In this document: in pieces, positions 1-64,000 of the stretch
How positions within the stretch are numbered: position 1 is the first letter of the stretch
Layout: every line of letters begins with the position of its first letter
NCBI RefSeq assembly: GCF_000260115.1
Contig: NZ_JH651379.1
Location: 3,374,240 to 3,438,239 of the forward strand
Reading direction: 5' to 3'
Length of the DNA stretch: 64,000 nt
Source: Galbibacter orientalis DSM 19592
Lineage (GTDB): Bacteria > Bacteroidota > Bacteroidia > Flavobacteriales > Flavobacteriaceae
Translations under genes and position numbers: made by a program
Notes under the pieces: generated by a model
The model's database searches: none
Told to the model about the DNA's origin: nothing
Seen by the model: the letters and a program-made list of their open reading frames with translations, nothing else

Positions 1-3000
1 AATAACTAGAATAATGGAAGTTGCAAAAATAATTCCGAAGCCTAAAGAAATAGCCATAGGAATTAAGTAAAAAGCCTGACTGGAACTTTCTAGGATGATA
101 GGCGTTAGACCTCCAAAAGTAGTTAAGGTGGTTAACATGATGGGTCTAAACCTACGAAGTCCAGCTTCGTGAATCGATTCATAGATAGAATTTCCATTTT
201 TACGTTGATTGTTGGCATAATCAATCATAATGAGAGAATCGTTTACTACCACTCCAGAAAGTGCAATAACTCCCATTAAACTGACTAAAGAAAGGTCGTA
301 TCCTAACAAAATATGTCCAATAACGGCTCCAACAGTCCCAAAAGGAATGGCCATCATTACTACTAAAGGTTGGATATAACTACTAAAAGCTACTGCCAAA
401 AGTGCATAAATTAGCATCATGGCAATTAGAAACCCGCTCCATAAGGTCTCTGTAGATTCTCGCATGTCGGCTTGACTCCCTTCAAAGGACCATGTTAACC
501 CAGGGTAGTCGGCACGTAATTGCGGTAATACTTCTTGGTTAATTCGTTCCATAACCCTACCTACTGTATTTGCTGGTTCTGTATCCATACCAACCGTAAC
601 CACACGTTTCCCATCTCTTCTATTAATACTAGTAAAGGCTTCTTTTTGTGTAACCTCGACTATATCCAATAATGGAACTTCAATGCTATCTTGGGTTCTT
701 ATAAGGAGATTTTCTAGGTGTTGAATATCTTTACGTTCATGGAGTGGTAATTTAACCCGTATTTCTACTTCATTAATAGTCCGTAATTGTCGCATTGACA
801 AAGCCCCGAAGAAAGCATTTCGAACTTGTCGTCCTACTTCAGAAGAGGTTAAGCCTAAGTTTCTACCTGCTGGCAAAAGTTTAAAATCATATTGTAATTT
901 ACCTTTGTTGTAATTGTCGTTCACATCGCGGGTATTTTCAAAGGCTCTCATTTTTTCTACAAAATCTTGACTTGCTCGTTCTAAAACCTCTATTTCTACG
1001 TGACTTAAATCAACGCTAATTGATTGCTGCGCCCCTCCAGGGCCGCGCTCTGCTTCAAAAGTTATTTGGTCTACGCCAGTAATATCTCCAATATTATCTC
1101 TCCACAATTCAATTACCTCGCCAGCTGTCATATCACGTTGATCCGGAGGAAGCATTACAATTTCAACATCTATAAAGTTCTGTCCCCGAACATTGGTTTT
1201 TATACCTTCGGCAACTTCATATAAATTATGTTCGTCAAACATATGTTGTGTAGCTGATGTAATTTCTTTGGCAACAGCTTCAGCTTGATCGGGAGTAGTA
1301 CCCACAGGTAATCTTACCCCAGCTTCGATTTCATCAGCAGCAACTTCTGGCATCATAATCATTCCCATATGGTCACTATACCCATAACCTCCAACTATAA
1401 TAAGAATTGCAATTGCGATACTTAAAGTAACGTATCTAAATTTTAAACATTTGTCTAGAAACGGGCGGTAATAGGTGTCTATTATTTTATTAAAGCCATG
1501 GGCAAATTTTCCTTGCCAATTTTCTAGTTTTAAAATCCATCCTTTTTTCTTTTTCTTTTTAAGGTGTGCTAAATGGGAGGGGAGTATAAATAAAGCTTCT
1601 AGCAATGAAACTGCTAGAATTACAATAACCACAGCTGGTAGTGGCTTCCAAAACTTCCCTGTTTCTCCAGGCATAAATAGTAAAGGAACAAAGGCTATGA
1701 TGGTTGTTATAATACTAAAAACTACTGGTCTAGAAACATCTTTAGTACCTTCAATTGCTGCTTTAATAGGGCTAAGACCTTGTTGCCTATATTCGTATAC
1801 ATTTTCACCAACTACAATGGCATCATCTACAACAATGCCCATTACCACTAAAAATCCAAACATGGAAATCATATTGATACTAACACCAATGAGGGGTAAA
1901 AAAATCATTCCTCCAATAAAAGAAACCGTCATTCCTATCATCACCCAAAAGGCGAGTCGGTATTCCAAAAAGAGACCAAGGATAATCAAAACAATAAAAA
2001 TAGCCATGATTCCATTTTCTGTAAGTAATGAAAGTCGCTCTCTATAGTCTTCTGCCCGATTAGAATCGATACGATATTTCACCCCTGGAGGTAATTGAAA
2101 ATCGTTGAGGATTTGCAGTACTGTTTTTTCTATATCCAAAGGCGATTGATCGCCCACACGAAAAATTTCAAGGTCGATAGATGCAGTTTGATTAAACTGA
2201 CCATGAAACCCAGTTTCCTCAAAACCGTCTGTAATGGTGGCAATATCAGCCAATTTGAGTTGTGCTCCAGATTGAGATGATATAATTGTAATTTCTCCAA
2301 ATTCCCTAGCCCATTGCTTACGTTCTTGCATTCGCAGAAGAATTTCTCCCGCTTGTGTTTCTACAGCTCCAGCAGGAACATCCTCACTGCTATTTGCAAT
2401 AATATTTGCTACCTGCCCTAAAGTTAATTGATATTGCTGGAGATTATGTCGTGATATTTCAATACGAGTTTCATATTCAGGTAGATAGCCTAATTCTACC
2501 TGAGTGATGTTTGGATTGCTGAGAAACCGATTTCGGAGTCGCTCTGCCAGTTTTCTTAAATTCCAAAAATCAATTTCTCCATATAAGGCTATTTGCATCA
2601 CATCTCGTTGTTGATCTTGGAGTGCCACTTCGGGTTCTTCAATATCATCTGGAAATGTACGAATACGATTTACTGCTTGGTCTATATCTTGAAAGGCCTT
2701 CATTCTATTACTACCGGCAACCAGTTCTATTAAAACATTTCCAGCACCTTCTTCTGCAGTAGAAGTTATTTCTTTAATTCCCTGAATCCCGCGAATGGCT
2801 TCTTCTACTGGGAGTAATATTCCTTGTTCTACTTCTTCGGGAGCAGCACCAGGGTATGCCACATTAACTTCCACAAAATCCAATTGAAACTGTGGAAATA
2901 CTTCCTTTTGGATGTTATACATAGTCCAAATACCAGCACCAATAAGCACAATCATTAAAAGATTGGTGGCAATAGAATTACGAGCCATATAAGCTATAGC

Positions 3001-3042
3001 TCCTTCTTTTCGAACCTTGGGATGTTCTTGTTTTTCTGCCAT
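1..3042 (-). CDS. RND-family efflux transporter permease (partial, 3' end outside window)
   Basis: About 1014 codons are present and the C-terminus lies beyond the left edge; complete RND permeases are usually 1020-1060 residues, so little is missing. This is the inner-membrane proton-driven pump subunit of a tripartite exporter. After [20 protein letters not shown] comes TM1, then a periplasmic porter domain, then the TM4 motif [14 protein letters not shown], whose paired Asp residues are the proton relay of AcrB-type pumps. The motif [15 protein letters not shown] precedes the second half, and [16 protein letters not shown] marks TM10. The start ATG overlaps the stop codon of the adaptor gene (TAATG), so the two are translationally coupled. 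The substrate cannot be told from sequence; the [10 protein letters not shown] form resembles AcrB-like multidrug pumps more than CusA metal pumps, but that is inference. Confidence 0.93.
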
Positions 3043-4244
3043 TATTCTACTTCTTGCTGGTTATTATTGGTTTTAGAAGAATCTGCTTCGGTTCGTAGTG
3101 GAATTCCAGATGCTACAGTACTTAAATTTGTAGTAACTATTTTAGCGTTGTTTTCTATTCCACTTTCAACATAGGCATAGTGGGCATCTGTTAAAACAAT
3201 GGAAACTTCTTTTACGGTTAATTTCTGATTTTCCATCGTCCAAACGGTATTGTTATTTCTGATGTAATTTCGATCAATCCGAATAACATTTTCAACGGTT
3301 TCTCCTTCGATCTGAACTTCTACAAAAGAACCGATAATCAATTTATGATTACCTTCTGAAGTTTTTTTATGCGATAAAGGATCAGGAATACGTACTAGTA
3401 CTCTTGCCAAACGAGTTTGATTGTCTAAAGCCCCAATTTGTTTATCTAAGTACCCAATTCTATATTCGTTTTCAGCCCAAGCAGTAACGTTTCTAATTTT
3501 AACTTTAGCGCCATTTTTTTCTTCTGAATTAGGAAAAGAGAGCCATTTTAATTTTCCTAAAGGGACAGTCACTTCCACCCAATAATAATCTGTACCTACT
3601 AAACGACCAAGATTATCTCCAGGTGCAACCTGAGAGCCTACAGTAACATTCTGGTTAATGATATGCGAATCAAAAGGAGCACGTAACTTGGTACGTTCTA
3701 AGTCTAATTGTGCTTGATCTACCGCAGCTTGTGCAGAAATAACAGTTGCTTTTACTGCATTTAATTGAGGTTTTCTTAAAACTAAGTCTTGTTGTTTTTT
3801 TGAGAGTGTATCTCCTTCAATAAGTTGCAAATCTTGCTCGGCAATTACTTGGCGACCCATTTCAATTTCTAAATTGGTTTGTGCCTGTAGAAGTTCACTT
3901 TTTCGGAGTTCTAAAATGTTTTTATAATCGGAAGGATCAATTTGCAATAAAATAGCTCCTTTTTTTAGGAAACCTCCAGGAGAGAAATCGGCTGCCCTTT
4001 GTGTTACTTGTCCGCTTACAAGAGGACTAATAACAACATCTTCTACTGGGCGAACAGTGCCTGTTGCTACGATGGTAGGTTTAAAATTGCCTTTTTTAGC
4101 GGTAACCACATTTACTAACATCGCTGATTCTTTTACAGCAGCTTCACTTTTTGCTGTGGGTTCGGTAAAGAAAATGATGGAAGTGATTACAATAGCTGTA
4201 AGTAAAATCCCCAAACATATAAAAATGACCTTTTTGTTGCTCAT
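3042..4244 (-). CDS. RND efflux periplasmic adaptor (membrane fusion protein, HlyD/AcrA type)
   Basis: 400 residues, normal for the family. An N-terminal hydrophobic segment (about residues 5-27) anchors it in the inner membrane. Then come a barrel-sandwich lipoyl half ([20 protein letters not shown]), an alpha-helical hairpin rich in Gln/Glu/Leu (about 108-180), the second lipoyl half ([20 protein letters not shown]) and a beta-barrel region. It bridges the inner-membrane pump and the outer-membrane channel. It lies 9 bp downstream of the outer membrane factor gene and overlaps the permease start by one base, so all three are one operon. Confidence 0.92.
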
Positions 4245-4253
4245 AGTTTCTAG

Positions 4254-5624
4254 TTATTCTTCTAATTCATTTTCCCGTTCTGTTTCAAATGCTCCGGCTA
4301 GTGCACGATAAAGAGAAATCCGGATGTTTATTACTTCTTGCTTTGCAGAAAGTACATCTCTACGCAATTGTTGTTCTTGGTCTAAGGCTAACAAAACATC
4401 TAAATATTCACTCAGGCCATTTACAAATTCAATTCGTAATTGTCGGTTTGTTTTTTGTGCCAAGTTTAATCGTTTCTCCAATATTGCTATTTGTTCTCTT
4501 TGCATTTGCTCTTGTATCAATGCATCTTCAACCTCTCGAAAGGCTATTAAAACTGTTTGCCCATATTGATATAGCATTTGGTTTTTTACAGCTTCTGTTC
4601 TATCTACTTCTGCTTTAAGTCTTCCACCATAAATTAAAGGAGCAACAATATTTGCTCCCAGTGTATACGCCCATTCTTCAAATAAATTATTAAAATCGTT
4701 GGAGCGTAATTGTGTTCCTGCGGTTAGTGTTAATCTAGGGTATTTACTTGCAATAGCAGAAGCCATATCTCTGTCGGCCGCCAACACCAAATTGTAAGCC
4801 TGTTGAACATCGGGTCTTCTTCTAACAAGATCCAAGGGCAGACCAGTTTCTGGAATCTGTGGGAGTTCAGGGAGACCTTTTGGTTGTATTTCGAGATTAT
4901 TTTGTGGAGGTTTTCCTAATAATACAGAAAGCTGATTCTCTAGTAATTCAACATTAGTTTTATAAACAATTTTTTGATTTTGCGTAGCTTCTAAAAGCTG
5001 TTGTTGTCGTAAAATATCTGCACCACGGATAGTTCCTCCACTAAAACGCACACGTATTAGCTTCATAATATCCTCATTAGTTTCTATTTGTTTGTTGGCT
5101 AGTTTTAGCTGTTCTAAGGCAGTTAAATATTGAAACCAAGTGGTAGCAATTTCAGCTGAAAGTGTCATTGCGGTAGTTTGGTAATCAAAAAATGAAGCTT
5201 CTAAGCGAAAATTCGCAGCTTGTTTACTTGATTTTAGCCTCCCCCATAAATCTAACTCATAGGAAGCAGAAAGTCCTAATTGAGTATTTTCACCACCAGC
5301 AAAATCTGGCTGTGGTCTGCTAATACCTGTTTGTAGATTAGCTTCAACTTGAGGCCAAAGGAAAGAAGCTTCACTTCTTCTAATTGCTTGTGCTTCCATA
5401 ACCTGTTCCCATGTTGCGGCAAGATTTAAGTTTTGATTAAGTGCAGAATCAATAAGGATATTTAATTTTTCATCTTCAAAAACAGTCCACCATTTTTCAG
5501 GAATCACTTGGGTTCCTGTTTGTGTAAATGCTTCGGGATTATCTATAGGAGCCTCAACAGGATCTAGTTTGGGAGAACAATTTGTAAATAATAAAAAGGC
5601 ACAAAAAATTAAGGGTATCCACAT
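4254..5624 (-). CDS. TolC/NodT-family outer membrane efflux lipoprotein
   Basis: Outer-membrane channel of the tripartite pump and first gene of the operon. The ATG at 5624 is preferred because it gives a clean lipoprotein signal (MWIPLIFCAFLLFTNCSPK, lipidated Cys in LFTNC); an in-frame upstream ATG at 5675 would put 17 extra residues before it. Two OEP repeats follow, with typical motifs DLWGRLKSSKQAANFRLEAS and GLPLDLVRRRPDVQQAYNLV. About 456 residues from this start, usual for NodT-type factors. The chosen start codon sits in a perfect 10-bp inverted repeat (5614-5638), listed separately. Confidence 0.9.
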   Translation of the reverse strand: MWIPLIFCAFLLFTNCSPKLDPVEAPIDNPEAFTQTGTQVIPEKWWTVFEDEKLNILIDSALNQNLNLAATWEQVMEAQAIRRSEASFLWPQVEANLQTGISRPQPDFAGGENTQLGLSASYELDLWGRLKSSKQAANFRLEASFFDYQTTAMTLSAEIATTWFQYLTALEQLKLANKQIETNEDIMKLIRVRFSGGTIRGADILRQQQLLEATQNQKIVYKTNVELLENQLSVLLGKPPQNNLEIQPKGLPELPQIPETGLPLDLVRRRPDVQQAYNLVLAADRDMASAIASKYPRLTLTAGTQLRSNDFNNLFEEWAYTLGANIVAPLIYGGRLKAEVDRTEAVKNQMLYQYGQTVLIAFREVEDALIQEQMQREQIAILEKRLNLAQKTNRQLRIEFVNGLSEYLDVLLALDQEQQLRRDVLSAKQEVINIRISLYRALAGAFETERENELEE

Positions 5625-5638
5625 TATTTGTGGATACC
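5614..5638 (-). promoter_or_regulatory. Perfect 10-bp inverted repeat over the efflux operon start codon
   Basis: GGTATCCACA at 5614-5623 and its exact complement at 5629-5638 are separated by 5 nt. On the mRNA the loop and the 3' arm contain the AUG (5624) of the outer membrane factor. It could be an RNA hairpin limiting initiation, or an operator for a repressor. The alternative is that translation begins at 5675 and the structure merely lies in coding sequence. No T-tract follows, so it is not a terminator. Confidence 0.5.
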
Positions 5639-5793
5639 GGTAGTGGAATGCTTCAAACCTGATATAATTTACCAAAGTTTAATAGTTCTGATTATCAACA
5701 ACCTACAATTTACTATTTATAAGATGCTTTTCAAAATAAAAAGCATAATTGTGATATTCATGAAGCATATTTACAATAAAAGTGGTTGAGAAA

Positions 5794-7173
5794 TTACCTT
5801 AACTTTTCTAAGATTTTTATCCATTTCATTTTTTTGGAATAAGGAGCGTATCTTAAGGGAATATCAAGCCATGTGCCTCTTCTTACAACCGACTTATGAT
5901 GTGAGAAAACATCAAAAGTTAAATCGCCATGATATGCACCAATGCCACTATGTCCAACACCTCCAAAAGGAAGACGCTTATTTAAAAAATGGACTATAGT
6001 GTCGTTTATTACGCCTCCACCATAGGAGAATTGTTTCATTATTTTATTAGAAAATTGCCTTCTATTGGAGAAAACATATAAAGAAAGGGGTTTTTCATAT
6101 GAGGTGATGATACTTTGGATTTCTTCTTCTGAATTATAACTAATAATAGGAAGTAAAGGGCCAAAAATTTCCTCTTTCATAAGATCGCTTTCTAAGCTTG
6201 GTTCATTTATTAAGGTTGGAGAAATATAGCAATCGGTTTTATCAATAACTCCTCCAAAAGCAATGTCTTCATTATTAATTAATTTAGAAAGTCTGTCGAA
6301 ATTATTTTTATTTACAATTCTAGGATAATCAGAAGAATTTTTTGGATTTTCAGAATAAGCAGCTATTATTTCATTTTTTAAATGCTGAATTAATTTGTCT
6401 TTAATATTAGAGGCAACTAAAATATAATCTGGTGCAATACATGTTTGTCCGCCATTAAGAAACTTACCCCAAACAATTCTTTTTGCTGCTTGCTTTAATT
6501 TTGCAGTTTCATCAATAATACATGGGTTTTTACCTCCTAATTCCAAGCTTACAGGAGTTAGGTGCTTTGCCGCCGCTTGATATACTATTTTTCCTACTTG
6601 CGGACTCCCAGTAAAAAATATGTAATCCCAACGTTCTTGTAGGAGAGCTGTAGAAATATCTTTATCTCCTTGAACTACACTTACATAATTTTCTGGAAAT
6701 ACAGCTTTTATGATTTCTGAAATAATAGTAGCTGTATTTGGAGTTAATTCAGAAGGTTTAATAATAGCAGTATTCCCTGCGGCAATAGCTCCAATTAAGG
6801 GAGAAATGGCTAATTGAAAAGGGTAATTCCATGGTGCAATAATTAATACAGTTCCATAAGGTTCTTTTATAATTTTAGCAGAAGAAGGAAAGTTAATGAG
6901 TGATGCGCTTATTGTTTTTTCTCGTGTCCAAGAATGAATTTTTTTTATGGCATCGTTTAACTCCCCTAAAATATATTGAGTTTCGCTTAATAAGGTTTCA
7001 AATTCCGATTTTTTAAAATCAGCATACAAGGCATCACAAATGTCTTTTTCTCGGTTTTTAATCTCCGATTTTAGTCTTTTGAGAATATTTTTCCGAGTAG
7101 GCACATCCTTTGTAAAACCTTTATTATAAAACGATTTCTGAGCATCTATAAGCTTCTTAATGTCACTTTTCAT
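5794..7173 (-). CDS. Aldehyde dehydrogenase, class 3-like
   Basis: 459 residues. Oxidises aldehydes to acids with NAD(P). The nucleotide-binding motif FFTGSPQVGK is at about 187-195, the general base Glu211 in LELGGKNPC, and the nucleophile Cys245 in NGGQTCIAPDY. The short N-terminus and the C-terminal LPFGGVGHSGIGAYHGDLTF with a hydrophobic/basic tail match class 3 (fatty aldehyde) ALDHs, whose usual length is 450-480. It stands alone on the minus strand, diverging from the ilv leader with only 57 bp between their starts. The natural substrate is not evident from context. Confidence 0.9.
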   Translation of the reverse strand: MKSDIKKLIDAQKSFYNKGFTKDVPTRKNILKRLKSEIKNREKDICDALYADFKKSEFETLLSETQYILGELNDAIKKIHSWTREKTISASLINFPSSAKIIKEPYGTVLIIAPWNYPFQLAISPLIGAIAAGNTAIIKPSELTPNTATIISEIIKAVFPENYVSVVQGDKDISTALLQERWDYIFFTGSPQVGKIVYQAAAKHLTPVSLELGGKNPCIIDETAKLKQAAKRIVWGKFLNGGQTCIAPDYILVASNIKDKLIQHLKNEIIAAYSENPKNSSDYPRIVNKNNFDRLSKLINNEDIAFGGVIDKTDCYISPTLINEPSLESDLMKEEIFGPLLPIISYNSEEEIQSIITSYEKPLSLYVFSNRRQFSNKIMKQFSYGGGVINDTIVHFLNKRLPFGGVGHSGIGAYHGDLTFDVFSHHKSVVRRGTWLDIPLRYAPYSKKMKWIKILEKLR

Positions 7174-7230
7174 TTATAGTATTGTAAAAAAAGTTTTTTC
7201 AAGTTAGAAATTATATCTAATATTGTAGTA

Positions 7231-7293
7231 ATGAACAAGCAAATAATTAATATCATTTCTATTCAAGTCGCAGTGATTATTCCACTGGGATAG
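7231..7293 (+). CDS. ilv operon leader peptide 1 (20 residues)
   Basis: ATG at 7231 to TAG at 7291-7293 encodes MNKQIINIISIQVAVIIPLG: 7 Ile, 2 Val and 1 Leu in 20 residues, exactly the end products of the operon downstream. It is immediately followed by an antiterminator arm and a strong intrinsic terminator (7322-7349), the architecture of ribosome-mediated attenuation. There is no clear Shine-Dalgarno, as usual in this phylum; a near-consensus -7 box TAATATTG lies at 7218-7225, but its spacing would leave almost no 5' leader, so the promoter is uncertain. Confidence 0.82.
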   Translation: MNKQIINIISIQVAVIIPLG

Positions 7294-7349
7294 GGAAGGA
7301 GTGTATATTATTAAATATAGCAAGCCTTCCTTTTTGGAAGGCTTTTTTT
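7294..7349 (+). promoter_or_regulatory. Attenuator 1 (antiterminator and terminator)
   Basis: The terminator stem AAGCCTTCC (7322-7330) pairs with GGAAGGCTT (7336-7344) over a T5 loop and is followed by a T-run. The competing arm GGAAGG (7294-7299) starts one base after the leader stop codon and can pair with CCTTCC (7325-7330), extended by G-U and A-U pairs to eight. A ribosome that finishes at the TAG would cover this arm and let the terminator form. A ribosome stalled on upstream Ile/Val codons would leave it free to antiterminate. The pairings are read directly from sequence; the regulatory logic is inferred from classical ilv attenuation. Confidence 0.78.
7322..7349 (+). terminator. Intrinsic terminator of attenuator 1
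   Basis: Perfect 9-bp stem (AAGCCTTCC/GGAAGGCTT), 5-nt loop, followed by seven T residues. It lies 28 bp after the leader peptide stop. Confidence 0.88.
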
Positions 7350-7447
7350 ATACCACTAAGTGGTTTTATGTTCAAGATTTTGGGGAGAAATAAATTAAAT
7401 ATTTTTCATTTAAAAAATCTAAGCATATAGATGTAAAAAGAAACAGT

Positions 7448-7498
7448 ATGAAACAAAACATAATTATAGTCATTAGTATTATTATGAACTCCATTTGA
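7448..7498 (+). CDS. ilv operon leader peptide 2 (16 residues)
   Basis: ATG at 7448 to TGA at 7496-7498 encodes MKQNIIIVISIIMNSI: 7 Ile and 1 Val in 16 residues. It is shorter and more purely Ile-rich than leader 1. It is again followed at once by an antiterminator arm and a terminator (7521-7558). The repeated arrangement makes chance unlikely. It is the second of two leader peptides in series upstream of ilvD. Confidence 0.8.
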   Translation: MKQNIIIVISIIMNSI

Positions 7499-7499
7499 G

Positions 7500-7558
7500 T
7501 TGATACAATTGCTATGATTAAAAAAAGCCTGTATCAATGCTAGATACAGGCTTTTTTT
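7500..7558 (+). promoter_or_regulatory. Attenuator 2 (antiterminator and terminator)
   Basis: The terminator stem GCCTGTATC (7527-7535) pairs with GATACAGGC (7543-7551), extended by six A-T pairs. The competing arm TTGATACA (7500-7507) begins two bases after the leader 2 stop codon and is perfectly complementary to TGTATCAA (7530-7537), which spans the 5' arm and loop of the terminator. The geometry matches attenuator 1, with an 8-pair antiterminator placed where a terminating ribosome would mask it. Confidence 0.78.
7521..7558 (+). terminator. Intrinsic terminator of attenuator 2
   Basis: 9-bp GC-containing stem (GCCTGTATC/GATACAGGC) plus flanking A6/T6 pairs, 7-nt loop, T-tract. From 7559 to the ilvD start (7795) there is AT-rich leader with only a loose TTTAGGAC/GTCCTAAA inverted repeat (about 7592-7645). 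Confidence 0.88.
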
Positions 7559-7794
7559 ATTTCTGATAATGATATAATAAACTTTTAAAAATTTAGGACA
7601 AAACAAGTATAAATTCATAAAATAAAGGCGTTGAATGTCCTAAAAAAATGTATTTAAATAATTGATTATCAGCACAATAGTTATTTATAAAGAAGATTGG
7701 ATTTAAAGTTAAAAAGGAAATAAGGGAAAAATTAGAAAAACAATAGTATAATTTTGAATAATATTAAATAATACTCGAAAATTTAACATATAAA

Positions 7795-9477
7795 GTGAAT
7801 TTAAAAAAATTTAGTCACCAAGTAACACAAGACCCAACGCTACCAGCTGCACAAGCAATGTTACATGCTTTGGGCTTAACTGATGAAGATTTACAAAAAC
7901 CCTTTGTAGGTATTGCTAGTACAGGTTATGAGGGGAATCCTTGTAACATGCATCTAAACGATTTAGCAACCCATGTTAAGAAAGGAACAGAAAATGCCAA
8001 TTTAGTCGGACTCATTTTTAACACCATAGGAGTTAGTGATGGAATTTCTAATGGAACACCAGGAATGCGTTTTTCATTACCATCAAGAGATATTATTGCA
8101 GATTCTATGGAAACTGTAGTAGAGGCAATGAGTTATGACGGATTAGTAACTGTAGTTGGGTGTGATAAAAATATGCCTGGAGCCTTAATGGCGATGTTGC
8201 GTTTAAACAGACCCTCTGTGTTGGTTTATGGAGGTACAATAGCTTCAGGATGTCATAACGGTAAAAAGTTAGATATTATTTCTGCTTTTGAAGCTTATGG
8301 ACAGAAAGTAGCTGGAACTATAGATGAATCTGAATTTAAAGAAGTAGTACATAAAGCATGCCCTGGAGCAGGTGCTTGTGGAGGAATGTATACCGCAAAC
8401 ACAATGGCTTCTGCTATTGAAGCTTTGGGGATGTCGTTGCCATTTAATTCTTCCAATCCAGCAGTTAGTAACGGAAATATAAAAGAAGAAGAATGTGTTA
8501 AGGCAGGGGAAGCGCTACGTTATCTTTTAGAAAATGATATAAAACCTTCGGACATTGTTACAAAACAGTCTTTAGAAAATGCTTTTAGACTTGTTACAGT
8601 TTTAGGAGGTTCTACCAATGCAGTACTTCACTTTTTGGCAATAGCTAAATCAGCTAAAATAGATTTTACTTTAGAAGATTTTAAAAGAATAAGTGATAAT
8701 ACTCCTTTACTTGCCGATTTAAAACCAAGCGGTAAATACTCAATGGAAGATTTACATGCAATAGGAGGGATTCCTGGAGTGTTAAAATACATGCTTGAGA
8801 ATGATATGTTGCATGGTGATTGTTTAACTGTTACTGGTAAAACTTTAGCTGAAAATTTAAAAGATGTTCCTAATTTAATTGAAGGACAAGATATTATAAG
8901 AACCCTAGATAAGCCAATTAAAGATACTGGTCATATTCGTATACTTTTTGGAAACCTAGCAACAGAAGGCGCAGTAGCAAAGATTACTGGAAAAGAAGGG
9001 TTGTCATTCACAGGACCTGCAAATGTTTTTGACAGTGAAATTGCCGTAAATGAGGGGATTAAAACTGGAAAGGTAAAAAAAGGCGATGTAGTGATTATTC
9101 GTTACGAAGGTCCTAAAGGAGCACCAGGAATGCCAGAAATGCTTAAACCAACTTCTTCTATTATGGGTGCTGGATTAGGAAAAGAGGTAGCTTTAATTAC
9201 TGACGGACGTTTCTCTGGAGGTTCTCACGGTTTTGTAGTTGGACATGTAGCTCCAGAAGCTCAAGTAGGAGGAAATATTGCCTTGGTTGAAAATGGAGAT
9301 ATTATTGCAATAGATGCAGTAAACAATACCATTAACATAGAAATTTCTGACGATGAATTAGCAGAAAGAAAATCAAAATGGAAAGCCCCAGCATTAAAAG
9401 CTACAAACGGAGCATTATATAAATACGCTAAAACGGTTTCTTCTGCCTCAAAAGGGTGCGTTACCGATGAATTTTAG
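7795..9477 (+). CDS. ilvD: Dihydroxy-acid dehydratase
   Basis: 560 residues. Dehydrates 2,3-dihydroxy acids to 2-oxo acids, the step before transamination in Ile/Val synthesis. Fe-S ligand cysteines are visible at 50 ([13 protein letters not shown]), 123 (GCDKNMPGA) and 195 ([15 protein letters not shown]); [15 protein letters not shown] and the C-terminal [16 protein letters not shown] are also family hallmarks. The start is GTG; translation from it gives [20 protein letters not shown], which aligns with the usual IlvD N-terminus. First structural gene of the operon, behind the double attenuator; ilvB follows after 59 bp. Confidence 0.97.
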
Positions 9478-9536
9478 AAAAGACTAACATCAATTTGATA
9501 ATTGCAGCGTGAGTTGGCAACTAATAGATTGTACTT

Positions 9537-11270
9537 ATGGAAGTAAAGACATTGAAAAAAGAAGAAAGTAAGACCGGAACTAAGATTAGAATTTCGGGTG
9601 CTGAAGCAGTAATACACTGTTTGTTAGCCGAAGGCATTGAAACTATTTATGGATATCCTGGAGGAGCCATAATGCCAATTTACGATGAACTTTATAAATT
9701 TAGAGATAAGCTTCATCATGTATTAACAAGGCATGAGCAGGGTGCTACGCACGCTGCACAGGGTTATGCTAGAGTTTCTGGTAAAGTAGGGGTGGCAATG
9801 GCTACTTCTGGACCAGGAGCTACTAACTTAATTACTGGAATTGCAGATGCTCAAATAGATTCCACTCCAATGGTCTGTATTACAGGTCAAGTTGCTCGTC
9901 ATTTATTGGGTTCTGATGCTTTTCAGGAAACCGATATCGTTGGAATATCAACACCAGTAACTAAATGGAACTATCAAATTACAGAGGCTTCTGAGATACC
10001 AGAAATTATGGCAAAAGCATTTTATATTGCTAAATCTGGTCGCCCAGGTCCTGTTTTGGTAGATATTACCAAAAATGCACAATTTGAGGAGTTTGATTTT
10101 GATTATCAAAAATGTACTGCTATTCGTAGTTATACTGCAAATCCAACCTTAAACCCTTCTAAAATTGAAGAAGCAGCAGCATTAATTAATAGTGCTAAAA
10201 AACCTATGATTGTTTGGGGACAAGGAATTATTTTAGGAAAAGCAGAGGAAGAATTAAAATCTTTTGTTGAGAAATCTGGAATTCCCGCAGCTTGGACTAT
10301 TCTTGGGGCTTCTGCCTTGTCATCTTCACATCCATTAAATGTAGGAATGGTAGGGATGCACGGAAATTATGCGCCAAATGTATTGACAAACGAATGTGAT
10401 TTGCTAATTGCTTTAGGAATGCGATTTGATGACCGGGTAACGGGCGACTTATCTACTTATGCAAAGCAAGCTAAAGTGATACATTTTGAGATTGATCCTG
10501 CCGAAATTAATAAAAATGTGCATGCAGATGTACCTGTTTTAGGAAATGTAAAAGAAACTTTAAGTGCCTTATTGCCTTTGGTGAAAGAAAATAAACACGA
10601 AGCATGGCATAATGAGTTTAAAGACCGCTATAAAATAGAGTTTGATAAGGTTATTAAAAACGATATTCACCCAGAGAAAGAAGGTTTAACAATGGGAGAA
10701 GTTATCGAACAAATAAATATAGCCTCCAATCATGAAGCTGTAATTGTATCAGATGTGGGTCAGCATCAAATGATTGCGTGTAGATATGCAAAATTTAATA
10801 CTTCTAAAAGTAATATTACTTCTGGGGGATTAGGAACAATGGGATTTGCACTTCCTGCTGCAATTGGAGCAAAAATGGGAGCTCCAGAAAGACAAGTTGT
10901 AGCTATTATTGGAGATGGTGGGTACCAAATGACTATTCAGGAGTTGGGAACTATTTTTCAAACTAAAGTTCCAGTAAAAATAGTGGTATTAAATAACGAA
11001 TTTTTAGGAATGGTTCGCCAATGGCAACAGTTGTTTTTTGATAAGCGTTATGCTTCTACAGAAATGACTAATCCAAATTTTGTAGCCATTGCTGAAGGAT
11101 ACCATATTCAAGCTAAAAAAGTTACCAAAAGAGAAGATTTAGAAGCAGCAGTTAAAGAAATGATGGCATCTCCAGATGCTTATTTCTTAGAAGTTGGTGT
11201 AGAAAAAGAAGATAATGTGTTTCCGATGATTCCTACAGGAGCTTCGGTTTCAGATATTCGTTTAAGTTAA
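9537..11270 (+). CDS. ilvB: Acetolactate synthase large (catalytic) subunit
   Basis: 577 residues. TPP-dependent condensation of pyruvate with pyruvate or 2-oxobutyrate. The catalytic Glu67 is in RHEQGATHAAQGYARVSGK, the central FAD/DHS-like domain spans about 205-345, and the TPP motif starts IIGDGGYQMTIQELG and ends VVLNNEFLGMVRQWQQ. The N-terminal extension of about 15 charged residues before IRISGAEAVIHCLL is not unusual. It pairs with ilvN downstream; the 153-bp gap contains only short degenerate GTTTGTAAAG-like repeats. Confidence 0.97.
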   Translation: MEVKTLKKEESKTGTKIRISGAEAVIHCLLAEGIETIYGYPGGAIMPIYDELYKFRDKLHHVLTRHEQGATHAAQGYARVSGKVGVAMATSGPGATNLITGIADAQIDSTPMVCITGQVARHLLGSDAFQETDIVGISTPVTKWNYQITEASEIPEIMAKAFYIAKSGRPGPVLVDITKNAQFEEFDFDYQKCTAIRSYTANPTLNPSKIEEAAALINSAKKPMIVWGQGIILGKAEEELKSFVEKSGIPAAWTILGASALSSSHPLNVGMVGMHGNYAPNVLTNECDLLIALGMRFDDRVTGDLSTYAKQAKVIHFEIDPAEINKNVHADVPVLGNVKETLSALLPLVKENKHEAWHNEFKDRYKIEFDKVIKNDIHPEKEGLTMGEVIEQINIASNHEAVIVSDVGQHQMIACRYAKFNTSKSNITSGGLGTMGFALPAAIGAKMGAPERQVVAIIGDGGYQMTIQELGTIFQTKVPVKIVVLNNEFLGMVRQWQQLFFDKRYASTEMTNPNFVAIAEGYHIQAKKVTKREDLEAAVKEMMASPDAYFLEVGVEKEDNVFPMIPTGASVSDIRLS

Positions 11271-11423
11271 GAGATGAGTTTGTAAAGGGAGAGGTTGAAA
11301 GAGTTTTAAAGTTTGTAAAGTTGAAGGTTAAAAAAGTTCTAAAAATAGAATGATAACGAGCAACTGTTATATACTGAAAATTATAATTCAACACTTTCCC
11401 GACTACTTAATACTAAAATAATA

Positions 11424-11954
11424 ATGGAAGAAAATAAAACATATACGATATCGGTTTATTCTGAAAATAACGTAGGATTATTAAATAGAATATCAGGAAT
11501 ATTCTTAAAGAGACACATTAATATAGAGAGTCTAAATGTTTCTAAATCAGAGATTGAGGATGTTTCTAAATTTACAATTGTTATTTATTCTACGGAAGAT
11601 TGGGTACGTAAAATTGTAGGTCAGATTGAAAAACAAATTGAAGTTATTAAAGCGTATTATCATACAAATGAAGAAACTATTTTTCAGGAGTCAGCTTTGT
11701 TTAAAATAGCTTCTAATTTGTTGTTTGATGAACGTCAGATTCAGAATATTATAAAAGATAATCATTCAGAAATTGTAACTGTTTCTCCAGAGTTTTTTGT
11801 GATTTCTAAATCGGGAAGACGCGAAGAAATTGAAGAGATGTACGAACAGTTAAAGCCATATGGGATTATGCAATTTGTACGTTCTGGGAGAATTTCAGTC
11901 TCTAAATCAGAAATGCAAATTTCTAATATTTTAAAAGAATTTCAATATCAATAA
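11424..11954 (+). CDS. ilvN: Acetolactate synthase small (regulatory) subunit
   Basis: 176 residues, typical of the IlvH/IlvN size class. The N-terminal ACT domain YTISVYSENNVGLLNRISGI (about 7-75) binds valine for feedback inhibition, and the C-terminal domain (about 85-165) activates the catalytic subunit. It follows ilvB and precedes ilvC. Family membership is clear; valine sensitivity is known for the family, not shown here. Confidence 0.95.
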   Translation: MEENKTYTISVYSENNVGLLNRISGIFLKRHINIESLNVSKSEIEDVSKFTIVIYSTEDWVRKIVGQIEKQIEVIKAYYHTNEETIFQESALFKIASNLLFDERQIQNIIKDNHSEIVTVSPEFFVISKSGRREEIEEMYEQLKPYGIMQFVRSGRISVSKSEMQISNILKEFQYQ

Positions 11955-11964
11955 AATAAAACTA

Positions 11965-12056
11965 CCTCGTGGCAATCCTAAGGGGTATTTAAAAGAAACA
12001 ACCTTAATTCATTTCGATGTAGAATATCGGAGAATTAAATCTCATTTAGTGAGACA
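11965..12056 (+). repeat. Dispersed intergenic repeat family A, degenerate copy
   Basis: The ilvN-ilvC gap carries CTACCTCGTGGCAATCCTA, then a match to CATTTCGATGTAGAA and an ending of ATCTCATTTAGTGAG. This matches, with deletions, the family best preserved at 34468-34585 and 50873-50992. Confidence 0.5.
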
Positions 12057-12090
12057 ATAAATAAAAACAACTAAAATTAATAAACACAAA

Positions 12091-13560
12091 ATGGCAAATT
12101 ATTTTAATACACTTTCACTTAGACAACAATTAGAGCAATTGGGAGTATGTGAATTTATGGATATTTCAGAATTTAGTGATGGTGTAGAAAAGTTAAAAGG
12201 TAAAAAAGTAGTAATTGTAGGGTGTGGTGCTCAAGGGCTTAATCAAGGGCTTAATATGAGAGATTCTGGATTGGATGTTTCCTATGCATTACGTGAAGGG
12301 GCAATCAAAGAAAAAAGACAATCTTTTGTAAATGCATCAGAAAATGGATTTACAGTAGGGACTTATAAAGAGTTAATTCCTACAGCCGACTTAGTTTGTA
12401 ATCTTACGCCAGACAAGCAACATACAGATGTGGTAAGTATTATTATGCCTTTAATGAAAAAAGGAGCTACTTTATCTTATTCTCACGGATTTAATATTGT
12501 TGAAGAAGGAATGAAAATTCGTGAAGATATTACCGTAATTATGGTGGCACCAAAATGTCCTGGTTCAGAAGTTAGAGAAGAATATAAAAGAGGTTTTGGA
12601 GTTCCTACTTTAATAGCGGTACACCCAGAGAATGATCCAGAAGGAAAAGGATTAGAGCAAGCTAAAGCTTATGCTGCTGCAACTGGTGGACATAAAGCAG
12701 GCGTATTGCGTTCTTCTTTTGTTGCAGAAGTAAAATCTGATTTAATGGGAGAACAAACCATTCTTTGTGGTCTTTTACAAACTGGTTCTATTCTATCTTT
12801 TGATAAAATGGTAGAAAAAGGAATCGACCCTGGATATGCTTCAAAATTAATTCAATACGGATGGGAAACTATCACAGAGGCTCTTAAATATGGTGGGATT
12901 ACCAATATGATGGATCGTTTGTCAAATCCTGCTAAAATTGAAGCTTTTAAAATTTCAGAAGAATTAAAAGAAATTATGCGTCCGCTTTTCCAAAAACATA
13001 TGGACGACATTATGAGTGGCCATTTTTCTAAAACAATGATGGAAGATTGGGCTAACGACGATAAAAACTTACATACTTGGAGAGCTGCAACTGGAGAAAC
13101 TGCTTTTGAAAAAACACCAGCAGCAGATGTTGCTATCTCTGAGCAAGAGTACTTTGACAATGCGGTGTTGATGGTAGCTTTTGTAAAATCAGGAGTTGAA
13201 TTAGCTTTCGAAACGATGACTGAAGCCGGAATTATTGAAGAATCAGCATATTACGAATCGTTACACGAAACACCGCTTATTGCAAATACCATTGCGAGAA
13301 AGAAATTATTTGAAATGAATCGAGTAATTTCTGATACAGCAGAGTATGGATGTTATTTATTCGATCATGCATGTAAACCATTATTAACCGATTTTATGAA
13401 AAAGGTTGATACTAATATTATTGGCAAGCCTTTTTCAAATACAAATGGAGTTGATAATAAGGAGTTGATAGAAATTAACGATCAAATTCGTAATCACCCT
13501 GTAGAAGAAGTAGGAGCTTGGTTGCGTACTTCTATGACAGCTATGAAAAAGATTGTTTAA
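12091..13560 (+). CDS. ilvC: Ketol-acid reductoisomerase, class II (long form)
   Basis: 489 residues, the long class II form known from E. coli and plants rather than the 330-residue class I. Isomerises and reduces acetolactate or acetohydroxybutyrate with NADPH. The dinucleotide motif [14 protein letters not shown] is at about 40-53, a basic residue follows at the 2'-phosphate site ([14 protein letters not shown]), and the Mg-binding motif [16 protein letters not shown] is present. The duplicated C-terminal knotted domain accounts for the extra length. Central gene of the operon. Confidence 0.96.
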
Positions 13561-13662
13561 TTAACCATAAGGAGCCTTCAAGAAAGAAAAGGCAACGTAT
13601 GGAAAATCTAAAAATCATCTAAAATTTTAATCCTTAGGAGAGTTTTAGATACGCTAATAATT

Positions 13663-14925
13663 ATGGAAACAAAAACAGTTTACATGCCAACATTAGAAAA
13701 TGTAAGAAAAGCTGCTGCTACCCTCAATGGGGTTGCAGCAGTTACGCCTTTAACACATAGCCTAAGATATTCTAAAGAGTTTGATGCTAATATCATGCTC
13801 AAAAGAGAAGATTTGCAAGTAGTACGTTCTTATAAAATTAGAGGGGCATATAATAAAATTAGTTCGCTAACTAAAGAAGAAAGAGAAAAGGGAATTGTAT
13901 GCGCTTCCGCAGGAAATCATTCTCAAGGAGTAGCTTTTTCTTGTAAAGAACTTAAAATTAAAGGTACTATTTACATGCCAGCTCCCACGCCTCAACAAAA
14001 AATTGAGCAAGTACAAATGTTTGGAGAAGACTATATAGACATTGTTTTAGAAGGAGATACCTTTGATGATGCTTATAAGGCGGCAATGACAGAATGTAAA
14101 CGCGTTGGAAAAACATTTGTACATCCTTTTGATGATGAAAAAGTTATTGAGGGACAAGCAACAGTTGGTCTTGAAATTTTAGAACAGACAAAAAAGAGGA
14201 TTGATTATGTTTTTGTAGCCATTGGTGGGGGTGGATTGGCTTCTGGATTGGCAAGTGTTTTTGATGTTCTTTCTCCGCAAACTAAAATTATTGGGGTAGA
14301 ACCTATGGGGGCTCCTTCTATGAAAACTTCGCTTCAGAATAAAAAAAATACAGAGCTACAAGAGATTGATAAATTTGTGGATGGCGCTGCAGTTCAACGT
14401 GTGGGAGACCGTACCTTTGCTATTTGTCAGCAATTATTAGATGAAATGATTACGGTTCCAGAGGGAAAGGTTTGTCAGGAAATTTTAGATTTATACAATA
14501 AAGATGCAATTGTTGTAGAGCCAGCAGGCGCTTTAACTCTTTCTGCTTTAGAACAATTTAAAGATAAGCTGAAAGGTAAAAATGTTGTTTGTGTAGTAAG
14601 TGGGAGTAATAACGATATTACGAGAACTGCGGAAATAAAAGAGCGAGCTTTATTATACGCAAATTTAAAACATTATTTTATTATTCGTTTTCCTCAGAGA
14701 GCAGGAGCTTTAAAGGAGTTTGTTGCTGAAATTTTAGGGCCAACGGATGACATCACTCACTTTCAGTATACCAAAAAAAATGCGAAAGAAAACGCTCCAG
14801 CAGTGGTGGGGATTGAGTTGAAAAATCCATCCGATTTAGATCCGCTAATTGAACGAATGAAATCTAAAAATTTCTTTGGAGAGTATTTAAATAATAAACC
14901 AGACCTTTTTCAATATTTGGTATAA
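13663..14925 (+). CDS. ilvA: Threonine dehydratase (threonine ammonia-lyase)
   Basis: 420 residues. PLP-dependent deamination of threonine to 2-oxobutyrate, committing carbon to isoleucine. Lys58 in RSYKIRGAYNKI binds PLP; AGNHSQGVAF and the phosphate loop AIGGGGLASGLA are present. A C-terminal ACT-like domain (about 335-420, HYFIIRFPQRAGALKEFVAE) indicates the allosterically regulated biosynthetic form with one regulatory domain, shorter than E. coli IlvA with two. Last ilv gene in the run. Confidence 0.95.
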   Translation: METKTVYMPTLENVRKAAATLNGVAAVTPLTHSLRYSKEFDANIMLKREDLQVVRSYKIRGAYNKISSLTKEEREKGIVCASAGNHSQGVAFSCKELKIKGTIYMPAPTPQQKIEQVQMFGEDYIDIVLEGDTFDDAYKAAMTECKRVGKTFVHPFDDEKVIEGQATVGLEILEQTKKRIDYVFVAIGGGGLASGLASVFDVLSPQTKIIGVEPMGAPSMKTSLQNKKNTELQEIDKFVDGAAVQRVGDRTFAICQQLLDEMITVPEGKVCQEILDLYNKDAIVVEPAGALTLSALEQFKDKLKGKNVVCVVSGSNNDITRTAEIKERALLYANLKHYFIIRFPQRAGALKEFVAEILGPTDDITHFQYTKKNAKENAPAVVGIELKNPSDLDPLIERMKSKNFFGEYLNNKPDLFQYLV

Positions 14926-15010
14926 TGCAATCTTAATATAAAGTTATTACTGCTTAAATATATTGATATTTAATGCTAGAATTCCGAACTTTAGCGGTAC
15001 TATTTGTAAT

Positions 15011-15024
15011 GACAGTATACTGTC
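15011..15024. promoter_or_regulatory. Perfect 14-bp palindrome upstream of gapN
   Basis: GACAGTATACTGTC is self-complementary over 14 bp and lies 17 bp before the gapN ATG. It is a candidate operator. As an RNA hairpin it would have only five pairs with a 4-nt loop, followed by TTTAAAAA, so it is a poor terminator for ilvA. Confidence 0.45.
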
Positions 15025-15041
15025 TTTAAAAAAAATAATCT

Positions 15042-16637
15042 ATGGAAACCAAAACTTTTAATGAAATACCAGAAAAATACCAAATAACGGAACTCGTACA
15101 TCAAAATAAATTTTTGGTGGGAGGGCAACTAAAACCATGGACAGGAAAAACTACTGAAGTATATTCTACAATTTCTTCTACAGAAGATTATAAGCCTACA
15201 CTTTTAGGAAGTATTCCTTATATGAGCGAGCCTGAAGCTGACGAAGCATTAGAGGCTGCTGCAAAAGCTTTTGATAAAGGAAAAGGTTTATGGCCAACCA
15301 TGAAGGTTGCAGATCGTGTTGCTTGTATGGAGAAGTTTGTAAAGCAAATGGAAACCAAAAGAGAGGAAGTTGTAAAGCTTTTAATGTGGGAGATTGGTAA
15401 AAATTTACCAGACTCGGAGAAGGAGTTTGATAGAACGGTAGAATATATTTATGATACTATTGAAGACTATAAGCAATTAGATAGAGATTCTGCTAATTTT
15501 AAAAAGCGAGATGGTATTTATGCACATATCCGTCGTGGACCATTAGGAATTGTACTTTGTTTAGGACCTTACAATTATCCGTTAAATGAAACTTTTGCCT
15601 TATTAATCCCAGCATTGATTATGGGGAATACTGCAATTTTTAAACCAGCAAAGCATGGGGTGTTATTAATAACGCCGCTTTTAGAGGCTTTTAGAAATAG
15701 TTTTCCTAAAGGAGTGGTTAATATAGTTTACGGTAGAGGGAGAGAGGTAGCAGCACCAATTATGAAATCTGGAAGAGTAGATGTACTTGCGCTTATTGGA
15801 AACAGTAAATCGGCAGTTGCTTTGCAAGATCAGCATCCTCATAAAAATAGATTGCGTTTAGTTTTAGGTTTGGAAGCTAAAAACCCTGCAATTGTTTTAA
15901 GAGATGCCGATTTAGACTTAGCTATTAACGAGTGTATTGCTGGAACACTCTCTTTTAATGGGCAGCGTTGTACTGCTTTAAAATTAGTGTATGTTCATGA
16001 AGATATTATCGAAGAATTTAATAAACGCTTTTCTAAGCGTGTAGACGAATTAAAGTTTGGAAACCCGTGGGAAGATGGCGCTAAATTAACACCACTTCCA
16101 GAGCCTGAAAAACCAAACTACATTCAAGAGTTAATAGAAGATGCTAAAGCACACGGAGCTACGGTTGTAAATGGAAAAGGAGGAAAAATTACCGATAACT
16201 ATATTTTTCCTGCCGTTTTATACCCTGTAAATAAAGAAATGCGGGTTTTTAACGAAGAGCAATTTGGCCCTGTTATTCCTATTGTTCCTTTTAAAAATAT
16301 AGATGAGCCTTTGGACGATATTGCTAATTCTAATTATGGGCAACAGGTAAGTTTATTTGGAGCGGATATCCGTACATTGGCGCCACTAATAGATACTTTA
16401 GTAAACTTAGTTTGTAGAGTAAACTTAAATAGTTCTTGTCAACGTGGACCAGATGTTTATCCATTTACTGGAAGAAAAGACTCTGCTGTAGGAACTTTAA
16501 GTGTGCATGATGCATTACGTTCTTTTTCAATTAGAACCTTTGTAGCTTCTAAAGATAACGATTACAATAATCGTATTTTAAATGATCTCTTAGGAAGTAA
16601 AGCTTCTAACTTTGTTAGTACAGATTATATTTTGTAA
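15042..16637 (+). CDS. gapN: NADP-dependent glyceraldehyde-3-phosphate dehydrogenase-like ALDH
   Basis: 531 residues of the aldehyde dehydrogenase superfamily. Non-phosphorylating GapN oxidises glyceraldehyde 3-phosphate to 3-phosphoglycerate while making NADPH. The general base Glu278 is in [16 protein letters not shown] and the nucleophile Cys310 in [19 protein letters not shown] and the C-terminal [19 protein letters not shown] are GapN-like. It follows ilvA after 116 bp but may have its own promoter beside the palindrome at 15011-15024. NADPH supply would suit IlvC, but that functional link is only inference. Confidence 0.8.
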
Positions 16638-16667
16638 TTCAACAAAAGTTTCAAAACTAAAACACTA

Positions 16668-16840
16668 GGCTGTGTAAAAAGTAATTTATAATTGTCAAAC
16701 TGAGTTTGTCAAACTGAGCTTGTCGAACTGAGCTTGTCGAAGTTTTCAAGTAGCTAGCACTCAAAAGAATCCTTCGACAAGCTCAGGATTATATCTCAAG
16801 ATCAGGATGGTATTTAGAGTTTAATTACTTTTATACAGCC
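16668..16840. mobile_element. MITE-like element with TA target duplication
   Basis: Terminal inverted repeats of about 18 bp (left GGCTGTGTAAAAAGTAATT, right AATTACTTTTATACAGCC, one mismatch and one indel) bound a 173-bp non-coding element. TA lies on both sides (16666-16667 and 16841-16842). Removing it restores AAAACACTAGTGTTTT, a palindrome plus T-run that looks like the gapN terminator. TA duplications are typical of IS630/Tc1-mariner-type transposition. No transposase is encoded. Confidence 0.6.
16694..16786. repeat. 14-bp tandem repeats and inverted partner inside the MITE
   Basis: Three tandem 14-bp units (GTCAAACTGAGTTT, GTCAAACTGAGCTT, GTCGAACTGAGCTT) run from 16694 to 16735. CTGAGCTTGTCGAAG (16728-16742) is exactly complementary to CTTCGACAAGCTCAG (16772-16786), giving a 15-bp stem. 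Similar CTTCGACAAGCTCAG sequences are common between genes in this phylum. Confidence 0.75.
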
Positions 16841-16868
16841 TAGTGTTTTTTATATTTTAAAAAGACGA

Positions 16869-17102
16869 TTAATTAACTCCACCATCAACAGTGGCCAATA
16901 TTTCTAATGCAGCAGTATGCTCATCTTTATGAACAAATATCTGTACTTGATTTACTACGGAAGGACCAAAACCAGCTAATCTAGCAGATTCGGTTTCATT
17001 TTTTATAATTGGACTAATTCCAACTTCTTCTAGTTTACTTTTTATAAAAGTACCTTGAATATCACTCCCAGTAAATATTCTTATGTAATCTTTGTTTTCC
17101 AT
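16869..17102 (-). CDS. DUF2007-type putative signal-transducing protein
   Basis: 77 residues, soluble, no signal peptide. The pattern YIRIFTGSDIQGTFIKSKLEEVGI, then a Gly/Ala-rich middle and VQIFVHKDEHTAALEIL, matches the short DUF2007 (PII-like fold) family common in Bacteroidota. Function is unknown for the family. It lies 9 bp downstream of a two-TM membrane protein gene and is probably co-transcribed with it. Confidence 0.65.
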   Translation of the reverse strand: MENKDYIRIFTGSDIQGTFIKSKLEEVGISPIIKNETESARLAGFGPSVVNQVQIFVHKDEHTAALEILATVDGGVN

Positions 17103-17111
17103 AACTTAAAG

Positions 17112-17828
17112 CTAAGCATTAAAATATTTATTTTTCCATATCACATTGTTAAAATTTTTCCCCAACGCAACTCCATAAAACAATGTAATACTAGCTATCA
17201 TTTTAAATATAAAAAAATAGAGCACTAAAAAATAGACGCTACTTTTTTCTCTTGTAAATAATTCCATTGGGATCAACTTTGCAACAACAAAGCTTAGTCC
17301 AAGTATTAAAATGATAAGATTAAAAAGATTTTTAAACGGCATTACAGCTAATTTTCTTAGCGGATGCAGATCGTTCCCCCATTTATATATTAAATAATAA
17401 TAATCGTTTCCTATGGGAGCAAAGAGTAGGGGATCATCTGCATTTTCAAGTTTAAAAAGTTTAGAAGGAGCAATTATTTGATGTCCGTTTATAGTAGTTT
17501 GATGTAATTTCTCTAATTCCTTTATAGCTGAAATTGCTTCTTGTGGAATTTGTCCTTTAAAATATTTAGAACTTAAAAATCGTAATCTATAATCAATGCA
17601 TATTTTTTTAATTTGACTTATGTGATAAACTTTGTTAGCATCTAATAAATCAATTTTGAAGGCATTATTCTTTTTGGTAGTAGCTGCAAGGTTACTTTTT
17701 ATTTGAGCTATATGGGTAGCATCTTTTTGTAAAATAGAATGTACTTGCAAAAGGATATTCTCTTCATTGCTTGTTTTGTTTCTGTAGGATTGAAGCTTCT
17801 CTTCTATATTGGTTGTTTTCAGCATCAT
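17112..17828 (-). CDS. Conserved membrane protein, unknown
   Basis: 238 residues. Not recognised. The N-terminal 150 residues are soluble and mixed alpha/beta with no catalytic motif I can name. Two hydrophobic helices follow (about 164-184 LFNLIILILGLSFVVAKLIP and 198-220 YFLVLYFFIFKMIASITLFY), ending in a short Asn/Lys-rich tail. No signal peptide, so the N-terminus is probably cytoplasmic. Upstream partner of the DUF2007 gene. A second Met at residue 2 is an equally good start. Confidence 0.6.
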   Translation of the reverse strand: MMLKTTNIEEKLQSYRNKTSNEENILLQVHSILQKDATHIAQIKSNLAATTKKNNAFKIDLLDANKVYHISQIKKICIDYRLRFLSSKYFKGQIPQEAISAIKELEKLHQTTINGHQIIAPSKLFKLENADDPLLFAPIGNDYYYLIYKWGNDLHPLRKLAVMPFKNLFNLIILILGLSFVVAKLIPMELFTREKSSVYFLVLYFFIFKMIASITLFYGVALGKNFNNVIWKNKYFNA

Positions 17829-18012
17829 TCTTCAATTTCAATTGTTCAACTATTTTCAAATTTAATAAATATGTTTTTTAATAGAGTGCTTATAGCTAGC
17901 TATTTAAGTGGTGTTACTGTTAAATAATTAGAAAATCATGTATTGCCATAAAACCTTAATCTATAAACTTACGTAAGTGAGATTGAAAGAAAATACAAAC
18001 AAAAAAATCACT

Positions 18013-18567
18013 ATGAAAATTAAAAACTTAAAAAAAGGAATGTTGTTAGGAGTATTTGTTCTAGCATCTACAGTTGTTTTAGCACAAGAAACTAAAATGG
18101 TAGGTGGTGCAGAAATGTACCCTACAAAAAACATTGTAGAGAATGCGGTAAACTCTAAAGATCATACAACTTTAGTTGCAGCAGTAAAAGCTGCGGACTT
18201 AGTAGAAACTTTGCAGTCTGACGGACCATTTACTGTTTTTGCTCCAACAAATAAAGCTTTTGAAGCTTTACCTGAAGGAACTGTAGAAATGCTTCTAAAG
18301 CCTGAAAATAAAGAAAAACTACAGGCAGTTTTGACTTACCATGTTATTGCTGGAAAAATGGATGCAAAAGCGTTGATGGATGCTGTAAAAAATGGAATGG
18401 GAAAAGCGATGCTTAAAACAGTAAACGGAGAAGAGTTAACAGTAATGCAAAAAGGAAAAAAGTTATGGATTATGGATGCTAAAGGAAATAAAGCTAAAGT
18501 AACCATTGCAGATGTATACCAGTCTAACGGGGTTATACATATTATCAATACGGTTTTATTACCGTAA
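18013..18567 (+). CDS. Secreted fasciclin-domain protein
   Basis: The ATG at 18013 is chosen over an in-frame GTG at 17977 because it begins a clean signal peptide (MKIKNLKKGMLLGVFVLAST, then VVLAQE with cleavage after AQ). About 184 residues. One FAS1 domain occupies most of the mature protein: hallmarks are DGPFTVFAPTNKAFEALPEG (the H1 region) and VTIADVYQSNGVIHIINTVL (the H2 region). Such proteins are extracellular or periplasmic and adhesive; the ligand is unknown. A strong terminator follows. Confidence 0.92.
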   Translation: MKIKNLKKGMLLGVFVLASTVVLAQETKMVGGAEMYPTKNIVENAVNSKDHTTLVAAVKAADLVETLQSDGPFTVFAPTNKAFEALPEGTVEMLLKPENKEKLQAVLTYHVIAGKMDAKALMDAVKNGMGKAMLKTVNGEELTVMQKGKKLWIMDAKGNKAKVTIADVYQSNGVIHIINTVLLP

Positions 18568-18596
18568 GTTGGGAATTAATTGCTTAAGAAAAAAGG

Positions 18597-18626
18597 AAAA
18601 GACTACTTGAAAAAGTAGTCTTTTTT
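18597..18626 (+). terminator. Terminator after the fasciclin gene
   Basis: AAAAGACTACTT/AAGTAGTCTTTT stem with a 4-nt loop and T-run, about 30 bp past the stop codon. Confidence 0.85.
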
Positions 18627-18639
18627 ATGTTTTATATGT

Positions 18640-18745
18640 CTTATTTAGCCACATATTCATGGATAAAACTTCTTAATACTTTTACAGCCACAGATAAAAA
18701 CTTTTTAATACTCAATACTCTGTACTACATACTAATAATTTAGTC
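18640..18745. repeat. Dispersed intergenic repeat family B, copy
   Basis: Shows TTAGCCACATATTCATGGATAAA, a second AGCCACAGATAAAAA and CTCTGTACTACATACTAAT, resembling the units around the IS elements at 25590-28250. Confidence 0.5.
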
Positions 18746-18761
18746 TAAAACGAATGCCCTC

Positions 18762-19238
18762 TTAATTTATTCTTGGATAAAAAGGACCCAATCGCTGATT
18801 GTATTTACGTTGAAAATATAAAAAGTAATTATATAATTTATAGTTTACCTCATATCCATAATCAATATTTGGACTGTAATCTATTTGCATTTCATATAAA
18901 TTAGGATTGTAGCGTTGTGGATTTAATACGCGTTGATTCCAATTAATTACATAAATATTATTTCTACTTTCTAAGAATTCTTGAGAATAATAGCCTTCGG
19001 GCTGTGCAATACTATAAAGCCAACTGTTAAAACCAGGGTCTATTATTATGATTTCATATGCTGTTTCTTCATCGGCAATACGAACTGTATCTTGGGCTCC
19101 TTTGGCATTAAAAGCTTGTTTTTCTTCATCAGAAATATTTAATTCCATATTTTCTTCGGAAGTTGTTGTTGCTTTTTTAGTTGAAGAACATGACCAAAGT
19201 AGGAAGAATAAAACAAAAAAGGTGAAAATATATCTCAT
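18762..19238 (-). CDS. Small lipoprotein (DUF6146-like)
   Basis: 158 residues. The signal MRYIFTFFVLFFLLWSCSST has a lipobox ending in Cys17, followed by a Ser/Thr/Lys-rich linker. The rest is a compact domain rich in Tyr and Asn (EIIIIDPGFNSWLYSIAQP, NNIYVINWNQRVLNPQRYNP) that I associate with the flavobacterial family annotated DUF6146. Function unknown. Monocistronic, between repeats. Confidence 0.6.
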   Translation of the reverse strand: MRYIFTFFVLFFLLWSCSSTKKATTTSEENMELNISDEEKQAFNAKGAQDTVRIADEETAYEIIIIDPGFNSWLYSIAQPEGYYSQEFLESRNNIYVINWNQRVLNPQRYNPNLYEMQIDYSPNIDYGYEVNYKLYNYFLYFQRKYNQRLGPFYPRIN

Positions 19239-19342
19239 CAGAAATAAAGTTTTAATCCCTTTTAAAAGGTTTAATTCCCCGACGCTCTGTCGAAATGAAT
19301 TAAGTTGATTTTTGAGAGGGGTTTTATTTTAAAGATACAAAA

Positions 19343-19372
19343 AAAGTCAGATTTATTGAAACCTGACTTTCT
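19343..19372 (-). terminator. Terminator after the DUF937 gene
   Basis: On the minus strand, AAAGTCAG pairs with CTGACTTT, followed by a T-run, 25 bp past the DUF937 stop. Confidence 0.75.
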
Positions 19373-19394
19373 AAGTCTTTATTGAATTGTGGGT

Positions 19395-20027
19395 TTAGCT
19401 ATTAAAAAAATTTCCTAGCATTCCGCCAATTCCGCCTTTTTTCTTATTAGATCCAATAACCATATCTGCCACATCATCTAAAACACTTCCGTCGCCATCA
19501 CTGTCAATAAGAGAGGTTATTAGACTTTGGTTTTCTTGAGATTGTCCGCCAAGCATACTGCCTAAAAGACTACTCATATCATTAGCACCACTAACATTAC
19601 TTTGCTTTGTTTGTTTCCCTAAATAACCTAAAATTAAGGGAGCAGCCATTTTTAGAATCTGACTTACTGTACCAGCATCAATCCCTGTTTTGCTACTTAA
19701 AGCATTTTCAACATTGGGTTGATTTCCACCAAGTACATGACTTAAAATTCCAGCACCATCACTAATAGCAGATTGATCTACTCCTCCTCCAAAGAAGCCT
19801 CCTAAATTATCCAGAATACTACCATCATGTTTGTTATTAATAGCATTCATAAGTCCTTCTGCTCCTTGAGGAGTTGTTGCGTTCTTTTTCATAGCCCCAG
19901 TTAATAGAGGTAGTGCCATGCCTAAAAGGTTAGAAGTTTTATCTTCTGAAGTTCCTGTTTCGCTACTTATGCCTCCAATAATTTGGCGACCTATATCGCT
20001 ATCTAATAAAGATGCTAATCCTGACAT
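19395..20027 (-). CDS. DUF937 domain protein
   Basis: 210 residues, soluble, no signal peptide, rich in Gly, Ser and Leu. Repeated helical motifs such as LLGMALPLLTGAMKKNA and ILKMAAPLILGYLGKQTKQ, plus LGGFFGGG and DSDGDGSVLDDVADM, match the DUF937 family. The Asp-rich DSDGDGSVLDD looks like a calcium-binding loop, but binding is not shown. Function unknown. Flanked by terminators on both sides, so probably monocistronic. Confidence 0.75.
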   Translation of the reverse strand: MSGLASLLDSDIGRQIIGGISSETGTSEDKTSNLLGMALPLLTGAMKKNATTPQGAEGLMNAINNKHDGSILDNLGGFFGGGVDQSAISDGAGILSHVLGGNQPNVENALSSKTGIDAGTVSQILKMAAPLILGYLGKQTKQSNVSGANDMSSLLGSMLGGQSQENQSLITSLIDSDGDGSVLDDVADMVIGSNKKKGGIGGMLGNFFNS

Positions 20028-20063
20028 TTGAAATATTTTTAAAGGTTATAATCTCCAACAAGT

Positions 20064-20100
20064 TACAAAAAAAGTCCTTCGCTATGGAAGGACTTTTTTT
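20064..20100. terminator. Bidirectional terminator after serA
   Basis: AAAGTCCTTC (20071-20080) pairs perfectly with GAAGGACTTT (20087-20096) with A- and T-runs on either side. It follows the minus-strand serA stop by about 100 bp. Confidence 0.85.
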
Positions 20101-20199
20101 AAAATATAGAAAATTTAACGCTTTGTCAAAATAGCTTATTGTTTATTTTCCTATTTAATAAGCTGATTTTTATCAATTTTAAATTTATTTTGTAATAGA

Positions 20200-21150
20200 T
20201 TATTTCAGCAATGCTTCAATTTGATCTGCAAGTTCAACTCCAATTCTATCCTGAGCTTCCGCAGTTGCAGCTCCAATATGCGGAGTTAAAGAAATGCTTG
20301 GATGCATCAATACTTTAATAGCTGGTGTTGGTTCATTTTCAAATACATCAATTCCTGCAAAAGCAACTTTTTTATTATCTAATGCATCAACAAGAGCAAC
20401 TTCATCTATAACACCTCCACGAGCGGCGTTAACTATTCCTACACCATCTTTTAAAAGAGCAAATTCCTTTTTACCTAATACATATTCTTTTTGTGCAGGA
20501 ACATGTAAGGTTATAAAATCGGCTTGTTTTAAAACGTCTTCTTTAGAAATAGTTTTAATATTGAATTCCACTTTTTGTCCGTCGAAGAATTCAACAGGAA
20601 TAGTTACATTTTCAATGAATGGATCAAAAGCAACAACTTTCATTCCAACTCCTAATGCAATTTTAGCGGTTTCTTGCCCAATTCTACCAATACCAATAAC
20701 TCCTAATGTTTTACCTCTAAGTTCAACGCCACCAGCATATGCTTTTTTAAGTTGCCCAAATTTACTTTCACCTTCTAAAGGCATATTTCTATTGGCATCA
20801 TATAAAAAACGAACACCTCCATATAAATGTGCAAAAACTAATTCGGCTACAGACGCAGAAGAAGCGGCAGGAGTATTAATTACATGCAGTCCTTTTTCTT
20901 TTGCATAGGCTACATCAATATTATCCATACCAACACCACCACGACCAATAAGTTTTAAAGACGGACAAGCATCTATTAATTCTTTACGTACTTTAGTAGC
21001 ACTACGCACTAAAAGCGCATCTATATTATTTTCGTTTATATAACTTTCAAGTTGTTCTTGCGCTACTTTTGTAGTAATAATCTCAAAACCTTTACTTTTT
21101 AAAGCATCGATCCCACTTTGAGAAATACCATCGTTTGCTAATACTTTCAT
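20200..21150 (-). CDS. serA: D-3-phosphoglycerate dehydrogenase
   Basis: 316 residues, a D-isomer 2-hydroxyacid dehydrogenase. First step of serine synthesis, oxidising 3-phosphoglycerate with NAD. The Rossmann motif GVIGIGRIGQETAK is at 150-163, the substrate Arg in NAARGGVIDE, the catalytic Glu in DVFENEP and the His in LTPHIGAATAEAQ. It is the short type without the C-terminal ACT domain of E. coli SerA, so serine feedback through ACT is not expected. It lies downstream of serC on the same strand; the pairing supports this assignment over other 2-hydroxyacid dehydrogenases. Confidence 0.9.
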   Translation of the reverse strand: MKVLANDGISQSGIDALKSKGFEIITTKVAQEQLESYINENNIDALLVRSATKVRKELIDACPSLKLIGRGGVGMDNIDVAYAKEKGLHVINTPAASSASVAELVFAHLYGGVRFLYDANRNMPLEGESKFGQLKKAYAGGVELRGKTLGVIGIGRIGQETAKIALGVGMKVVAFDPFIENVTIPVEFFDGQKVEFNIKTISKEDVLKQADFITLHVPAQKEYVLGKKEFALLKDGVGIVNAARGGVIDEVALVDALDNKKVAFAGIDVFENEPTPAIKVLMHPSISLTPHIGAATAEAQDRIGVELADQIEALLK

Positions 21151-21278
21151 TTTTTTATTTTTTATTGAATTTACTTAATAATCAAGATTTAATTGCTAAC
21201 AATAGACTTTAAACACTTTTAATGTCTCACTAGCTTTTTTTCCTTAATCAAAATAAATTTTTGTATTGTGATTAATTT

Positions 21279-22346
21279 TTAAGCTTGTTTTTCAAGTGCT
21301 TGCATTACATCAACCAATGCTTGAACACTTTCTATCGGTAAAGCATTATACATTGATGCTCTATATCCACCAACACTACGGTGACCGTTAATTCCACTTA
21401 ATCCAGCTTCTTTAGCTAAAGCGTCAAAAGTTGCTTTATGAGCTTCTTCATCTACTAAGTTAAAAGTAGCATTCATTGTAGAACGATCTTCTTTTGCAGC
21501 AAATCCTTTAAATAATGGATTTCTGTCAATTTCATTATATATAAGTGCTGCTTTAGCATTATTTCTTTTTTCAATTTCTGAAACTCCACCAAGGTCTTTT
21601 AACCATTGAAGGGTAAGCATAGAAACATACACTGCAAAAACAGGAGGCGTATTAAACATACTGTCTTTTTCTGCATGTACTCTATAATCTAACATAGAAG
21701 GAATAGCTCTTTCTATTTTTCCTAAAATAGCTTCTTTAACAACTACAAGTGTTGTTCCCGCAGGGCCCATATTTTTCTGAGCTCCAGCGTAGATAATATC
21801 AAATTTTGAAAAATCTAAAACTCTAGAAAAAATATCAGAACTCATATCACAAACAAGCGGAGCGGAAACCTCAGGAAATTCTTTTAGCTGTGTTCCAAAA
21901 ATAGTATTGTTTGAGGTACAGTGAAAGTAGTCAATATCTGAAGGAATGCTGTAACCTTTTGGGATGTAATTAAAGTTGGCATCTTTAGAAGAAGCTACTT
22001 CTACAACTTCTCCAAATAATTTTGCTTCTTTAATAGCTTTAGACGACCAAGTTCCTGTATTTAAATAAGCTGCTTTTTTATTAAGTAAATTATAAGCAAC
22101 ATTTAAAAATTGAGAACTTGCTCCCCCTTGTAAAAATAACGCTTTAAAGCCTTTATTTTGAAGCCCTAAATGTTCTAAAGCTAATTCCTGAGCCTTATCC
22201 ATTACAGCAATAAAATCTTTGCTACGGTGTGATATTTCTATAAGTGATAAATCTAAACCATTAAAATTGATAACGGCTTCTGAAGCTTTTTTTAATACCT
22301 CTTGCGGTAAAATGCAGGGTCCTGCACTAAAATTATGCTTTTTCAT
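21279..22346 (-). CDS. serC: Phosphoserine aminotransferase
   Basis: 355 residues, class V aminotransferase. Converts 3-phosphohydroxypyruvate and glutamate to phosphoserine. The start MKKHNFSAGPCILPQEVL and the phosphate-binding LFLQGGASSQFLNVAYNLL are typical, and the PLP lysine is Lys191 in YAGAQKNMGPAGTTLV. The Gly-rich end VGGYRASMYNALPIESVQAL is also conserved. Followed by serA after 128 bp; a good flavobacterial promoter lies just upstream (22408-22442). Confidence 0.96.
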   Translation of the reverse strand: MKKHNFSAGPCILPQEVLKKASEAVINFNGLDLSLIEISHRSKDFIAVMDKAQELALEHLGLQNKGFKALFLQGGASSQFLNVAYNLLNKKAAYLNTGTWSSKAIKEAKLFGEVVEVASSKDANFNYIPKGYSIPSDIDYFHCTSNNTIFGTQLKEFPEVSAPLVCDMSSDIFSRVLDFSKFDIIYAGAQKNMGPAGTTLVVVKEAILGKIERAIPSMLDYRVHAEKDSMFNTPPVFAVYVSMLTLQWLKDLGGVSEIEKRNNAKAALIYNEIDRNPLFKGFAAKEDRSTMNATFNLVDEEAHKATFDALAKEAGLSGINGHRSVGGYRASMYNALPIESVQALVDVMQALEKQA

Positions 22347-22714
22347 ACAATAGTTAGTTGTGTTTACTGTTTACAAAGTTGCTAATTTCTGAAAGAAAAA
22401 CTGTTATCAAAAGTATAATAATTTTGTTTGATTGCTAACAAAAATAAAGGAGTTGTTAGATACTTAATGTTCGATATGTTAAAACTTTAGAGTGTTGCTA
22501 TAGCCTCCTTAATTTGTATAAAGAAATGTAGGGAAGGCTAATTTTTAGATAATTAAGCAATTAGCCTATCTTTTTAGTAGGTTTTATGAAAATTGCACCC
22601 ATTAAATTTACACTTTATTGATTTTAATTATGACCCAGATTCCTAGCTATCTTATTTCTTCTTAGGAGAGATTAATCAATAAGGTTAAATAAATATAAAT
22701 TCGGAATAAAAAAC
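22347..22714. other. Intergenic region between the LuxC-like gene and serC
   Basis: 368 bp of AT-rich DNA. Apart from the serC promoter near its left end I see no gene, strong hairpin or recognised riboswitch. Confidence 0.5.
22408..22442 (-). promoter_or_regulatory. Candidate promoter of serC-serA
   Basis: On the minus strand, TTTG (complement of 22439-22442) and the -7 box TACTTTTG (complement of 22408-22415) are separated by 23 bp, fitting the Flavobacterium pattern TTG-N17-23-TAnnTTTG. It lies about 60 bp before the serC ATG. Confidence 0.55.
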
Positions 22715-23773
22715 TTATAATTTCAATAAAAATTTAATAGTGTCAACTCCATCTGCATAATCCCACAAATTAGGATGTTGTGTTTGTCCGAAAACAACTT
22801 CATTGTCAAAAAGATTATCAGCCACTATACATTGTATTTTATCTTCATCTGTAGTGAGTCTTTCTTTTAAGGAATCCATATCATCATATTTTTCGTAAAA
22901 TACGGTTGCAATTGGAGAGGCATAACTTTTGTCTTCTTTCAGCATTAAAAAACCATTTTCCAATAATTTAAAGAGACTCATTAAATAAACAGCCTTGTTA
23001 TAATCATAATTATTAGCATATTTATTTTGATGAATAATATCCCCATAAGGAAATATTCCTTTAAAAAAGTCGTCAAAATTATAACCATTAGGTACAAATA
23101 ACTTAGAAACACTTCGGCATCCAAGTCCGTAATAAGTAAAGATATCTTTTCCTAAAGCCTCTAATTGTTCTTTAGTTTCCTTTCCGGTAAGAACAGCAAC
23201 AGAATTTCTATTTTTTCTGATGATATTAGGTTTGCTTCCAAAATAATATTCAAAATAACGAGAAGTATTATCGCTTCCAGTAGCAATAACAGCTTCAAAA
23301 CCTTCCATTCGTTCTTCGGTAAAAGTTATTTTTCCTTTAAAGCTAGGCTCAATAGATTCTAAATATTTTGCTAGATAGGGGAGTAAATGTTTATCGTTTG
23401 ACGATTGTTTTACAAGAACTTCATGCCCTATAATTAATACCGATAAAAAATCGTGAAAGCCTACTAATGGAATGTTACCAGCCATTATGATGGCCACTTT
23501 TTTAGGCGTTACCTCGTCAATTAAATATGCCGACAACCATTTTTTTAAATTGGATTCGGTTAAAGCATCTGCCCAATTTTGTAAGGCAAATTGTATGTTA
23601 TTGTTTGTAAACCAAGTATTATGCTCTTGTGCTAATTTTAATTGATGTTTAAAACCATCATAAAAATCAGCTTCTTTATCATTATTAAATTCAGGCTTCT
23701 TATTGCTAGTAAATTGGGCTATAAAAGCACCAAGTTTAACAAAAGCATCAATTCTGTTGTGAATGTCACTCAT
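22715..23773 (-). CDS. Acyl-CoA reductase, LuxC-like
   Basis: 352 residues. LuxC-family enzymes reduce acyl-CoA or acyl thioesters to aldehydes through a cysteine thioester with NADPH; distant ALDH relatives. Visible motifs are VAIIMAGNIPLVGFHDFLSV, the nucleotide region AVIATGSDNTSRYFEYYFG and the likely nucleophile Cys219 in YYGLGCRSVSKLFVP. Shorter than classical LuxC (about 480), as usual for the flavobacterial form. It diverges from a ferredoxin gene, an arrangement I recognise as conserved in the family. Substrate unknown. Confidence 0.8.
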   Translation of the reverse strand: MSDIHNRIDAFVKLGAFIAQFTSNKKPEFNNDKEADFYDGFKHQLKLAQEHNTWFTNNNIQFALQNWADALTESNLKKWLSAYLIDEVTPKKVAIIMAGNIPLVGFHDFLSVLIIGHEVLVKQSSNDKHLLPYLAKYLESIEPSFKGKITFTEERMEGFEAVIATGSDNTSRYFEYYFGSKPNIIRKNRNSVAVLTGKETKEQLEALGKDIFTYYGLGCRSVSKLFVPNGYNFDDFFKGIFPYGDIIHQNKYANNYDYNKAVYLMSLFKLLENGFLMLKEDKSYASPIATVFYEKYDDMDSLKERLTTDEDKIQCIVADNLFDNEVVFGQTQHPNLWDYADGVDTIKFLLKL

Positions 23774-23815
23774 TATATTTGGTTAAGATTTTGTTTGTCT
23801 TTATTTTTGACATGG

Positions 23816-23823
23816 CAAATTTA
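23816..23823 (-). promoter_or_regulatory. Candidate -7 box for the LuxC-like gene
   Basis: TAAATTTG on the minus strand is an exact TAnnTTTG match about 45 bp before the start codon. I do not see a matching -33 TTG at normal spacing. Confidence 0.35.
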
Positions 23824-23952
23824 CACAATAGAACCGAGGCGTACTTTTATTCTTATTAAATTATTTTGAAAGGAGAGAAGTTTAAATCCGACGATAGAAG
23901 AATAAATACTTGTTTTTGTCGCAAGTACAATAAAAAATGAAAAAGTAGAATT

Positions 23953-24303
23953 ATGGCTATTATTATAACAGATGAATGTATAAATTGTGGAGCATGCGAA
24001 CCAGAATGCCCAAATACAGCAATATATGAAGGGGCAGACGATTGGAGATATAGTGATGGAACATCATTAAATGGAGACGTAGTACTTCCTGATGGAAAGT
24101 CAGTAAATGCTGACGATGCACAAGATCCAGTAAGTGACGAAATTTATTACATTGTTCCAGATAAATGTACAGAATGTAAAGGTTTCCATGAAGAACCTCA
24201 ATGTGCTGCAGTATGTCCAGTGGATTGCTGTGTGCCAGATGATGACCATGTAGAAAGTGAAGAAGAGTTATTAGGGAAGCAACAATTTATGCATCCTGAA
24301 TAA
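23953..24303 (+). CDS. 2[4Fe-4S] ferredoxin
   Basis: 116 residues. The first cluster motif is C9-x2-C12-x2-C15-x3-C19-P; the second is C-x2-C-x8-C-x3-C-P, in CTECKGFHEEPQCAAVCPVD. The eight-residue insert between the second and third Cys marks the Allochromatium-type ferredoxins with low-potential clusters. An acidic insert of about 40 residues (GADDWRYSDG to ISDE-like region) separates the two motifs. Soluble electron carrier; diverges from the LuxC-like reductase and may supply or accept electrons in the same pathway (inference). Confidence 0.93.
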   Translation: MAIIITDECINCGACEPECPNTAIYEGADDWRYSDGTSLNGDVVLPDGKSVNADDAQDPVSDEIYYIVPDKCTECKGFHEEPQCAAVCPVDCCVPDDDHVESEEELLGKQQFMHPE

Positions 24304-24342
24304 TTTTATTCTAAACTATTCTAATAAATAACAATTATTTGT

Positions 24343-24383
24343 AAAAAGCTGAACAATAAAAACTATTTTGTTCAGCTTTTTTA
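24343..24383 (+). terminator. Terminator after the ferredoxin gene
   Basis: AAAAAGCTGAACA (24343-24355) pairs with TGTTCAGCTTTTT (24369-24381), with T-run, 40 bp past the stop. Confidence 0.88.
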
Positions 24384-24403
24384 GTTGATTAGCTTGAAGC
24401 CCA

Positions 24404-24532
24404 TGAATGTAAAGCTAGTTGTGCCATCCCACGAGTTGTTCAGAATAAAATATTTTTTTCATTTTGACGTAAAACCTTAGGCAAATTCAGGACAGATTTA
24501 GGGGAATTAAATCCACTATGAGGGATTTAAAA
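24404..24532 (+). repeat. Dispersed intergenic repeat family A, copy
   Basis: Contains CATTTTGACGTAAAACCTTA, then TTCAGGACAGATTTAGGGGA and ATCCACTATGAGGGATT, collinear with the copies near 34.5 and 50.9 kb. The rest of the ferredoxin-bshB1 gap is AT-rich with nothing else recognised. Confidence 0.6.
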
Positions 24533-24661
24533 AGGATTGATGTATTTTTGACTAAATAATTAAGATACGTTATAAAATGAAACATCCATGTCTGAATTTA
24601 GGCACAAAGAAATGATTATTTGGGTGTTCCATGTAACCGTTAAAAATAATAAAATAGATAC

Positions 24662-25378
24662 ATGAAATTAGATATACTTGCATTTGGGGCGCATCCAGAT
24701 GATGTAGAGTTAGGATGTGGTGCAACCATAGCAAAAGAAATAAGATTAGGAAAAACAGTAGGGATAGTAGATTTAACTAGAGGAGAGTTAGGGACTAGAG
24801 GAACTGCTGAAATTAGGGATGAAGAAGCTGCTGCTGCTGCAAAAATATTAGGAGTAGAGGTAAGAGAGAATTTATGCTTTGCAGATGGTTTTTTTGTAAA
24901 CGATAAGGAGCATCAATTAGAAGTAATTAAAATGATCCGTAAATACAAGCCTGAAATTGTAATTTGTAATTCTATTGACGATAGACATATAGATCATGGT
25001 AAAGGAAGTAAATTAGTGAGCGATGCTTGTTTTTTAAGTGGATTAAAAAAGATTGAAACTTCTTTGGATGGTAAAAATCAAGATGCTTGGCGACCTAAAT
25101 ATGTGTATCATTATATTCAATGGAAAAATATAGAACCAGATTTTGTAGTGAATGTAACAGGTTATATTGATGTTAAAATTGAAGCTATTAAAGCGTATAG
25201 CTCTCAGTTTTTTGATCCAAATAGTAAAGAACCAGAGACTCCAATTACAAGTAAAAACTTTTTTGATAGTCTAGATTATCGAGCGAAAGACTTAGGGAGA
25301 TTAATAGGCGTGGAGCACGCTGAAGGTTTTACTGTAGAAAGATTGCTGGGAGTGAATGAGTTAGGAAATTTAGTGTAA
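24662..25378 (+). CDS. bshB1: Bacillithiol biosynthesis deacetylase BshB1
   Basis: 238 residues of the LmbE/PIG-L zinc deacetylase family. Removes acetyl from GlcNAc-malate in bacillithiol synthesis. The metal motif AHPDDVELGCG gives His11 and Asp14, and DDRHIDHGKGS gives the third histidine (His109 or His112). TRGELGTRGTAEIRDEEA is typical of BshB1 rather than other LmbE proteins. Its presence implies this organism makes bacillithiol, known in several Bacteroidota; other bsh genes are not in the window. Confidence 0.88.
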   Translation: MKLDILAFGAHPDDVELGCGATIAKEIRLGKTVGIVDLTRGELGTRGTAEIRDEEAAAAAKILGVEVRENLCFADGFFVNDKEHQLEVIKMIRKYKPEIVICNSIDDRHIDHGKGSKLVSDACFLSGLKKIETSLDGKNQDAWRPKYVYHYIQWKNIEPDFVVNVTGYIDVKIEAIKAYSSQFFDPNSKEPETPITSKNFFDSLDYRAKDLGRLIGVEHAEGFTVERLLGVNELGNLV

Positions 25379-25440
25379 AAAAGTTTATTTTTTCTTTGCA
25401 GAAGTGATAAAATGAATTACATTTGCATCCGCAATTAAAT

Positions 25441-25515
25441 GGTGGTTGTAGCTCAGCTGGTTAGAGCGCTAGATTGTGGTTCTAGAGGTCGCCGGTTCGA
25501 AACCGGTCTTCCACC
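25441..25515 (+). tRNA. tRNA-His (anticodon GTG)
   Basis: Cloverleaf read by hand: G at 25441 as the extra -1 base expected for tRNA-His, D arm GCTC/GAGC, anticodon stem CTAGA/TCTAG with loop TTGTGGT (GTG at 25476-25478), T arm GCCGG-TTCGAAA-CCGGT, acceptor GTGGTTG/CTTCCAC, discriminator C. CCA is not encoded. The acceptor stem has two U-U oppositions in this reading, noted as a finding. Confidence 0.93.
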
Positions 25516-25523
25516 CTAAAAGT

Positions 25524-25554
25524 AAAAGGCTTCCTGAAAAGGAAGCCTTTTTTA
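25524..25554 (+). terminator. Terminator after tRNA-His
   Basis: AAAAGGCTTCC and GGAAGCCTTTT form an 11-bp stem with a 6-nt loop and T-run, 9 bp past the tRNA. Confidence 0.88.
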
Positions 25555-25584
25555 GTTTTACCCCTGTAATTTGATTGATTCTTC

Positions 25585-25831
25585 TTTTTTAGCCACAGAT
25601 TTACGAATAAAAAAAATCTTACTACTTACTACTTTGTACTAAATAAATACTAATTAATGCATTAGTGAATTCGTGGCAGCAATTTTTAGTTTCTATGAAT
25701 TTAGCCACAGATGCACGGATAATACTTGAATGAGTTTCTAAATACTGTATACTGAATACTTAGTACTATTTTCACTCATAGATTTATGGATAAAAAAATC
25801 TTACTACTTATTACTAAATAAATACTAATTA
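25585..25831. repeat. Tandem repeat family B (175-179 bp period), left part
   Basis: Units carry TTAGCCACAGATG or similar, TTTATGGATAAAAAAATCTT, TACTTTGTACTAAATA and GCATTAGTGAATTCGTGGCA. The landmark GCATTAGTG recurs at 25659, 28038 and 28217; without the inserted elements the spacings are about 175 and 179 bp. The IS982 element sits at the junction of two units. Confidence 0.75.
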
Positions 25832-25844
25832 ACCCGTTGTGCAT

Positions 25845-26723
25845 TTAGGCAATATTGATTTTTAGGTTATTGATATTTCTGTTGAATTCAAATATGTTTA
25901 TATATTGAATGACCGTCATAGCCGTAATCTTAGATAATATTCTGTTTTTGAATCCCTCAAAAGATTTAGCATAATTCCTTCGAATCATAAATTGGTCGCA
26001 AAGTTGAGAAAACAATGTTTCAATACGCTTTCTGGATTTCTTAAAAACGTACGGCTGCTCCCTATAGTTATGCTGGTTTGTTCTCATAGGGGTTTCAAGT
26101 CTAATATTATGATATTCAAATAAATTCAATTGATATTCAGCCGACAAATACCCTTTATCACCAAGTAATATGCAATCACTTAATTGATGCTTTATATCCT
26201 TTAAATAATTAATATCGTGCACAGAGGCTGGACTAATATCCATACTTTCGATAACACCCTGAGCAGAACAGACAGCATGTAATTTATATCCATAATAATG
26301 GCTTGATTGACTTGCACAATATCCTTTTTCGGGCAGACTGTAGTTTTGTTCTTTACATATCTTACTTCTAGCGCTTCTTGATAATTTACAGACCTCTAAC
26401 GGCATACTGTCAACAATATAACAATGCTCAGATTTATTCAACTTTCTCACTAATGCCTTGCGAAGTGATTCTCTAAAAGAAAACAACTTACGCTTTCTTC
26501 TATTGTAGACACTGCGCTCTATTTTGCTGGATAGACCAGCAGGTAACATTCGAAAAAGCTGGCATTCACTATCAACACTCATATATTCTGATGTTAAATC
26601 AATAGCTATAAGCTCTTTATCTCTTAATTTAGGTTTACGGATTTGATGTAAATAATCCATTTTACAATCCAATTCTTTTAAAACCTTGAGGATTTTGTCG
26701 TAATTTGCTTGAAAGTTGTGCAT
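25845..26723 (-). CDS. IS982-family transposase
   Basis: 292 residues, full length for the family. DDE-type catalysis: Asp in YIVDSMPLEVCKLSRSAR, Asp in CILLGDKGYLSAEYQLN and Glu in KSRKRIETLFSQLCDQFMI. The N-terminal helical region includes ECQLFRMLPAGL. No internal stop or frameshift, but its upstream region is cut by the IS3 insertion about 50 bp before the ATG, so its native promoter may be altered. The C-terminus reaches to within a few bases of the left inverted repeat. Confidence 0.9.
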   Translation of the reverse strand: MHNFQANYDKILKVLKELDCKMDYLHQIRKPKLRDKELIAIDLTSEYMSVDSECQLFRMLPAGLSSKIERSVYNRRKRKLFSFRESLRKALVRKLNKSEHCYIVDSMPLEVCKLSRSARSKICKEQNYSLPEKGYCASQSSHYYGYKLHAVCSAQGVIESMDISPASVHDINYLKDIKHQLSDCILLGDKGYLSAEYQLNLFEYHNIRLETPMRTNQHNYREQPYVFKKSRKRIETLFSQLCDQFMIRRNYAKSFEGFKNRILSKITAMTVIQYINIFEFNRNINNLKINIA

Positions 26724-26832
26724 ATAAATTATAGTGTGGTTACTACAATTTACTGCATTTTAGCAGTTTGCACAATATAATACTCCCCAAATTTAGGACA
26801 GGAAATTAAGTTGTAATTTTAACCCTGTCAAT

Positions 26833-27111
26833 ATGAAAACATCAAGAAGAAAATTCAGCGCATCCTTTAAGGCCAAAGTAGCCATTGAAGCGATAAAAGA
26901 GCAGACAAGTATACCTGAACTTGCTGCCAAATTTGAATTGCATCCAGCCCAAATATCCAATTGGAAGCGAGAGTTTTTAAAAAACGCAGAACTTGCTTTC
27001 GAGTCCAAATCAGAAAAAGATACTCCAGCTGTGGATACCGCACCGCTTTATAGTAAGATCGGTCAATTACAAGTTGAGAATGATTTTTTAAAGAAAGTCT
27101 TGGGCAAATGA
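26833..27111 (+). CDS. IS3-family OrfA (helix-turn-helix subunit)
   Basis: 92 residues. RRKFSASFKAKVAIEAIKEQ and LAAKFELHPAQISNWKREFL form the helix-turn-helix that recognises the element ends; a leucine-zipper-like stretch (LYSKIGQLQVENDFLKKVLG) follows. The stop overlaps the orfB start (ATGA). In-frame U UUU UUA (27084-27090) before the stop is a possible -1 slippage site for an OrfAB fusion. Confidence 0.92.
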   Translation: MKTSRRKFSASFKAKVAIEAIKEQTSIPELAAKFELHPAQISNWKREFLKNAELAFESKSEKDTPAVDTAPLYSKIGQLQVENDFLKKVLGK

Positions 27112-27956
27112 GTACTACTGAAAGAAGACAAAAGGTAGTAAAATCTCATCCAAGGCTGAGTCTTGCACAACAATGTAAAATCCTTAACATTCATCGCTCT
27201 GGTCTGTATTATAAGCCTAAAAGTGAGAGTCCATTGAATTTAGAACTGATGAAGGCAATAGATGCGCAGTTCCTGGAACACCCCTATTATGGAGTCGAAC
27301 GGATGACTGATTATCTCATCCTTGATCTTGGCTACCACGTAAATGTGAAAAGAATAAGACGGCTGTATAAAATTATGGGATTACAGACCATATATAGAAA
27401 ACCTAAAACCACCATCAGGGATCCTAAAAACTATAAGTACCCTTATCTCTTGAAGGGCTTAGTAATAGACCGCCCTAACCAAGTATGGCAGACTGACATC
27501 ACCTATATTCCTATGTTCCGTGGCTTTATGTATATGAATGCTATCATTGATGTATATAGTAGAAAAATACTTAATTGGAGTATTTCAAACTCAATGGACA
27601 AACAGTGGTGTATCGAGCTTCTTAGAGACACTATCGCTCAATATGGCAATACGGAGATCCATAACTCCGATCAAGGGTCACAATATACCAGCTCCGAATA
27701 TATTGAAGTGCTTAAAGAACATGATATTCAAATATCTATGGACAGCAAAGGAAGAGCTTTGGATAACATTTTTATTGAGCGCTTCTGGAAGTCTCTTAAA
27801 TATGAAAAGATCTATCTAAACCCACCAAACGGAGGTCTAGATCTCTATCAAATGGTCACGGAATATATTGAATTCTATAACACCAAAAGAAGGCATACTG
27901 AAATAGGAAAAGTACCACCTGATCAAATTTATAATACAAAAAGAATAGCATCATAA
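27108..27956 (+). CDS. IS3-family OrfB (DDE transposase)
   Basis: 282 residues. After a helical N-terminus with HPYYGVERMTDYL (the usual YGxRR-like region), the integrase core shows Asp in QVWQTDITYIPMFRGFMY, Asp in HNSDQGSQYTSSEYI and Glu in DNIFIERFWKSLKYEKIYL, the D-D-E triad. It ends with EYIEFYNTKRRHTEIGKVPP, a family hallmark. The -1 frame is open upstream of the ATG through the slippery site, so it can be made as a fusion with OrfA. Appears intact. Confidence 0.94.
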   Translation: MSTTERRQKVVKSHPRLSLAQQCKILNIHRSGLYYKPKSESPLNLELMKAIDAQFLEHPYYGVERMTDYLILDLGYHVNVKRIRRLYKIMGLQTIYRKPKTTIRDPKNYKYPYLLKGLVIDRPNQVWQTDITYIPMFRGFMYMNAIIDVYSRKILNWSISNSMDKQWCIELLRDTIAQYGNTEIHNSDQGSQYTSSEYIEVLKEHDIQISMDSKGRALDNIFIERFWKSLKYEKIYLNPPNGGLDLYQMVTEYIEFYNTKRRHTEIGKVPPDQIYNTKRIAS

Positions 27957-28029
27957 ATAATTAGATATATATTTAAACTGTCTTACAGATGGGGAGTAGT
28001 GTACAACTTTTTCTAAATGCACAACGGGT

Positions 28030-28250
28030 TAATTAATGCATTAGTGAATTCGTGGCAGCAATTTTTAGTTTCTATGAATTTAGCCACAGATGCACGGATA
28101 ATACTTGAATGAGTTTCTAAATGCTGTATACAGAATACTTAGTACTATTTTCACTCACAGATTTATGGATAAAAAAAATCTTAATACTTAGTACTTTGTA
28201 CTAAATACTAATTAATGCATTAGTGAATTCGTGGCAAACAAATTTTCAGT
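28030..28250. repeat. Tandem repeat family B, right part
   Basis: Continuation of the array at 25585-25831 beyond the IS elements; ends with a final GCATTAGTGAATTCGTGGCA at 28217. Confidence 0.75.
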
Positions 28251-28281
28251 TTTAAAACTTAATTACATTATAGTTACAAAC

Positions 28282-28320
28282 AAACAGCCCACTTTAAACT
28301 AATTTTAAAGTGGGCTGTTT
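28282..28320. terminator. Bidirectional terminator after the CocE-like gene
   Basis: AAACAGCCCACTTTAAA pairs with TTTAAAGTGGGCTGTTT: perfect 17-bp stem and 5-nt loop, 22 bp past the minus-strand stop. Confidence 0.85.
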
Positions 28321-28341
28321 ATTTTTTGAAACTTTATAAGT

Positions 28342-30183
28342 TTATTTATTTAAAACTTTAAATTCGATTTTAGAGGAATTGTAAACTCTATGTGTTTGCT
28401 TTTTGAAATCTTCTTTCTTAGCCATAAAAATATTATCTACATATGTTTGCGGATTAATATCGATTAAAGGAAACCAAGTACTTTGAATTTGCACTTGCAT
28501 TTTATGTCCTTTTTTAAATGTATGATATATATCTTGGAGCTTAATGTTTACAGCAGTTTCTTCATTTGGAACAAAAGGCTCAGGATTTTCAAAACTATTT
28601 CTAAAACGACCACGCATTACTTCGCTACGCACCATCATGTGGTAATTATCCATTTTTAAATAATCTTGTGTTTCTTCATAATCTTCAGCATCTGGAGGGA
28701 AAACATCTATTATTTTAACTACCCAATCTGCAGCTGTTCCAGAAGTAGACACTTTCAGCTTTGCCATAATATCTCCAATAACTGTCATATCGTCTTCTAA
28801 AACGGGAGTTTCAAAAACTAACACATCTGGACGTCGAGCAGCAAAACGCTGATCGTCGGTCATATATTTTCTAGGAGTAAAGACCATTTTAATATCTTCA
28901 CTATACGGTACAGGTTTGCTCGGATCGCTTACAAACTCTTCGTAAGAGTATTGCATTGTCATTATCTCTCCCATAGATTGGTGTTGTCCTAAGCTGTATG
29001 TTTTTTCTTCAATATTTTTTGGTGGCCATACATCATAGGTTTCCCATTCATTTCTTCCTGTATCATAAACGTAAGCTTCTGGAAGTCCAGAAGAGCCTTT
29101 TCCATCTTCTTTTAAAAAGTGATTAAAGAATTTTGTTTCTATTTCTTCTTGAAAAAACTTAGAGATATTATCTCCAAAATAAACATTTCCAATTGTCTGG
29201 CGTTCTTTTGTTCGCGCCCAATCTCCATGACTCCATGGCCCCATAACAATAGTGTTATAGTTATTGCTAGTTTTTTCAATGGTTTTATAAGTAGTAAGCG
29301 GTCCATATAAATCTTCTGCATCAAACCAACCTCCAACAACCATAGTTGCTGGTTTAATATCTTCTAGATGTTGAATAATGCCTCTCGACTTCCAAAACTC
29401 ATCATAATTTGGATGATCTTTCAATTGCTGCCAAAAAACATTATCTTCTTTATAATATTCATCTAAATTAGATAGTGGACCAGCATCTAAAAAAAACTGA
29501 TATTGATCTTCTGTATTTAATTCTGGAAATTTATACCAAGACTCGGTTGTTGGTTTGTCTTTTTCATATCCAAAGAGGGCAGTAGCTCTCCAATAACTTA
29601 ATAAATAAGCCCCATTATGGTGAAAATCGTCAAAAAAGAAATCAGCTATACAGGCTTGTGGTGAAACGGCTTTTAGGTTTGGATGCTCACTCAATAAAGA
29701 ATATGTTGAATAAAATCCTGGGTAAGAAATTCCCCATACACCCACATTTTTATTTGTGTTTTTTACATTCTTTACCAACCAATCTATAGTATCGTAGGTA
29801 TCGGATGCTTCATCAACTTCTTTTTTCTTTTTATTCGGAATAAAGGCACGCATATTATCATAAATCCCTTCGCTGTTCCAACGTCCACGAACATCCTGAT
29901 AAACAATAATATTTCCTTCTTTCATCATGGTTTCATTAGGACCTATTTTAGAACGAAATTGGTCTTCTCCGTATGGCTGACAACTATATGGAGTGCGCTG
30001 CATTAAAATAGGATACTTTTTAGAAGTGTCTTTAGGACTGTAAATAGTTGTATGGAGTTTAATGCCGTCTCGCATAGTAATCATAACTTCTTGTTTGTTA
30101 TAATTATCGGCAACACTATATTCCGATTGTGCTTTTAAGCAACTGTAGGAAACTAATAAAAATAGTAATAAGAGTTTTTTCAT
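28342..30183 (-). CDS. Secreted CocE/NonD-family hydrolase (X-Pro dipeptidyl-peptidase S15-like)
   Basis: 613 residues. A signal peptide MKKLLLLFLLVSYSCLKAQS sends it to the periplasm or outside. An alpha/beta-hydrolase core has the nucleophile Ser153 in GVWGISYPGFYST, a likely Asp in VGGWFDAEDLYGP and His in GPWSHGDWART. A C-terminal jelly-roll domain (about 430-610) is typical of CocE, glutaryl-7-ACA acylase and S15 peptidases. It probably cleaves an ester or amide bond, but the substrate is unknown. Monocistronic. Confidence 0.88.
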   Translation of the reverse strand: MKKLLLLFLLVSYSCLKAQSEYSVADNYNKQEVMITMRDGIKLHTTIYSPKDTSKKYPILMQRTPYSCQPYGEDQFRSKIGPNETMMKEGNIIVYQDVRGRWNSEGIYDNMRAFIPNKKKKEVDEASDTYDTIDWLVKNVKNTNKNVGVWGISYPGFYSTYSLLSEHPNLKAVSPQACIADFFFDDFHHNGAYLLSYWRATALFGYEKDKPTTESWYKFPELNTEDQYQFFLDAGPLSNLDEYYKEDNVFWQQLKDHPNYDEFWKSRGIIQHLEDIKPATMVVGGWFDAEDLYGPLTTYKTIEKTSNNYNTIVMGPWSHGDWARTKERQTIGNVYFGDNISKFFQEEIETKFFNHFLKEDGKGSSGLPEAYVYDTGRNEWETYDVWPPKNIEEKTYSLGQHQSMGEIMTMQYSYEEFVSDPSKPVPYSEDIKMVFTPRKYMTDDQRFAARRPDVLVFETPVLEDDMTVIGDIMAKLKVSTSGTAADWVVKIIDVFPPDAEDYEETQDYLKMDNYHMMVRSEVMRGRFRNSFENPEPFVPNEETAVNIKLQDIYHTFKKGHKMQVQIQSTWFPLIDINPQTYVDNIFMAKKEDFKKQTHRVYNSSKIEFKVLNK

Positions 30184-30299
30184 TTGAATAGATTATAATT
30201 AGCTGTTTTAAATAAGAAACTCAAATTTATTGTAATTGTACTTAAAAGCGAAGTTTTATAGCGTTAAAAAAAATTATGTGAAGATTTTTTAAGATTAAG

Positions 30300-30745
30300 T
30301 CACAGATACAAGAAGTCAGGAGGCTTTATGCTTTAAGCTATATGCAGTAAGCAGTTTTTTAACTCAAAGATGCAAAGATGCAAAGATGCAAAGGTTCAGA
30401 GAGGCAGAGTTGTGATTGTGTAAATTGTCGAATTTTTTATGGTAAACTAAAGATTCTCAAAAGAATAAGGATGCGAAATCTATATTCTCTTCTCTTTATT
30501 CTTGTTTGCTTCCGTCTTCGGACTCCCGACTTCTTCAATTTTTCAATCCTTCAATCTTTAAATTTTTAAATTTCAACTCAAAGATGCAAAGGTTCAGAGA
30601 GACAGAGTTGTGATTGTGTAAATTATCGAATTCTTAATCTTCTGCCTTCTGTATGCTGTCTTCTTTCTTCTGCCTTCCGTCTTCCGCCTTCCGTCTTCTT
30701 CAATTTTTCAATCCTTCAATCTTTAAATTTTTAAATATAAATGGG
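30300..30745. repeat. Dispersed intergenic repeat family C, two copies
   Basis: Between the CocE-like gene and panB. Contains GGCTTTATGCTTTAAGCTAT, a short tandem of AGATGCAA, GCAAAGGTTCAGAGAG (twice, about 30390 and 30587) and CAATTTTTCAATCCTTCAAT (twice, about 30537 and 30702), with a pyrimidine-rich run CTTCTGCCTTCCGTCTTCCG. The same words recur at 50278-50800. Confidence 0.7.
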
Positions 30746-30790
30746 TAATCTGTTATGAAAACTGTAATTTTATCGCTTAAATTAGAACAA

Positions 30791-31609
30791 ATGTCAGTAG
30801 CTAAAAAAGAATATAAAAGAATTACGGTAAAATCGCTTATCGACATGAAGGAGCATAATGAGAAAATCTCAATGCTTACAGCCTACGATTATTCCATGGC
30901 AAAAATTGTTGATGGTGCTGGAATTGATGTTATTTTAGTAGGCGATTCTGCAAGTAATGTAATGGCAGGACACGAGACTACGCTTCCAATTACTTTAGAC
31001 CAGATGATTTATCATGCTTCTTCGGTAATTAGAGCTGTAAATAGGGCTTTGGTAGTGGTAGATTTACCTTTTGGAAGTTACCAATCCGATCCAAAAGAGG
31101 CTTTGCGTTCTGCAATTAGGATTATGAAAGAAAGCGGCGCACATGCTGTAAAATTAGAAGGAGGGAAGGAAATAAAAGAATCTATTAAAAGAATTCTCCA
31201 TGCTGGAATTCCAGTAATGGGACATTTAGGTCTTACTCCTCAATCTATTTATAAATTTGGAACTTATACCGTTAGAGCTAAAGAAGAAGAAGAAGCTCTT
31301 AAATTAATAGAAGATGCTAAACTGTTGGAAAGAGCAGGTTGTTTTGCTATTGTGCTTGAAAAAATTCCAGCAAAATTAGCAAAAGAAGTTGCCGAGTCGG
31401 TTTCTATTCCAATTATTGGAATAGGTGCTGGAAACGGCGTTGATGGTCAGGTTTTAGTATTACACGATTTGTTGGGAATGACACATGAGTTTCATCCACG
31501 TTTTTTAAGACGTTATTTAAATTTATATGATGAGATGACGGGTGCTATTTCTCAATATGTAGACGATGTAAAAAGTAAGGATTTTCCAAATGATGATGAG
31601 CAATATTAG
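30791..31609 (+). CDS. panB: 3-methyl-2-oxobutanoate hydroxymethyltransferase
   Basis: About 272 residues from the ATG at 30791, preferred because [20 protein letters not shown] fits the family N-terminus; an in-frame ATG at 30755 adds 12 residues. Transfers a hydroxymethyl group from methylene-THF to 2-oxoisovalerate in pantothenate synthesis. Motifs: [52 protein letters not shown] and [19 protein letters not shown]. Its substrate is made by the ilv pathway also encoded in this window. Confidence 0.96.
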
Positions 31610-31625
31610 GTTATAAGAATTGCAA

Positions 31626-31768
31626 TCAATTACCTTTTTTGAAACCTGTCAGAGCAAAGTTAGGGAAAGGTATTTAAACGAAGTAAAATCAACTCATTTC
31701 AACGCAGAGCCTTTTAATAAATTCAAAAGGCTTTGAAGAATTAAACCCTCTATGAGGGATTAAATTAA
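31626..31768 (+). repeat. Dispersed intergenic repeat family A, copy
   Basis: Fills most of the panB to RluA-like gap: CATTTCAACGCAGAGCCTT, AAATTCAAAAGGCTTTG and AACCCTCTATGAGGGATTAA in family order. Confidence 0.55.
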
Positions 31769-31776
31769 CGCAACAC

Positions 31777-32469
31777 ATGGCATTGCATTCTAATAAAAAT
31801 AACTTACAAGTTTTATTTGAAGATAACCACATTATTGTGGTAAATAAGCGTGCAGGAGATATTGTTCAAGGCGATAAAACTGGCGACACCCCACTGTCTG
31901 AAGTTGTAAAAGAATATATAAAAGATAAGTACAATAAACCTGGAAATGTATATTTGGGAGTTGTACATCGGTTAGACAGACCTACAACTGGGATTGTGCT
32001 TTTTGCAAAAACATCTAAGGCTTTACCCAGACTCAATAAGCTTTTTAAAGATAAAGATGCTAAAAAAACCTATTGGGCAATTGTAAAGAATAAACCAGAA
32101 AAAACAACCGATAAGTTGGTGCATTGGATGAAGCGTAATCCAAAACAAAACAAGTCGTATGCGCATAAAAATGAAGTGCCAGATAGTAAAAAGGCAATTT
32201 TAGAGTATCAGGTATTACAAAGTTTAAATAACTATCATCTATTAGAAATTGATTTAGAAACGGGACGGCATCATCAAATTCGTTCACAACTTTCTTCGAT
32301 TGGAAGTCCGATAAAAGGCGACCTAAAATATGGGTTTGATAGAAGCAATAAAGACGGTAGTATTCATTTACATGCAAGAAAATTAGAATTTGAACATCCT
32401 GTAAAAAAAGAAAAAATAAGCATTATAGCTCCATTGCCAAAGGATTCTCTTTGGGACGCATGTGTTTAA
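31777..32469 (+). CDS. RluA-family pseudouridine synthase
   Basis: 230 residues. Isomerises uridine to pseudouridine in rRNA or tRNA. The catalytic motif VHRLDRPTTGIVLFAKTSKA contains Asp67; LEIDLETGRHHQIRSQLSSI and GDLKYGF are also conserved. No S4 domain, so it is like the shorter RluA/TruC type rather than RluC/RluD. The modified position cannot be told. Confidence 0.92.
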   Translation: MALHSNKNNLQVLFEDNHIIVVNKRAGDIVQGDKTGDTPLSEVVKEYIKDKYNKPGNVYLGVVHRLDRPTTGIVLFAKTSKALPRLNKLFKDKDAKKTYWAIVKNKPEKTTDKLVHWMKRNPKQNKSYAHKNEVPDSKKAILEYQVLQSLNNYHLLEIDLETGRHHQIRSQLSSIGSPIKGDLKYGFDRSNKDGSIHLHARKLEFEHPVKKEKISIIAPLPKDSLWDACV

Positions 32470-32500
32470 TTTTTTATTATCTTTAGAAAAAAGATACATC

Positions 32501-32992
32501 ATGCTGAAAAAAATTCTATTTACTGGATTCATTTTGTTATTTATTTCTTGTGGAAGTAGTGTAGAAAGTTTTTACGATGCTCATAAGAATGACACAAATG
32601 TAACAGCTGTTCAAGTTCCGAAATTTATGTATTCCTTATTAGGAAACCTATCTCCAGAAATGAATGAATTGATTGGAAATGTATCAGACATTAGATACAT
32701 GAATCTTCCTAGCAGTTCTTCCCTTAGAAATCAGCAAATAAATACAGAAATAGATAAGATTACAAAAAGTGGCTATTCCGATGTTTTTAGAAAAAATAAC
32801 GATAACACCCGTAGTCTTCTTTCAGTAAAAGAACAAGGAAATACAATTAAACAAATTATACTTCATAACAGTAACGGTTCTAATAATTCTTTACTTTATT
32901 TAAAAGGAAATTTTGATGCTGATAAAATTAGAAAAATGGCAGAAACAGATGATTTTTCTAAGTTTAGCAATGCTTTAGATCAAAAGTACTAG
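32501..32992 (+). CDS. DUF4252-type lipoprotein
   Basis: The ATG at 32501 gives a lipoprotein signal (MLKKILFTGFILLFISCGSS, lipidated Cys in FISC); an in-frame upstream ATG overlaps the preceding gene. About 163 residues. VQVPKFMYSLLGN and SLLYLKGNFDADKIRKMAE resemble the DUF4252 family of Bacteroidota. Function unknown. It starts 31 bp after the RluA-like gene and is probably co-transcribed. A weak terminator-like stem (AAAACCT/AGGTTTT, 33006-33027) follows. Confidence 0.7.
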   Translation: MLKKILFTGFILLFISCGSSVESFYDAHKNDTNVTAVQVPKFMYSLLGNLSPEMNELIGNVSDIRYMNLPSSSSLRNQQINTEIDKITKSGYSDVFRKNNDNTRSLLSVKEQGNTIKQIILHNSNGSNNSLLYLKGNFDADKIRKMAETDDFSKFSNALDQKY

Positions 32993-33257
32993 ATTTCTGT
33001 TTATAAAAACCTAATTAGTAAGGTTTTAAAAATAATTTCTTCATTTGTAAATAGAGCTACTTTATCTATGGGTAATATTCATTTCCCAACAGTATTATTT
33101 AGGTAGTAAACATTTAGTCTGCTTATATAATTTTAATTTCTTTTTTACGTTTAATGCCTAGTGATAAAACACTTTTAAAACGTCTATTTGCAATTTATAA
33201 TCGTATAAATAGGGGAATAGAAATTCAAATAAAATTTTTAAAATTAAAACGAAACAA

Positions 33258-34313
33258 ATGAAATTATTTAAAACAATAGTGAGTTTTTTATGCGTGACCA
33301 GTTTGCTTGTAGCTTGTGGTTCTTCTGATGATGATTATAATGATTCTGCGGAAATTCCAAACTGTTTAGGTTTTGAAGAAGCTACTTTAAAACTTACCAT
33401 TCAAGATACCTATGAAACTCTTCCAGGGAAAGTGTCTGTATTTTTTAAGGTAAATGATACAGAAGGAAATGCAGTTCCAAATCTTCAAGCTAGTAACTTT
33501 AATATATTTGAGCAAGGAACAAACGACGATTGTCCAAGAGCAATTTCTCCATCAGAATCTAATGGAATAATTTCTCCAAATACCCAAATATTTAATACCA
33601 ACACACTTTTAGTTTTAGACTTAAGTAATAGTGTTTTGAGTGCTAGTTTAGAGGAATTAAAAGCTGCTTCTGTTAGTTTTATAGATGAAGTAATGCCAGA
33701 AGTTGCAGATGAGCAGTATAAAATGGCTATTTATTGGTTTGATGGGGAAGAGCAATTACATGAGTTAAATCCGTTAACTACCAATAGAGAAGAATTAAAA
33801 ATGGCTGTAGATGGCATCACAACAGACATAAGTAACGATCTTTCCACCAACCTTTATGGAGCAGTAGTAAACTCTACAAAAATTGCTACTGATATTTTAA
33901 ATGAAAATGAAGGAAATGATGTTTTAGCTGCTTCTTCTATTGTTATTTTTACCGATGGAACAGATCAAGCCGCTAGAGTAGATGAAGGTACAGCTTTAAG
34001 TACTGTTGAAAATGCGAATGACAATATTTCTTTTTTCACTATAGGTTTAGGAGATGAAATAGATGAAGATGTATTACAGAGAATTGGGAAGACTGCATCT
34101 GCTTTTGCAAGCAACAAAGATGAGTTGGAAGATACTTTTGAAGAAATCTCTGATAATGTGGCTGGACAAGCTAAAAGTTATTACTTATTTGAATATTGTA
34201 GCCCAAAAAGAAGTGGAGTTAACGATTTAATTATTCAAGCTGTTCAGGGGCAAAATCAAGGAGCAATTAGAACAAAATTTGATGCTACTGGATTTACTGG
34301 AGGATGTAAATAA
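33258..34313 (+). CDS. Lipoprotein with von Willebrand factor A domain
   Basis: 351 residues. The signal ends in the lipobox LLVAC (Cys20), followed by an acidic linker. A region at about 40-105 resembles an immunoglobulin-like fold; the VWA domain spans about 115-310 with the MIDAS motif DLSNS (121-125) and a downstream Asp in IVIFTDGTDQAARVDEG, so metal-dependent ligand binding is likely. Surface-anchored or periplasmic; partner unknown. A strong terminator follows. Confidence 0.87.
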   Translation: MKLFKTIVSFLCVTSLLVACGSSDDDYNDSAEIPNCLGFEEATLKLTIQDTYETLPGKVSVFFKVNDTEGNAVPNLQASNFNIFEQGTNDDCPRAISPSESNGIISPNTQIFNTNTLLVLDLSNSVLSASLEELKAASVSFIDEVMPEVADEQYKMAIYWFDGEEQLHELNPLTTNREELKMAVDGITTDISNDLSTNLYGAVVNSTKIATDILNENEGNDVLAASSIVIFTDGTDQAARVDEGTALSTVENANDNISFFTIGLGDEIDEDVLQRIGKTASAFASNKDELEDTFEEISDNVAGQAKSYYLFEYCSPKRSGVNDLIIQAVQGQNQGAIRTKFDATGFTGGCK

Positions 34314-34390
34314 AAATTATTATATATTTCGAGGGATTGCTCTTTGATAATTTCAGAGCAGGCTTTAAAAAATAATCTTTTGAAGAATAA

Positions 34391-34426
34391 AAAAACCTGA
34401 GCAAGAATTGCTCAGGTTTTTTTTAT
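34391..34426 (+). terminator. Terminator after the VWA lipoprotein gene
   Basis: AAAAACCTGAGCAA pairs with TTGCTCAGGTTTTT around a 3-5 nt loop, with T-run. Confidence 0.87.
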
Positions 34427-34467
34427 AGATTTTGCAAAGTATTAAAAACTTGTGCTTAGTTATATCA

Positions 34468-34585
34468 ACTACCTCAAGACTAGCCTACAAGGTATTCAAA
34501 AGGGAATAATTTAGTCCATTTCGACGTAGAACCCTTCAAGATACTCAGGACAGGCTCTGGGGAATAAAACCCTCAATGAGGGGTT
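34468..34585 (+). repeat. Dispersed intergenic repeat family A, best copy
   Basis: Ordered blocks ACTACCTCAAGACTAGCCTA, GGTATTCAAAAGGG, CCATTTCGACGTAGAACCC, CTCAGGACAGGCTCTGGGGA and AACCCTCAATGAGGGGTTT. The last block is a hairpin directly next to the minus-strand M28 peptidase stop codon, so it may act as that gene's terminator. Confidence 0.75.
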
Positions 34586-36153
34586 TATTTAGTTGGAACT
34601 GCTTTATCAACTACAATTCTTTCTGGTCTATTTGCTACTTCCCAAGCTGTTTGGAACACCAATTTAGCTCTGTTAGCTAATAAATCGTAATTTATTTTAT
34701 CTGGAGTATCAGATATTTTATGATAATCTGCATGCGTACCGTTGAAATAAAAGATAATAGGCACATTGTGTTTAGCAAAATTATAATGATCACTTCTGTA
34801 GTAAAAACGATTTGGATCGTTCTCGTCGTTATAGGTGTAATCTAATTCTATATTAGCATATTTTTTATTTACTTCTTCAGAAATCTCATGTAGCTCAGTA
34901 CTTAATTTATCAGAACCAATTAAATAAATGTAATTTCTATCGCCTTCTCTTTTAGGATCAATTCTACCAATCATATCAATATTTAAATCGGCAACTGTAT
35001 TTTCTAAAGGAAATATTGGGTGTTCAGAGTAATATTCAGAACCTAATAATCCTTTTTCTTCTCCAGTAACATGTAAAAATAAAATAGAGCGTTCAGGGCC
35101 ATTTCCTTCATTTGCAGCTTTTTTAAAGGCTTCAGCAATTTCAAGAATGGCAACAGTTCCACTTCCATCATCATCGGCACCATTAAATACATTTCCATCG
35201 GCATCCACTCCCACATGGTCTAAATGTGCAGAGATAACTAGGTATTCATTTGGTTTACTTTTACCTTTAATTAGTGCGGCAACATTTTCAGAAGAAATTT
35301 CTTTTGTAGCGTTTTCAACATTTAATTTAATAGTTTCGTCTAAAGATTTAGCTTTAACTTCTGTATCAACGTTATTATAGATTTTTGTAGCTACCTCTTT
35401 ATTAACAAATAGGGCAGCTATTTTTTTAGCATCGCTTTTTAGGCTCATTTGTCCGCCACCATTTGATTCAAGAGAATGTTGGTATCTTCTAATAGCACGA
35501 TCGTAAAAAGCATCATCATAATAAATAACTCCTTCCGCACCTTTTTCAGTAGCAATTTCAATTCTTTTAGAAAGCGTTTCTCTCCAATTAGACCAAACTC
35601 CTGGTTCTTTTGTTCCCGTTAAAATATAGTTGCCATCGTCTGTTTTTGGCTCTCCTATTTTAATTAGGATATATTTACCTTTTACATCAATATTTTTATA
35701 ATCTGAATATTTTTCGGTATCAATTCCATATCCAGCATATACAATATCATAATCTTTGCTAGCCACCGAGGAAAAAGTTATAACTCCTTCTCCTAAATTA
35801 AAATTGTTATTTCCAATAGTTACAGCTCCAGTAGGAACACCACTAACTTCAAGAGGTACATTTTGGAAGTAGTTGCCATTACCTTGAGCAGCAGGAATTC
35901 CTAGTGTTTCATATTCCTTTTTTAAATATTCAACAGCTTTTTTCTGTCCTTCATCTCCTGTATTTCTACCTTCAAATTCATCTGAAGCATAGGTGTACAA
36001 ATGCTCTTTTAATTCGCCTTCAGTAATAGTGTTTGCATAAGTAACTCGGTCAGATTTTTCCGTAGTATTACTGTTTGAGTTAGTGCTAACATTTTGTTGT
36101 GCACTATTACATGCAAAAGCGAAGAAAAGCCCTGCGTATAGAATTTTTTTCAT
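34585..36153 (-). CDS. M28-family zinc aminopeptidase-like lipoprotein with PA domain
   Basis: 522 residues. The signal MKKILYAGLFFAFACNSAQQ ends in a lipobox Cys. A protease-associated (PA) insert covers about 130-270. The peptidase core has the zinc ligands and catalytic acids of M28: ISAHLDHVG, FNGADDDGSGTVAILEIAEA, HVTGEEKGLLGSEYYSEHP, LNIDMIGRID and the final His in GTHADYHKISDT. Probably anchored in the outer membrane or facing the periplasm, trimming peptides. Close relatives are common in flavobacteria. Confidence 0.93.
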   Translation of the reverse strand: MKKILYAGLFFAFACNSAQQNVSTNSNSNTTEKSDRVTYANTITEGELKEHLYTYASDEFEGRNTGDEGQKKAVEYLKKEYETLGIPAAQGNGNYFQNVPLEVSGVPTGAVTIGNNNFNLGEGVITFSSVASKDYDIVYAGYGIDTEKYSDYKNIDVKGKYILIKIGEPKTDDGNYILTGTKEPGVWSNWRETLSKRIEIATEKGAEGVIYYDDAFYDRAIRRYQHSLESNGGGQMSLKSDAKKIAALFVNKEVATKIYNNVDTEVKAKSLDETIKLNVENATKEISSENVAALIKGKSKPNEYLVISAHLDHVGVDADGNVFNGADDDGSGTVAILEIAEAFKKAANEGNGPERSILFLHVTGEEKGLLGSEYYSEHPIFPLENTVADLNIDMIGRIDPKREGDRNYIYLIGSDKLSTELHEISEEVNKKYANIELDYTYNDENDPNRFYYRSDHYNFAKHNVPIIFYFNGTHADYHKISDTPDKINYDLLANRAKLVFQTAWEVANRPERIVVDKAVPTK

Positions 36154-36444
36154 TGTAAGTAATTGTTAAACGTTGATTTTTTTCAAATATAGGCAGGACA
36201 AAGAAATAAAAAGTTGATTTTTATTATAATTAGATGTTAAAATTATTTAAATTTATGATGAATAAGATTTTCCCTTCCCCTGAACATATTTTTGATTATT
36301 AAAATAATTAATTAATAATTGATAGTTTTCTATATTTTGTAGTTTAATATCACATTGTTTGCAAGAAAATATTTTTTTTATTTATTTTTACTGCTTATCA
36401 AGTTAACTATCAGTACTTATAACTAACAGGTCAATATAATCTAC
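36154..36444. other. Divergent promoter region, M28 gene and adhesin
   Basis: About 290 bp, strongly AT-rich. CTATATTTTGTAG at about 36330 is close to the -7 pattern for the plus-strand adhesin. No gene seen. Confidence 0.35.
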
Positions 36445-37812
36445 ATGGTTAAATATTACTCTTCTTTTTTGTCTTTAATTTCAGTATCCTATAAAACGTA
36501 TAGTAAACATTTTAAACTTCAAGGGAAACTATGTGTTTTATTAGTTTTATTTTTATGTGTATTTACTGCAAATGCTCAAGATTGTAGTGTTAATGCAGGA
36601 ATTGATGAGACTATTTGTGGGGATATAACTTCTTTTGAACTTTCTGGTTCTACTGCAGGAAATTTAAATAGTAATGCTGTTTGGAGTCAGGTAAGCGGAT
36701 CTGCAGTTACTATTGAAGATCCAAATAATTTAGAAACGGCCATTACAGGGATGATAGGTGGGAACACTTATACTTTTAGGTTGAGTGCTATGTGTAGGGA
36801 TGGTGTTTCCGTTTTTCAAGATGTTACTATAACTGTAGAACCTATTACTATAGCTAATGCTGGTACAGATATTACTTCTTGTCCTGATAGTTCTGGAGGG
36901 GTGCTTATTACAGGAAATACGCCTTCAAATGCAGGAGAAACAGGGGTGTGGAGTATTATAGGTAATAATGGTGCTGGGGTTACTATTAATAATGCTACTG
37001 CTCCTAGTACAACGTTAGATTTGTCTCAAGGTTCTGCTGGAACTACCACGTTGCGGTGGACTATTAGTGGTCCAGAATATGCTCCTGGTCTTAGATGTGA
37101 GACTTATGATGAAATTACCATTACAAATTATGGAGGTGTAGAACCAGTTGATGCTGGTCCGGATCAAATTTTAAATAGTTGTTATACTGTATCTCAATCT
37201 ACTAATTTAAACGGAAGTTTTGCAGGAAATGGAACAGGAGGACAGCAGGGTACATGGACATTTGTAACTGGTACTCGTGAGCCTACTATTGTAAATCCGA
37301 ACGATAATAATACACAAGTTACTGGATTGTTTGAAGGGACTTATGTATTTCGTTGGACTGTTTCTGGGCCATGTGTAAATGGTTCCGATACGGTAACAAT
37401 AACTGTTGATGGAGCTTCTCAAGATGTTACACAAGCTACTGTTCAAAATGGGAATCAAGTATTTTGTAATTCTAGTGTAACACAAACTACCTTGGTAGGG
37501 AACGAACCTGATTATGCAGGAGAAACAGTATTATGGACACAAACAAGCGGTCCACCAGCCACTATTTCTAATCCAAATAGTTCTACTACGGCAGTAACTG
37601 GTCTGTCTTATAATAATACCTATCAATTCAATTATACTATTATAAATGAAGAAACAGGGTGTTCTACATCTAGTAATGTAAGGGTTAGTTATAGCGATAA
37701 TAACTTAGCTATAGAAGTGAATAACGGAATGGATATTATTGGAGAATGTGGTATGGAAACTATAAGTATTCCATTTGCCACAACAGGTAATGGTGTAAAT
37801 GAATATTGTTAG
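36445..37812 (+). CDS. Giant T9SS adhesin, N-terminal part (frame 1)
   Basis: 455 residues ending at TAG 37810-37812. A long basic N-terminus leads into a signal peptide (KLCVLLVLFLCVFTANAQ, cleavage before DC). Then come about five PKD/Ig-like repeats of roughly 85 residues, each starting with a variant of ANAGPDQxxC and ending in an F/W-rich strand (TYVFRWTVSGPC). The fifth repeat is cut off after TTGNGVNEYC, while the next frame continues the same repeat with IVSGPPSAFSYP. I therefore read this as the first part of one gene of about 3630 codons (36445-47341) broken by a frameshift. Confidence 0.85.
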   Translation: MVKYYSSFLSLISVSYKTYSKHFKLQGKLCVLLVLFLCVFTANAQDCSVNAGIDETICGDITSFELSGSTAGNLNSNAVWSQVSGSAVTIEDPNNLETAITGMIGGNTYTFRLSAMCRDGVSVFQDVTITVEPITIANAGTDITSCPDSSGGVLITGNTPSNAGETGVWSIIGNNGAGVTINNATAPSTTLDLSQGSAGTTTLRWTISGPEYAPGLRCETYDEITITNYGGVEPVDAGPDQILNSCYTVSQSTNLNGSFAGNGTGGQQGTWTFVTGTREPTIVNPNDNNTQVTGLFEGTYVFRWTVSGPCVNGSDTVTITVDGASQDVTQATVQNGNQVFCNSSVTQTTLVGNEPDYAGETVLWTQTSGPPATISNPNSSTTAVTGLSYNNTYQFNYTIINEETGCSTSSNVRVSYSDNNLAIEVNNGMDIIGECGMETISIPFATTGNGVNEYC

Positions 37813-40800
37813 TGGTCCGCCATCAGCTTTCTCATATCCAACCGCATATCAAAGTTTTCCGAATTCATCACCTTTAGAAATAACTTTTGAACAATCAGGA
37901 TCGTATGTGTTGTCTTTTAGAAGAAGAGTTACGGGAGATATTCTTTCAGAATGTGATGTAGCTACTGATGAAATAAATGTTACGATCTCTAAGGCACCAA
38001 CACCTGCCAATGGAGGGACAAATCAAACTTTAGCATGCGGTATAACTGAAACTGAACTTACGGGAAATAATGTAGATTCAGGAGAATCTGTTTGGACACA
38101 ACTTACAGGGCCTAGTACGGCAAATTTTGTGAATCCCTTTGATAGGGTAACTTCTGTAACGGGTTTAGTTCCTGGTATTTATGTGTTTAGATATACGGTG
38201 AATACAGCTGGCGGGGCTTGTAATCCAGATAAAACGTTACAATCTGATGTGAGGGTAACTGTATCGGATGAAATTGTAGATGGAGATGTTGATGCAGGGG
38301 CAGATCAATTAGATTTATGTACAGGAATAGAAGTGCAAATGGCAGGGAGTACTCCTGTGGATGGACAAACAGGAACGTGGTCTCAAGTAGCCGATGGAGC
38401 CCCTCAAACAGTTGTTTTTGAAGATGCAAATGACCCAAATACCATAGCTACAGGTTTTGATGATGAAAACGTTATTTATACATTACAATGGACAGTAGAA
38501 AATACGACATCCGATTGTTCTTCAATAGGAAGTGATGAAGTGGTTATAAGTACTTCTGATTCCGCAGGACCAACAGAAGCAGAAGCAGGAGACGACCGTT
38601 GTTATGCTTCTGGTACCACAGAAATTTCTTTAGAAGGAAATACTCCAGCATTAATAGAAACAGGTTTGTGGACAGTTTCTCCAGCTGGCCCTGTTATAGC
38701 AGATGTAAACGATCCAAATACGTCTGTTACAATTCCAGCAGATGGCGAATATACTTTTACATGGACTATAAGTAGAATTAATGGTTGTACACCTACTGAA
38801 GATTCTGTTTCTATTGTAATTGATGGAGAGGCAACTGCCAATGCAGGTCCCGACCAAACGGCTTGTGCTAGTACTTTTACAATGACTGCTACTTCTTCAA
38901 ATGGGGTAGGAGAATGGACACAAATAATTGGGCCAGGAGGCTATACTATTACAGATCCAACAAATCCAACAACAGATATTAATTTTACATATTCTGGAAC
39001 TTATATTTTTGAATGGACGGTGAGTGCTGGTCAATGTTCTACAGCTAGCGATCAAGTAACGCTAAATGTGGGAATTCCTTCAACTATAGCTAATGCAGGA
39101 CCGGATCAATCTATTTGTGATGGAGGAAACACCATAACTTTAGCGGCAAATAGTTACGATACAAATACAGAAACAGGAACTTGGACTGTAGGGCCAGGGG
39201 GGCGTAATACTCCTGTTATTACAGACCCAACCAATCCAAATACCACAGTAACAAATTTATTAACAGGAACCTATACATTTATATGGTCTATTAAAGGCGA
39301 CCCTAATTGTGAGGCCAGTACAGATGAAGTTCAAGTTACCATAGGGACTCCCGCCAATGCAGGGCCAGATCAAAACTTATGTAATGCCACCAATGTATTC
39401 CTTCAAGCAGAAGAAGGCTCTACTGGAACATGGTCTCAGGTGTCTTCTACAGGAACAAATGCTGTTATAAATCAGAGTCCTACAAATAGTAATATTGCCA
39501 ATGCACAAATAGAACCGGGAGCCGATTATGTATTTCGTTTTACTACAGATAGTCCAGGGTGTATTACTTCGGATGATGTAACTATAATAAATACAGGGTC
39601 ACCAGAGTTTCCTCCAGTAGCAGGACCAGATCAAGAATTATGTCGAGCAGACCTTCAACCTGTCAATACATATACATTAAATGGAAATGTCCCTCCAGCA
39701 GGAATAACCGCAGAATGGAGAATAGCTTATCAACCAGATGGTGGTGTTGCTACTATTACAGACCCATCATCACCAACTACAACTATTACAGGATTGGATG
39801 TTGCAGGGTTTTATATTCTTGAGTGGAATTTTAGTGCAGGAAATTGTACAACCGAATCAGATGTAGTACGTTTAGTAGTATATCCAGAACCATCTCAAGC
39901 AGATGCGGGGCCAGACCAAACAAACGCATGTATATTAACCGCTCAAATGAGTGCTGTAACTCCAACAGCAGGGGTAGGGAGCTGGAGTTTTGAAACAGAC
40001 CCTTCTGGAGGCGATGCTATTATTGATAGTCCAAATTCTCCAACTACCACGCTTTCAAATATTACAGCATTAGGAACGTATACATTAAAATGGACCGTTT
40101 CTACGGGACCTTATCAAGCGCCATCTGCTTGCGCACCAACAGAAGATACAGTAGCTGTAACCTTTACAGATGATCCGCCTATCGTTGCAGATGCAGGTGC
40201 AGATCAAGAAATTTGTTTAGTAGCTCCAGCAACAAGCACAACCACTACTTTGGATGCAGGAGATATTCCTAGTGGTGATGCAACCGTAGGAACATGGTCG
40301 GTGGTAAGTGGTCCAAATACGCCAACTTTTGGAAATGTTAATAACCCTAATTCTACCTTGTTAGATTTAGTGGCTGGAGATTATGAATTGATGTGGACTA
40401 CAGAGAAAGGAGGTTGTAGTGATATGGATAGCATGCTAATTAAAGTATTTGCAAGTCCAACAACTGCAGAAGCTGGACCTAACCAAACAATTGCAGAGTT
40501 TACTCCGTTAATTATGGCAGGAAATACACCTACAGTTGGGCAAGGAACATGGGCAATGGTTTCTGGACCTACGGCGGCTGTTTTTACAAATCCAGCAAAT
40601 CCTTCAACATCGGTGGCGAATGTTTCTAAAGGGACTTATTATTTTTCTTGGACAATTTCTAACGGGGTTTGTACACAATCTACAGATGTTGTTAGAGTAG
40701 ATATTATTGGAAGTGCCGATTTAGAGATTACCAAAACTGCAAATCCTACAACAGCTTCACCTGGAGATGTGGTTACCTTTACTATTGATGTATTTAATAA

Positions 40801-43800
40801 TGATGCCACAGGAACTTCAGATGCTACAGGAATATCTGTTGCAGATTTAATTCCTAACGGATATACATTTGTGCCAAATTCAGCAACAAATGGAGGGATA
40901 TATTACTCTGGGAATTTAGCAATACTTTGGGAAGATCTTGAAGTTGCGTTAGGACAAACAGTAACCTTAGAGTTTCAGGCTACTGTAAACAAAACAGGAA
41001 ACTATGAAAATAGAGCCCTAATTACTGCGTCAGATCAAATAGATCCCGATAGTGACCCTGTTACTGGCTTTAATACAGACGATTTAAATGATGGTATAGC
41101 CGACGATGATGAGGATTCAGTTTTAGTAACGGTAGAATCAGCCGACCTAGAATTAACAAAATCTGCCAATGTTACCGAAGCTAATATTGGAGAAGAAGTA
41201 ACTTTTCGTCTAAACCTTGTAAATAATGGACCTGGAGATGCTTCAAATATTAGCGTTAAAGATACTATTCCAGATGGCTATACTTTTGTTACGGGTTCAG
41301 CAACAAATAATGGACAATACAATACAGGAGATAATTCTATTACTTGGAATAATATTAGTTTGAATAGTGGATTTACTAGTTCCTTAATTTATAGAGCTAT
41401 GCCTAATGCTACTGGAACTAATTATACCAATGTTGCAGAAATAACAAATTCTAGTAATAATGATCCTGATAGCGATCCAAGCTCAAGTACCGATGAAGAC
41501 GATTTAAATGATGGGATAGCAGATGATGATGAAGTTGAATTAACAGTTCCTATTTCACAAACAGATTTATCGTTATCTAAAACGGTAAGTAATGCCAACC
41601 CAAATGTAGGCGATGTAGTAACTTTTAACTTATCTGTTACTAATGAGAGTACAACAGCGGCAACCAATGTTGCTGTACAAGATTATGTGCCAGCAGGATT
41701 TACCATTGTTTCGGTAGATGCCAATGCTTCCTACATAGGAAGTATAGTTACTTGGACAGGGTTTAATGTCCCAGCTGGAGGAACGGTTTCAGGTTCGTTT
41801 ACTGCTGAAGTTTTAGCTCCAAGAGGAACTGTAAACGAATATGTAAATACAGCGCAAATAACAGCAATGGATCAGGTGGATATAGACTCTACACCTAATA
41901 ACGATGATGGAGATCAAAGTGAAGATGATGAAGATAGTATAGAAATTACCCCAGCATCTGCAGATTTAAGTATTGCTAAAACTGTAGATAACTCAACCCC
42001 AAATATAGGGCAGATAGTAACTTTTACTATTGAGGTGAGTAACAATGGCCCTAATGATGCTACAGGAGTAGAGATAAGAGATTTAGTACCTTCGGGTTAT
42101 ACAGCACTAACCGCAAATCAAGGAGGAGTAATTAGTGGTAGTACAATTATATGGAATGGTTTAACTGTACTTTCAGGAGATGTAGTTGAGTTAGAATATA
42201 CAGCTACTGTAGAAGCAGGGAATGGTTCCTTAGCAGCACACGTAAACGTAGTACAGGTTACTGCAAGCGATCAATACGATCCAGATTCTACTCCTGGGAA
42301 TAATAATCCAACTGAAGATGATTTTGCACTAGCAAGTACAACACCTCAAAATATTGTTGATATTGAAGTAACTAAAATATCAGATGTACAAACAGTAACA
42401 GATGGAGACACTGTAACATTTACTATTTCTGTTACTAATAATGGTCCTGGAGATGCTACGAGTGTAGTTATTGAGGATCGTATGGGCGATAATTTTACAT
42501 ATCAATCGGATGTAGCTTCAACAGGACTTTATACGGATGGAAGTCCTGGAACATGGGTAGTAGGGAATTTAGCAGCAGGGGCAACCGAAACATTATCAAT
42601 AGAAACATTAATTGTAACTACAGGATCAGGAGATTTTACAAATGTAGCTGAGCTAGTAGATTTAGATGAAACAGATGCAGATTCTACACCAAATAATAAT
42701 GTAGCTACAGAAGATGATCAAGACGGAGTAGATTTAGATGCTATTTTAATCTCCGATTTAAGTTTAACTAAAACAGTTAATGTAACTGAACAAGAGGTTG
42801 GAGAGAATGTAATTTTCTCGATTACGGTAACTAATGACGGACCTAACACTACTTCTGGAGTTATTATTAATGATTTATTACCTAGCGGATATACCTATGT
42901 TGGATCTACTGTTACGGAAGGTGCGTATGACCCAATATCTGGAAATTGGACGATGTCAAGTCCTCTTGGAGTTGGAGAAGTTGATAATTTACAAATTGTT
43001 GCTACTGTTAATCCATCAGGAGATTATCTAAATCAAGCAGAAATTACCGCCTCGGCAAATGATGATCCAGATTCAGATGTTTCTGTAAGTTTTGATACAG
43101 ACGATTTAGGAGATGGTATTGCAGATGATGATGAAGCTGAAGCCGAAGTAACTCCAATTCCGCAAATCGATTTATCGCTAACCAAAGCAGTAGACAACAC
43201 TACTCCAAATATTGGAGAGGAAGTTATGTTTACTATCAATGTAACCAATGATGGACCTAGTGAGGCTACCAATGTAGAGGTTAAAGATTTATTGCCTGCT
43301 GGTTTGGAATATGTATCAGATAATAGTGGAGGAACTTATGATGAAACAACAGGGATTTGGACGGTTGGAAATATCTCGGTAAGTGGAACTTCAACTCTTG
43401 AGATTACTGCTAAAGTATTACTGTATGACGATACTCAACCAATTCCGCTTGATAATTATTTAAATGTAGCCGAGGTTTTTAGTGCCGATGAAGAAGATAC
43501 GGATTCCACTCCAAACAATGCGGAAGATTCAGAAGACGATCAAGCAGAGGTACAGATAACTCCGAATCCAACACAAATTGACCTTTCAGTAACTAAAACA
43601 GTAGATGAAGAGTTTCCAATTGTTGGAGACAATGTTGTCTTTACAATAACTGTTACAAATAGTGGTCCGCAGGACGCAACTGGAGTGATTGTTTCAGATA
43701 AATTAAACCAACCAGGATTCGCGTATCTAACTTATACAGCAACTACGGGAACTAATACATATATACCTAATTCAGGCGCATGGAATGTAGGGGATTTAGC

Positions 43801-46800
43801 AGTTGGAGTTACAGCAACCTTAACTATTACAGCTACGGTTGAAGCCACAGGTTCTTATGTAAACACAGCACAAGTAACTGGTCAAGATCAATTGGATCCA
43901 AATTCTGAGCCTTCTAATAATGATCCTACTGAAGACGATTATGCCACCGTTGTTGTAACTCCTCAATTTCCAGCAGATTTGGTATTGACAAAATCTGTAA
44001 GTCCTTCCACTCAAGATGTAGGTGGACTGGTTAGTTTTACAATTAAAGTTACTAATAACGGACCCGCAATAGCTAGTGGGGTACAAGTAACCGATTTATT
44101 ACCTAGTGGTTATACGCTTGTAGGTGTTAATGGCGATGGTAATTATGATACCACTACAGGAGTTTGGACAATAGGACGAGATATTCCTGTGGGAGCAGAA
44201 GTAAATGGATTAGTAGTAGCTAGAGTAAATGCAACGGGAGATTATTTAAATGTTGCTGAAATTACAGCTGCAGATCAAACAGATCCAGATACTACAAATA
44301 ATACAGATGATGCAGAGGTTACGCCTAATACGTTAATCGATCTTTCTTTAGATAAATTAGTGAGTAAATTATTGCCAGATGTAGGTGAGACTATCAATTT
44401 TACTTTGGCATTAAGTAATGATGGACCAAATGAAGCCACAAATATAGAAGTTACCGACGCCTTACCAAGTGGGTATACTTTTGTTTCTTCTTCTGGAGAC
44501 GGAACTTATAATAATGGTACGGGAGTTTGGAGCTTACCAAATCTTGGTGCAGGGGAAACAGTTTTTCTTCAGCTTAATGTTACAGTAAATTCTACAGGAA
44601 CTTATTTAAATACTGCTGAGGTTACAGCTGTGGATCAAGAAGATGTTGACTCGCAGCCTGCAGATGGCACGGGAGACGATTTTGGTCAAATGGCTGTTGT
44701 TCCTCGTAGACCTACAGATATAGAAGTAGTAAAAACAGTTGATGATGATACTCCTGGAATTGGGGATGTAATTAATTATACCATCTCTGTTTTAAATAAT
44801 TCTAATAGTGGTGCTAATATTAGTGACGCTACAGGAATTGTAGTAAGAGATATTCTTCCTTCAGGATTAAGTTTTGAAAGTGCAAGTGCTTCTGTAGGAA
44901 CTTATGATGAGTCGGTAGGAACATGGAATATTGGCGATTTAGCCAATGGAGCTACGGTAACATTAACTATATCAGCAAGAGTAAGGGCACTTGGAAATTA
45001 TACCAACACGGCCGAATTAATTGCTGCCGATGCCCCAGATCCAGATTCAACACCTGGAAATGGAGTGGAAACTGAAGACGATCAATCTACTGTAACGGTA
45101 ATTCCTGTGGCTAATGCCGATTTAATGTTAACTAAAACAGTAGGAAATGCAACTCCAAATGTGGGAGATCCTATTCAGTTTATTCTTACTGTAGATAATC
45201 AAGGGCCTGGTATTGCAACAGGAGTTCAAGTAACCGATATGTTACCAAGTGGATTTACCTATATTGGAAGTACTTCTACTAATGGAAATTATGATGCGGC
45301 AACTGGAGTATGGAACATAAATACACCTATACTTTCAGGTGGTAGTCAGACACTCACCCTTATAGCACGTGTAAATGCTTCAACTGGAGCTACAGATGAA
45401 TATTTAAATACTTCAGAAATAACAGCTTCAGATAATACAGATCCAGATTCTACTCCGAATAATGGAGATGTTTCTGAGGATGATTATTCAGAAGTACTGG
45501 TAACTCCAGCATCAATAATAGATCTTTCTCTTGAAAAAGAAGTGAATGTGTTACGTCCAGATACTGGAGATGAGATTGTATTTACGTTAACTTTAGAAAA
45601 TGCAGGACCAAGTACAGCAACAGGGGTTCAAATAACCGATATGCTCCCAGATGGATATACGTATGTTTCCGATAATAGTGCAGGTTTATATGATCCTACT
45701 ACTGGAATCTGGAATGTAGGAACTTTAACAAGTGGTGCTTCAATAATTATGAATATTACAGTGAGTGTTAATTCTACCGGAAACTATTTAAATAGTGCTG
45801 AGGTAACTGCTGCTAATGAAACTGATGCCGACTCAACACCTGCTAATGGTGATGATAATGAGGACGATCAAGATGAAGCACAGACTTTACCACGTGTAAC
45901 GGTAGATATTGAAGTAGAAAAAACAGTTAACATTCAAGAGCCACAAACTGGGGATGAGATTGTTTTTACTATTATAACACTTAATAACGGTCCGAGTGAT
46001 GCTACTGGAGTGGTAGTTAACGATTTACTACCTTCTGGATATCAATTTGTAAGCGCTACAACTACTGCAGGAACTTATAATGAGGTAACCGGAGGATGGA
46101 ATATTGGTAGTTTACCAAGTAATGATATTGTTACACTGGAGGTTACCGCAACTGTACAGGAAAGTGGTTTGTATGCTAATACTGCTGAATTGGTAGGTTT
46201 AGATCAAACGGATTCAGATTCTACTCCTAATAATAATGCAGAAGAGGATGACCAATCAACTGTAAGTCCGTTCCCTACGGGTCTTGCCGATTTATCTCTA
46301 ACAAAAGAAGTTGATAATGCGAGTCCGAATGTAGGAGAAGTTATTCGCTTTACACTTCACCTTCAAAATAGTGGAGATAATGATGCAACTGGGGTGGAAG
46401 TAACAGACTTACTCCCAGCTGGATTTACTTTTGAATCTTATTTTGCTACAGCAGGGGTTTATAATGAAACTACTGGAATCTGGAGTTTAAACAATATTAT
46501 TTCAGACGGAGAAACAGAAACACTAACTATTAGAGCTATTGTAGAAGCCCCAACTGGAAATGTAGAAGACTTTACTAATAGAGCGGAGATTACAGCTAGT
46601 GATGTTGACGATCCTGATAGCGACCCGAATACAAGTTTTGATACAGATGATTTAAATGATGGTATTCCAGATGACGATGAGGCTAGTGTGGTAGTAAATG
46701 CAATGAGTGTAGATATTGGACTAGAAAAATCTGTTGATAAAATGAAGCCAAGTATAGGAGCTAACGTTACTTTTACTATAACAGCTACTAATTTAAGTTC

Positions 46801-47341
46801 TACTGAAGCCACTAATATTGGTATTGAAGATAATTTACCAAGCGGATATGAGTTTGTTAGTGCTACAACAACTTCTGGAAGTTATAATGAAACTACTGGA
46901 ATTTGGAGCATTAGTTCACTTGCTGGAAACACAAATACAACTCTTGAGATAATTTCTAAAGTATTGGATGTTAACGATTATGTAAACATTGTATCCTTGG
47001 CTTATTTAGATCAATTAGATATCAATCCAGAAAACGATAGCGCACAAGCAACTATAGATCCTAATTGTTTAACTATTTACAATGAGTTTTCTCCAAATGG
47101 GGATGGTGTAAACGATTTCTTCTATATAGATTGTATTAATAATTACCCAGGAAACCGTTTAGAAGTTTATAACCGTTGGGGAAGTTTAGTACATGCAGAA
47201 GATGGTTATAACAACGATTGGGATGGAACTACCGATGGAAAATCTACCGATAAAGTATTACCATTAGGGACATACTATTATATTTTAGATTTAAAAGATG
47301 GTTCGGAACCCTTAACAGGATGGTTATATATTAACAAGTAG
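37799..47341 (+). CDS. Giant T9SS adhesin, remainder (PKD-like and 16 DUF11 repeats, CHU_C domain)
   Basis: 3180 residues from an internal ATG at 37799, without a signal peptide, so it is unlikely to be exported alone. About ten PKD/Ig-like repeats (ANAGPDQ... to about 40710) precede 16 DUF11 repeats of about 130 residues, each starting like ADLSLTKTVDNxTPNxGxxVxFTI and ending with acidic DxDSTPNN...EDD segments. The last 90 residues (NEFSPNGDGVNDFF to PLGTYYYILDLKDG) form the gliding-motility-associated C-terminal (CHU_C, type B) domain that directs type IX secretion and attachment. The acidic segments may bind calcium (inference). SprF- and OmpA-like genes follow directly. Confidence 0.92.
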   Translation: MNIVSGPPSAFSYPTAYQSFPNSSPLEITFEQSGSYVLSFRRRVTGDILSECDVATDEINVTISKAPTPANGGTNQTLACGITETELTGNNVDSGESVWTQLTGPSTANFVNPFDRVTSVTGLVPGIYVFRYTVNTAGGACNPDKTLQSDVRVTVSDEIVDGDVDAGADQLDLCTGIEVQMAGSTPVDGQTGTWSQVADGAPQTVVFEDANDPNTIATGFDDENVIYTLQWTVENTTSDCSSIGSDEVVISTSDSAGPTEAEAGDDRCYASGTTEISLEGNTPALIETGLWTVSPAGPVIADVNDPNTSVTIPADGEYTFTWTISRINGCTPTEDSVSIVIDGEATANAGPDQTACASTFTMTATSSNGVGEWTQIIGPGGYTITDPTNPTTDINFTYSGTYIFEWTVSAGQCSTASDQVTLNVGIPSTIANAGPDQSICDGGNTITLAANSYDTNTETGTWTVGPGGRNTPVITDPTNPNTTVTNLLTGTYTFIWSIKGDPNCEASTDEVQVTIGTPANAGPDQNLCNATNVFLQAEEGSTGTWSQVSSTGTNAVINQSPTNSNIANAQIEPGADYVFRFTTDSPGCITSDDVTIINTGSPEFPPVAGPDQELCRADLQPVNTYTLNGNVPPAGITAEWRIAYQPDGGVATITDPSSPTTTITGLDVAGFYILEWNFSAGNCTTESDVVRLVVYPEPSQADAGPDQTNACILTAQMSAVTPTAGVGSWSFETDPSGGDAIIDSPNSPTTTLSNITALGTYTLKWTVSTGPYQAPSACAPTEDTVAVTFTDDPPIVADAGADQEICLVAPATSTTTTLDAGDIPSGDATVGTWSVVSGPNTPTFGNVNNPNSTLLDLVAGDYELMWTTEKGGCSDMDSMLIKVFASPTTAEAGPNQTIAEFTPLIMAGNTPTVGQGTWAMVSGPTAAVFTNPANPSTSVANVSKGTYYFSWTISNGVCTQSTDVVRVDIIGSADLEITKTANPTTASPGDVVTFTIDVFNNDATGTSDATGISVADLIPNGYTFVPNSATNGGIYYSGNLAILWEDLEVALGQTVTLEFQATVNKTGNYENRALITASDQIDPDSDPVTGFNTDDLNDGIADDDEDSVLVTVESADLELTKSANVTEANIGEEVTFRLNLVNNGPGDASNISVKDTIPDGYTFVTGSATNNGQYNTGDNSITWNNISLNSGFTSSLIYRAMPNATGTNYTNVAEITNSSNNDPDSDPSSSTDEDDLNDGIADDDEVELTVPISQTDLSLSKTVSNANPNVGDVVTFNLSVTNESTTAATNVAVQDYVPAGFTIVSVDANASYIGSIVTWTGFNVPAGGTVSGSFTAEVLAPRGTVNEYVNTAQITAMDQVDIDSTPNNDDGDQSEDDEDSIEITPASADLSIAKTVDNSTPNIGQIVTFTIEVSNNGPNDATGVEIRDLVPSGYTALTANQGGVISGSTIIWNGLTVLSGDVVELEYTATVEAGNGSLAAHVNVVQVTASDQYDPDSTPGNNNPTEDDFALASTTPQNIVDIEVTKISDVQTVTDGDTVTFTISVTNNGPGDATSVVIEDRMGDNFTYQSDVASTGLYTDGSPGTWVVGNLAAGATETLSIETLIVTTGSGDFTNVAELVDLDETDADSTPNNNVATEDDQDGVDLDAILISDLSLTKTVNVTEQEVGENVIFSITVTNDGPNTTSGVIINDLLPSGYTYVGSTVTEGAYDPISGNWTMSSPLGVGEVDNLQIVATVNPSGDYLNQAEITASANDDPDSDVSVSFDTDDLGDGIADDDEAEAEVTPIPQIDLSLTKAVDNTTPNIGEEVMFTINVTNDGPSEATNVEVKDLLPAGLEYVSDNSGGTYDETTGIWTVGNISVSGTSTLEITAKVLLYDDTQPIPLDNYLNVAEVFSADEEDTDSTPNNAEDSEDDQAEVQITPNPTQIDLSVTKTVDEEFPIVGDNVVFTITVTNSGPQDATGVIVSDKLNQPGFAYLTYTATTGTNTYIPNSGAWNVGDLAVGVTATLTITATVEATGSYVNTAQVTGQDQLDPNSEPSNNDPTEDDYATVVVTPQFPADLVLTKSVSPSTQDVGGLVSFTIKVTNNGPAIASGVQVTDLLPSGYTLVGVNGDGNYDTTTGVWTIGRDIPVGAEVNGLVVARVNATGDYLNVAEITAADQTDPDTTNNTDDAEVTPNTLIDLSLDKLVSKLLPDVGETINFTLALSNDGPNEATNIEVTDALPSGYTFVSSSGDGTYNNGTGVWSLPNLGAGETVFLQLNVTVNSTGTYLNTAEVTAVDQEDVDSQPADGTGDDFGQMAVVPRRPTDIEVVKTVDDDTPGIGDVINYTISVLNNSNSGANISDATGIVVRDILPSGLSFESASASVGTYDESVGTWNIGDLANGATVTLTISARVRALGNYTNTAELIAADAPDPDSTPGNGVETEDDQSTVTVIPVANADLMLTKTVGNATPNVGDPIQFILTVDNQGPGIATGVQVTDMLPSGFTYIGSTSTNGNYDAATGVWNINTPILSGGSQTLTLIARVNASTGATDEYLNTSEITASDNTDPDSTPNNGDVSEDDYSEVLVTPASIIDLSLEKEVNVLRPDTGDEIVFTLTLENAGPSTATGVQITDMLPDGYTYVSDNSAGLYDPTTGIWNVGTLTSGASIIMNITVSVNSTGNYLNSAEVTAANETDADSTPANGDDNEDDQDEAQTLPRVTVDIEVEKTVNIQEPQTGDEIVFTIITLNNGPSDATGVVVNDLLPSGYQFVSATTTAGTYNEVTGGWNIGSLPSNDIVTLEVTATVQESGLYANTAELVGLDQTDSDSTPNNNAEEDDQSTVSPFPTGLADLSLTKEVDNASPNVGEVIRFTLHLQNSGDNDATGVEVTDLLPAGFTFESYFATAGVYNETTGIWSLNNIISDGETETLTIRAIVEAPTGNVEDFTNRAEITASDVDDPDSDPNTSFDTDDLNDGIPDDDEASVVVNAMSVDIGLEKSVDKMKPSIGANVTFTITATNLSSTEATNIGIEDNLPSGYEFVSATTTSGSYNETTGIWSISSLAGNTNTTLEIISKVLDVNDYVNIVSLAYLDQLDINPENDSAQATIDPNCLTIYNEFSPNGDGVNDFFYIDCINNYPGNRLEVYNRWGSLVHAEDGYNNDWDGTTDGKSTDKVLPLGTYYYILDLKDGSEPLTGWLYINK

Positions 47342-47383
47342 ATAAAGAATAATTAGATGCCTAATAATACAAGAAGCATTAGA

Positions 47384-48301
47384 ATGAAAGAAAATTTGAA
47401 ATATATATTAATTGCGTTGGCTTTTATCTGTAGCGGAATGTCATTTGCTCAGCAATACCCACAATACACTCAGTATATGTACAATACTATGAGTATAAAT
47501 CCTGGTTATACGGGATCTCGCGGACATATGTCGCTTATAGGTCTGTATCGTACACAATGGGTAGGACTAGAAGGAGCTCCAGAAACGCAAACCTTTGGTT
47601 TTGATACGCCTGTTGGGAAAAATGTAGGGTTAGGACTTAACATTGTAAATGATGCTTTGGGACCAACTAATGAACTCTATATCGATGCTAATTTTTCTTA
47701 TACTGTCCATTTGAATAATGATGATGAACTTTTATCCTTTGGATTAAAAGCAGGAGGTCGTTTTTTTGATGCCGATTTTAGTAAAGGAATTTATCAAAAC
47801 CCAGATGTTGCTTTTCAAGGAGATATAAATAAATTTTATCCAACTATAGGAGCTGGAGTTTATTACCATACTTCAAAATCTTATCTAGGGCTTTCTGTTC
47901 CTAATTTTTTTGCTGAAGATCATTACGATGATGTAGAGGAAGAAATAGGAGTAGAGCGCGTTCATTTTTATTTCATAGGAGGAAGAATTTTCGATTTAAG
48001 TTACAATGTAAAATTCAAACCTGCATTTATGGTAAAATATGTGCCTGCAGCACCAGTAATAGCAGATTTCTCAGCCAATTTTCTGTTCTACGATCGTTTG
48101 AGTTTAGGAGCAGCCTATAGATGGGGCGATTCTTTTAGCGGATTGTTAGGAATTCAAATAACCGAAGGAATAGGACTTGGATATGCGTATGATATGACCA
48201 CCACAAATCTGAAAAACTATAGTTCTGGAACGCATGAAATATTCATTCGTTTCGAATTTAAATCAGATAAAGAAAAATTAAAATCACCACGATTCTTTTA
48301 A
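47384..48301 (+). CDS. PorP/SprF-family type IX secretion membrane protein
   Basis: About 305 residues from the ATG at 47384, which begins the signal peptide MKENLKYILIALAFICSGMS ending in FAQQ; an upstream in-frame ATG at 47357 is less likely. The mature start QQYPQYTQYMYNTMSINPGY and GLYRTQWVGLEGAPETQTFG are diagnostic of PorP/SprF, predicted outer-membrane beta-barrels needed for surface delivery of a cognate CHU_C adhesin. It begins 42 bp after the adhesin stop, so the two form one unit. Confidence 0.95.
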   Translation: MKENLKYILIALAFICSGMSFAQQYPQYTQYMYNTMSINPGYTGSRGHMSLIGLYRTQWVGLEGAPETQTFGFDTPVGKNVGLGLNIVNDALGPTNELYIDANFSYTVHLNNDDELLSFGLKAGGRFFDADFSKGIYQNPDVAFQGDINKFYPTIGAGVYYHTSKSYLGLSVPNFFAEDHYDDVEEEIGVERVHFYFIGGRIFDLSYNVKFKPAFMVKYVPAAPVIADFSANFLFYDRLSLGAAYRWGDSFSGLLGIQITEGIGLGYAYDMTTTNLKNYSSGTHEIFIRFEFKSDKEKLKSPRFF

Positions 48302-48303
48302 AT

Positions 48304-50238
48304 ATGAAGTACATCAATAATATATTTTTAGTGTGTTTAACTTTGGCTAGTGTCTATTCTTTTGCTCAGACTAAAGACAGAACTTCTGATAAAAACTTTG
48401 ATCGCTATTGGTATAAAAAAGCAGCACAACAATACGAAAGTGCAGTTAAAAAAGGCGATACTTCTAAGGAAACATTAATGCGTTTAGGAGATTCGTATTT
48501 TTTTAATTCTGATATGGAAAATGCCGCCAAATGGTATGGCGAACTTTTTTCAAAATATGAAAACGACCTTGAGCCTATCTATGCATTTCGGTACATCCAA
48601 TCCTTAGAAGGTACTGGAAATTATGTTCTAGCTAAAGGGATTATGAAAATTTATACTGAAAAATTAAACGATACTACTTTTAATGTAGACCAGTTAAAAG
48701 ACAACGATAAGTTAATAGATGCGCTTCGGAATCTACAACCCTCGTTTTATGTTACTCACTTATCTTCTAACTCCAAATTTTCAGATTTTGGAGCTGCTTA
48801 TTACGGAAATCATGTAGTTTTTGCTTCCACACGAGATTCTAGTGTTTTTACAACTCGGAAATATCGATGGAATAATCAGCCTTATTTAAATTTATTTATT
48901 GCAGATACTACTTCTGGAGGTACCGATTTAACCAATGTAAAATCATTTTCAAAATCTATTAACAGTAAATATCATGAGGCAAGTGCTGTTTTTACCAAAG
49001 GATTTGATACCATTTATTTCACTAGAAATAATTATTTAAAAGATGGATTAAAAAGAGATGCTCAAGGGAGTAATAATTTGAAAATATATAGAGCAGTAGC
49101 TCATAACAACAATTGGAAAAATCTTGAAGAACTTCCTTTTTGTAGTGATGATTATTCTGTTGGTCACCCCAGCTTAAGCCCCGATGGGAAAAAGCTATAT
49201 TTTACTTCCGATATGCCAGGAACTTTAGGGGGGTCGGATATTTATCTAGTAGATATTTATGCTGATGGTACCTTTTCCAGTCCAAAAAACTTAGGCGATA
49301 AGATTAATACAGCCGGAAGAGAAATGTTTCCTTATGTAACTAAAAATAAAATTTACTTTGCTTCAGATGGACATTTAGGGTATGGAGGGCTTGATGTTTT
49401 TGAAACCACTATTTCTGATGGTACATTTTCAAAACCTTCTAACTTAGGAAGACCCTTAAATAGTAAGGCAGACGACTTTGCTTTTATTATAAATGAAACA
49501 ACACAACAAGGGTATGTGTCGTCAAATAGAGCAGGAGGAGCGGGAGATGATGATATTTATTCGTTTCAAAGAGACAAAAAATGTGTACAATCTATTCAAG
49601 GAACGGTAACAAATATTGTCAATGGTACTCCTGAAGCTAATGCAACTGTTAAATTATATATGGGAGACAAGGTACTAGATAGTGTTAGCTCTGCGGAAGA
49701 CGGGAGTTATGCTTTCCAAACTCCTATCTCTTGTGAAACTTCCTATAGAGTAGAAGCATCAAAAGAAGGTTATGAAGGACAAGAAAACGTATTTGTGAGT
49801 CCTAATGAAAATGAATTTGTACATGAAATTCCTCTTCAAATTAAACATAATTTAATTGTTCAAGAGGATGGCATGTTAAAAATTAAAATCGGACTTATTT
49901 ATTTTGATTTCGATAAATGGGATATTACAAGTAAAGCTACTGTAGAGCTTGACAAAGTAGTAACTATTATGAAAGAATATCCAGCCATGATAATCAAAAT
50001 TGAATCGCATACCGATTCTAGGGGTCGCGATGAATATAATATGGAATTATCCGACAAACGTGCAAAAGCGACTAGAGATTATATTGTTTCTCAGGGAATT
50101 GAATCTCAACGCATTGAAAGTGCTATTGGTTATGGAGAATCTAGATTGCTTAACGAATGTAGCAATGGTGTTAAATGTACTGAGGAACAACATGATATAA
50201 ACCGACGCTCAGAGTTTATTATTTTAAAGATGAAGTAA
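48304..50238 (+). CDS. OmpA-family protein with TPR and PD40 repeats
   Basis: 644 residues. A signal peptide ends at YSFAQ. Tetratricopeptide-like helices occupy about 30-130 (KKAAQQYESAVKKGDTSKE); a PD40 beta-propeller follows (HPSLSPDGKKLYFTSDMPG, GGSDIYLVDIY, GGLDVFETTIS), then a carboxypeptidase-regulatory-like domain (about 430-510). The C-terminal OmpA domain (about 530-640) has IYFDFDKWDITSKATVELDK and HTDSRGRDEYNMELSDKRA, which binds peptidoglycan. Only 2 bp separate it from the SprF-like gene. Together these anchor or assemble the adhesin system. Confidence 0.94.
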   Translation: MKYINNIFLVCLTLASVYSFAQTKDRTSDKNFDRYWYKKAAQQYESAVKKGDTSKETLMRLGDSYFFNSDMENAAKWYGELFSKYENDLEPIYAFRYIQSLEGTGNYVLAKGIMKIYTEKLNDTTFNVDQLKDNDKLIDALRNLQPSFYVTHLSSNSKFSDFGAAYYGNHVVFASTRDSSVFTTRKYRWNNQPYLNLFIADTTSGGTDLTNVKSFSKSINSKYHEASAVFTKGFDTIYFTRNNYLKDGLKRDAQGSNNLKIYRAVAHNNNWKNLEELPFCSDDYSVGHPSLSPDGKKLYFTSDMPGTLGGSDIYLVDIYADGTFSSPKNLGDKINTAGREMFPYVTKNKIYFASDGHLGYGGLDVFETTISDGTFSKPSNLGRPLNSKADDFAFIINETTQQGYVSSNRAGGAGDDDIYSFQRDKKCVQSIQGTVTNIVNGTPEANATVKLYMGDKVLDSVSSAEDGSYAFQTPISCETSYRVEASKEGYEGQENVFVSPNENEFVHEIPLQIKHNLIVQEDGMLKIKIGLIYFDFDKWDITSKATVELDKVVTIMKEYPAMIIKIESHTDSRGRDEYNMELSDKRAKATRDYIVSQGIESQRIESAIGYGESRLLNECSNGVKCTEEQHDINRRSEFIILKMK

Positions 50239-50277
50239 AAATTTTGGAGGTGTTAAATAAGGACCTCCTTTGTAATG

Positions 50278-50805
50278 AGGCTTTATGCTTTAAGCAGTTT
50301 TTTTCTTTGTAACTTTTAACTTAAAGTGGCAAAGGTTCAAAGGTTCAAAGGTTCAAAGGGGCAAAGATGTAAATGTGTCAATTTGAAGATTTGGAAATGT
50401 GGATGTAAAAAAGTTGGGAGACCGAAGTCAGGATGCTTTATGCTTTAAGCTATATCAGGGAAGTACATTATGCAGTGTTCAATGTTCAATAAGCAGTTTT
50501 TTCTTTGTAACATCGTAACTACATAACAGCGTAACTTTTGACTCAAAGATGCAAAGGTTCAAAGTTTTAAATTTGTGAATGTTCTAATTTGAAGATTTGG
50601 AAATGTGAAAAAAGTCGGAAGTCGGAAGACAGAATGCTGTTATAAACTTCAGTCTTCGGACTTCTCTATATTCTCATCTCTTTATTCTTGTTTCTCCTTT
50701 TTCTCCCGACTTCCGACTTCTTTAATTTTTCAATCCTTCAATCTTTAAATTTTTCAATACAAAGAAAAGTGTTCACTAGGTAGCTTTTTGTTATAAACTT
50801 CAGTC
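50278..50805. repeat. Dispersed intergenic repeat family C, copies
   Basis: Same words as 30300-30745: GGCTTTATGCTTTAAGC (twice), an (AAAGGTTC) short tandem at about 50331-50358, CTCAAAGATGCAAAGGTTCA, AAGTCGGAAGTCGGAAGAC and CAATTTTTCAATCCTTCAAT. Non-coding; it fills most of the 750-bp gap after the OmpA-like gene. Confidence 0.7.
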
Positions 50806-50872
50806 TTCAGTCTCTATCCTTATTTCATCTTAATACTTTGTACTACATACTATATACTACCTACAGAAATAA

Positions 50873-50992
50873 ACTGCCTCCAGGCAAGCCTACGAGGTAT
50901 TCAAAGGAAAAATAATTAAATCAATTTTGACGTAGAGCTCTTCGGTAAACTCAGGACAGGCTCTGGGGAATAAAACCCTCATGTGGGATTAA
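50873..50992 (+). repeat. Dispersed intergenic repeat family A, good copy
   Basis: CTGCCTCCAGGCAAGCCTAC, GGTATTCAAAGG, TTTTGACGTAGAGC, CTCAGGACAGGCTCTGGGGA and AACCCTCATGTGGGATT. Its hairpin end overlaps the stop codon of the minus-strand SDR gene, as the 34.5-kb copy does with the M28 gene. Confidence 0.75.
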
Positions 50993-51738
50993 ACAGCAGT
51001 GTAACCACCGTCAATTAAGTAATATCCTCCCGTCATAAAAGAAGCTTTTTCAGAACTTAAAAACAAAACCAATTCAGCTACTTCTTCTGGTCTTCCAAGT
51101 CTATTCATTGGGTGCTTAGTAATTAATTGTTTTTTCATATCTCCATCTAAAGCATTTAGTAGTGGAGTTTCAATATAGGCAGGACCTACTGCATTACAAC
51201 GAATGTTTTTCTGTCCATATTCAGCACCTATATTTTTTGTTAATCCAACAACCGCATGTTTAGTAGCAGTATAAGCAGAAGACATAGGAGCGGCAACTGT
51301 TCCATGAATAGAAGCCATATTAACAATTACGCCACCACCATTTTTTTCCATTTCTTCAAGCTGATATTTACATCCAAAAAACACGCCATTTAAGTTAATA
51401 TCTACTACTTTCTTCCAACTATCTATAGAATATGCTCCAGTTATATTCTGTTCTCCACCGATTCCTGCATTATTACATGCTATATCCAATTTTCCATACT
51501 TTTCAACGGTTTGCTTAATTAGATTTTTAGCCTGTTTCTCATCGGCTGCATCTGCTTCAATAAAAATAGCTTCACCGCCTTCAGATTTTATTAGAGTAAC
51601 CACAGCTTTACCATTTTCTACATTAATATCGTTTACAACAACTTTTGCTCCTTCTTGAGCATATAATTTTGCTATAGCCTCACCAATTCCAGATCCCGCT
51701 CCGGTTACTAATGCTACTTTATCTTTTAAAAGTTTCAT
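50989..51738 (-). CDS. Short-chain dehydrogenase/reductase
   Basis: 249 residues, classical SDR. The cofactor motif VTGAGSGIGEA is at 11-21, NNAGIGG at about 89-95, the catalytic Ser143 in NMASIHG, and Tyr156-x3-Lys160 in SSAYTATKHAVVG. Asp37 in VVNDINVENG suggests NAD preference. An oxidoreductase of unknown substrate; the overall pattern is like glucose dehydrogenase/FabG-type family members. Single gene, ending inside a family A repeat. Confidence 0.9.
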   Translation of the reverse strand: MKLLKDKVALVTGAGSGIGEAIAKLYAQEGAKVVVNDINVENGKAVVTLIKSEGGEAIFIEADAADEKQAKNLIKQTVEKYGKLDIACNNAGIGGEQNITGAYSIDSWKKVVDINLNGVFFGCKYQLEEMEKNGGGVIVNMASIHGTVAAPMSSAYTATKHAVVGLTKNIGAEYGQKNIRCNAVGPAYIETPLLNALDGDMKKQLITKHPMNRLGRPEEVAELVLFLSSEKASFMTGGYYLIDGGYTAV

Positions 51739-51879
51739 ATGTATTAATTCAAGATTTATGTATTCTAATTAACTAGAATGTTATTTTTTTATTTCCCTTA
51801 AAATTAATCCCTTTTAAAGCTAAATACAAGTTACCACTGTTAAGGATATTCTAAATCTTTTTATGCTAGCGATTAGTAA

Positions 51880-52644
51880 TTAAAACGGATTTTTTAAGAT
51901 AATATCAAATGCAAGGTAGTGTGCATCGGTAATTGTTTTTTTTCCGACAAGTTGATTCATATAACCAAAATTCAATCTAATTTTCTCACTAGGAAAAATT
52001 AAAGAATAGTATAAACAAAAACGGCTTTCTTGATATTCAAATTTGCTCCAGTTTATTGTTTTGGTTGTGGAAAATAAAAATTCTGATGAAATTATAATCC
52101 TACGTGTTTTTAAAGCATTTAAGTTAAACGAACCTTTTGCTCGAATACGAGAACGAAACTGAGTGTTCTTTGTGGCTGATTTAAAATCGGGATTATAGAA
52201 AAACCGTATTTCTGGACGATAACTAAAGGAATAATCTAATATTTTATAAGAGTTTAAATAGTAAAAACGGCCATATAACCTTAATTCTTGTCGTGCCTTT
52301 GGTGTGTCTAATTCATAGGGATGAGTAGTTTTAAATTTGTTTTGCCATCTATAACTTATCGCAAGAGCATATTTCCAATTTTTTTTAAACCTGTGAGATA
52401 TTTCTTCATTTAAAACATATATAGATTGTTTGTTGAAGAAATTATAATTATCAGGATTACTAATTCTACCAGAGCCAAAATAAGTAGCAGAGGTAATAGT
52501 TTCTTTTTTATTTAAACTTTGTTTAATCCCAGTTGCAAACCAAGAAGCAGTATTTACTTTGCCCAATCCTGGTGGAGAGAATTGGGCAAAGCAATTAGAA
52601 CTGCTAATGAATCCTAAAAGGAAAATTATAAGAGTTCTTAGCAT
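51880..52644 (-). CDS. DUF2490-like outer membrane beta-barrel protein
   Basis: 254 residues. The signal peptide MLRTLIIFLLGFISSSNCFA is followed by alternating aromatic/polar strands (NWKYALAISYRWQNKF, RQELRLYGRFYYLNSYKIL, FRSRIRAKGSFNLN) and ends in Phe, as outer membrane barrels do. Resembles DUF2490, function unknown. It starts 13 bp after the PepSY-like gene and lies downstream of a two-component system, so all may belong to one envelope-stress unit (inference). Confidence 0.65.
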   Translation of the reverse strand: MLRTLIIFLLGFISSSNCFAQFSPPGLGKVNTASWFATGIKQSLNKKETITSATYFGSGRISNPDNYNFFNKQSIYVLNEEISHRFKKNWKYALAISYRWQNKFKTTHPYELDTPKARQELRLYGRFYYLNSYKILDYSFSYRPEIRFFYNPDFKSATKNTQFRSRIRAKGSFNLNALKTRRIIISSEFLFSTTKTINWSKFEYQESRFCLYYSLIFPSEKIRLNFGYMNQLVGKKTITDAHYLAFDIILKNPF

Positions 52645-52657
52645 AATTTCGGGAATT

Positions 52658-53104
52658 TTAGTCAGCTATTTTACTTATTACATCGCCATTGTTATCTATT
52701 ACTATATCCCAATCTTGTTTTGTAAAGGCATTAAGTTCCATTTTATAAACTATTTGTCCGTTATCAGTAATACGTTTCAAATCGTCTATTGAATAGCCAT
52801 TAAATTTCCTTTTGATGGTGTTGTTTACTACTTTAGGTAATTCACTAACAGAAATATCTTCTTTGTGTTTTACTATTTTCCCTTCAGAGTTATACCATAT
52901 TTCATGATCTTGATTCCAGTTAATTTCAAATTCAACATTGTATAAATAACCAGCCATTTCCCATTCTACGTCTGTAGCTTTAGGGAATTGTTTATTGAAT
53001 TCGTTATTAATAATTGATGGAACCTGACTTTGAGGAATGTCTTGTGCATTTGTAATAGAACTCATAACTATTGCTGCACCGAAAATTAAAATTTGTTTTT
53101 TCAT
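52658..53104 (-). CDS. Secreted PepSY-like protein
   Basis: 148 residues. Signal peptide MKKQILIFGAAIVMSSITNA. Two copies of a small alpha-beta unit follow: VPSIINNEFNKQFPKATDVE with VEWEMAGYLYNVEFEINW, and LPKVVNNTIKRKFNGYSIDD with the matching strands. That is the PepSY-like (DUF2874) pattern of Bacteroidota periplasmic proteins. Thought to be regulatory or inhibitory, function unproven. Between the histidine kinase and the DUF2490-like gene. Confidence 0.75.
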   Translation of the reverse strand: MKKQILIFGAAIVMSSITNAQDIPQSQVPSIINNEFNKQFPKATDVEWEMAGYLYNVEFEINWNQDHEIWYNSEGKIVKHKEDISVSELPKVVNNTIKRKFNGYSIDDLKRITDNGQIVYKMELNAFTKQDWDIVIDNNGDVISKIAD

Positions 53105-53341
53105 TTTGTATATTTTTTAATTATACAACAAATGAAATACCCAAATTTGGAAAGACTTGGGAAAAGAATTTATTTAATCTTATCTTTTATAAAAGAGTTG
53201 ATTCTTCAAAACCTATTCTATAAGTCAAAGGAATTTTGGGAGGAAATATGTTTAATTGGCATCTTTTAAGCACCTAATGAATTTGCTCATAGGGATAAAA
53301 GTAAACTACGTATTGAGAGGGATGTAAATATTTAAATTAGA

Positions 53342-54625
53342 TTATTCCGTAAAAGAAATTTGAAATAAATGCATAGAGTTGTTGTAGGAATAAGAAATTT
53401 TAAAGCTGTACAAATCAGAAATAGCTTTAATAATAGCTAATCCGAGCCCTGTACCCATAGATTTGTTTCCAGGTTTATAAAAACGAATAAAAATGAGTTT
53501 CTCATCAAGTTTTAGATTGCTACTTGTATTACTAATTTTGATGTTTTTTTCTGTAATTTCTACAACAACACTTCCATTAGTATTATTATGAAATACTGCA
53601 TTTCTCAATAAATTTGAAATAATTACATTGGCAAGAGAAGCATCCATTTTTACTGACAATTGTGCTTCTTCCTTTAAATGAATTTTTACATCTTTGAAGG
53701 ATGAAATGTCCTCCAAATCGTTAATATTTTTTTGAACAACTTCGTTTATAGATACCGTATGGTTATCTAGAAATTGCTTGTTTTCTATTTTGGTTAATAG
53801 CAATAAGGATTTGTTTATACGAACTAATCGCTCTATTATACTCATTACTTCTGCAATATCTTCTGCTTGATTGTTTTGTAGATTTCCTTTTTCAATTAAC
53901 AACTCCAATTTATTAGTAGCAATAGCTAGAGGTGTTTGCAGTTCGTGCGAAGCATTTCCTATAAATTGTTTTTGTTGTTCGTAGGTTTCTGTAGTATGCT
54001 TTAATAAGGCATTAACTGCATTCTGTAAATCTGTAAATTCTTTTGTTTTGGTCTTTACTTTAGGGAGACTTTGAGTGATTCCCAATCGGTACTTTTTTAA
54101 TTGAGATAAAAAATCATAAAAAGGTTTCCAAAGTTTTTTTAATACAAAATTGTTGATAAAAACTATTCCAACTATTAAACTAATATACAGCCAAATGGTA
54201 TCGTTAAGAAGCTCTTTTATTAAATCATCTTCTTCTACCATTGAGTTAGCAACTTTGAGTTCGTAAAATTTACCATTTAACTCAAAAGCAGTAATGAGCA
54301 TTCTCACGGGTTCTGCCTCTGGTTTATCATCATCCGCATCTTGCATATAAAGCACAGTGTCTAGGTATCTGTCTTTTACAGACAGCGCTTTTTCTTTCTC
54401 AATTCTTTGAATAGTAAAAAAGCTTTCGTCAAAATAATTTTTGCTTAAAAGCGTAGTGTCTTGTTGAGAATTTTGAATGATTATACGTTTGTAGTTTTCA
54501 AGTCCTTCGTCAATACTACTTTTTATTTCGTTGAGCATATTGAAATAAAAAATTCCCGCCCAAATTGTAACAATAGCTAAAATAGAAAATGACACATATT
54601 TTATGGATTGGTTTAGTAATTTCAT
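53342..54625 (-). CDS. Sensor histidine kinase
   Basis: 427 residues. Two transmembrane helices (about 9-29 and 145-163) flank a periplasmic sensor of about 115 residues with an acidic stretch (QDADDDKPEAEP). The dimerisation/phosphoacceptor helix has His227 in FIGNASHELQTPLAIATNKL, with an N box at LLRNAVFHNN and a G box at GTGLGLAIIKA. The C-terminus is short. Its start overlaps the response regulator stop (ATGA), so they are co-translated. The signal is unknown; PepSY-like and DUF2490 neighbours point to an envelope signal. Confidence 0.95.
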   Translation of the reverse strand: MKLLNQSIKYVSFSILAIVTIWAGIFYFNMLNEIKSSIDEGLENYKRIIIQNSQQDTTLLSKNYFDESFFTIQRIEKEKALSVKDRYLDTVLYMQDADDDKPEAEPVRMLITAFELNGKFYELKVANSMVEEDDLIKELLNDTIWLYISLIVGIVFINNFVLKKLWKPFYDFLSQLKKYRLGITQSLPKVKTKTKEFTDLQNAVNALLKHTTETYEQQKQFIGNASHELQTPLAIATNKLELLIEKGNLQNNQAEDIAEVMSIIERLVRINKSLLLLTKIENKQFLDNHTVSINEVVQKNINDLEDISSFKDVKIHLKEEAQLSVKMDASLANVIISNLLRNAVFHNNTNGSVVVEITEKNIKISNTSSNLKLDEKLIFIRFYKPGNKSMGTGLGLAIIKAISDLYSFKISYSYNNSMHLFQISFTE

Positions 54626-55299
54626 ATTTCAATCAATTTATATCCAATTCCATAAATAGATTCAATTTCTATTTCAGCATTACATGAGTGTAGTTTTTTC
54701 CTCAAATTTTTTATTTGGTAATACACAAAATCAAAATTATCAGCATTATCTGCATTATCCCCCCAAACATGTTCTGCTAAAGCAGCCTTGGTAACCAATC
54801 TATTTTTGTTGAGTAAGAAATAATTTATAATATCAAATTCTTTTCTGTTTAAAACAATATCCTTACTATTAACAGTAAAGGTTCGCTCTTTTATATCTAT
54901 AATTATATTGGCAATTTCAAGTGTATTTTTACCCCCTAATTTTTGTCTTCGTAAAACAGCATTCACTCTGGCATTAAGTTCGGCTAAATGAAAAGGTTTT
55001 GTAAGATAATCGTCAGCTCCAAGCGCTAGCCCTTTGAGTTTGTCGTCTAACGAATCTTTGGCGGAGATAATTATTATATTTTCATTTTCACCCTTTTTTT
55101 TAAGTTCAGATAAAAGGGTTAATCCGTTCCCATTTGGTAACATAATATCTAAAAGAATACAGTCGTATTCATAAATAAAGATTTTGTCAATAGCACTGTA
55201 ATAATCAGAAGCGGTTTCAACAAGAAATTTTTCCTTTTCAAGCGACTCTTTTATGTTATTGAGTAACTGCGGCTCATCTTCGATTACTAAAATTTTCAT
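54622..55299 (-). CDS. OmpR-family response regulator
   Basis: 225 residues. Receiver domain with acidic pocket Glu7/Asp8, phosphoacceptor Asp51 in ILLDIMLPNGNGL, Ser79 in IIISAKDSLDD and Lys101 in DYLTKPFHL. The C-terminal winged helix (about 128-223) has NRKEFDIINYFLLNKNRLV and ends KKLHSCNAEIEIESIYGIGY, typical of OmpR/PhoB DNA binding. First gene of the pair; a -7 box TAAATTTG lies 4 bp before its ATG. Confidence 0.95.
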   Translation of the reverse strand: MKILVIEDEPQLLNNIKESLEKEKFLVETASDYYSAIDKIFIYEYDCILLDIMLPNGNGLTLLSELKKKGENENIIIISAKDSLDDKLKGLALGADDYLTKPFHLAELNARVNAVLRRQKLGGKNTLEIANIIIDIKERTFTVNSKDIVLNRKEFDIINYFLLNKNRLVTKAALAEHVWGDNADNADNFDFVYYQIKNLRKKLHSCNAEIEIESIYGIGYKLIEI

Positions 55300-55303
55300 G
55301 TCG

Positions 55304-55311
55304 CAAATTTA
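55304..55311 (-). promoter_or_regulatory. Candidate -7 box directly before the response regulator start
   Basis: TAAATTTG on the minus strand matches TAnnTTTG exactly and is followed by GCGACATG, so transcription would begin at or next to the start codon and the mRNA could be leaderless. No convincing -33 TTG at the usual distance. Confidence 0.35.
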
Positions 55312-55399
55312 CTCCTTGATATTGGAAAGAAATGGGAATTATTTCCTTTTTTATAAGAATAGTCTAAAATAAAGCCCTTTTTATCTTTAGGAAGTTTAA

Positions 55400-55490
55400 G
55401 TTATAGTCTCAGGTATACGGATAATGGAGAGGTTTTCTTAGTACTGTGTAGTAATTCATTTGTGAATTAGTGGCAAATATAAACTAGCAA
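55400..55490. repeat. Dispersed intergenic repeat family B, partial copy
   Basis: TACGGATAATGG, TTAGTACTGTGTAGTAATTC and GTGAATTAGTGGCAAAT resemble the end of the family B unit. Confidence 0.4.
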
Positions 55491-55500
55491 TTTAGTATAC

Positions 55501-55878
55501 TTATACTTCTATTACATAAGATGTTAATGATTGTATTTGTGCACCTTTTGCACTTTTAAAGAGGTAAAAATCTGAAAAAGCATATTTTTTGCCGCTTTCT
55601 AATGTAATTATACCATTGGCAGCTGCTTGTTTTCCGTGAGATAGAATTTGTTCGAGTTTTAATTCTGTTGTTTGAATACTTTTCATTTTATTAAGCGCTT
55701 TCACAAAATTTTCTTTTCCCTCTATTTTCTTGGAGCTGATTATATCCCAAACAATATTATCCGCGATACTTTCAATAATAAATGCAACATCTCCTTTAGC
55801 AAAAGCAATATTGAATTCTTTTATAAACTGCATTTTAGGAGAATTGCCACAGTTTGGAGTTGAAATAATTTTTGTCAT
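55501..55878 (-). CDS. NTF2-like (SnoaL-type) small protein
   Basis: 125 residues, no signal peptide. FIKEFNIAFAKGDVAFIIES, DNIVWDIISSKKIEGKENFV and SFDF-like YAFSDFYLFKSAKGAQI follow the cone-shaped NTF2/SnoaL fold. Such proteins bind small hydrophobic ligands or act as isomerases; nothing here identifies the ligand. Next to a VOC-fold gene 30 bp upstream and likely co-transcribed with it. Confidence 0.72.
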   Translation of the reverse strand: MTKIISTPNCGNSPKMQFIKEFNIAFAKGDVAFIIESIADNIVWDIISSKKIEGKENFVKALNKMKSIQTTELKLEQILSHGKQAAANGIITLESGKKYAFSDFYLFKSAKGAQIQSLTSYVIEV

Positions 55879-55908
55879 TTAGCAAAGATTTAAAAATCAG
55901 TGTTCCGT

Positions 55909-56286
55909 TTATAGTTCTGTTTCTCTTTGTTGTAAATTAAAAACTGTTCCAGCAGGATCCTGAATCCAATGCATATTCTCTGGAAGTTCTTCAAGTTCGT
56001 CACAAGTTTCTACGCCTTTTAACTTTAAATATTTTGTGGCTTCTTCTACATTTGGCACCTTAAGCTGAAGCCAAGTTTCAGAATGCGTATAGTTGTCTAC
56101 ACAGTCTAACCATATCACGTTATTTCCAAAATCTACTTTGTGTGTTTTAGAAACAGTAGGGTTATCAATTGGTTTTTCTTCAACTTTTAATTTTAAAATA
56201 TCTTTATAAAAAGCAACTGTCTTTTTATATTTACTTTTAGGAATTTTTATGGCAATGTTTATTCCTGCTTCAAATTTCGAATCCAT
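55909..56286 (-). CDS. VOC-family (glyoxalase/bleomycin-resistance fold) protein
   Basis: 125 residues. Two beta-alpha-beta-beta-beta modules: INIAIKIPKSKYKKTVAFYK (conserved FYKDIL) and LQLKVPNVEEATKYLKLKGV, ending WIQDPAGTVFNLQQRE, typical of VOC. Usual metal ligands are not obvious: the first-strand His is replaced by Ala/Ile, so it may be non-enzymatic. Forms a pair with the NTF2-like gene. Confidence 0.82.
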   Translation of the reverse strand: MDSKFEAGINIAIKIPKSKYKKTVAFYKDILKLKVEEKPIDNPTVSKTHKVDFGNNVIWLDCVDNYTHSETWLQLKVPNVEEATKYLKLKGVETCDELEELPENMHWIQDPAGTVFNLQQRETEL

Positions 56287-56924
56287 ATTTTATTTTACTT
56301 CTTAAAATTAAGGTTTTCACTTACAAATATTTAATTTTTACCAAGCCTATCGAGTTTATCAAAGGTTTGTTGGGTTTAAATGAGGTTAATTTATTTTATT
56401 TGAATCCCTCACAAGGGAGTTATTTATTATATAGAAATAGTCTATGTAATTGGTTATTAACGATTCATAAAACTAATTTAGCAAATAAAATAGAGAAATC
56501 AGTCAAGATATTCAGATTCAAATAGATTCTCCATTTCACTCAAAAGGTATTCTGTTTTGGTGTTTTACTCATGTTTTTGGTTAAAAAGAAGCAGTTTTAA
56601 GGCTTTAGAATACTATTTTTAAAGGCTTACTTTCAAATTTTAGTCACTTAAATTAAAACTTTAATGAAAAGTTGTAAAATGTGGATTGTTAGAGCTAAAA
56701 AGATCTATTTTTAACCTTATCGCATCTATTTTTAATCTAAAAACATCAAGAGTTTAGCTAAACACTTGGGTTATATGTTTAAACGTTTAAAAGAAGATAT
56801 TAAACGTTTAGTTATAGTCTCTAAATTTTTAGCTTTTAGACGTATAAGATTCTCATTTTATCTATAAAATTCAACTCAATTTTTAAGAGCAAAAGGGTTT
56901 CGCTATTTTTATTTAGTATCTTAG
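56287..56924. other. Intergenic region before the 4-TM membrane protein gene
   Basis: About 640 bp without a gene. Its left part (about 56336-56415) has a weak echo of repeat family A (ACCAAGCCTATCGAG, AATCCCTCACAAGGGAG). The right part holds the paired AAACGTTT palindromes. The middle is AT-rich; nothing else is recognised. Confidence 0.45.
56778..56810. promoter_or_regulatory. Two AAACGTTT palindromes spaced 21 bp
   Basis: TTTAAACGTTTAAA (56778-56791) and TAAACGTTTA (56801-56810) are both perfect palindromes with a shared core; their centres are 21 bp apart, two helical turns. This is the geometry of tandem operators for a dimeric regulator; the central CG with A/T arms is like LacI-family sites (inference). 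They lie about 140 bp before the start of the membrane protein gene at 56949. Confidence 0.5.
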
Positions 56925-56948
56925 TTGTATAACTTAACAAATCAACCA

Positions 56949-57443
56949 ATGAACCCTAACAAAAATTATGTATTAGTTTTGATTGGAATGCTATTTGGAG
57001 CATTTTACCCTTATGGAATTTATACTTTATTTTTTAAACTTTTAGAAAGAATTTTATTCATATTTCCTATTAATGTGTTTACAGCTAGTGCTATAGCGGC
57101 CTATATGGCTGTTGTTTTTGCTCTTTTGTCCTTTGTGGGAATGTCAAAATACATGTCAACATTTAGTTTTAAAAGCGAAGCAGATGTAAAATCAGTTTTT
57201 AGAATGGGGGTATTAATAAATATCTCTATTTTTTTTATTTGGATTTTACTCCCAATTATAGACCTTAATCTTGGTCAGAAAAACCTTGATAATATTAACA
57301 ATTCATACCAAATATTAAATTCGGATTTTTTAATTTCTACTTTGTTGATTAAGTCGGGGAGTTCACTGCTGTGCTTTGGTGGTGTTGCTTATGTAGTCTA
57401 TAAGAATGTGTATTTTAATTTGTCTATAGATTTTGACAAGTAA
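56949..57443 (+). CDS. Conserved membrane protein (4 predicted TM helices), unknown
   Basis: 164 residues from the ATG at 56949 (MNPNKNYVLVLIGMLFGAFY); an upstream in-frame TTG is less likely. Four hydrophobic segments at about residues 6-32, 43-65, 83-103 and 126-150. Not recognised. It overlaps the next gene region by a few bases and may be co-transcribed with the following lipoprotein and NYN genes. Possible control by the AAACGTTT palindromes upstream. Confidence 0.6.
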   Translation: MNPNKNYVLVLIGMLFGAFYPYGIYTLFFKLLERILFIFPINVFTASAIAAYMAVVFALLSFVGMSKYMSTFSFKSEADVKSVFRMGVLINISIFFIWILLPIIDLNLGQKNLDNINNSYQILNSDFLISTLLIKSGSSLLCFGGVAYVVYKNVYFNLSIDFDK

Positions 57444-57474
57444 TTATAAAGTGAGTCTTTTTTATCCCATAAAT

Positions 57475-57918
57475 ATGAGAAGTATTTTTATTTTATGTAT
57501 CCTCGTTATTAGTTTTTCTTGTAGAGAACAAGCAAGTCCTAATTTTGATTGGCTTCTCGGTAATTGGGAACGCGTTAATGAAGAAGAAGGGAAAGTAACT
57601 TACGAGTTTTGGAAGAAAATTACTGATAAAGAATATAAAGGTCTTAGCTTTACGCTGAAAAGTAATGACACTATTTTTAAAGAAAACATGCAATTATTAA
57701 AGATTGATGGAAAGTGGAATTTGCATGTATTGGCACCTAAAGAACCACATCCTACAGTTTTTAAAGTAACAACAATGGAGGGAAATAGTTTTATTGCTGA
57801 AAATAAAGAAATTGAATTTCCTACAAAAATAGCCTATAAACAAATGGATACTTCTTTAAATGCAGCAGTATCAAATAAGGAAATGAAAATTTCTTTTGAA
57901 TTTAAAAAAATTGAATAA
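57475..57918 (+). CDS. DUF6265-like lipoprotein
   Basis: The ATG at 57475 starts the lipoprotein signal MRSIFILCILVISFSCREQA (Cys in FSC). About 147 residues. FDWLLGNWERVNEEEGKVTY and later beta strands suggest a lipocalin-like barrel as annotated for DUF6265. Function unknown. It sits 31 bp after the membrane protein and 1 bp before the NYN gene start. Confidence 0.65.
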   Translation: MRSIFILCILVISFSCREQASPNFDWLLGNWERVNEEEGKVTYEFWKKITDKEYKGLSFTLKSNDTIFKENMQLLKIDGKWNLHVLAPKEPHPTVFKVTTMEGNSFIAENKEIEFPTKIAYKQMDTSLNAAVSNKEMKISFEFKKIE

Positions 57919-57919
57919 A

Positions 57920-58693
57920 ATGATGAATTCTAAGTTGCCAGAAACCAAATTTAATATAGCAGTTTTAATAGATGGAGATAATGCGCAACCTAAACTGATT
58001 AAAGAGATAATAGAAGAGGTTTCTAAATATGGAAAAGCAACTATTAGAAGAATTTATGGCGACTGGACATCGCAACAAATGAATAGTTGGAAGTCAATTA
58101 TCAATCAGCATTCTATTAGTCCGATTCAAAAATTTTCTTATACTACAGGGAAGAATTCCACAGACAGCTCTTTAATTATTGATGCTATGGATATTCTCCA
58201 TGGTAAAAATATAGAAGGATTTTGTATTGTTTCGAGCGATAGCGATTATACGGGACTTGCAAAAAGGATTCGAGAAGAAGGACTTTTTGTAATGGGAATA
58301 GGAGAGAAGAAAACTCCAGAAGCATTTGTAAAATCGTGTGAGGTCTTTACTTTTACCGAAAATTTGGTTACTAAAGAACCTGAAAAACCCAAGGAAAAAC
58401 CAAAAGCAGAAACTATAGCTACCAGTGGGAAGTCAAAATCCTCTAATACCTCCGCAAAACTTTCAAAAGAGGATTTAGCTACTATTAATAAGGCTTTTGA
58501 GATTTCTTTAAATGAAGAAGAAGAAGCTCATATCTCCAAACTAGGTGCTAATATCAGAAAAATTGACCCTAGTTTTGATCCTAGAAGTTACGGCTTTAAA
58601 AGTTTGACAAAATTGTTTGAAAATCTCGATAAATACGAAGTCCTAAAGAATGAAGTAGGAGGGTTGAATCATCCTTTAATAAAGGCTAAGTAA
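57920..58693 (+). CDS. NYN-domain nuclease-like protein with OST-HTH/LOTUS domain
   Basis: 257 residues from the ATG at 57920 (a second ATG at 57923 is equivalent). An N-terminal NYN (PIN-like) domain has acidic residues in IAVLIDGDNAQPKLI, STDSSLIIDAMDIL and CIVSSDSDYTGLAKRIREEG, the set that coordinates metal in ribonucleases of this fold. A Lys/Pro/Ser-rich linker (about 155-185) leads to a C-terminal OST-HTH/LOTUS domain (HISKLGANIRKIDPSFDPRS, YGFKSLTKLFENL) that binds RNA. Probably a cytoplasmic RNA-processing or decay factor; targets unknown. Confidence 0.87.
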   Translation: MMNSKLPETKFNIAVLIDGDNAQPKLIKEIIEEVSKYGKATIRRIYGDWTSQQMNSWKSIINQHSISPIQKFSYTTGKNSTDSSLIIDAMDILHGKNIEGFCIVSSDSDYTGLAKRIREEGLFVMGIGEKKTPEAFVKSCEVFTFTENLVTKEPEKPKEKPKAETIATSGKSKSSNTSAKLSKEDLATINKAFEISLNEEEEAHISKLGANIRKIDPSFDPRSYGFKSLTKLFENLDKYEVLKNEVGGLNHPLIKAK

Positions 58694-58713
58694 GATTTTC
58701 TTGCTTAGTTTTA
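58686..58713 (+). terminator. Possible terminator overlapping the NYN gene stop
   Basis: CTAAGTAAG and CTTGCTTAG pair at 8 of 9 positions and are followed by TTTTAATT; the stem includes the stop codon. Confidence 0.45.
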
Positions 58714-58802
58714 ATTAACTGTAAATCAGTATTATAAAATTATCTTTCGTTAATGTCCGAATATAAATACAAGACCGCTTCGCTGTAAGAAAAAAGATAA
58801 AA

Positions 58803-59636
58803 GACTAAAGCATCGCAGTCATGTCGACCAGCGGGAGACATCTCATTACGGCAAATGCTTTGAGTTAAACAGGGATGTGATTTCTCCTTTCAGTCGAAAT
58901 GACTAAAGCATCGCAGTCATGTCGACCAACGAGAGACATCTCATTACGGCAAATGCTTTGAGTTAAGCAGGGATGTGATTTCTCCTTTCAGTCGAAATGA
59001 CTAAAGCATCACAGTCATGTCGACCAACGAGAGACATCTCATTACGGCAAATGCTTTGAGTTAAACAGGGATGTGATTTTTCCTTTCAGTCGAAATGACT
59101 AAAGCATCGCAGTCATGTCGAACGGCGGGAGACATCTCATTACGGCAAATGCTTTGAGTTAAACAGGGATGTGATTTCTCCTTTCAGTCGAAATGACTAA
59201 AGCATCGCAGTCATGTCGAACGGCGGGAGACATCTCATTACGGCAAATGCTTTGAGTTAAACAGGGATGTGATTTCTCCTTTCAGTCGAAATGACTAAAG
59301 CATCGCAGTCATGTCGACCAGCGGGAGACATCTCGTTACGGCAAATGCTTTGAGTTAAACAGGGATGTGATTTCTCCTTTCAGTCGAAATGACTAAAGCA
59401 TCGCAGTCATGTCGACCAGCGGGAGACAACTCATTACGGCAAATGCTTTGAGTTAAACAGGGATGTGATTTCTCTTTTCAGGCGAAATGACTAAAGCATC
59501 ACAGTCATGTCGACCAACGAGAGACATCTCATTACGGCAAATGCTTTGAGTTAAACAGGGATGTGATTTCTCCTTTCAGTCGAAATGACTAAAGCATCGC
59601 AGTCATATCGACCAACGAGAGATATCTCATTACCGC
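58803..59636. repeat. 98-bp tandem repeat array (about 8.5 units)
   Basis: The landmark GACTAAAG recurs at 58803, 58901, 58999, 59097, 59195, 59293, 59391, 59489 and 59587, exactly 98 bp apart, with few substitutions. The ninth unit is cut at the mutS2 stop codon. Each unit contains two inverted, diverged halves: GTCATGTCGACCAGCGGGAG continuing to ACATCTCAT, and on the other strand GTCATTTCGACTGAAAGGAG continuing to AAATCACAT (21 of 29 identical). AAAGCAT/ATGCTTT is another internal inverted pair. No coding potential. Confidence 0.95.
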
Positions 59637-61814
59637 TTAACCTTTTTTCTTTACAGCCTCTACCAATTCTAACTTATCTAAATCGGAACTTGTGGTAAAC
59701 ATCCCGTAATTTACTAGCGCTTTTCCTTTTTCAATCTTATCGAGGGTTCCAACAGATTTGCTCCCTATCAAACGTACTCGATCTCCTAGTTTTAAAATAT
59801 GCTTCGGTTTTTCTGGAACTTTAGCTTTCTCTATTTTCTCTATTTTTTTCTTCTCCCTAATAACTTTTACCTCTTTTTGAACTTCTGCTTCAACCGCCTT
59901 TTTCTTGGCACGTTCTTCTTTCTTTTTAGCAGCCGATTCTCTTTTGCGTTTGGAGTTTTCTGTCTCTACAATTCTAAGAAATTCTGATACAAGCGGACGC
60001 TTTTTTTTATTTATAAAATAGCTTTCAGCAATATCATTTATTTTATTTCCTAGGTAAATCATACGCTGGTTATGGTCGTATAACTGCTGATAATTCTCAA
60101 GCTTGGCTTTTATTTTTACATTTAATTCTTCCAATCTTTTAGCTTCATCACGCGCCTTATCTTCTTCTTCTTTTAAATTGGTAGATGTTTTTTCCATTTT
60201 GCTCCGTTGCTTTTGTAGTTTAGCAATGGTAGCATCAAAACGTACTTTTCCGCGCTCAATCTTCTTTTTAGCACGATTAATTAAGCTATATGGAATTCCA
60301 TTTTTCTGAGCTACTTCAAAAGTAAAAGAGCTTCCTGCTTCCCCTAAAACTAATTTAAAAACTGGCTCTAACGTACGGTTGTCAAAACGCATATTGGCAT
60401 TAGTAGCATGGGGTAAATCGTTGGCAAGCATTTTTAAATTAGCATAGTGAGTAGTAATAATTCCAAAGGCTTCTCTTTCATAGAACACCTCTAAAAATGT
60501 TTCCGCCAAAGCGCCTCCAAGCTCAGGATCACTTCCTGTTCCAAACTCATCTATTAAAAATAAGGTCTCCCGATTACATTTTCGCAAGAAATAATTCATG
60601 TTTTTTAATCGGTAGCTATAGGTACTTAAATGGTTTTCTATGGATTGATTATCGCCAATATCGGTTAGAACATTGTCGAACAAACACATTTCACTCCGTT
60701 CATGTACAGGTACTAAAAGTCCACTTTGGAGCATAACCTGTAATAAACCAACGGTTTTAAGCGTAATACTTTTCCCACCTGCATTCGGTCCAGAAATAAC
60801 AATAATTCGGTTTTCCTGATGCAGTTCTATAGTTTGCGGATATGTTTTTTCTCGCTTAGCTTTATTGGTTAAATAGAGAAGTGGGTGGTAAGCGTCTATA
60901 ATGTTAAATTGCCTTCCTTCTGTAATTTTAGGTAAAAGCGCATTCATCTTGTCTGCATACTTTGCTTTTGCAGCAACTACATCAATACGTGTTAAAAATG
61001 TTTGATAATCTATTAATAAGTCTCTATAATCTCGGATGAAATTGGTAAGAAATTTTAATATTTTCTGAACTTCTTCCTTTTCTTCATACTCCAAATTATT
61101 AAGTTCTCGGTTATAGTGGCGCGTAGCTTCTGGCTCAATATAAACAATACTTCCTGTTTTGGAATTTCCCATAATAGCGCCTTTTACACGCTTTCGATAC
61201 ATAGCTTTTACAGCAAGTACACGACGGTTATCAATTACCGTTTCTCTAATGTCGTCTAATAAACCTGCCGAAGCATAACTACTCAGCGCACCAGCAAAAC
61301 TTTGATTGATTTTACCACGAACTAAATTCATATCCTTACGAATATTGAATAGCGAAGGAGAAGCATCATCTTTTATTTCTCCAAAACGATCTATTACCTG
61401 TTCTATTTGTTGCTGAATTTCTTTTGTAAATTCAATCTCCTGCGCAAGTAGATGAAGCGTAGGATAATACTCATGAAATTTTTTATAAAAGAGAATATGA
61501 TTATTTACTGTTACAGAAATAGAAGCAATCTTTTTGAATCCTTCAACTTCAATAACCGTATTTTCAATTTTTAATAGCTGAATCTCTTTAGAAATAGCAT
61601 CAAAATAATGAGGTGGGATGCTATTATTATTTTCAAAAGAAGCCAGGTATTCATTCGTTAAATGCAAAGAAGTAAAAAGTTCCTCTTTTTTTCGAAATGG
61701 TTTTATTTGTAAAGCACTTTCTTTTCCTAGTTCGGTATTACAGATTTCGGAAACCTGTGTAAGGACTTTAGAAAATTCAAGGTCTTGTAATGTTTTATCG
61801 TGTATTTTATTCAT
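59637..61814 (-). CDS. mutS2: MutS2-family ATPase without Smr domain
   Basis: 725 residues. Walker A is SGPNAGGKSITLKTVG (342-349), Walker B TLFLIDEFGTGSD (Asp422/Glu423), with the signature helix region LSTYSYRLKNMNYFLRKC and THYANLKMLA. MutS2 proteins suppress recombination and rescue collided ribosomes. The C-terminus after the coiled coil (about 520-620) and a very basic Lys/Glu/Arg stretch (about 615-665) ends in a KOW/SH3-like segment (LGDRVRLIGSKSVGTLDKIE) and lacks the Smr endonuclease domain. It stops directly at the 98-bp array. Confidence 0.9.
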   Translation of the reverse strand: MNKIHDKTLQDLEFSKVLTQVSEICNTELGKESALQIKPFRKKEELFTSLHLTNEYLASFENNNSIPPHYFDAISKEIQLLKIENTVIEVEGFKKIASISVTVNNHILFYKKFHEYYPTLHLLAQEIEFTKEIQQQIEQVIDRFGEIKDDASPSLFNIRKDMNLVRGKINQSFAGALSSYASAGLLDDIRETVIDNRRVLAVKAMYRKRVKGAIMGNSKTGSIVYIEPEATRHYNRELNNLEYEEKEEVQKILKFLTNFIRDYRDLLIDYQTFLTRIDVVAAKAKYADKMNALLPKITEGRQFNIIDAYHPLLYLTNKAKREKTYPQTIELHQENRIIVISGPNAGGKSITLKTVGLLQVMLQSGLLVPVHERSEMCLFDNVLTDIGDNQSIENHLSTYSYRLKNMNYFLRKCNRETLFLIDEFGTGSDPELGGALAETFLEVFYEREAFGIITTHYANLKMLANDLPHATNANMRFDNRTLEPVFKLVLGEAGSSFTFEVAQKNGIPYSLINRAKKKIERGKVRFDATIAKLQKQRSKMEKTSTNLKEEEDKARDEAKRLEELNVKIKAKLENYQQLYDHNQRMIYLGNKINDIAESYFINKKKRPLVSEFLRIVETENSKRKRESAAKKKEERAKKKAVEAEVQKEVKVIREKKKIEKIEKAKVPEKPKHILKLGDRVRLIGSKSVGTLDKIEKGKALVNYGMFTTSSDLDKLELVEAVKKKG

Positions 61815-61845
61815 ATAAATTAGATCCGAATGCTTTGGATTCTTG

Positions 61846-61853
61846 CAAATTTA
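61846..61853 (-). promoter_or_regulatory. Candidate -7 box for mutS2
   Basis: TAAATTTG on the minus strand, about 32 bp before the mutS2 ATG, matches TAnnTTTG exactly. No clear -33 element. Confidence 0.35.
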
Positions 61854-61993
61854 CATACTAATTTGGATTTATAGTTACTCGTATAAGAGTTTTAAAAACT
61901 AGCTCCTTTATTTTAAATTACTAAATGAAAATAGTATAATTTTCTATTTATAGAATCCTAAACTTTTATATTTACCATTCTAAATTATTAATA

Positions 61994-62659
61994 ATGAATA
62001 TTGCTATTGAATCTAGTTGGAAAACGGTTTTACATAATGAGTTTGAGAAGGAGTACTTTAAAGAATTAACTTCTTATGTAAAAGAAGAATATGCTCACCA
62101 CACTTGTTTTCCTCCAGAAAATGAAATATTCAATGCTTTTAGTTACTGTCCATTTGATGATGTAAAGGTTGTTATTATTGGTCAAGATCCATATCATGGG
62201 GTTGATCAAGCAAATGGCTTGTGCTTTTCTGTTAAGGAGGGGATTAAACATCCACCCTCCCTAGTAAATATTTTTAAAGAACTACAAACCGATGTAGGTA
62301 AAGAATACCCAGACAGTGGTAATTTAGAAGCTTGGGCAAAGCAAGGGGTACTTCTTTTAAATGCTACCTTAACTGTTAGAGCCCACGAAGCTGGAAGTCA
62401 CCAAAAAAAGGGCTGGGAAACTTTTACAGATGTGGTTATTAAAACTATTTCTGATAAAAAAGAAAACGTTGTTTTTTTACTTTGGGGAGGCTATGCCAAA
62501 AGAAAAGTAAAATTAATAGACACCAACAAACATGATATATTAACTTCTGGACACCCATCTCCACTTAGTGCAAATAGAGGATTTTGGTTTGGAAATAATC
62601 ATTTTAGTAAGTGTAATGAGATTTTACTAAAAAACAATAAAGAGCCTATACTTTGGTAA
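61994..62659 (+). CDS. ung: Uracil-DNA glycosylase
   Basis: 221 residues, family 1 UDG. Excises uracil from DNA. The water-activating motif IIGQDPYHGVDQANGLCFSV contains Asp65, LLLNATLTVRAHEAGSHQ is the second motif, and the minor-groove loop HPSPLSANRGFWF carries the catalytic His. Divergent from mutS2; its 3' end overlaps the convergent next gene by 14 bp. Confidence 0.97.
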   Translation: MNIAIESSWKTVLHNEFEKEYFKELTSYVKEEYAHHTCFPPENEIFNAFSYCPFDDVKVVIIGQDPYHGVDQANGLCFSVKEGIKHPPSLVNIFKELQTDVGKEYPDSGNLEAWAKQGVLLLNATLTVRAHEAGSHQKKGWETFTDVVIKTISDKKENVVFLLWGGYAKRKVKLIDTNKHDILTSGHPSPLSANRGFWFGNNHFSKCNEILLKNNKEPILW

Positions 62660-63497
62660 CAATTTTAGAATAAGGTAGTGTTTTTTCAATAATTGCCAAT
62701 CTTTCTAGTTGCTCTTGAATGTTTTTAACCATAATAGGAGTGATGTTTTCCTGACTCCATCGGGTAATAGAAAGCCACTCTTGGATGTCTTCAACTTTTT
62801 GTTCATATCTATTAGCTAACATTCTGTCAATACTTGGAATGTCTTTAAAATCTTCTGTATAAGTATTAATAACTTCAAGAATATGATTTACTAGAGAAGG
62901 ACTTTTTTCCAGCAACTTATCTGTAACCGCAATTACAAAGCAAGGCCATGGAGTAGGGCAGTCGTCAACTCTACGGAAAATGCCTTTATCTACCAAAGGT
63001 TTTGTTGTAAAGTGCTCCCACATAAAATAATCGGCAGTACCATTGTTTAAGGCTTCAATAGCGCCATCTACATTGTTTACAACCTCAAATTCTAGATTTT
63101 TATAACTCCAACCATTATTATTGGCATTTACAACAGCCATTAAATGACTTCCGCTTCCGTATCTAGAAATAGCAGCCTTTTTATCTTTTAAATCAGCTAC
63201 TTTTTTATTAGATGAATTAGCGGCAACATGAATTCCCCAATATAAAGGCGATTGTACAAAAACCTGAACTATCTTTGAAGGATTTCCTGCAACAATATCT
63301 TTAACAATTCCTTCAGTAAGAATAATAGCAATATCGGTTTCACCGTCGCGAAGCATAGTACACATTCTTCCAGTACCTTCAGGAACTTCTGTCCACTCTA
63401 AATCGATTCCTCGGTTTTCGAATGCACCGTCTTCTATAGCTAAATGCCAAGGTAAATTGAAATGCTCAGGAACACCAGCAATTTTAATTTTCTTCAT
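62646..63497 (-). CDS. Periplasmic-binding-protein fold (SsuA/NMT1-like) without signal peptide
   Basis: 283 residues. MKKIKIAGVPEHFNLPWHLA, GIDLEWTEVPEGTGRMCTML, DIAIILTEGIV, KKAAISRYGSGSHLM and NGTADYFMWEHFTTKPLVD follow the type 2 periplasmic binding fold used by sulfonate/taurine/NMT1 receptors. Yet the protein starts straight at the first beta strand, with no signal peptide or lipobox, so it should be cytoplasmic. No ABC permease or ATPase lies beside it. It may be a cytosolic ligand-binding or enzymatic homologue; the ligand is unknown. Confidence 0.8.
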   Translation of the reverse strand: MKKIKIAGVPEHFNLPWHLAIEDGAFENRGIDLEWTEVPEGTGRMCTMLRDGETDIAIILTEGIVKDIVAGNPSKIVQVFVQSPLYWGIHVAANSSNKKVADLKDKKAAISRYGSGSHLMAVVNANNNGWSYKNLEFEVVNNVDGAIEALNNGTADYFMWEHFTTKPLVDKGIFRRVDDCPTPWPCFVIAVTDKLLEKSPSLVNHILEVINTYTEDFKDIPSIDRMLANRYEQKVEDIQEWLSITRWSQENITPIMVKNIQEQLERLAIIEKTLPYSKIVTKV

Positions 63498-63564
63498 CTT
63501 TATACAGCTTTTATGTAGGGGGTTTTTAGCAATTTTATCTTAGGTCAAAGCTAAATAAAAGAGT

Positions 63565-64000
63565 TTAAATGTGCGTAATTTTTTCTAGTGTATATTGAAT
63601 AAGTTTTTCGGTAGCTTTTAGTGGATCTTTAGAAAAATTTTTGTTAGGTCGATTTGCAAGAATACAATTCATAGATACCGCTTTGTGTCCTAGTAATTTT
63701 GCCAAGCCATAAATTCCAGCGGTTTCCATTTCTAAATTAGTAATCTTTAGTCCGTTGTAATCAAAGGATGCTAATTTATCGTTTAATGAGGGATCTTGAA
63801 CTTCTAAACGTAATTTTCTAGATTGCGGACCATAAAATCCAACATTGGTTGCTGTAAATCCTAAATGTACATTTTCAGATAGTAATTTACTTGCTAAACT
63901 TTCATCATAAGAAACAACATAAGGCATTGATTTTTTCTGAAACCAATTGGTATGTTTTACTATTTTTTGCTGAATGTCTGTATATTGAATCTCTTCACTT
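63565..64000 (-). CDS. Nucleoside phosphorylase (partial, 5' end outside window)
   Basis: About 145 C-terminal residues are present; the frame stays open to the right edge. The motif LKITNLEMETAGIYGLAKLL holds the Glu-Met-Glu that binds the ribose in the uridine/purine phosphorylase (PNP_UDP) superfamily; HKAVSMNCILANRPNKNFS is also typical. Cleaves nucleosides with phosphate in salvage. The flavobacterial genes of this type are usually labelled uridine phosphorylase-like. It lies 67 bp upstream of the binding-protein-like gene on the same strand. Confidence 0.85.
   Translation of the reverse strand, partial: SEEIQYTDIQQKIVKHTNWFQKKSMPYVVSYDESLASKLLSENVHLGFTATNVGFYGPQSRKLRLEVQDPSLNDKLASFDYNGLKITNLEMETAGIYGLAKLLGHKAVSMNCILANRPNKNFSKDPLKATEKLIQYTLEKITHI

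Follow-up and report, generated by a model that had tools for sequence, protein, structure and literature searches.

The ilvD gene of Galbibacter orientalis DSM 19592 is preceded by what are very probably two complete ribosome-mediated transcription attenuators, which would act in turn on RNA from a promoter ahead of the first leader peptide. The window (the whole stretch of DNA analysed, 64,000 nucleotides of contig NZ_JH651379.1) carries both units directly ahead of their cognate biosynthetic operon, with the gene order ilvD-ilvB-ilvN-ilvC-ilvA. Our comparison with relatives suggests that serial ilv attenuation is a real and recurrent form of a classical mechanism, and a new one.

Two leader units ahead of the ilv operon

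About 620 nt separate ilvD from a divergent aldehyde dehydrogenase-like gene, and this spacer contains two units, each with an Ile/Val-rich ORF and, behind it, an intrinsic terminator. The features of the locus are:

5794-7173, minus strand: aldehyde dehydrogenase-like gene, divergent from ilvD
7218-7225, plus strand: promoter-like –7 box TAATATTG, one mismatch to the Bacteroidota TAnnTTTG, from the sequence
7231-7293, plus strand: leader peptide 1 (type A), MNKQIINIISIQVAVIIPLG, stop TAG; an ORF with similar leaders in relatives
7258-7300, plus strand: 1:2 hairpin of unit A, spanning leader end, stop and arm, from folding and covariation
7291-7300, plus strand: segment 2 of unit A, antiterminator arm TAGGGAAGGA, beginning at the stop codon
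7322-7349, plus strand: terminator 1, segments 3:4 at 7322-7344 and U run to 7349, from the terminator scan and type-A pair types
7449-7499, plus strand: leader peptide 2 (type B), MKQNIIIVISIIMNSI, stop TGA, from the sequence and second units in relatives
7484-7506, plus strand: core of the unit B 1:2 hairpin, AACTC/GAGTT, reaching into GATA of the arm, from folding and covariation
7501-7508, plus strand: segment 2 of unit B, antiterminator arm TTGATACA, with 8 exact pairs
7519-7558, plus strand: terminator 2, segments 3:4 with U run, from the terminator scan and alignment pairing
7749-7756, plus strand: promoter-like box TAATTTTG, a TAnnTTTG between terminator 2 and ilvD; candidate gate-independent promoter P2
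7795-9477, plus strand: ilvD, first gene of the controlled operon (NCBIfam match)
9537-11270, plus strand: ilvB (NCBIfam match)
11424-11954, plus strand: ilvN (NCBIfam match)
12091-13560, plus strand: ilvC (NCBIfam match)
13663-14925, plus strand: ilvA (NCBIfam match)

A first-pass annotation, made from the letters of the window, had described two short ORFs rich in the products of the operon, each followed by an antiterminator arm and a strong terminator. Both ORFs are where it had placed them: leader 1 has 7 Ile, 2 Val and 1 Leu among 20 residues (10/20 Ile/Val/Leu) and leader 2 has 7 Ile and 1 Val among 16 (8/16). Both terminators were found as well, and the arms match them. In unit A, TAGGGAAGGA pairs with GCCTTCCTTT (7324-7333) in a duplex of –11.9 kcal/mol, and in unit B, TTGATACA pairs with TGTATCAA (7530-7537) over 8 exact pairs at –12.4 kcal/mol; when arm and terminator are swapped between the units, the duplexes reach only –7.3 and –2.7 kcal/mol. 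That description was incomplete, in that it missed a covarying 1:2 hairpin. Folding the RNA present before segment 3 is made yields in each unit a hairpin that includes the stop codon together with the last part of the leader and a large share of the arm (fold z=–3.3 in unit A, with 7/10 arm bases paired upstream; fold z –2.0 in unit B in the window). This extra hairpin gives each unit segments 1-4 of the classical attenuator, and the inclusion of the stop codon fits translation. As read from sequence, both units are thus complete four-segment attenuators of the trp/ilv kind.

The units are not what chance would supply at this locus. Four terminator-like sites lie in 6800-7800, against 0.2 expected from shuffles; besides the two terminators, these are the minus-strand reading of the first and, at 7352, a hairpin of 5 bp. 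Of 400 sequences drawn from a first-order Markov model of the 620 nt ahead of ilvD, 16 contained a comparably rich ORF at all and none contained even one full unit, defined as a rich ORF plus a terminator of –10 kcal/mol or better.

TAnnTTTG is the –7 promoter element of Bacteroidota. The related box TAATATTG ends 5 nt ahead of the leader-1 ATG, so that RNA started there would carry almost no 5' untranslated stretch before leader 1, or none (a leaderless start). A sigma-70 promoter scan returned 7 sites against 6.2 expected and was uninformative. Closer to ilvD stand two conserved blocks, GTTGAATGTCCTAAAAA at 7630-7646 (~163 nt before the gene) and TTGGATTTAAAG at 7697-7708 (~98 nt before), both kept in the Galbibacter-group loci L001-L006 and L011, with GTTGAATGTCCTAAAAA altered in L005.

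Recurrence and covariation in Flavobacteriaceae

We collected 30 + 80 ilvD loci, of which 105 were distinct after removal of five duplicates (L033, L041, L042, L076 and L078). Two unit types prevail: type A, with the stem GCCTTCC and leaders like MNKQIINIISIISVVIISQR, and type B, with the stem CTGTATC and leaders like MKYIVNIIIIAIINSS. Nineteen of the 105 loci have A and B, 15 have A only (14, and L083 with an additional chance ORF call), 16 have B only and 49 have no unit, the last being an upper limit, with L001-L030 read over 1500 nt upstream, L082 over 430 and L108 over 66. Units with other stems account for the rest, two units in 2 loci (both Aquimarina) and one unit in 4 (L109 doubtful). 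L093 and the second unit of L081 pass a looser unit rule and fail the stricter one used for these counts; the chance "X" ORF of L083 and the L109 unit were left out of the unit set, and L109 was kept in the downstream-box groups described below. A or B alone is thus about as common as the pair, and the IlvD tree does not distinguish gain of units from loss. In 49 junctions, B never stands ahead of A. The A+B pair lies ~1.2-1.7 kb ahead of ilvD in eight loci (L009, four Tenacibaculum, Gelidibacter L053, Kordia L058 and L085), in most of which an ORF of some 295-300 aa, taken to be ilvE, intervenes. In Aquimarina (L080, L081 and L101), tandem Ile/Val leaders are accompanied by other stems (CCCTTT, CCCTTC), the second unit of L081 being weak; serial gating would thus exist with other stem sequences.

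The first-pass annotation had named Flavobacteriaceae ilvD upstream regions as the place to check for conserved Ile-rich ORFs, antiterminator pairing and covarying stems. Both leader types recur there, the 2:3 pairing is conserved, and the stems covary. In the type-A alignment (22 of 25 type-A units; L008, L056 and L103 omitted), the 1:2 core has 30 two-sided cells against 10.1 in shuffles, with 0/500 as high and at most 9 when slid. In the type-B alignment (26 of 27 type-B units; L100 omitted, L022 begun at an inner ATG), the 1:2 helix has 27 against 10.5, again with 0/500 as high and at most 9 when slid, and the terminator has 98.7% of its cells paired and 7 two-sided cells against 1.1 (0/500). 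The type-B 2:3 antiterminator is paired in 92.3% of cells, against 14-45% when slid, and covaries little (5 two-sided cells against 2.4, 16/500 shuffles; score matched in 12/500), as expected where one arm serves several helices. The structures tested for B came from the sequence of the window itself, and those for A from an RNAalifold run on the very alignment that was scored, a choice that tilts the pairing figures in their favour.

Pair types in the terminators (65 A, 55 B) and in 53 B hairpins were read from each unit's own fold and hence with a bias to pairing; at least 4 arm bases are paired upstream, in the 1:2 hairpin, in 46/65 A and 55/55 B units. In the full set of non-identical units (65 A, 55 B, 8 C and 10 other; 138 in all), the mean duplex of an arm with its own terminator is –10.0 for A, –13.4 for B, –15.5 for C and –9.5 kcal/mol for the others, against –5.2, –6.4, –6.5 and –5.1 kcal/mol for shuffled arms. 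The arm beats 95% of its own 50 shuffles in 45/65 A, 45/55 B, 8/8 C and 5/10 other units, leaving 20/65 A and 10/55 B arms below that mark. Arms also pair better with their own terminators than with those of other types.

The leaders themselves carry a coding signal that differs in strength between the types. Changes between similar leaders fall on the three codon positions as 69/65/113 in type A (23 pairs; third-position bias p=3e-5) and 34/43/55 in type B (12 pairs; p=0.03). Ile/Val/Leu was lost at 47/258 codons in type A, against 61/194 changes elsewhere, and at 27/118 in type B, hardly below the 22/85 elsewhere. On these counts the coding signal is clear for A leaders and weak for B leaders, and the third-position bias lends indirect support to translation of the leaders.

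To gauge how common the arrangement is, we searched one set of 349 Flavobacteriaceae genomes with covariance models built on type B (R1) and type A (R2), at E≤0.001. R1 matched 85 genomes and R2 111, and ilvD was present at E≤1e-150 in 273. Adjacent A and B matches on one strand occur in 33 of the 349 genomes, spanning 27 genus codes by hand count, a tally in which some weaker partners have E of a few 1e-4 and from which strict filters may have kept others. A model-free scan for ORF plus terminator found at least two units in 29 of 30 of these regions, with one unit in L182 (genome G146); the remaining three genomes (L001, L004 and L005) had been read in the locus-by-locus unit scan. Three units in a row are present in three of the 30 scanned regions (L171, L172 and L173, from G145, G312 and G357). 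By eye, the triples stand ahead of an ilvE-like gene and then ilvD (the ilvE-like ORF has only 124 aa in L283), and since their last two units are alike in leaders and stems, the array seems to grow by duplication. The arrangement is therefore not peculiar to the source genome: tandems recur across the family, and three examined genomes have three units. Among 148 genomes of a phylum sample, other families gave weak matches (at most 45 bits for R1 and 58 for R2), and ten such stretches comprised, by the unit scan, five single ilvD attenuators, one tandem, one thr-type leader and three without any.

Gates probably in series and a possible bypass

Whether the two attenuators (gates) are passed by the same transcript depends on where transcription starts. 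Over 49 junctions, the median gap between a terminator and the following ATG is 18 nt, with 39 gaps of 8-35 nt and the remaining 10 of 38-316 nt. With 35 nt or less, the second leader could have a promoter of its own only if that promoter overlapped the terminator before it. The box TA(N2-3)[AT]TTG, at most 22 nt before the ATG, is found at 48/89 first units (41/89 have no strict box) and at 1/49 later units. A looser box, [AT][AT]TTG, is found at 59/89 first and 12/49 later units, with ~11% expected by shuffling. The loose box also follows position within a single type, at 9/16 B units that are first or alone against 7/39 B units that come later (Fisher p=0.008). Such little room, together with a box nearly confined to first units, suggests one transcript through both gates, and in most relatives examined the gates would, on this evidence, lie in series.

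In the window the gap is 103 nt, and the series argument is weaker there than in relatives. It is conceivable, if unlikely, that leader 2 has its own promoter in this gap, so that transcripts would pass one or two gates and the series would not be strict. The length of the gap, the 10/49 junctions of more than 35 nt and the loose box at 12/49 later units would allow it; the 39 short junctions, the near absence of the strict box from later units and the depletion of the loose box at later B units speak against it, and neither of two box patterns tried finds a promoter box within the 103 nt. Less probable still is a single functional gate beside a relic that is being lost. A-only and B-only relatives are common, and the close relative L003 is A-only with a short Ile/Val-bearing ORF behind its terminator, maybe a remnant of B. 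Against this, both window units are intact in leader, 1:2, 2:3 and 3:4 with matching arms, adjacent A and B matches extend over 27 genus codes, and the 1:2 hairpins of both types covary. That another sensor (a T-box, riboswitch or protein) controls the operon, with Ile-rich ORFs as by-products of AT-rich sequence, is hardly credible: Ile codons are AT-rich and the B-leader coding signal is weak, but an Rfam search of the whole window at the gathering threshold gave one tRNA as its sole match, with no T-box and no described RNA ahead of ilvD, no Markov sequence held a unit, and the 1:2 hairpin includes the stop codon, fitting translation.

Two ribosome-mediated attenuators in series, as first proposed, thus remain the favoured reading, with conserved ORFs and covarying stems in relatives behind it. 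The accompanying statement that two gates must both be passed would apply to transcripts from the upstream promoter and needs qualifying for others, as a conserved TAnnTTTG box lies downstream of both gates (7749-7756). Within –66 to –35 of ilvD this box is present in 23/47 loci whose unit immediately precedes ilvD (0.8 expected), in 0/9 with units further up, ahead of the ilvE-like gene (0.1 expected), and in 12/48 without a unit (1.0 expected). Its conservation suggests that some transcription bypasses the gates, and TAATTTTG may be a second promoter that escapes both. A TTG-type –33 element upstream of the box shows no enrichment (4/23 against 2.5 expected). By eye, TGTTAAA is common upstream in many B-only loci.

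The first-pass annotation had also proposed hierarchical sensing, leader 1 reading Ile, Val and Leu and leader 2 mostly Ile. In 42 A-first tandem loci, first leaders average 6.5 Ile, 2.6 Val and 1.3 Leu, and second leaders 6.4 Ile, 1.8 Val and 0.4 Leu; Val is missing from 1 first and 6 second leaders, and Leu from 10 and 28. Ile is therefore equal in both leaders and Val somewhat different, which does not favour a hierarchy; both gates would sense mainly Ile, then some Val. Leucine sensing by leader 1 is unlikely as well, since the sole Leu codon of the window leader is the penultimate one, so near the stop that a ribosome stalled on it should mask the arm rather than free it.

Valine codon usage in the leaders is unusual. 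GTC makes up 155 of the 285 Val codons in A and B leaders (L001-L210), whereas its share is 2.3% in 34 ORFs of the window and 10.9% in ilvD of the retrieved loci, and 103 of the 155 are followed by ATT. The only tRNA-Val genes among 45 tRNA matches have the anticodon UAC, in two copies (ARAGORN left two stretches unnamed). The idea that leaders choose the Val codon hardest to read was held back, because GTCATT can, by eye, also pair with the B-only arm; the GTC excess could reflect codon-based sensing or RNA pairing.

Proposed mechanism and relation to known systems

From this anatomy we infer the following mechanism. Transcription would start at the promoter just ahead of leader 1. A fast-reading ribosome would halt on the stop codon and cover segment 2, and the 3:4 terminator would form; a ribosome stalled at Ile (or Val) codons would open the 1:2 hairpin and free segment 2 for 2:3 pairing, letting the polymerase continue; and with the leader untranslated, 1:2 would form and termination would be favoured. 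As the polymerase would pass gate A and then gate B before reaching ilvD, the read-through fractions should multiply and the range should be wider than with one gate, to which the box downstream of both would probably add a gate-independent floor.

Single attenuators of this four-segment build are classical. The enterobacterial trp, his and ilv systems, Listeria rli60 and Corynebacterium glutamicum ilvBNC are alike with the present units in having a cognate-rich leader, 1:2, 2:3 and 3:4 pairings and a cognate operon, but they have one attenuator each, unlike the two or three complete ones in series here. Vitreschak et al. in 2004 reportedly predicted branched-chain attenuators in Bacteroidetes, and are not known to have described a tandem arrangement. 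Of the other systems, the Listeria rli60 (ilv-leu) attenuator is laid out in segments 1-4 (PMC5864092) and that of C. glutamicum ilvBNC in a three-hairpin model (PMC11857589). The closest parallel in two-part layout is the Salmonella mgtCBR leader RNA, whose two short ORFs, mgtM and mgtP, each govern transcription into the operon; it senses two signals (ATP and proline), with an additive effect and stem-loops unlike intrinsic terminators (PMC3641672). The ilv units share with it the two short ORFs in one leader RNA that govern the same operon, and differ in that both have intrinsic terminators and would respond to the same amino acids, with effects predicted to multiply. Tandem T-box and contiguous riboswitches likewise repeat expression platforms before one operon (PMC12452182), and T-boxes sense tRNA charging (PMC7583486). 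Unlike the ilv units, T-boxes and riboswitches bind tRNA or ligand directly, with neither leader peptide nor ribosome. In a Bacteroides thetaiotaomicron transcriptome, sORFs reminiscent of attenuation leaders are reported, with no word beginning "ilv" in the accessible portion of the text (PMC7366714). Among the titles, abstract beginnings and passages of the open-licence literature, no description of serial leader-peptide attenuators of an amino-acid operon was found.

A wider reading, on which we are evenly divided, is that serial attenuation is a standing design of branched-chain amino acid operons in Flavobacteriaceae, possibly ancestral, with gates that are retained, lost or duplicated as modules (A, B, A+B, A+C+C), multiplied repression and a downstream promoter as the floor. 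If this is true, RNA gates alone would give a range for which other bacteria combine a repressor with a single attenuator. The range of attenuation, a textbook switch, is limited, and serial gates would probably multiply its strength. The E. coli trp attenuator leaks 10-15% (PMC1183508); if leaks multiply, with independence assumed and this trp value, two gates would leak ~1-2% and three ~0.1-0.3%. Because the number of gates ahead of these genes varies naturally among relatives, from one to three, the multiplication is directly measurable, and the ilv leaders give Bacteroidota a clear set of RNA-regulation targets. They also raise the question of why range is built by a repeated gate instead of an added repressor.

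Leaders for other operons, or in other families, were noted along the way. In the source genome, a His-codon pattern occurs at 31 places, against 11 in a reversed control, and no his leader with a terminator was found at the 8 of these that were examined. In another family, the tandem of locus L277 stands ahead of ilvE-like and ilvD-like genes. In L278 (genome G401), from another family of the class, the Thr/Ile-rich leader MYNSTIIITIIITTGRNLAEE and a terminator precede an aspartokinase-like gene, by its look a thr-type attenuator. Finally, in L282 (genome G368) a tandem pair of Ile-rich attenuators lies ahead of an ACT-domain-like gene (ilvN-like, by eye), not ilvD.
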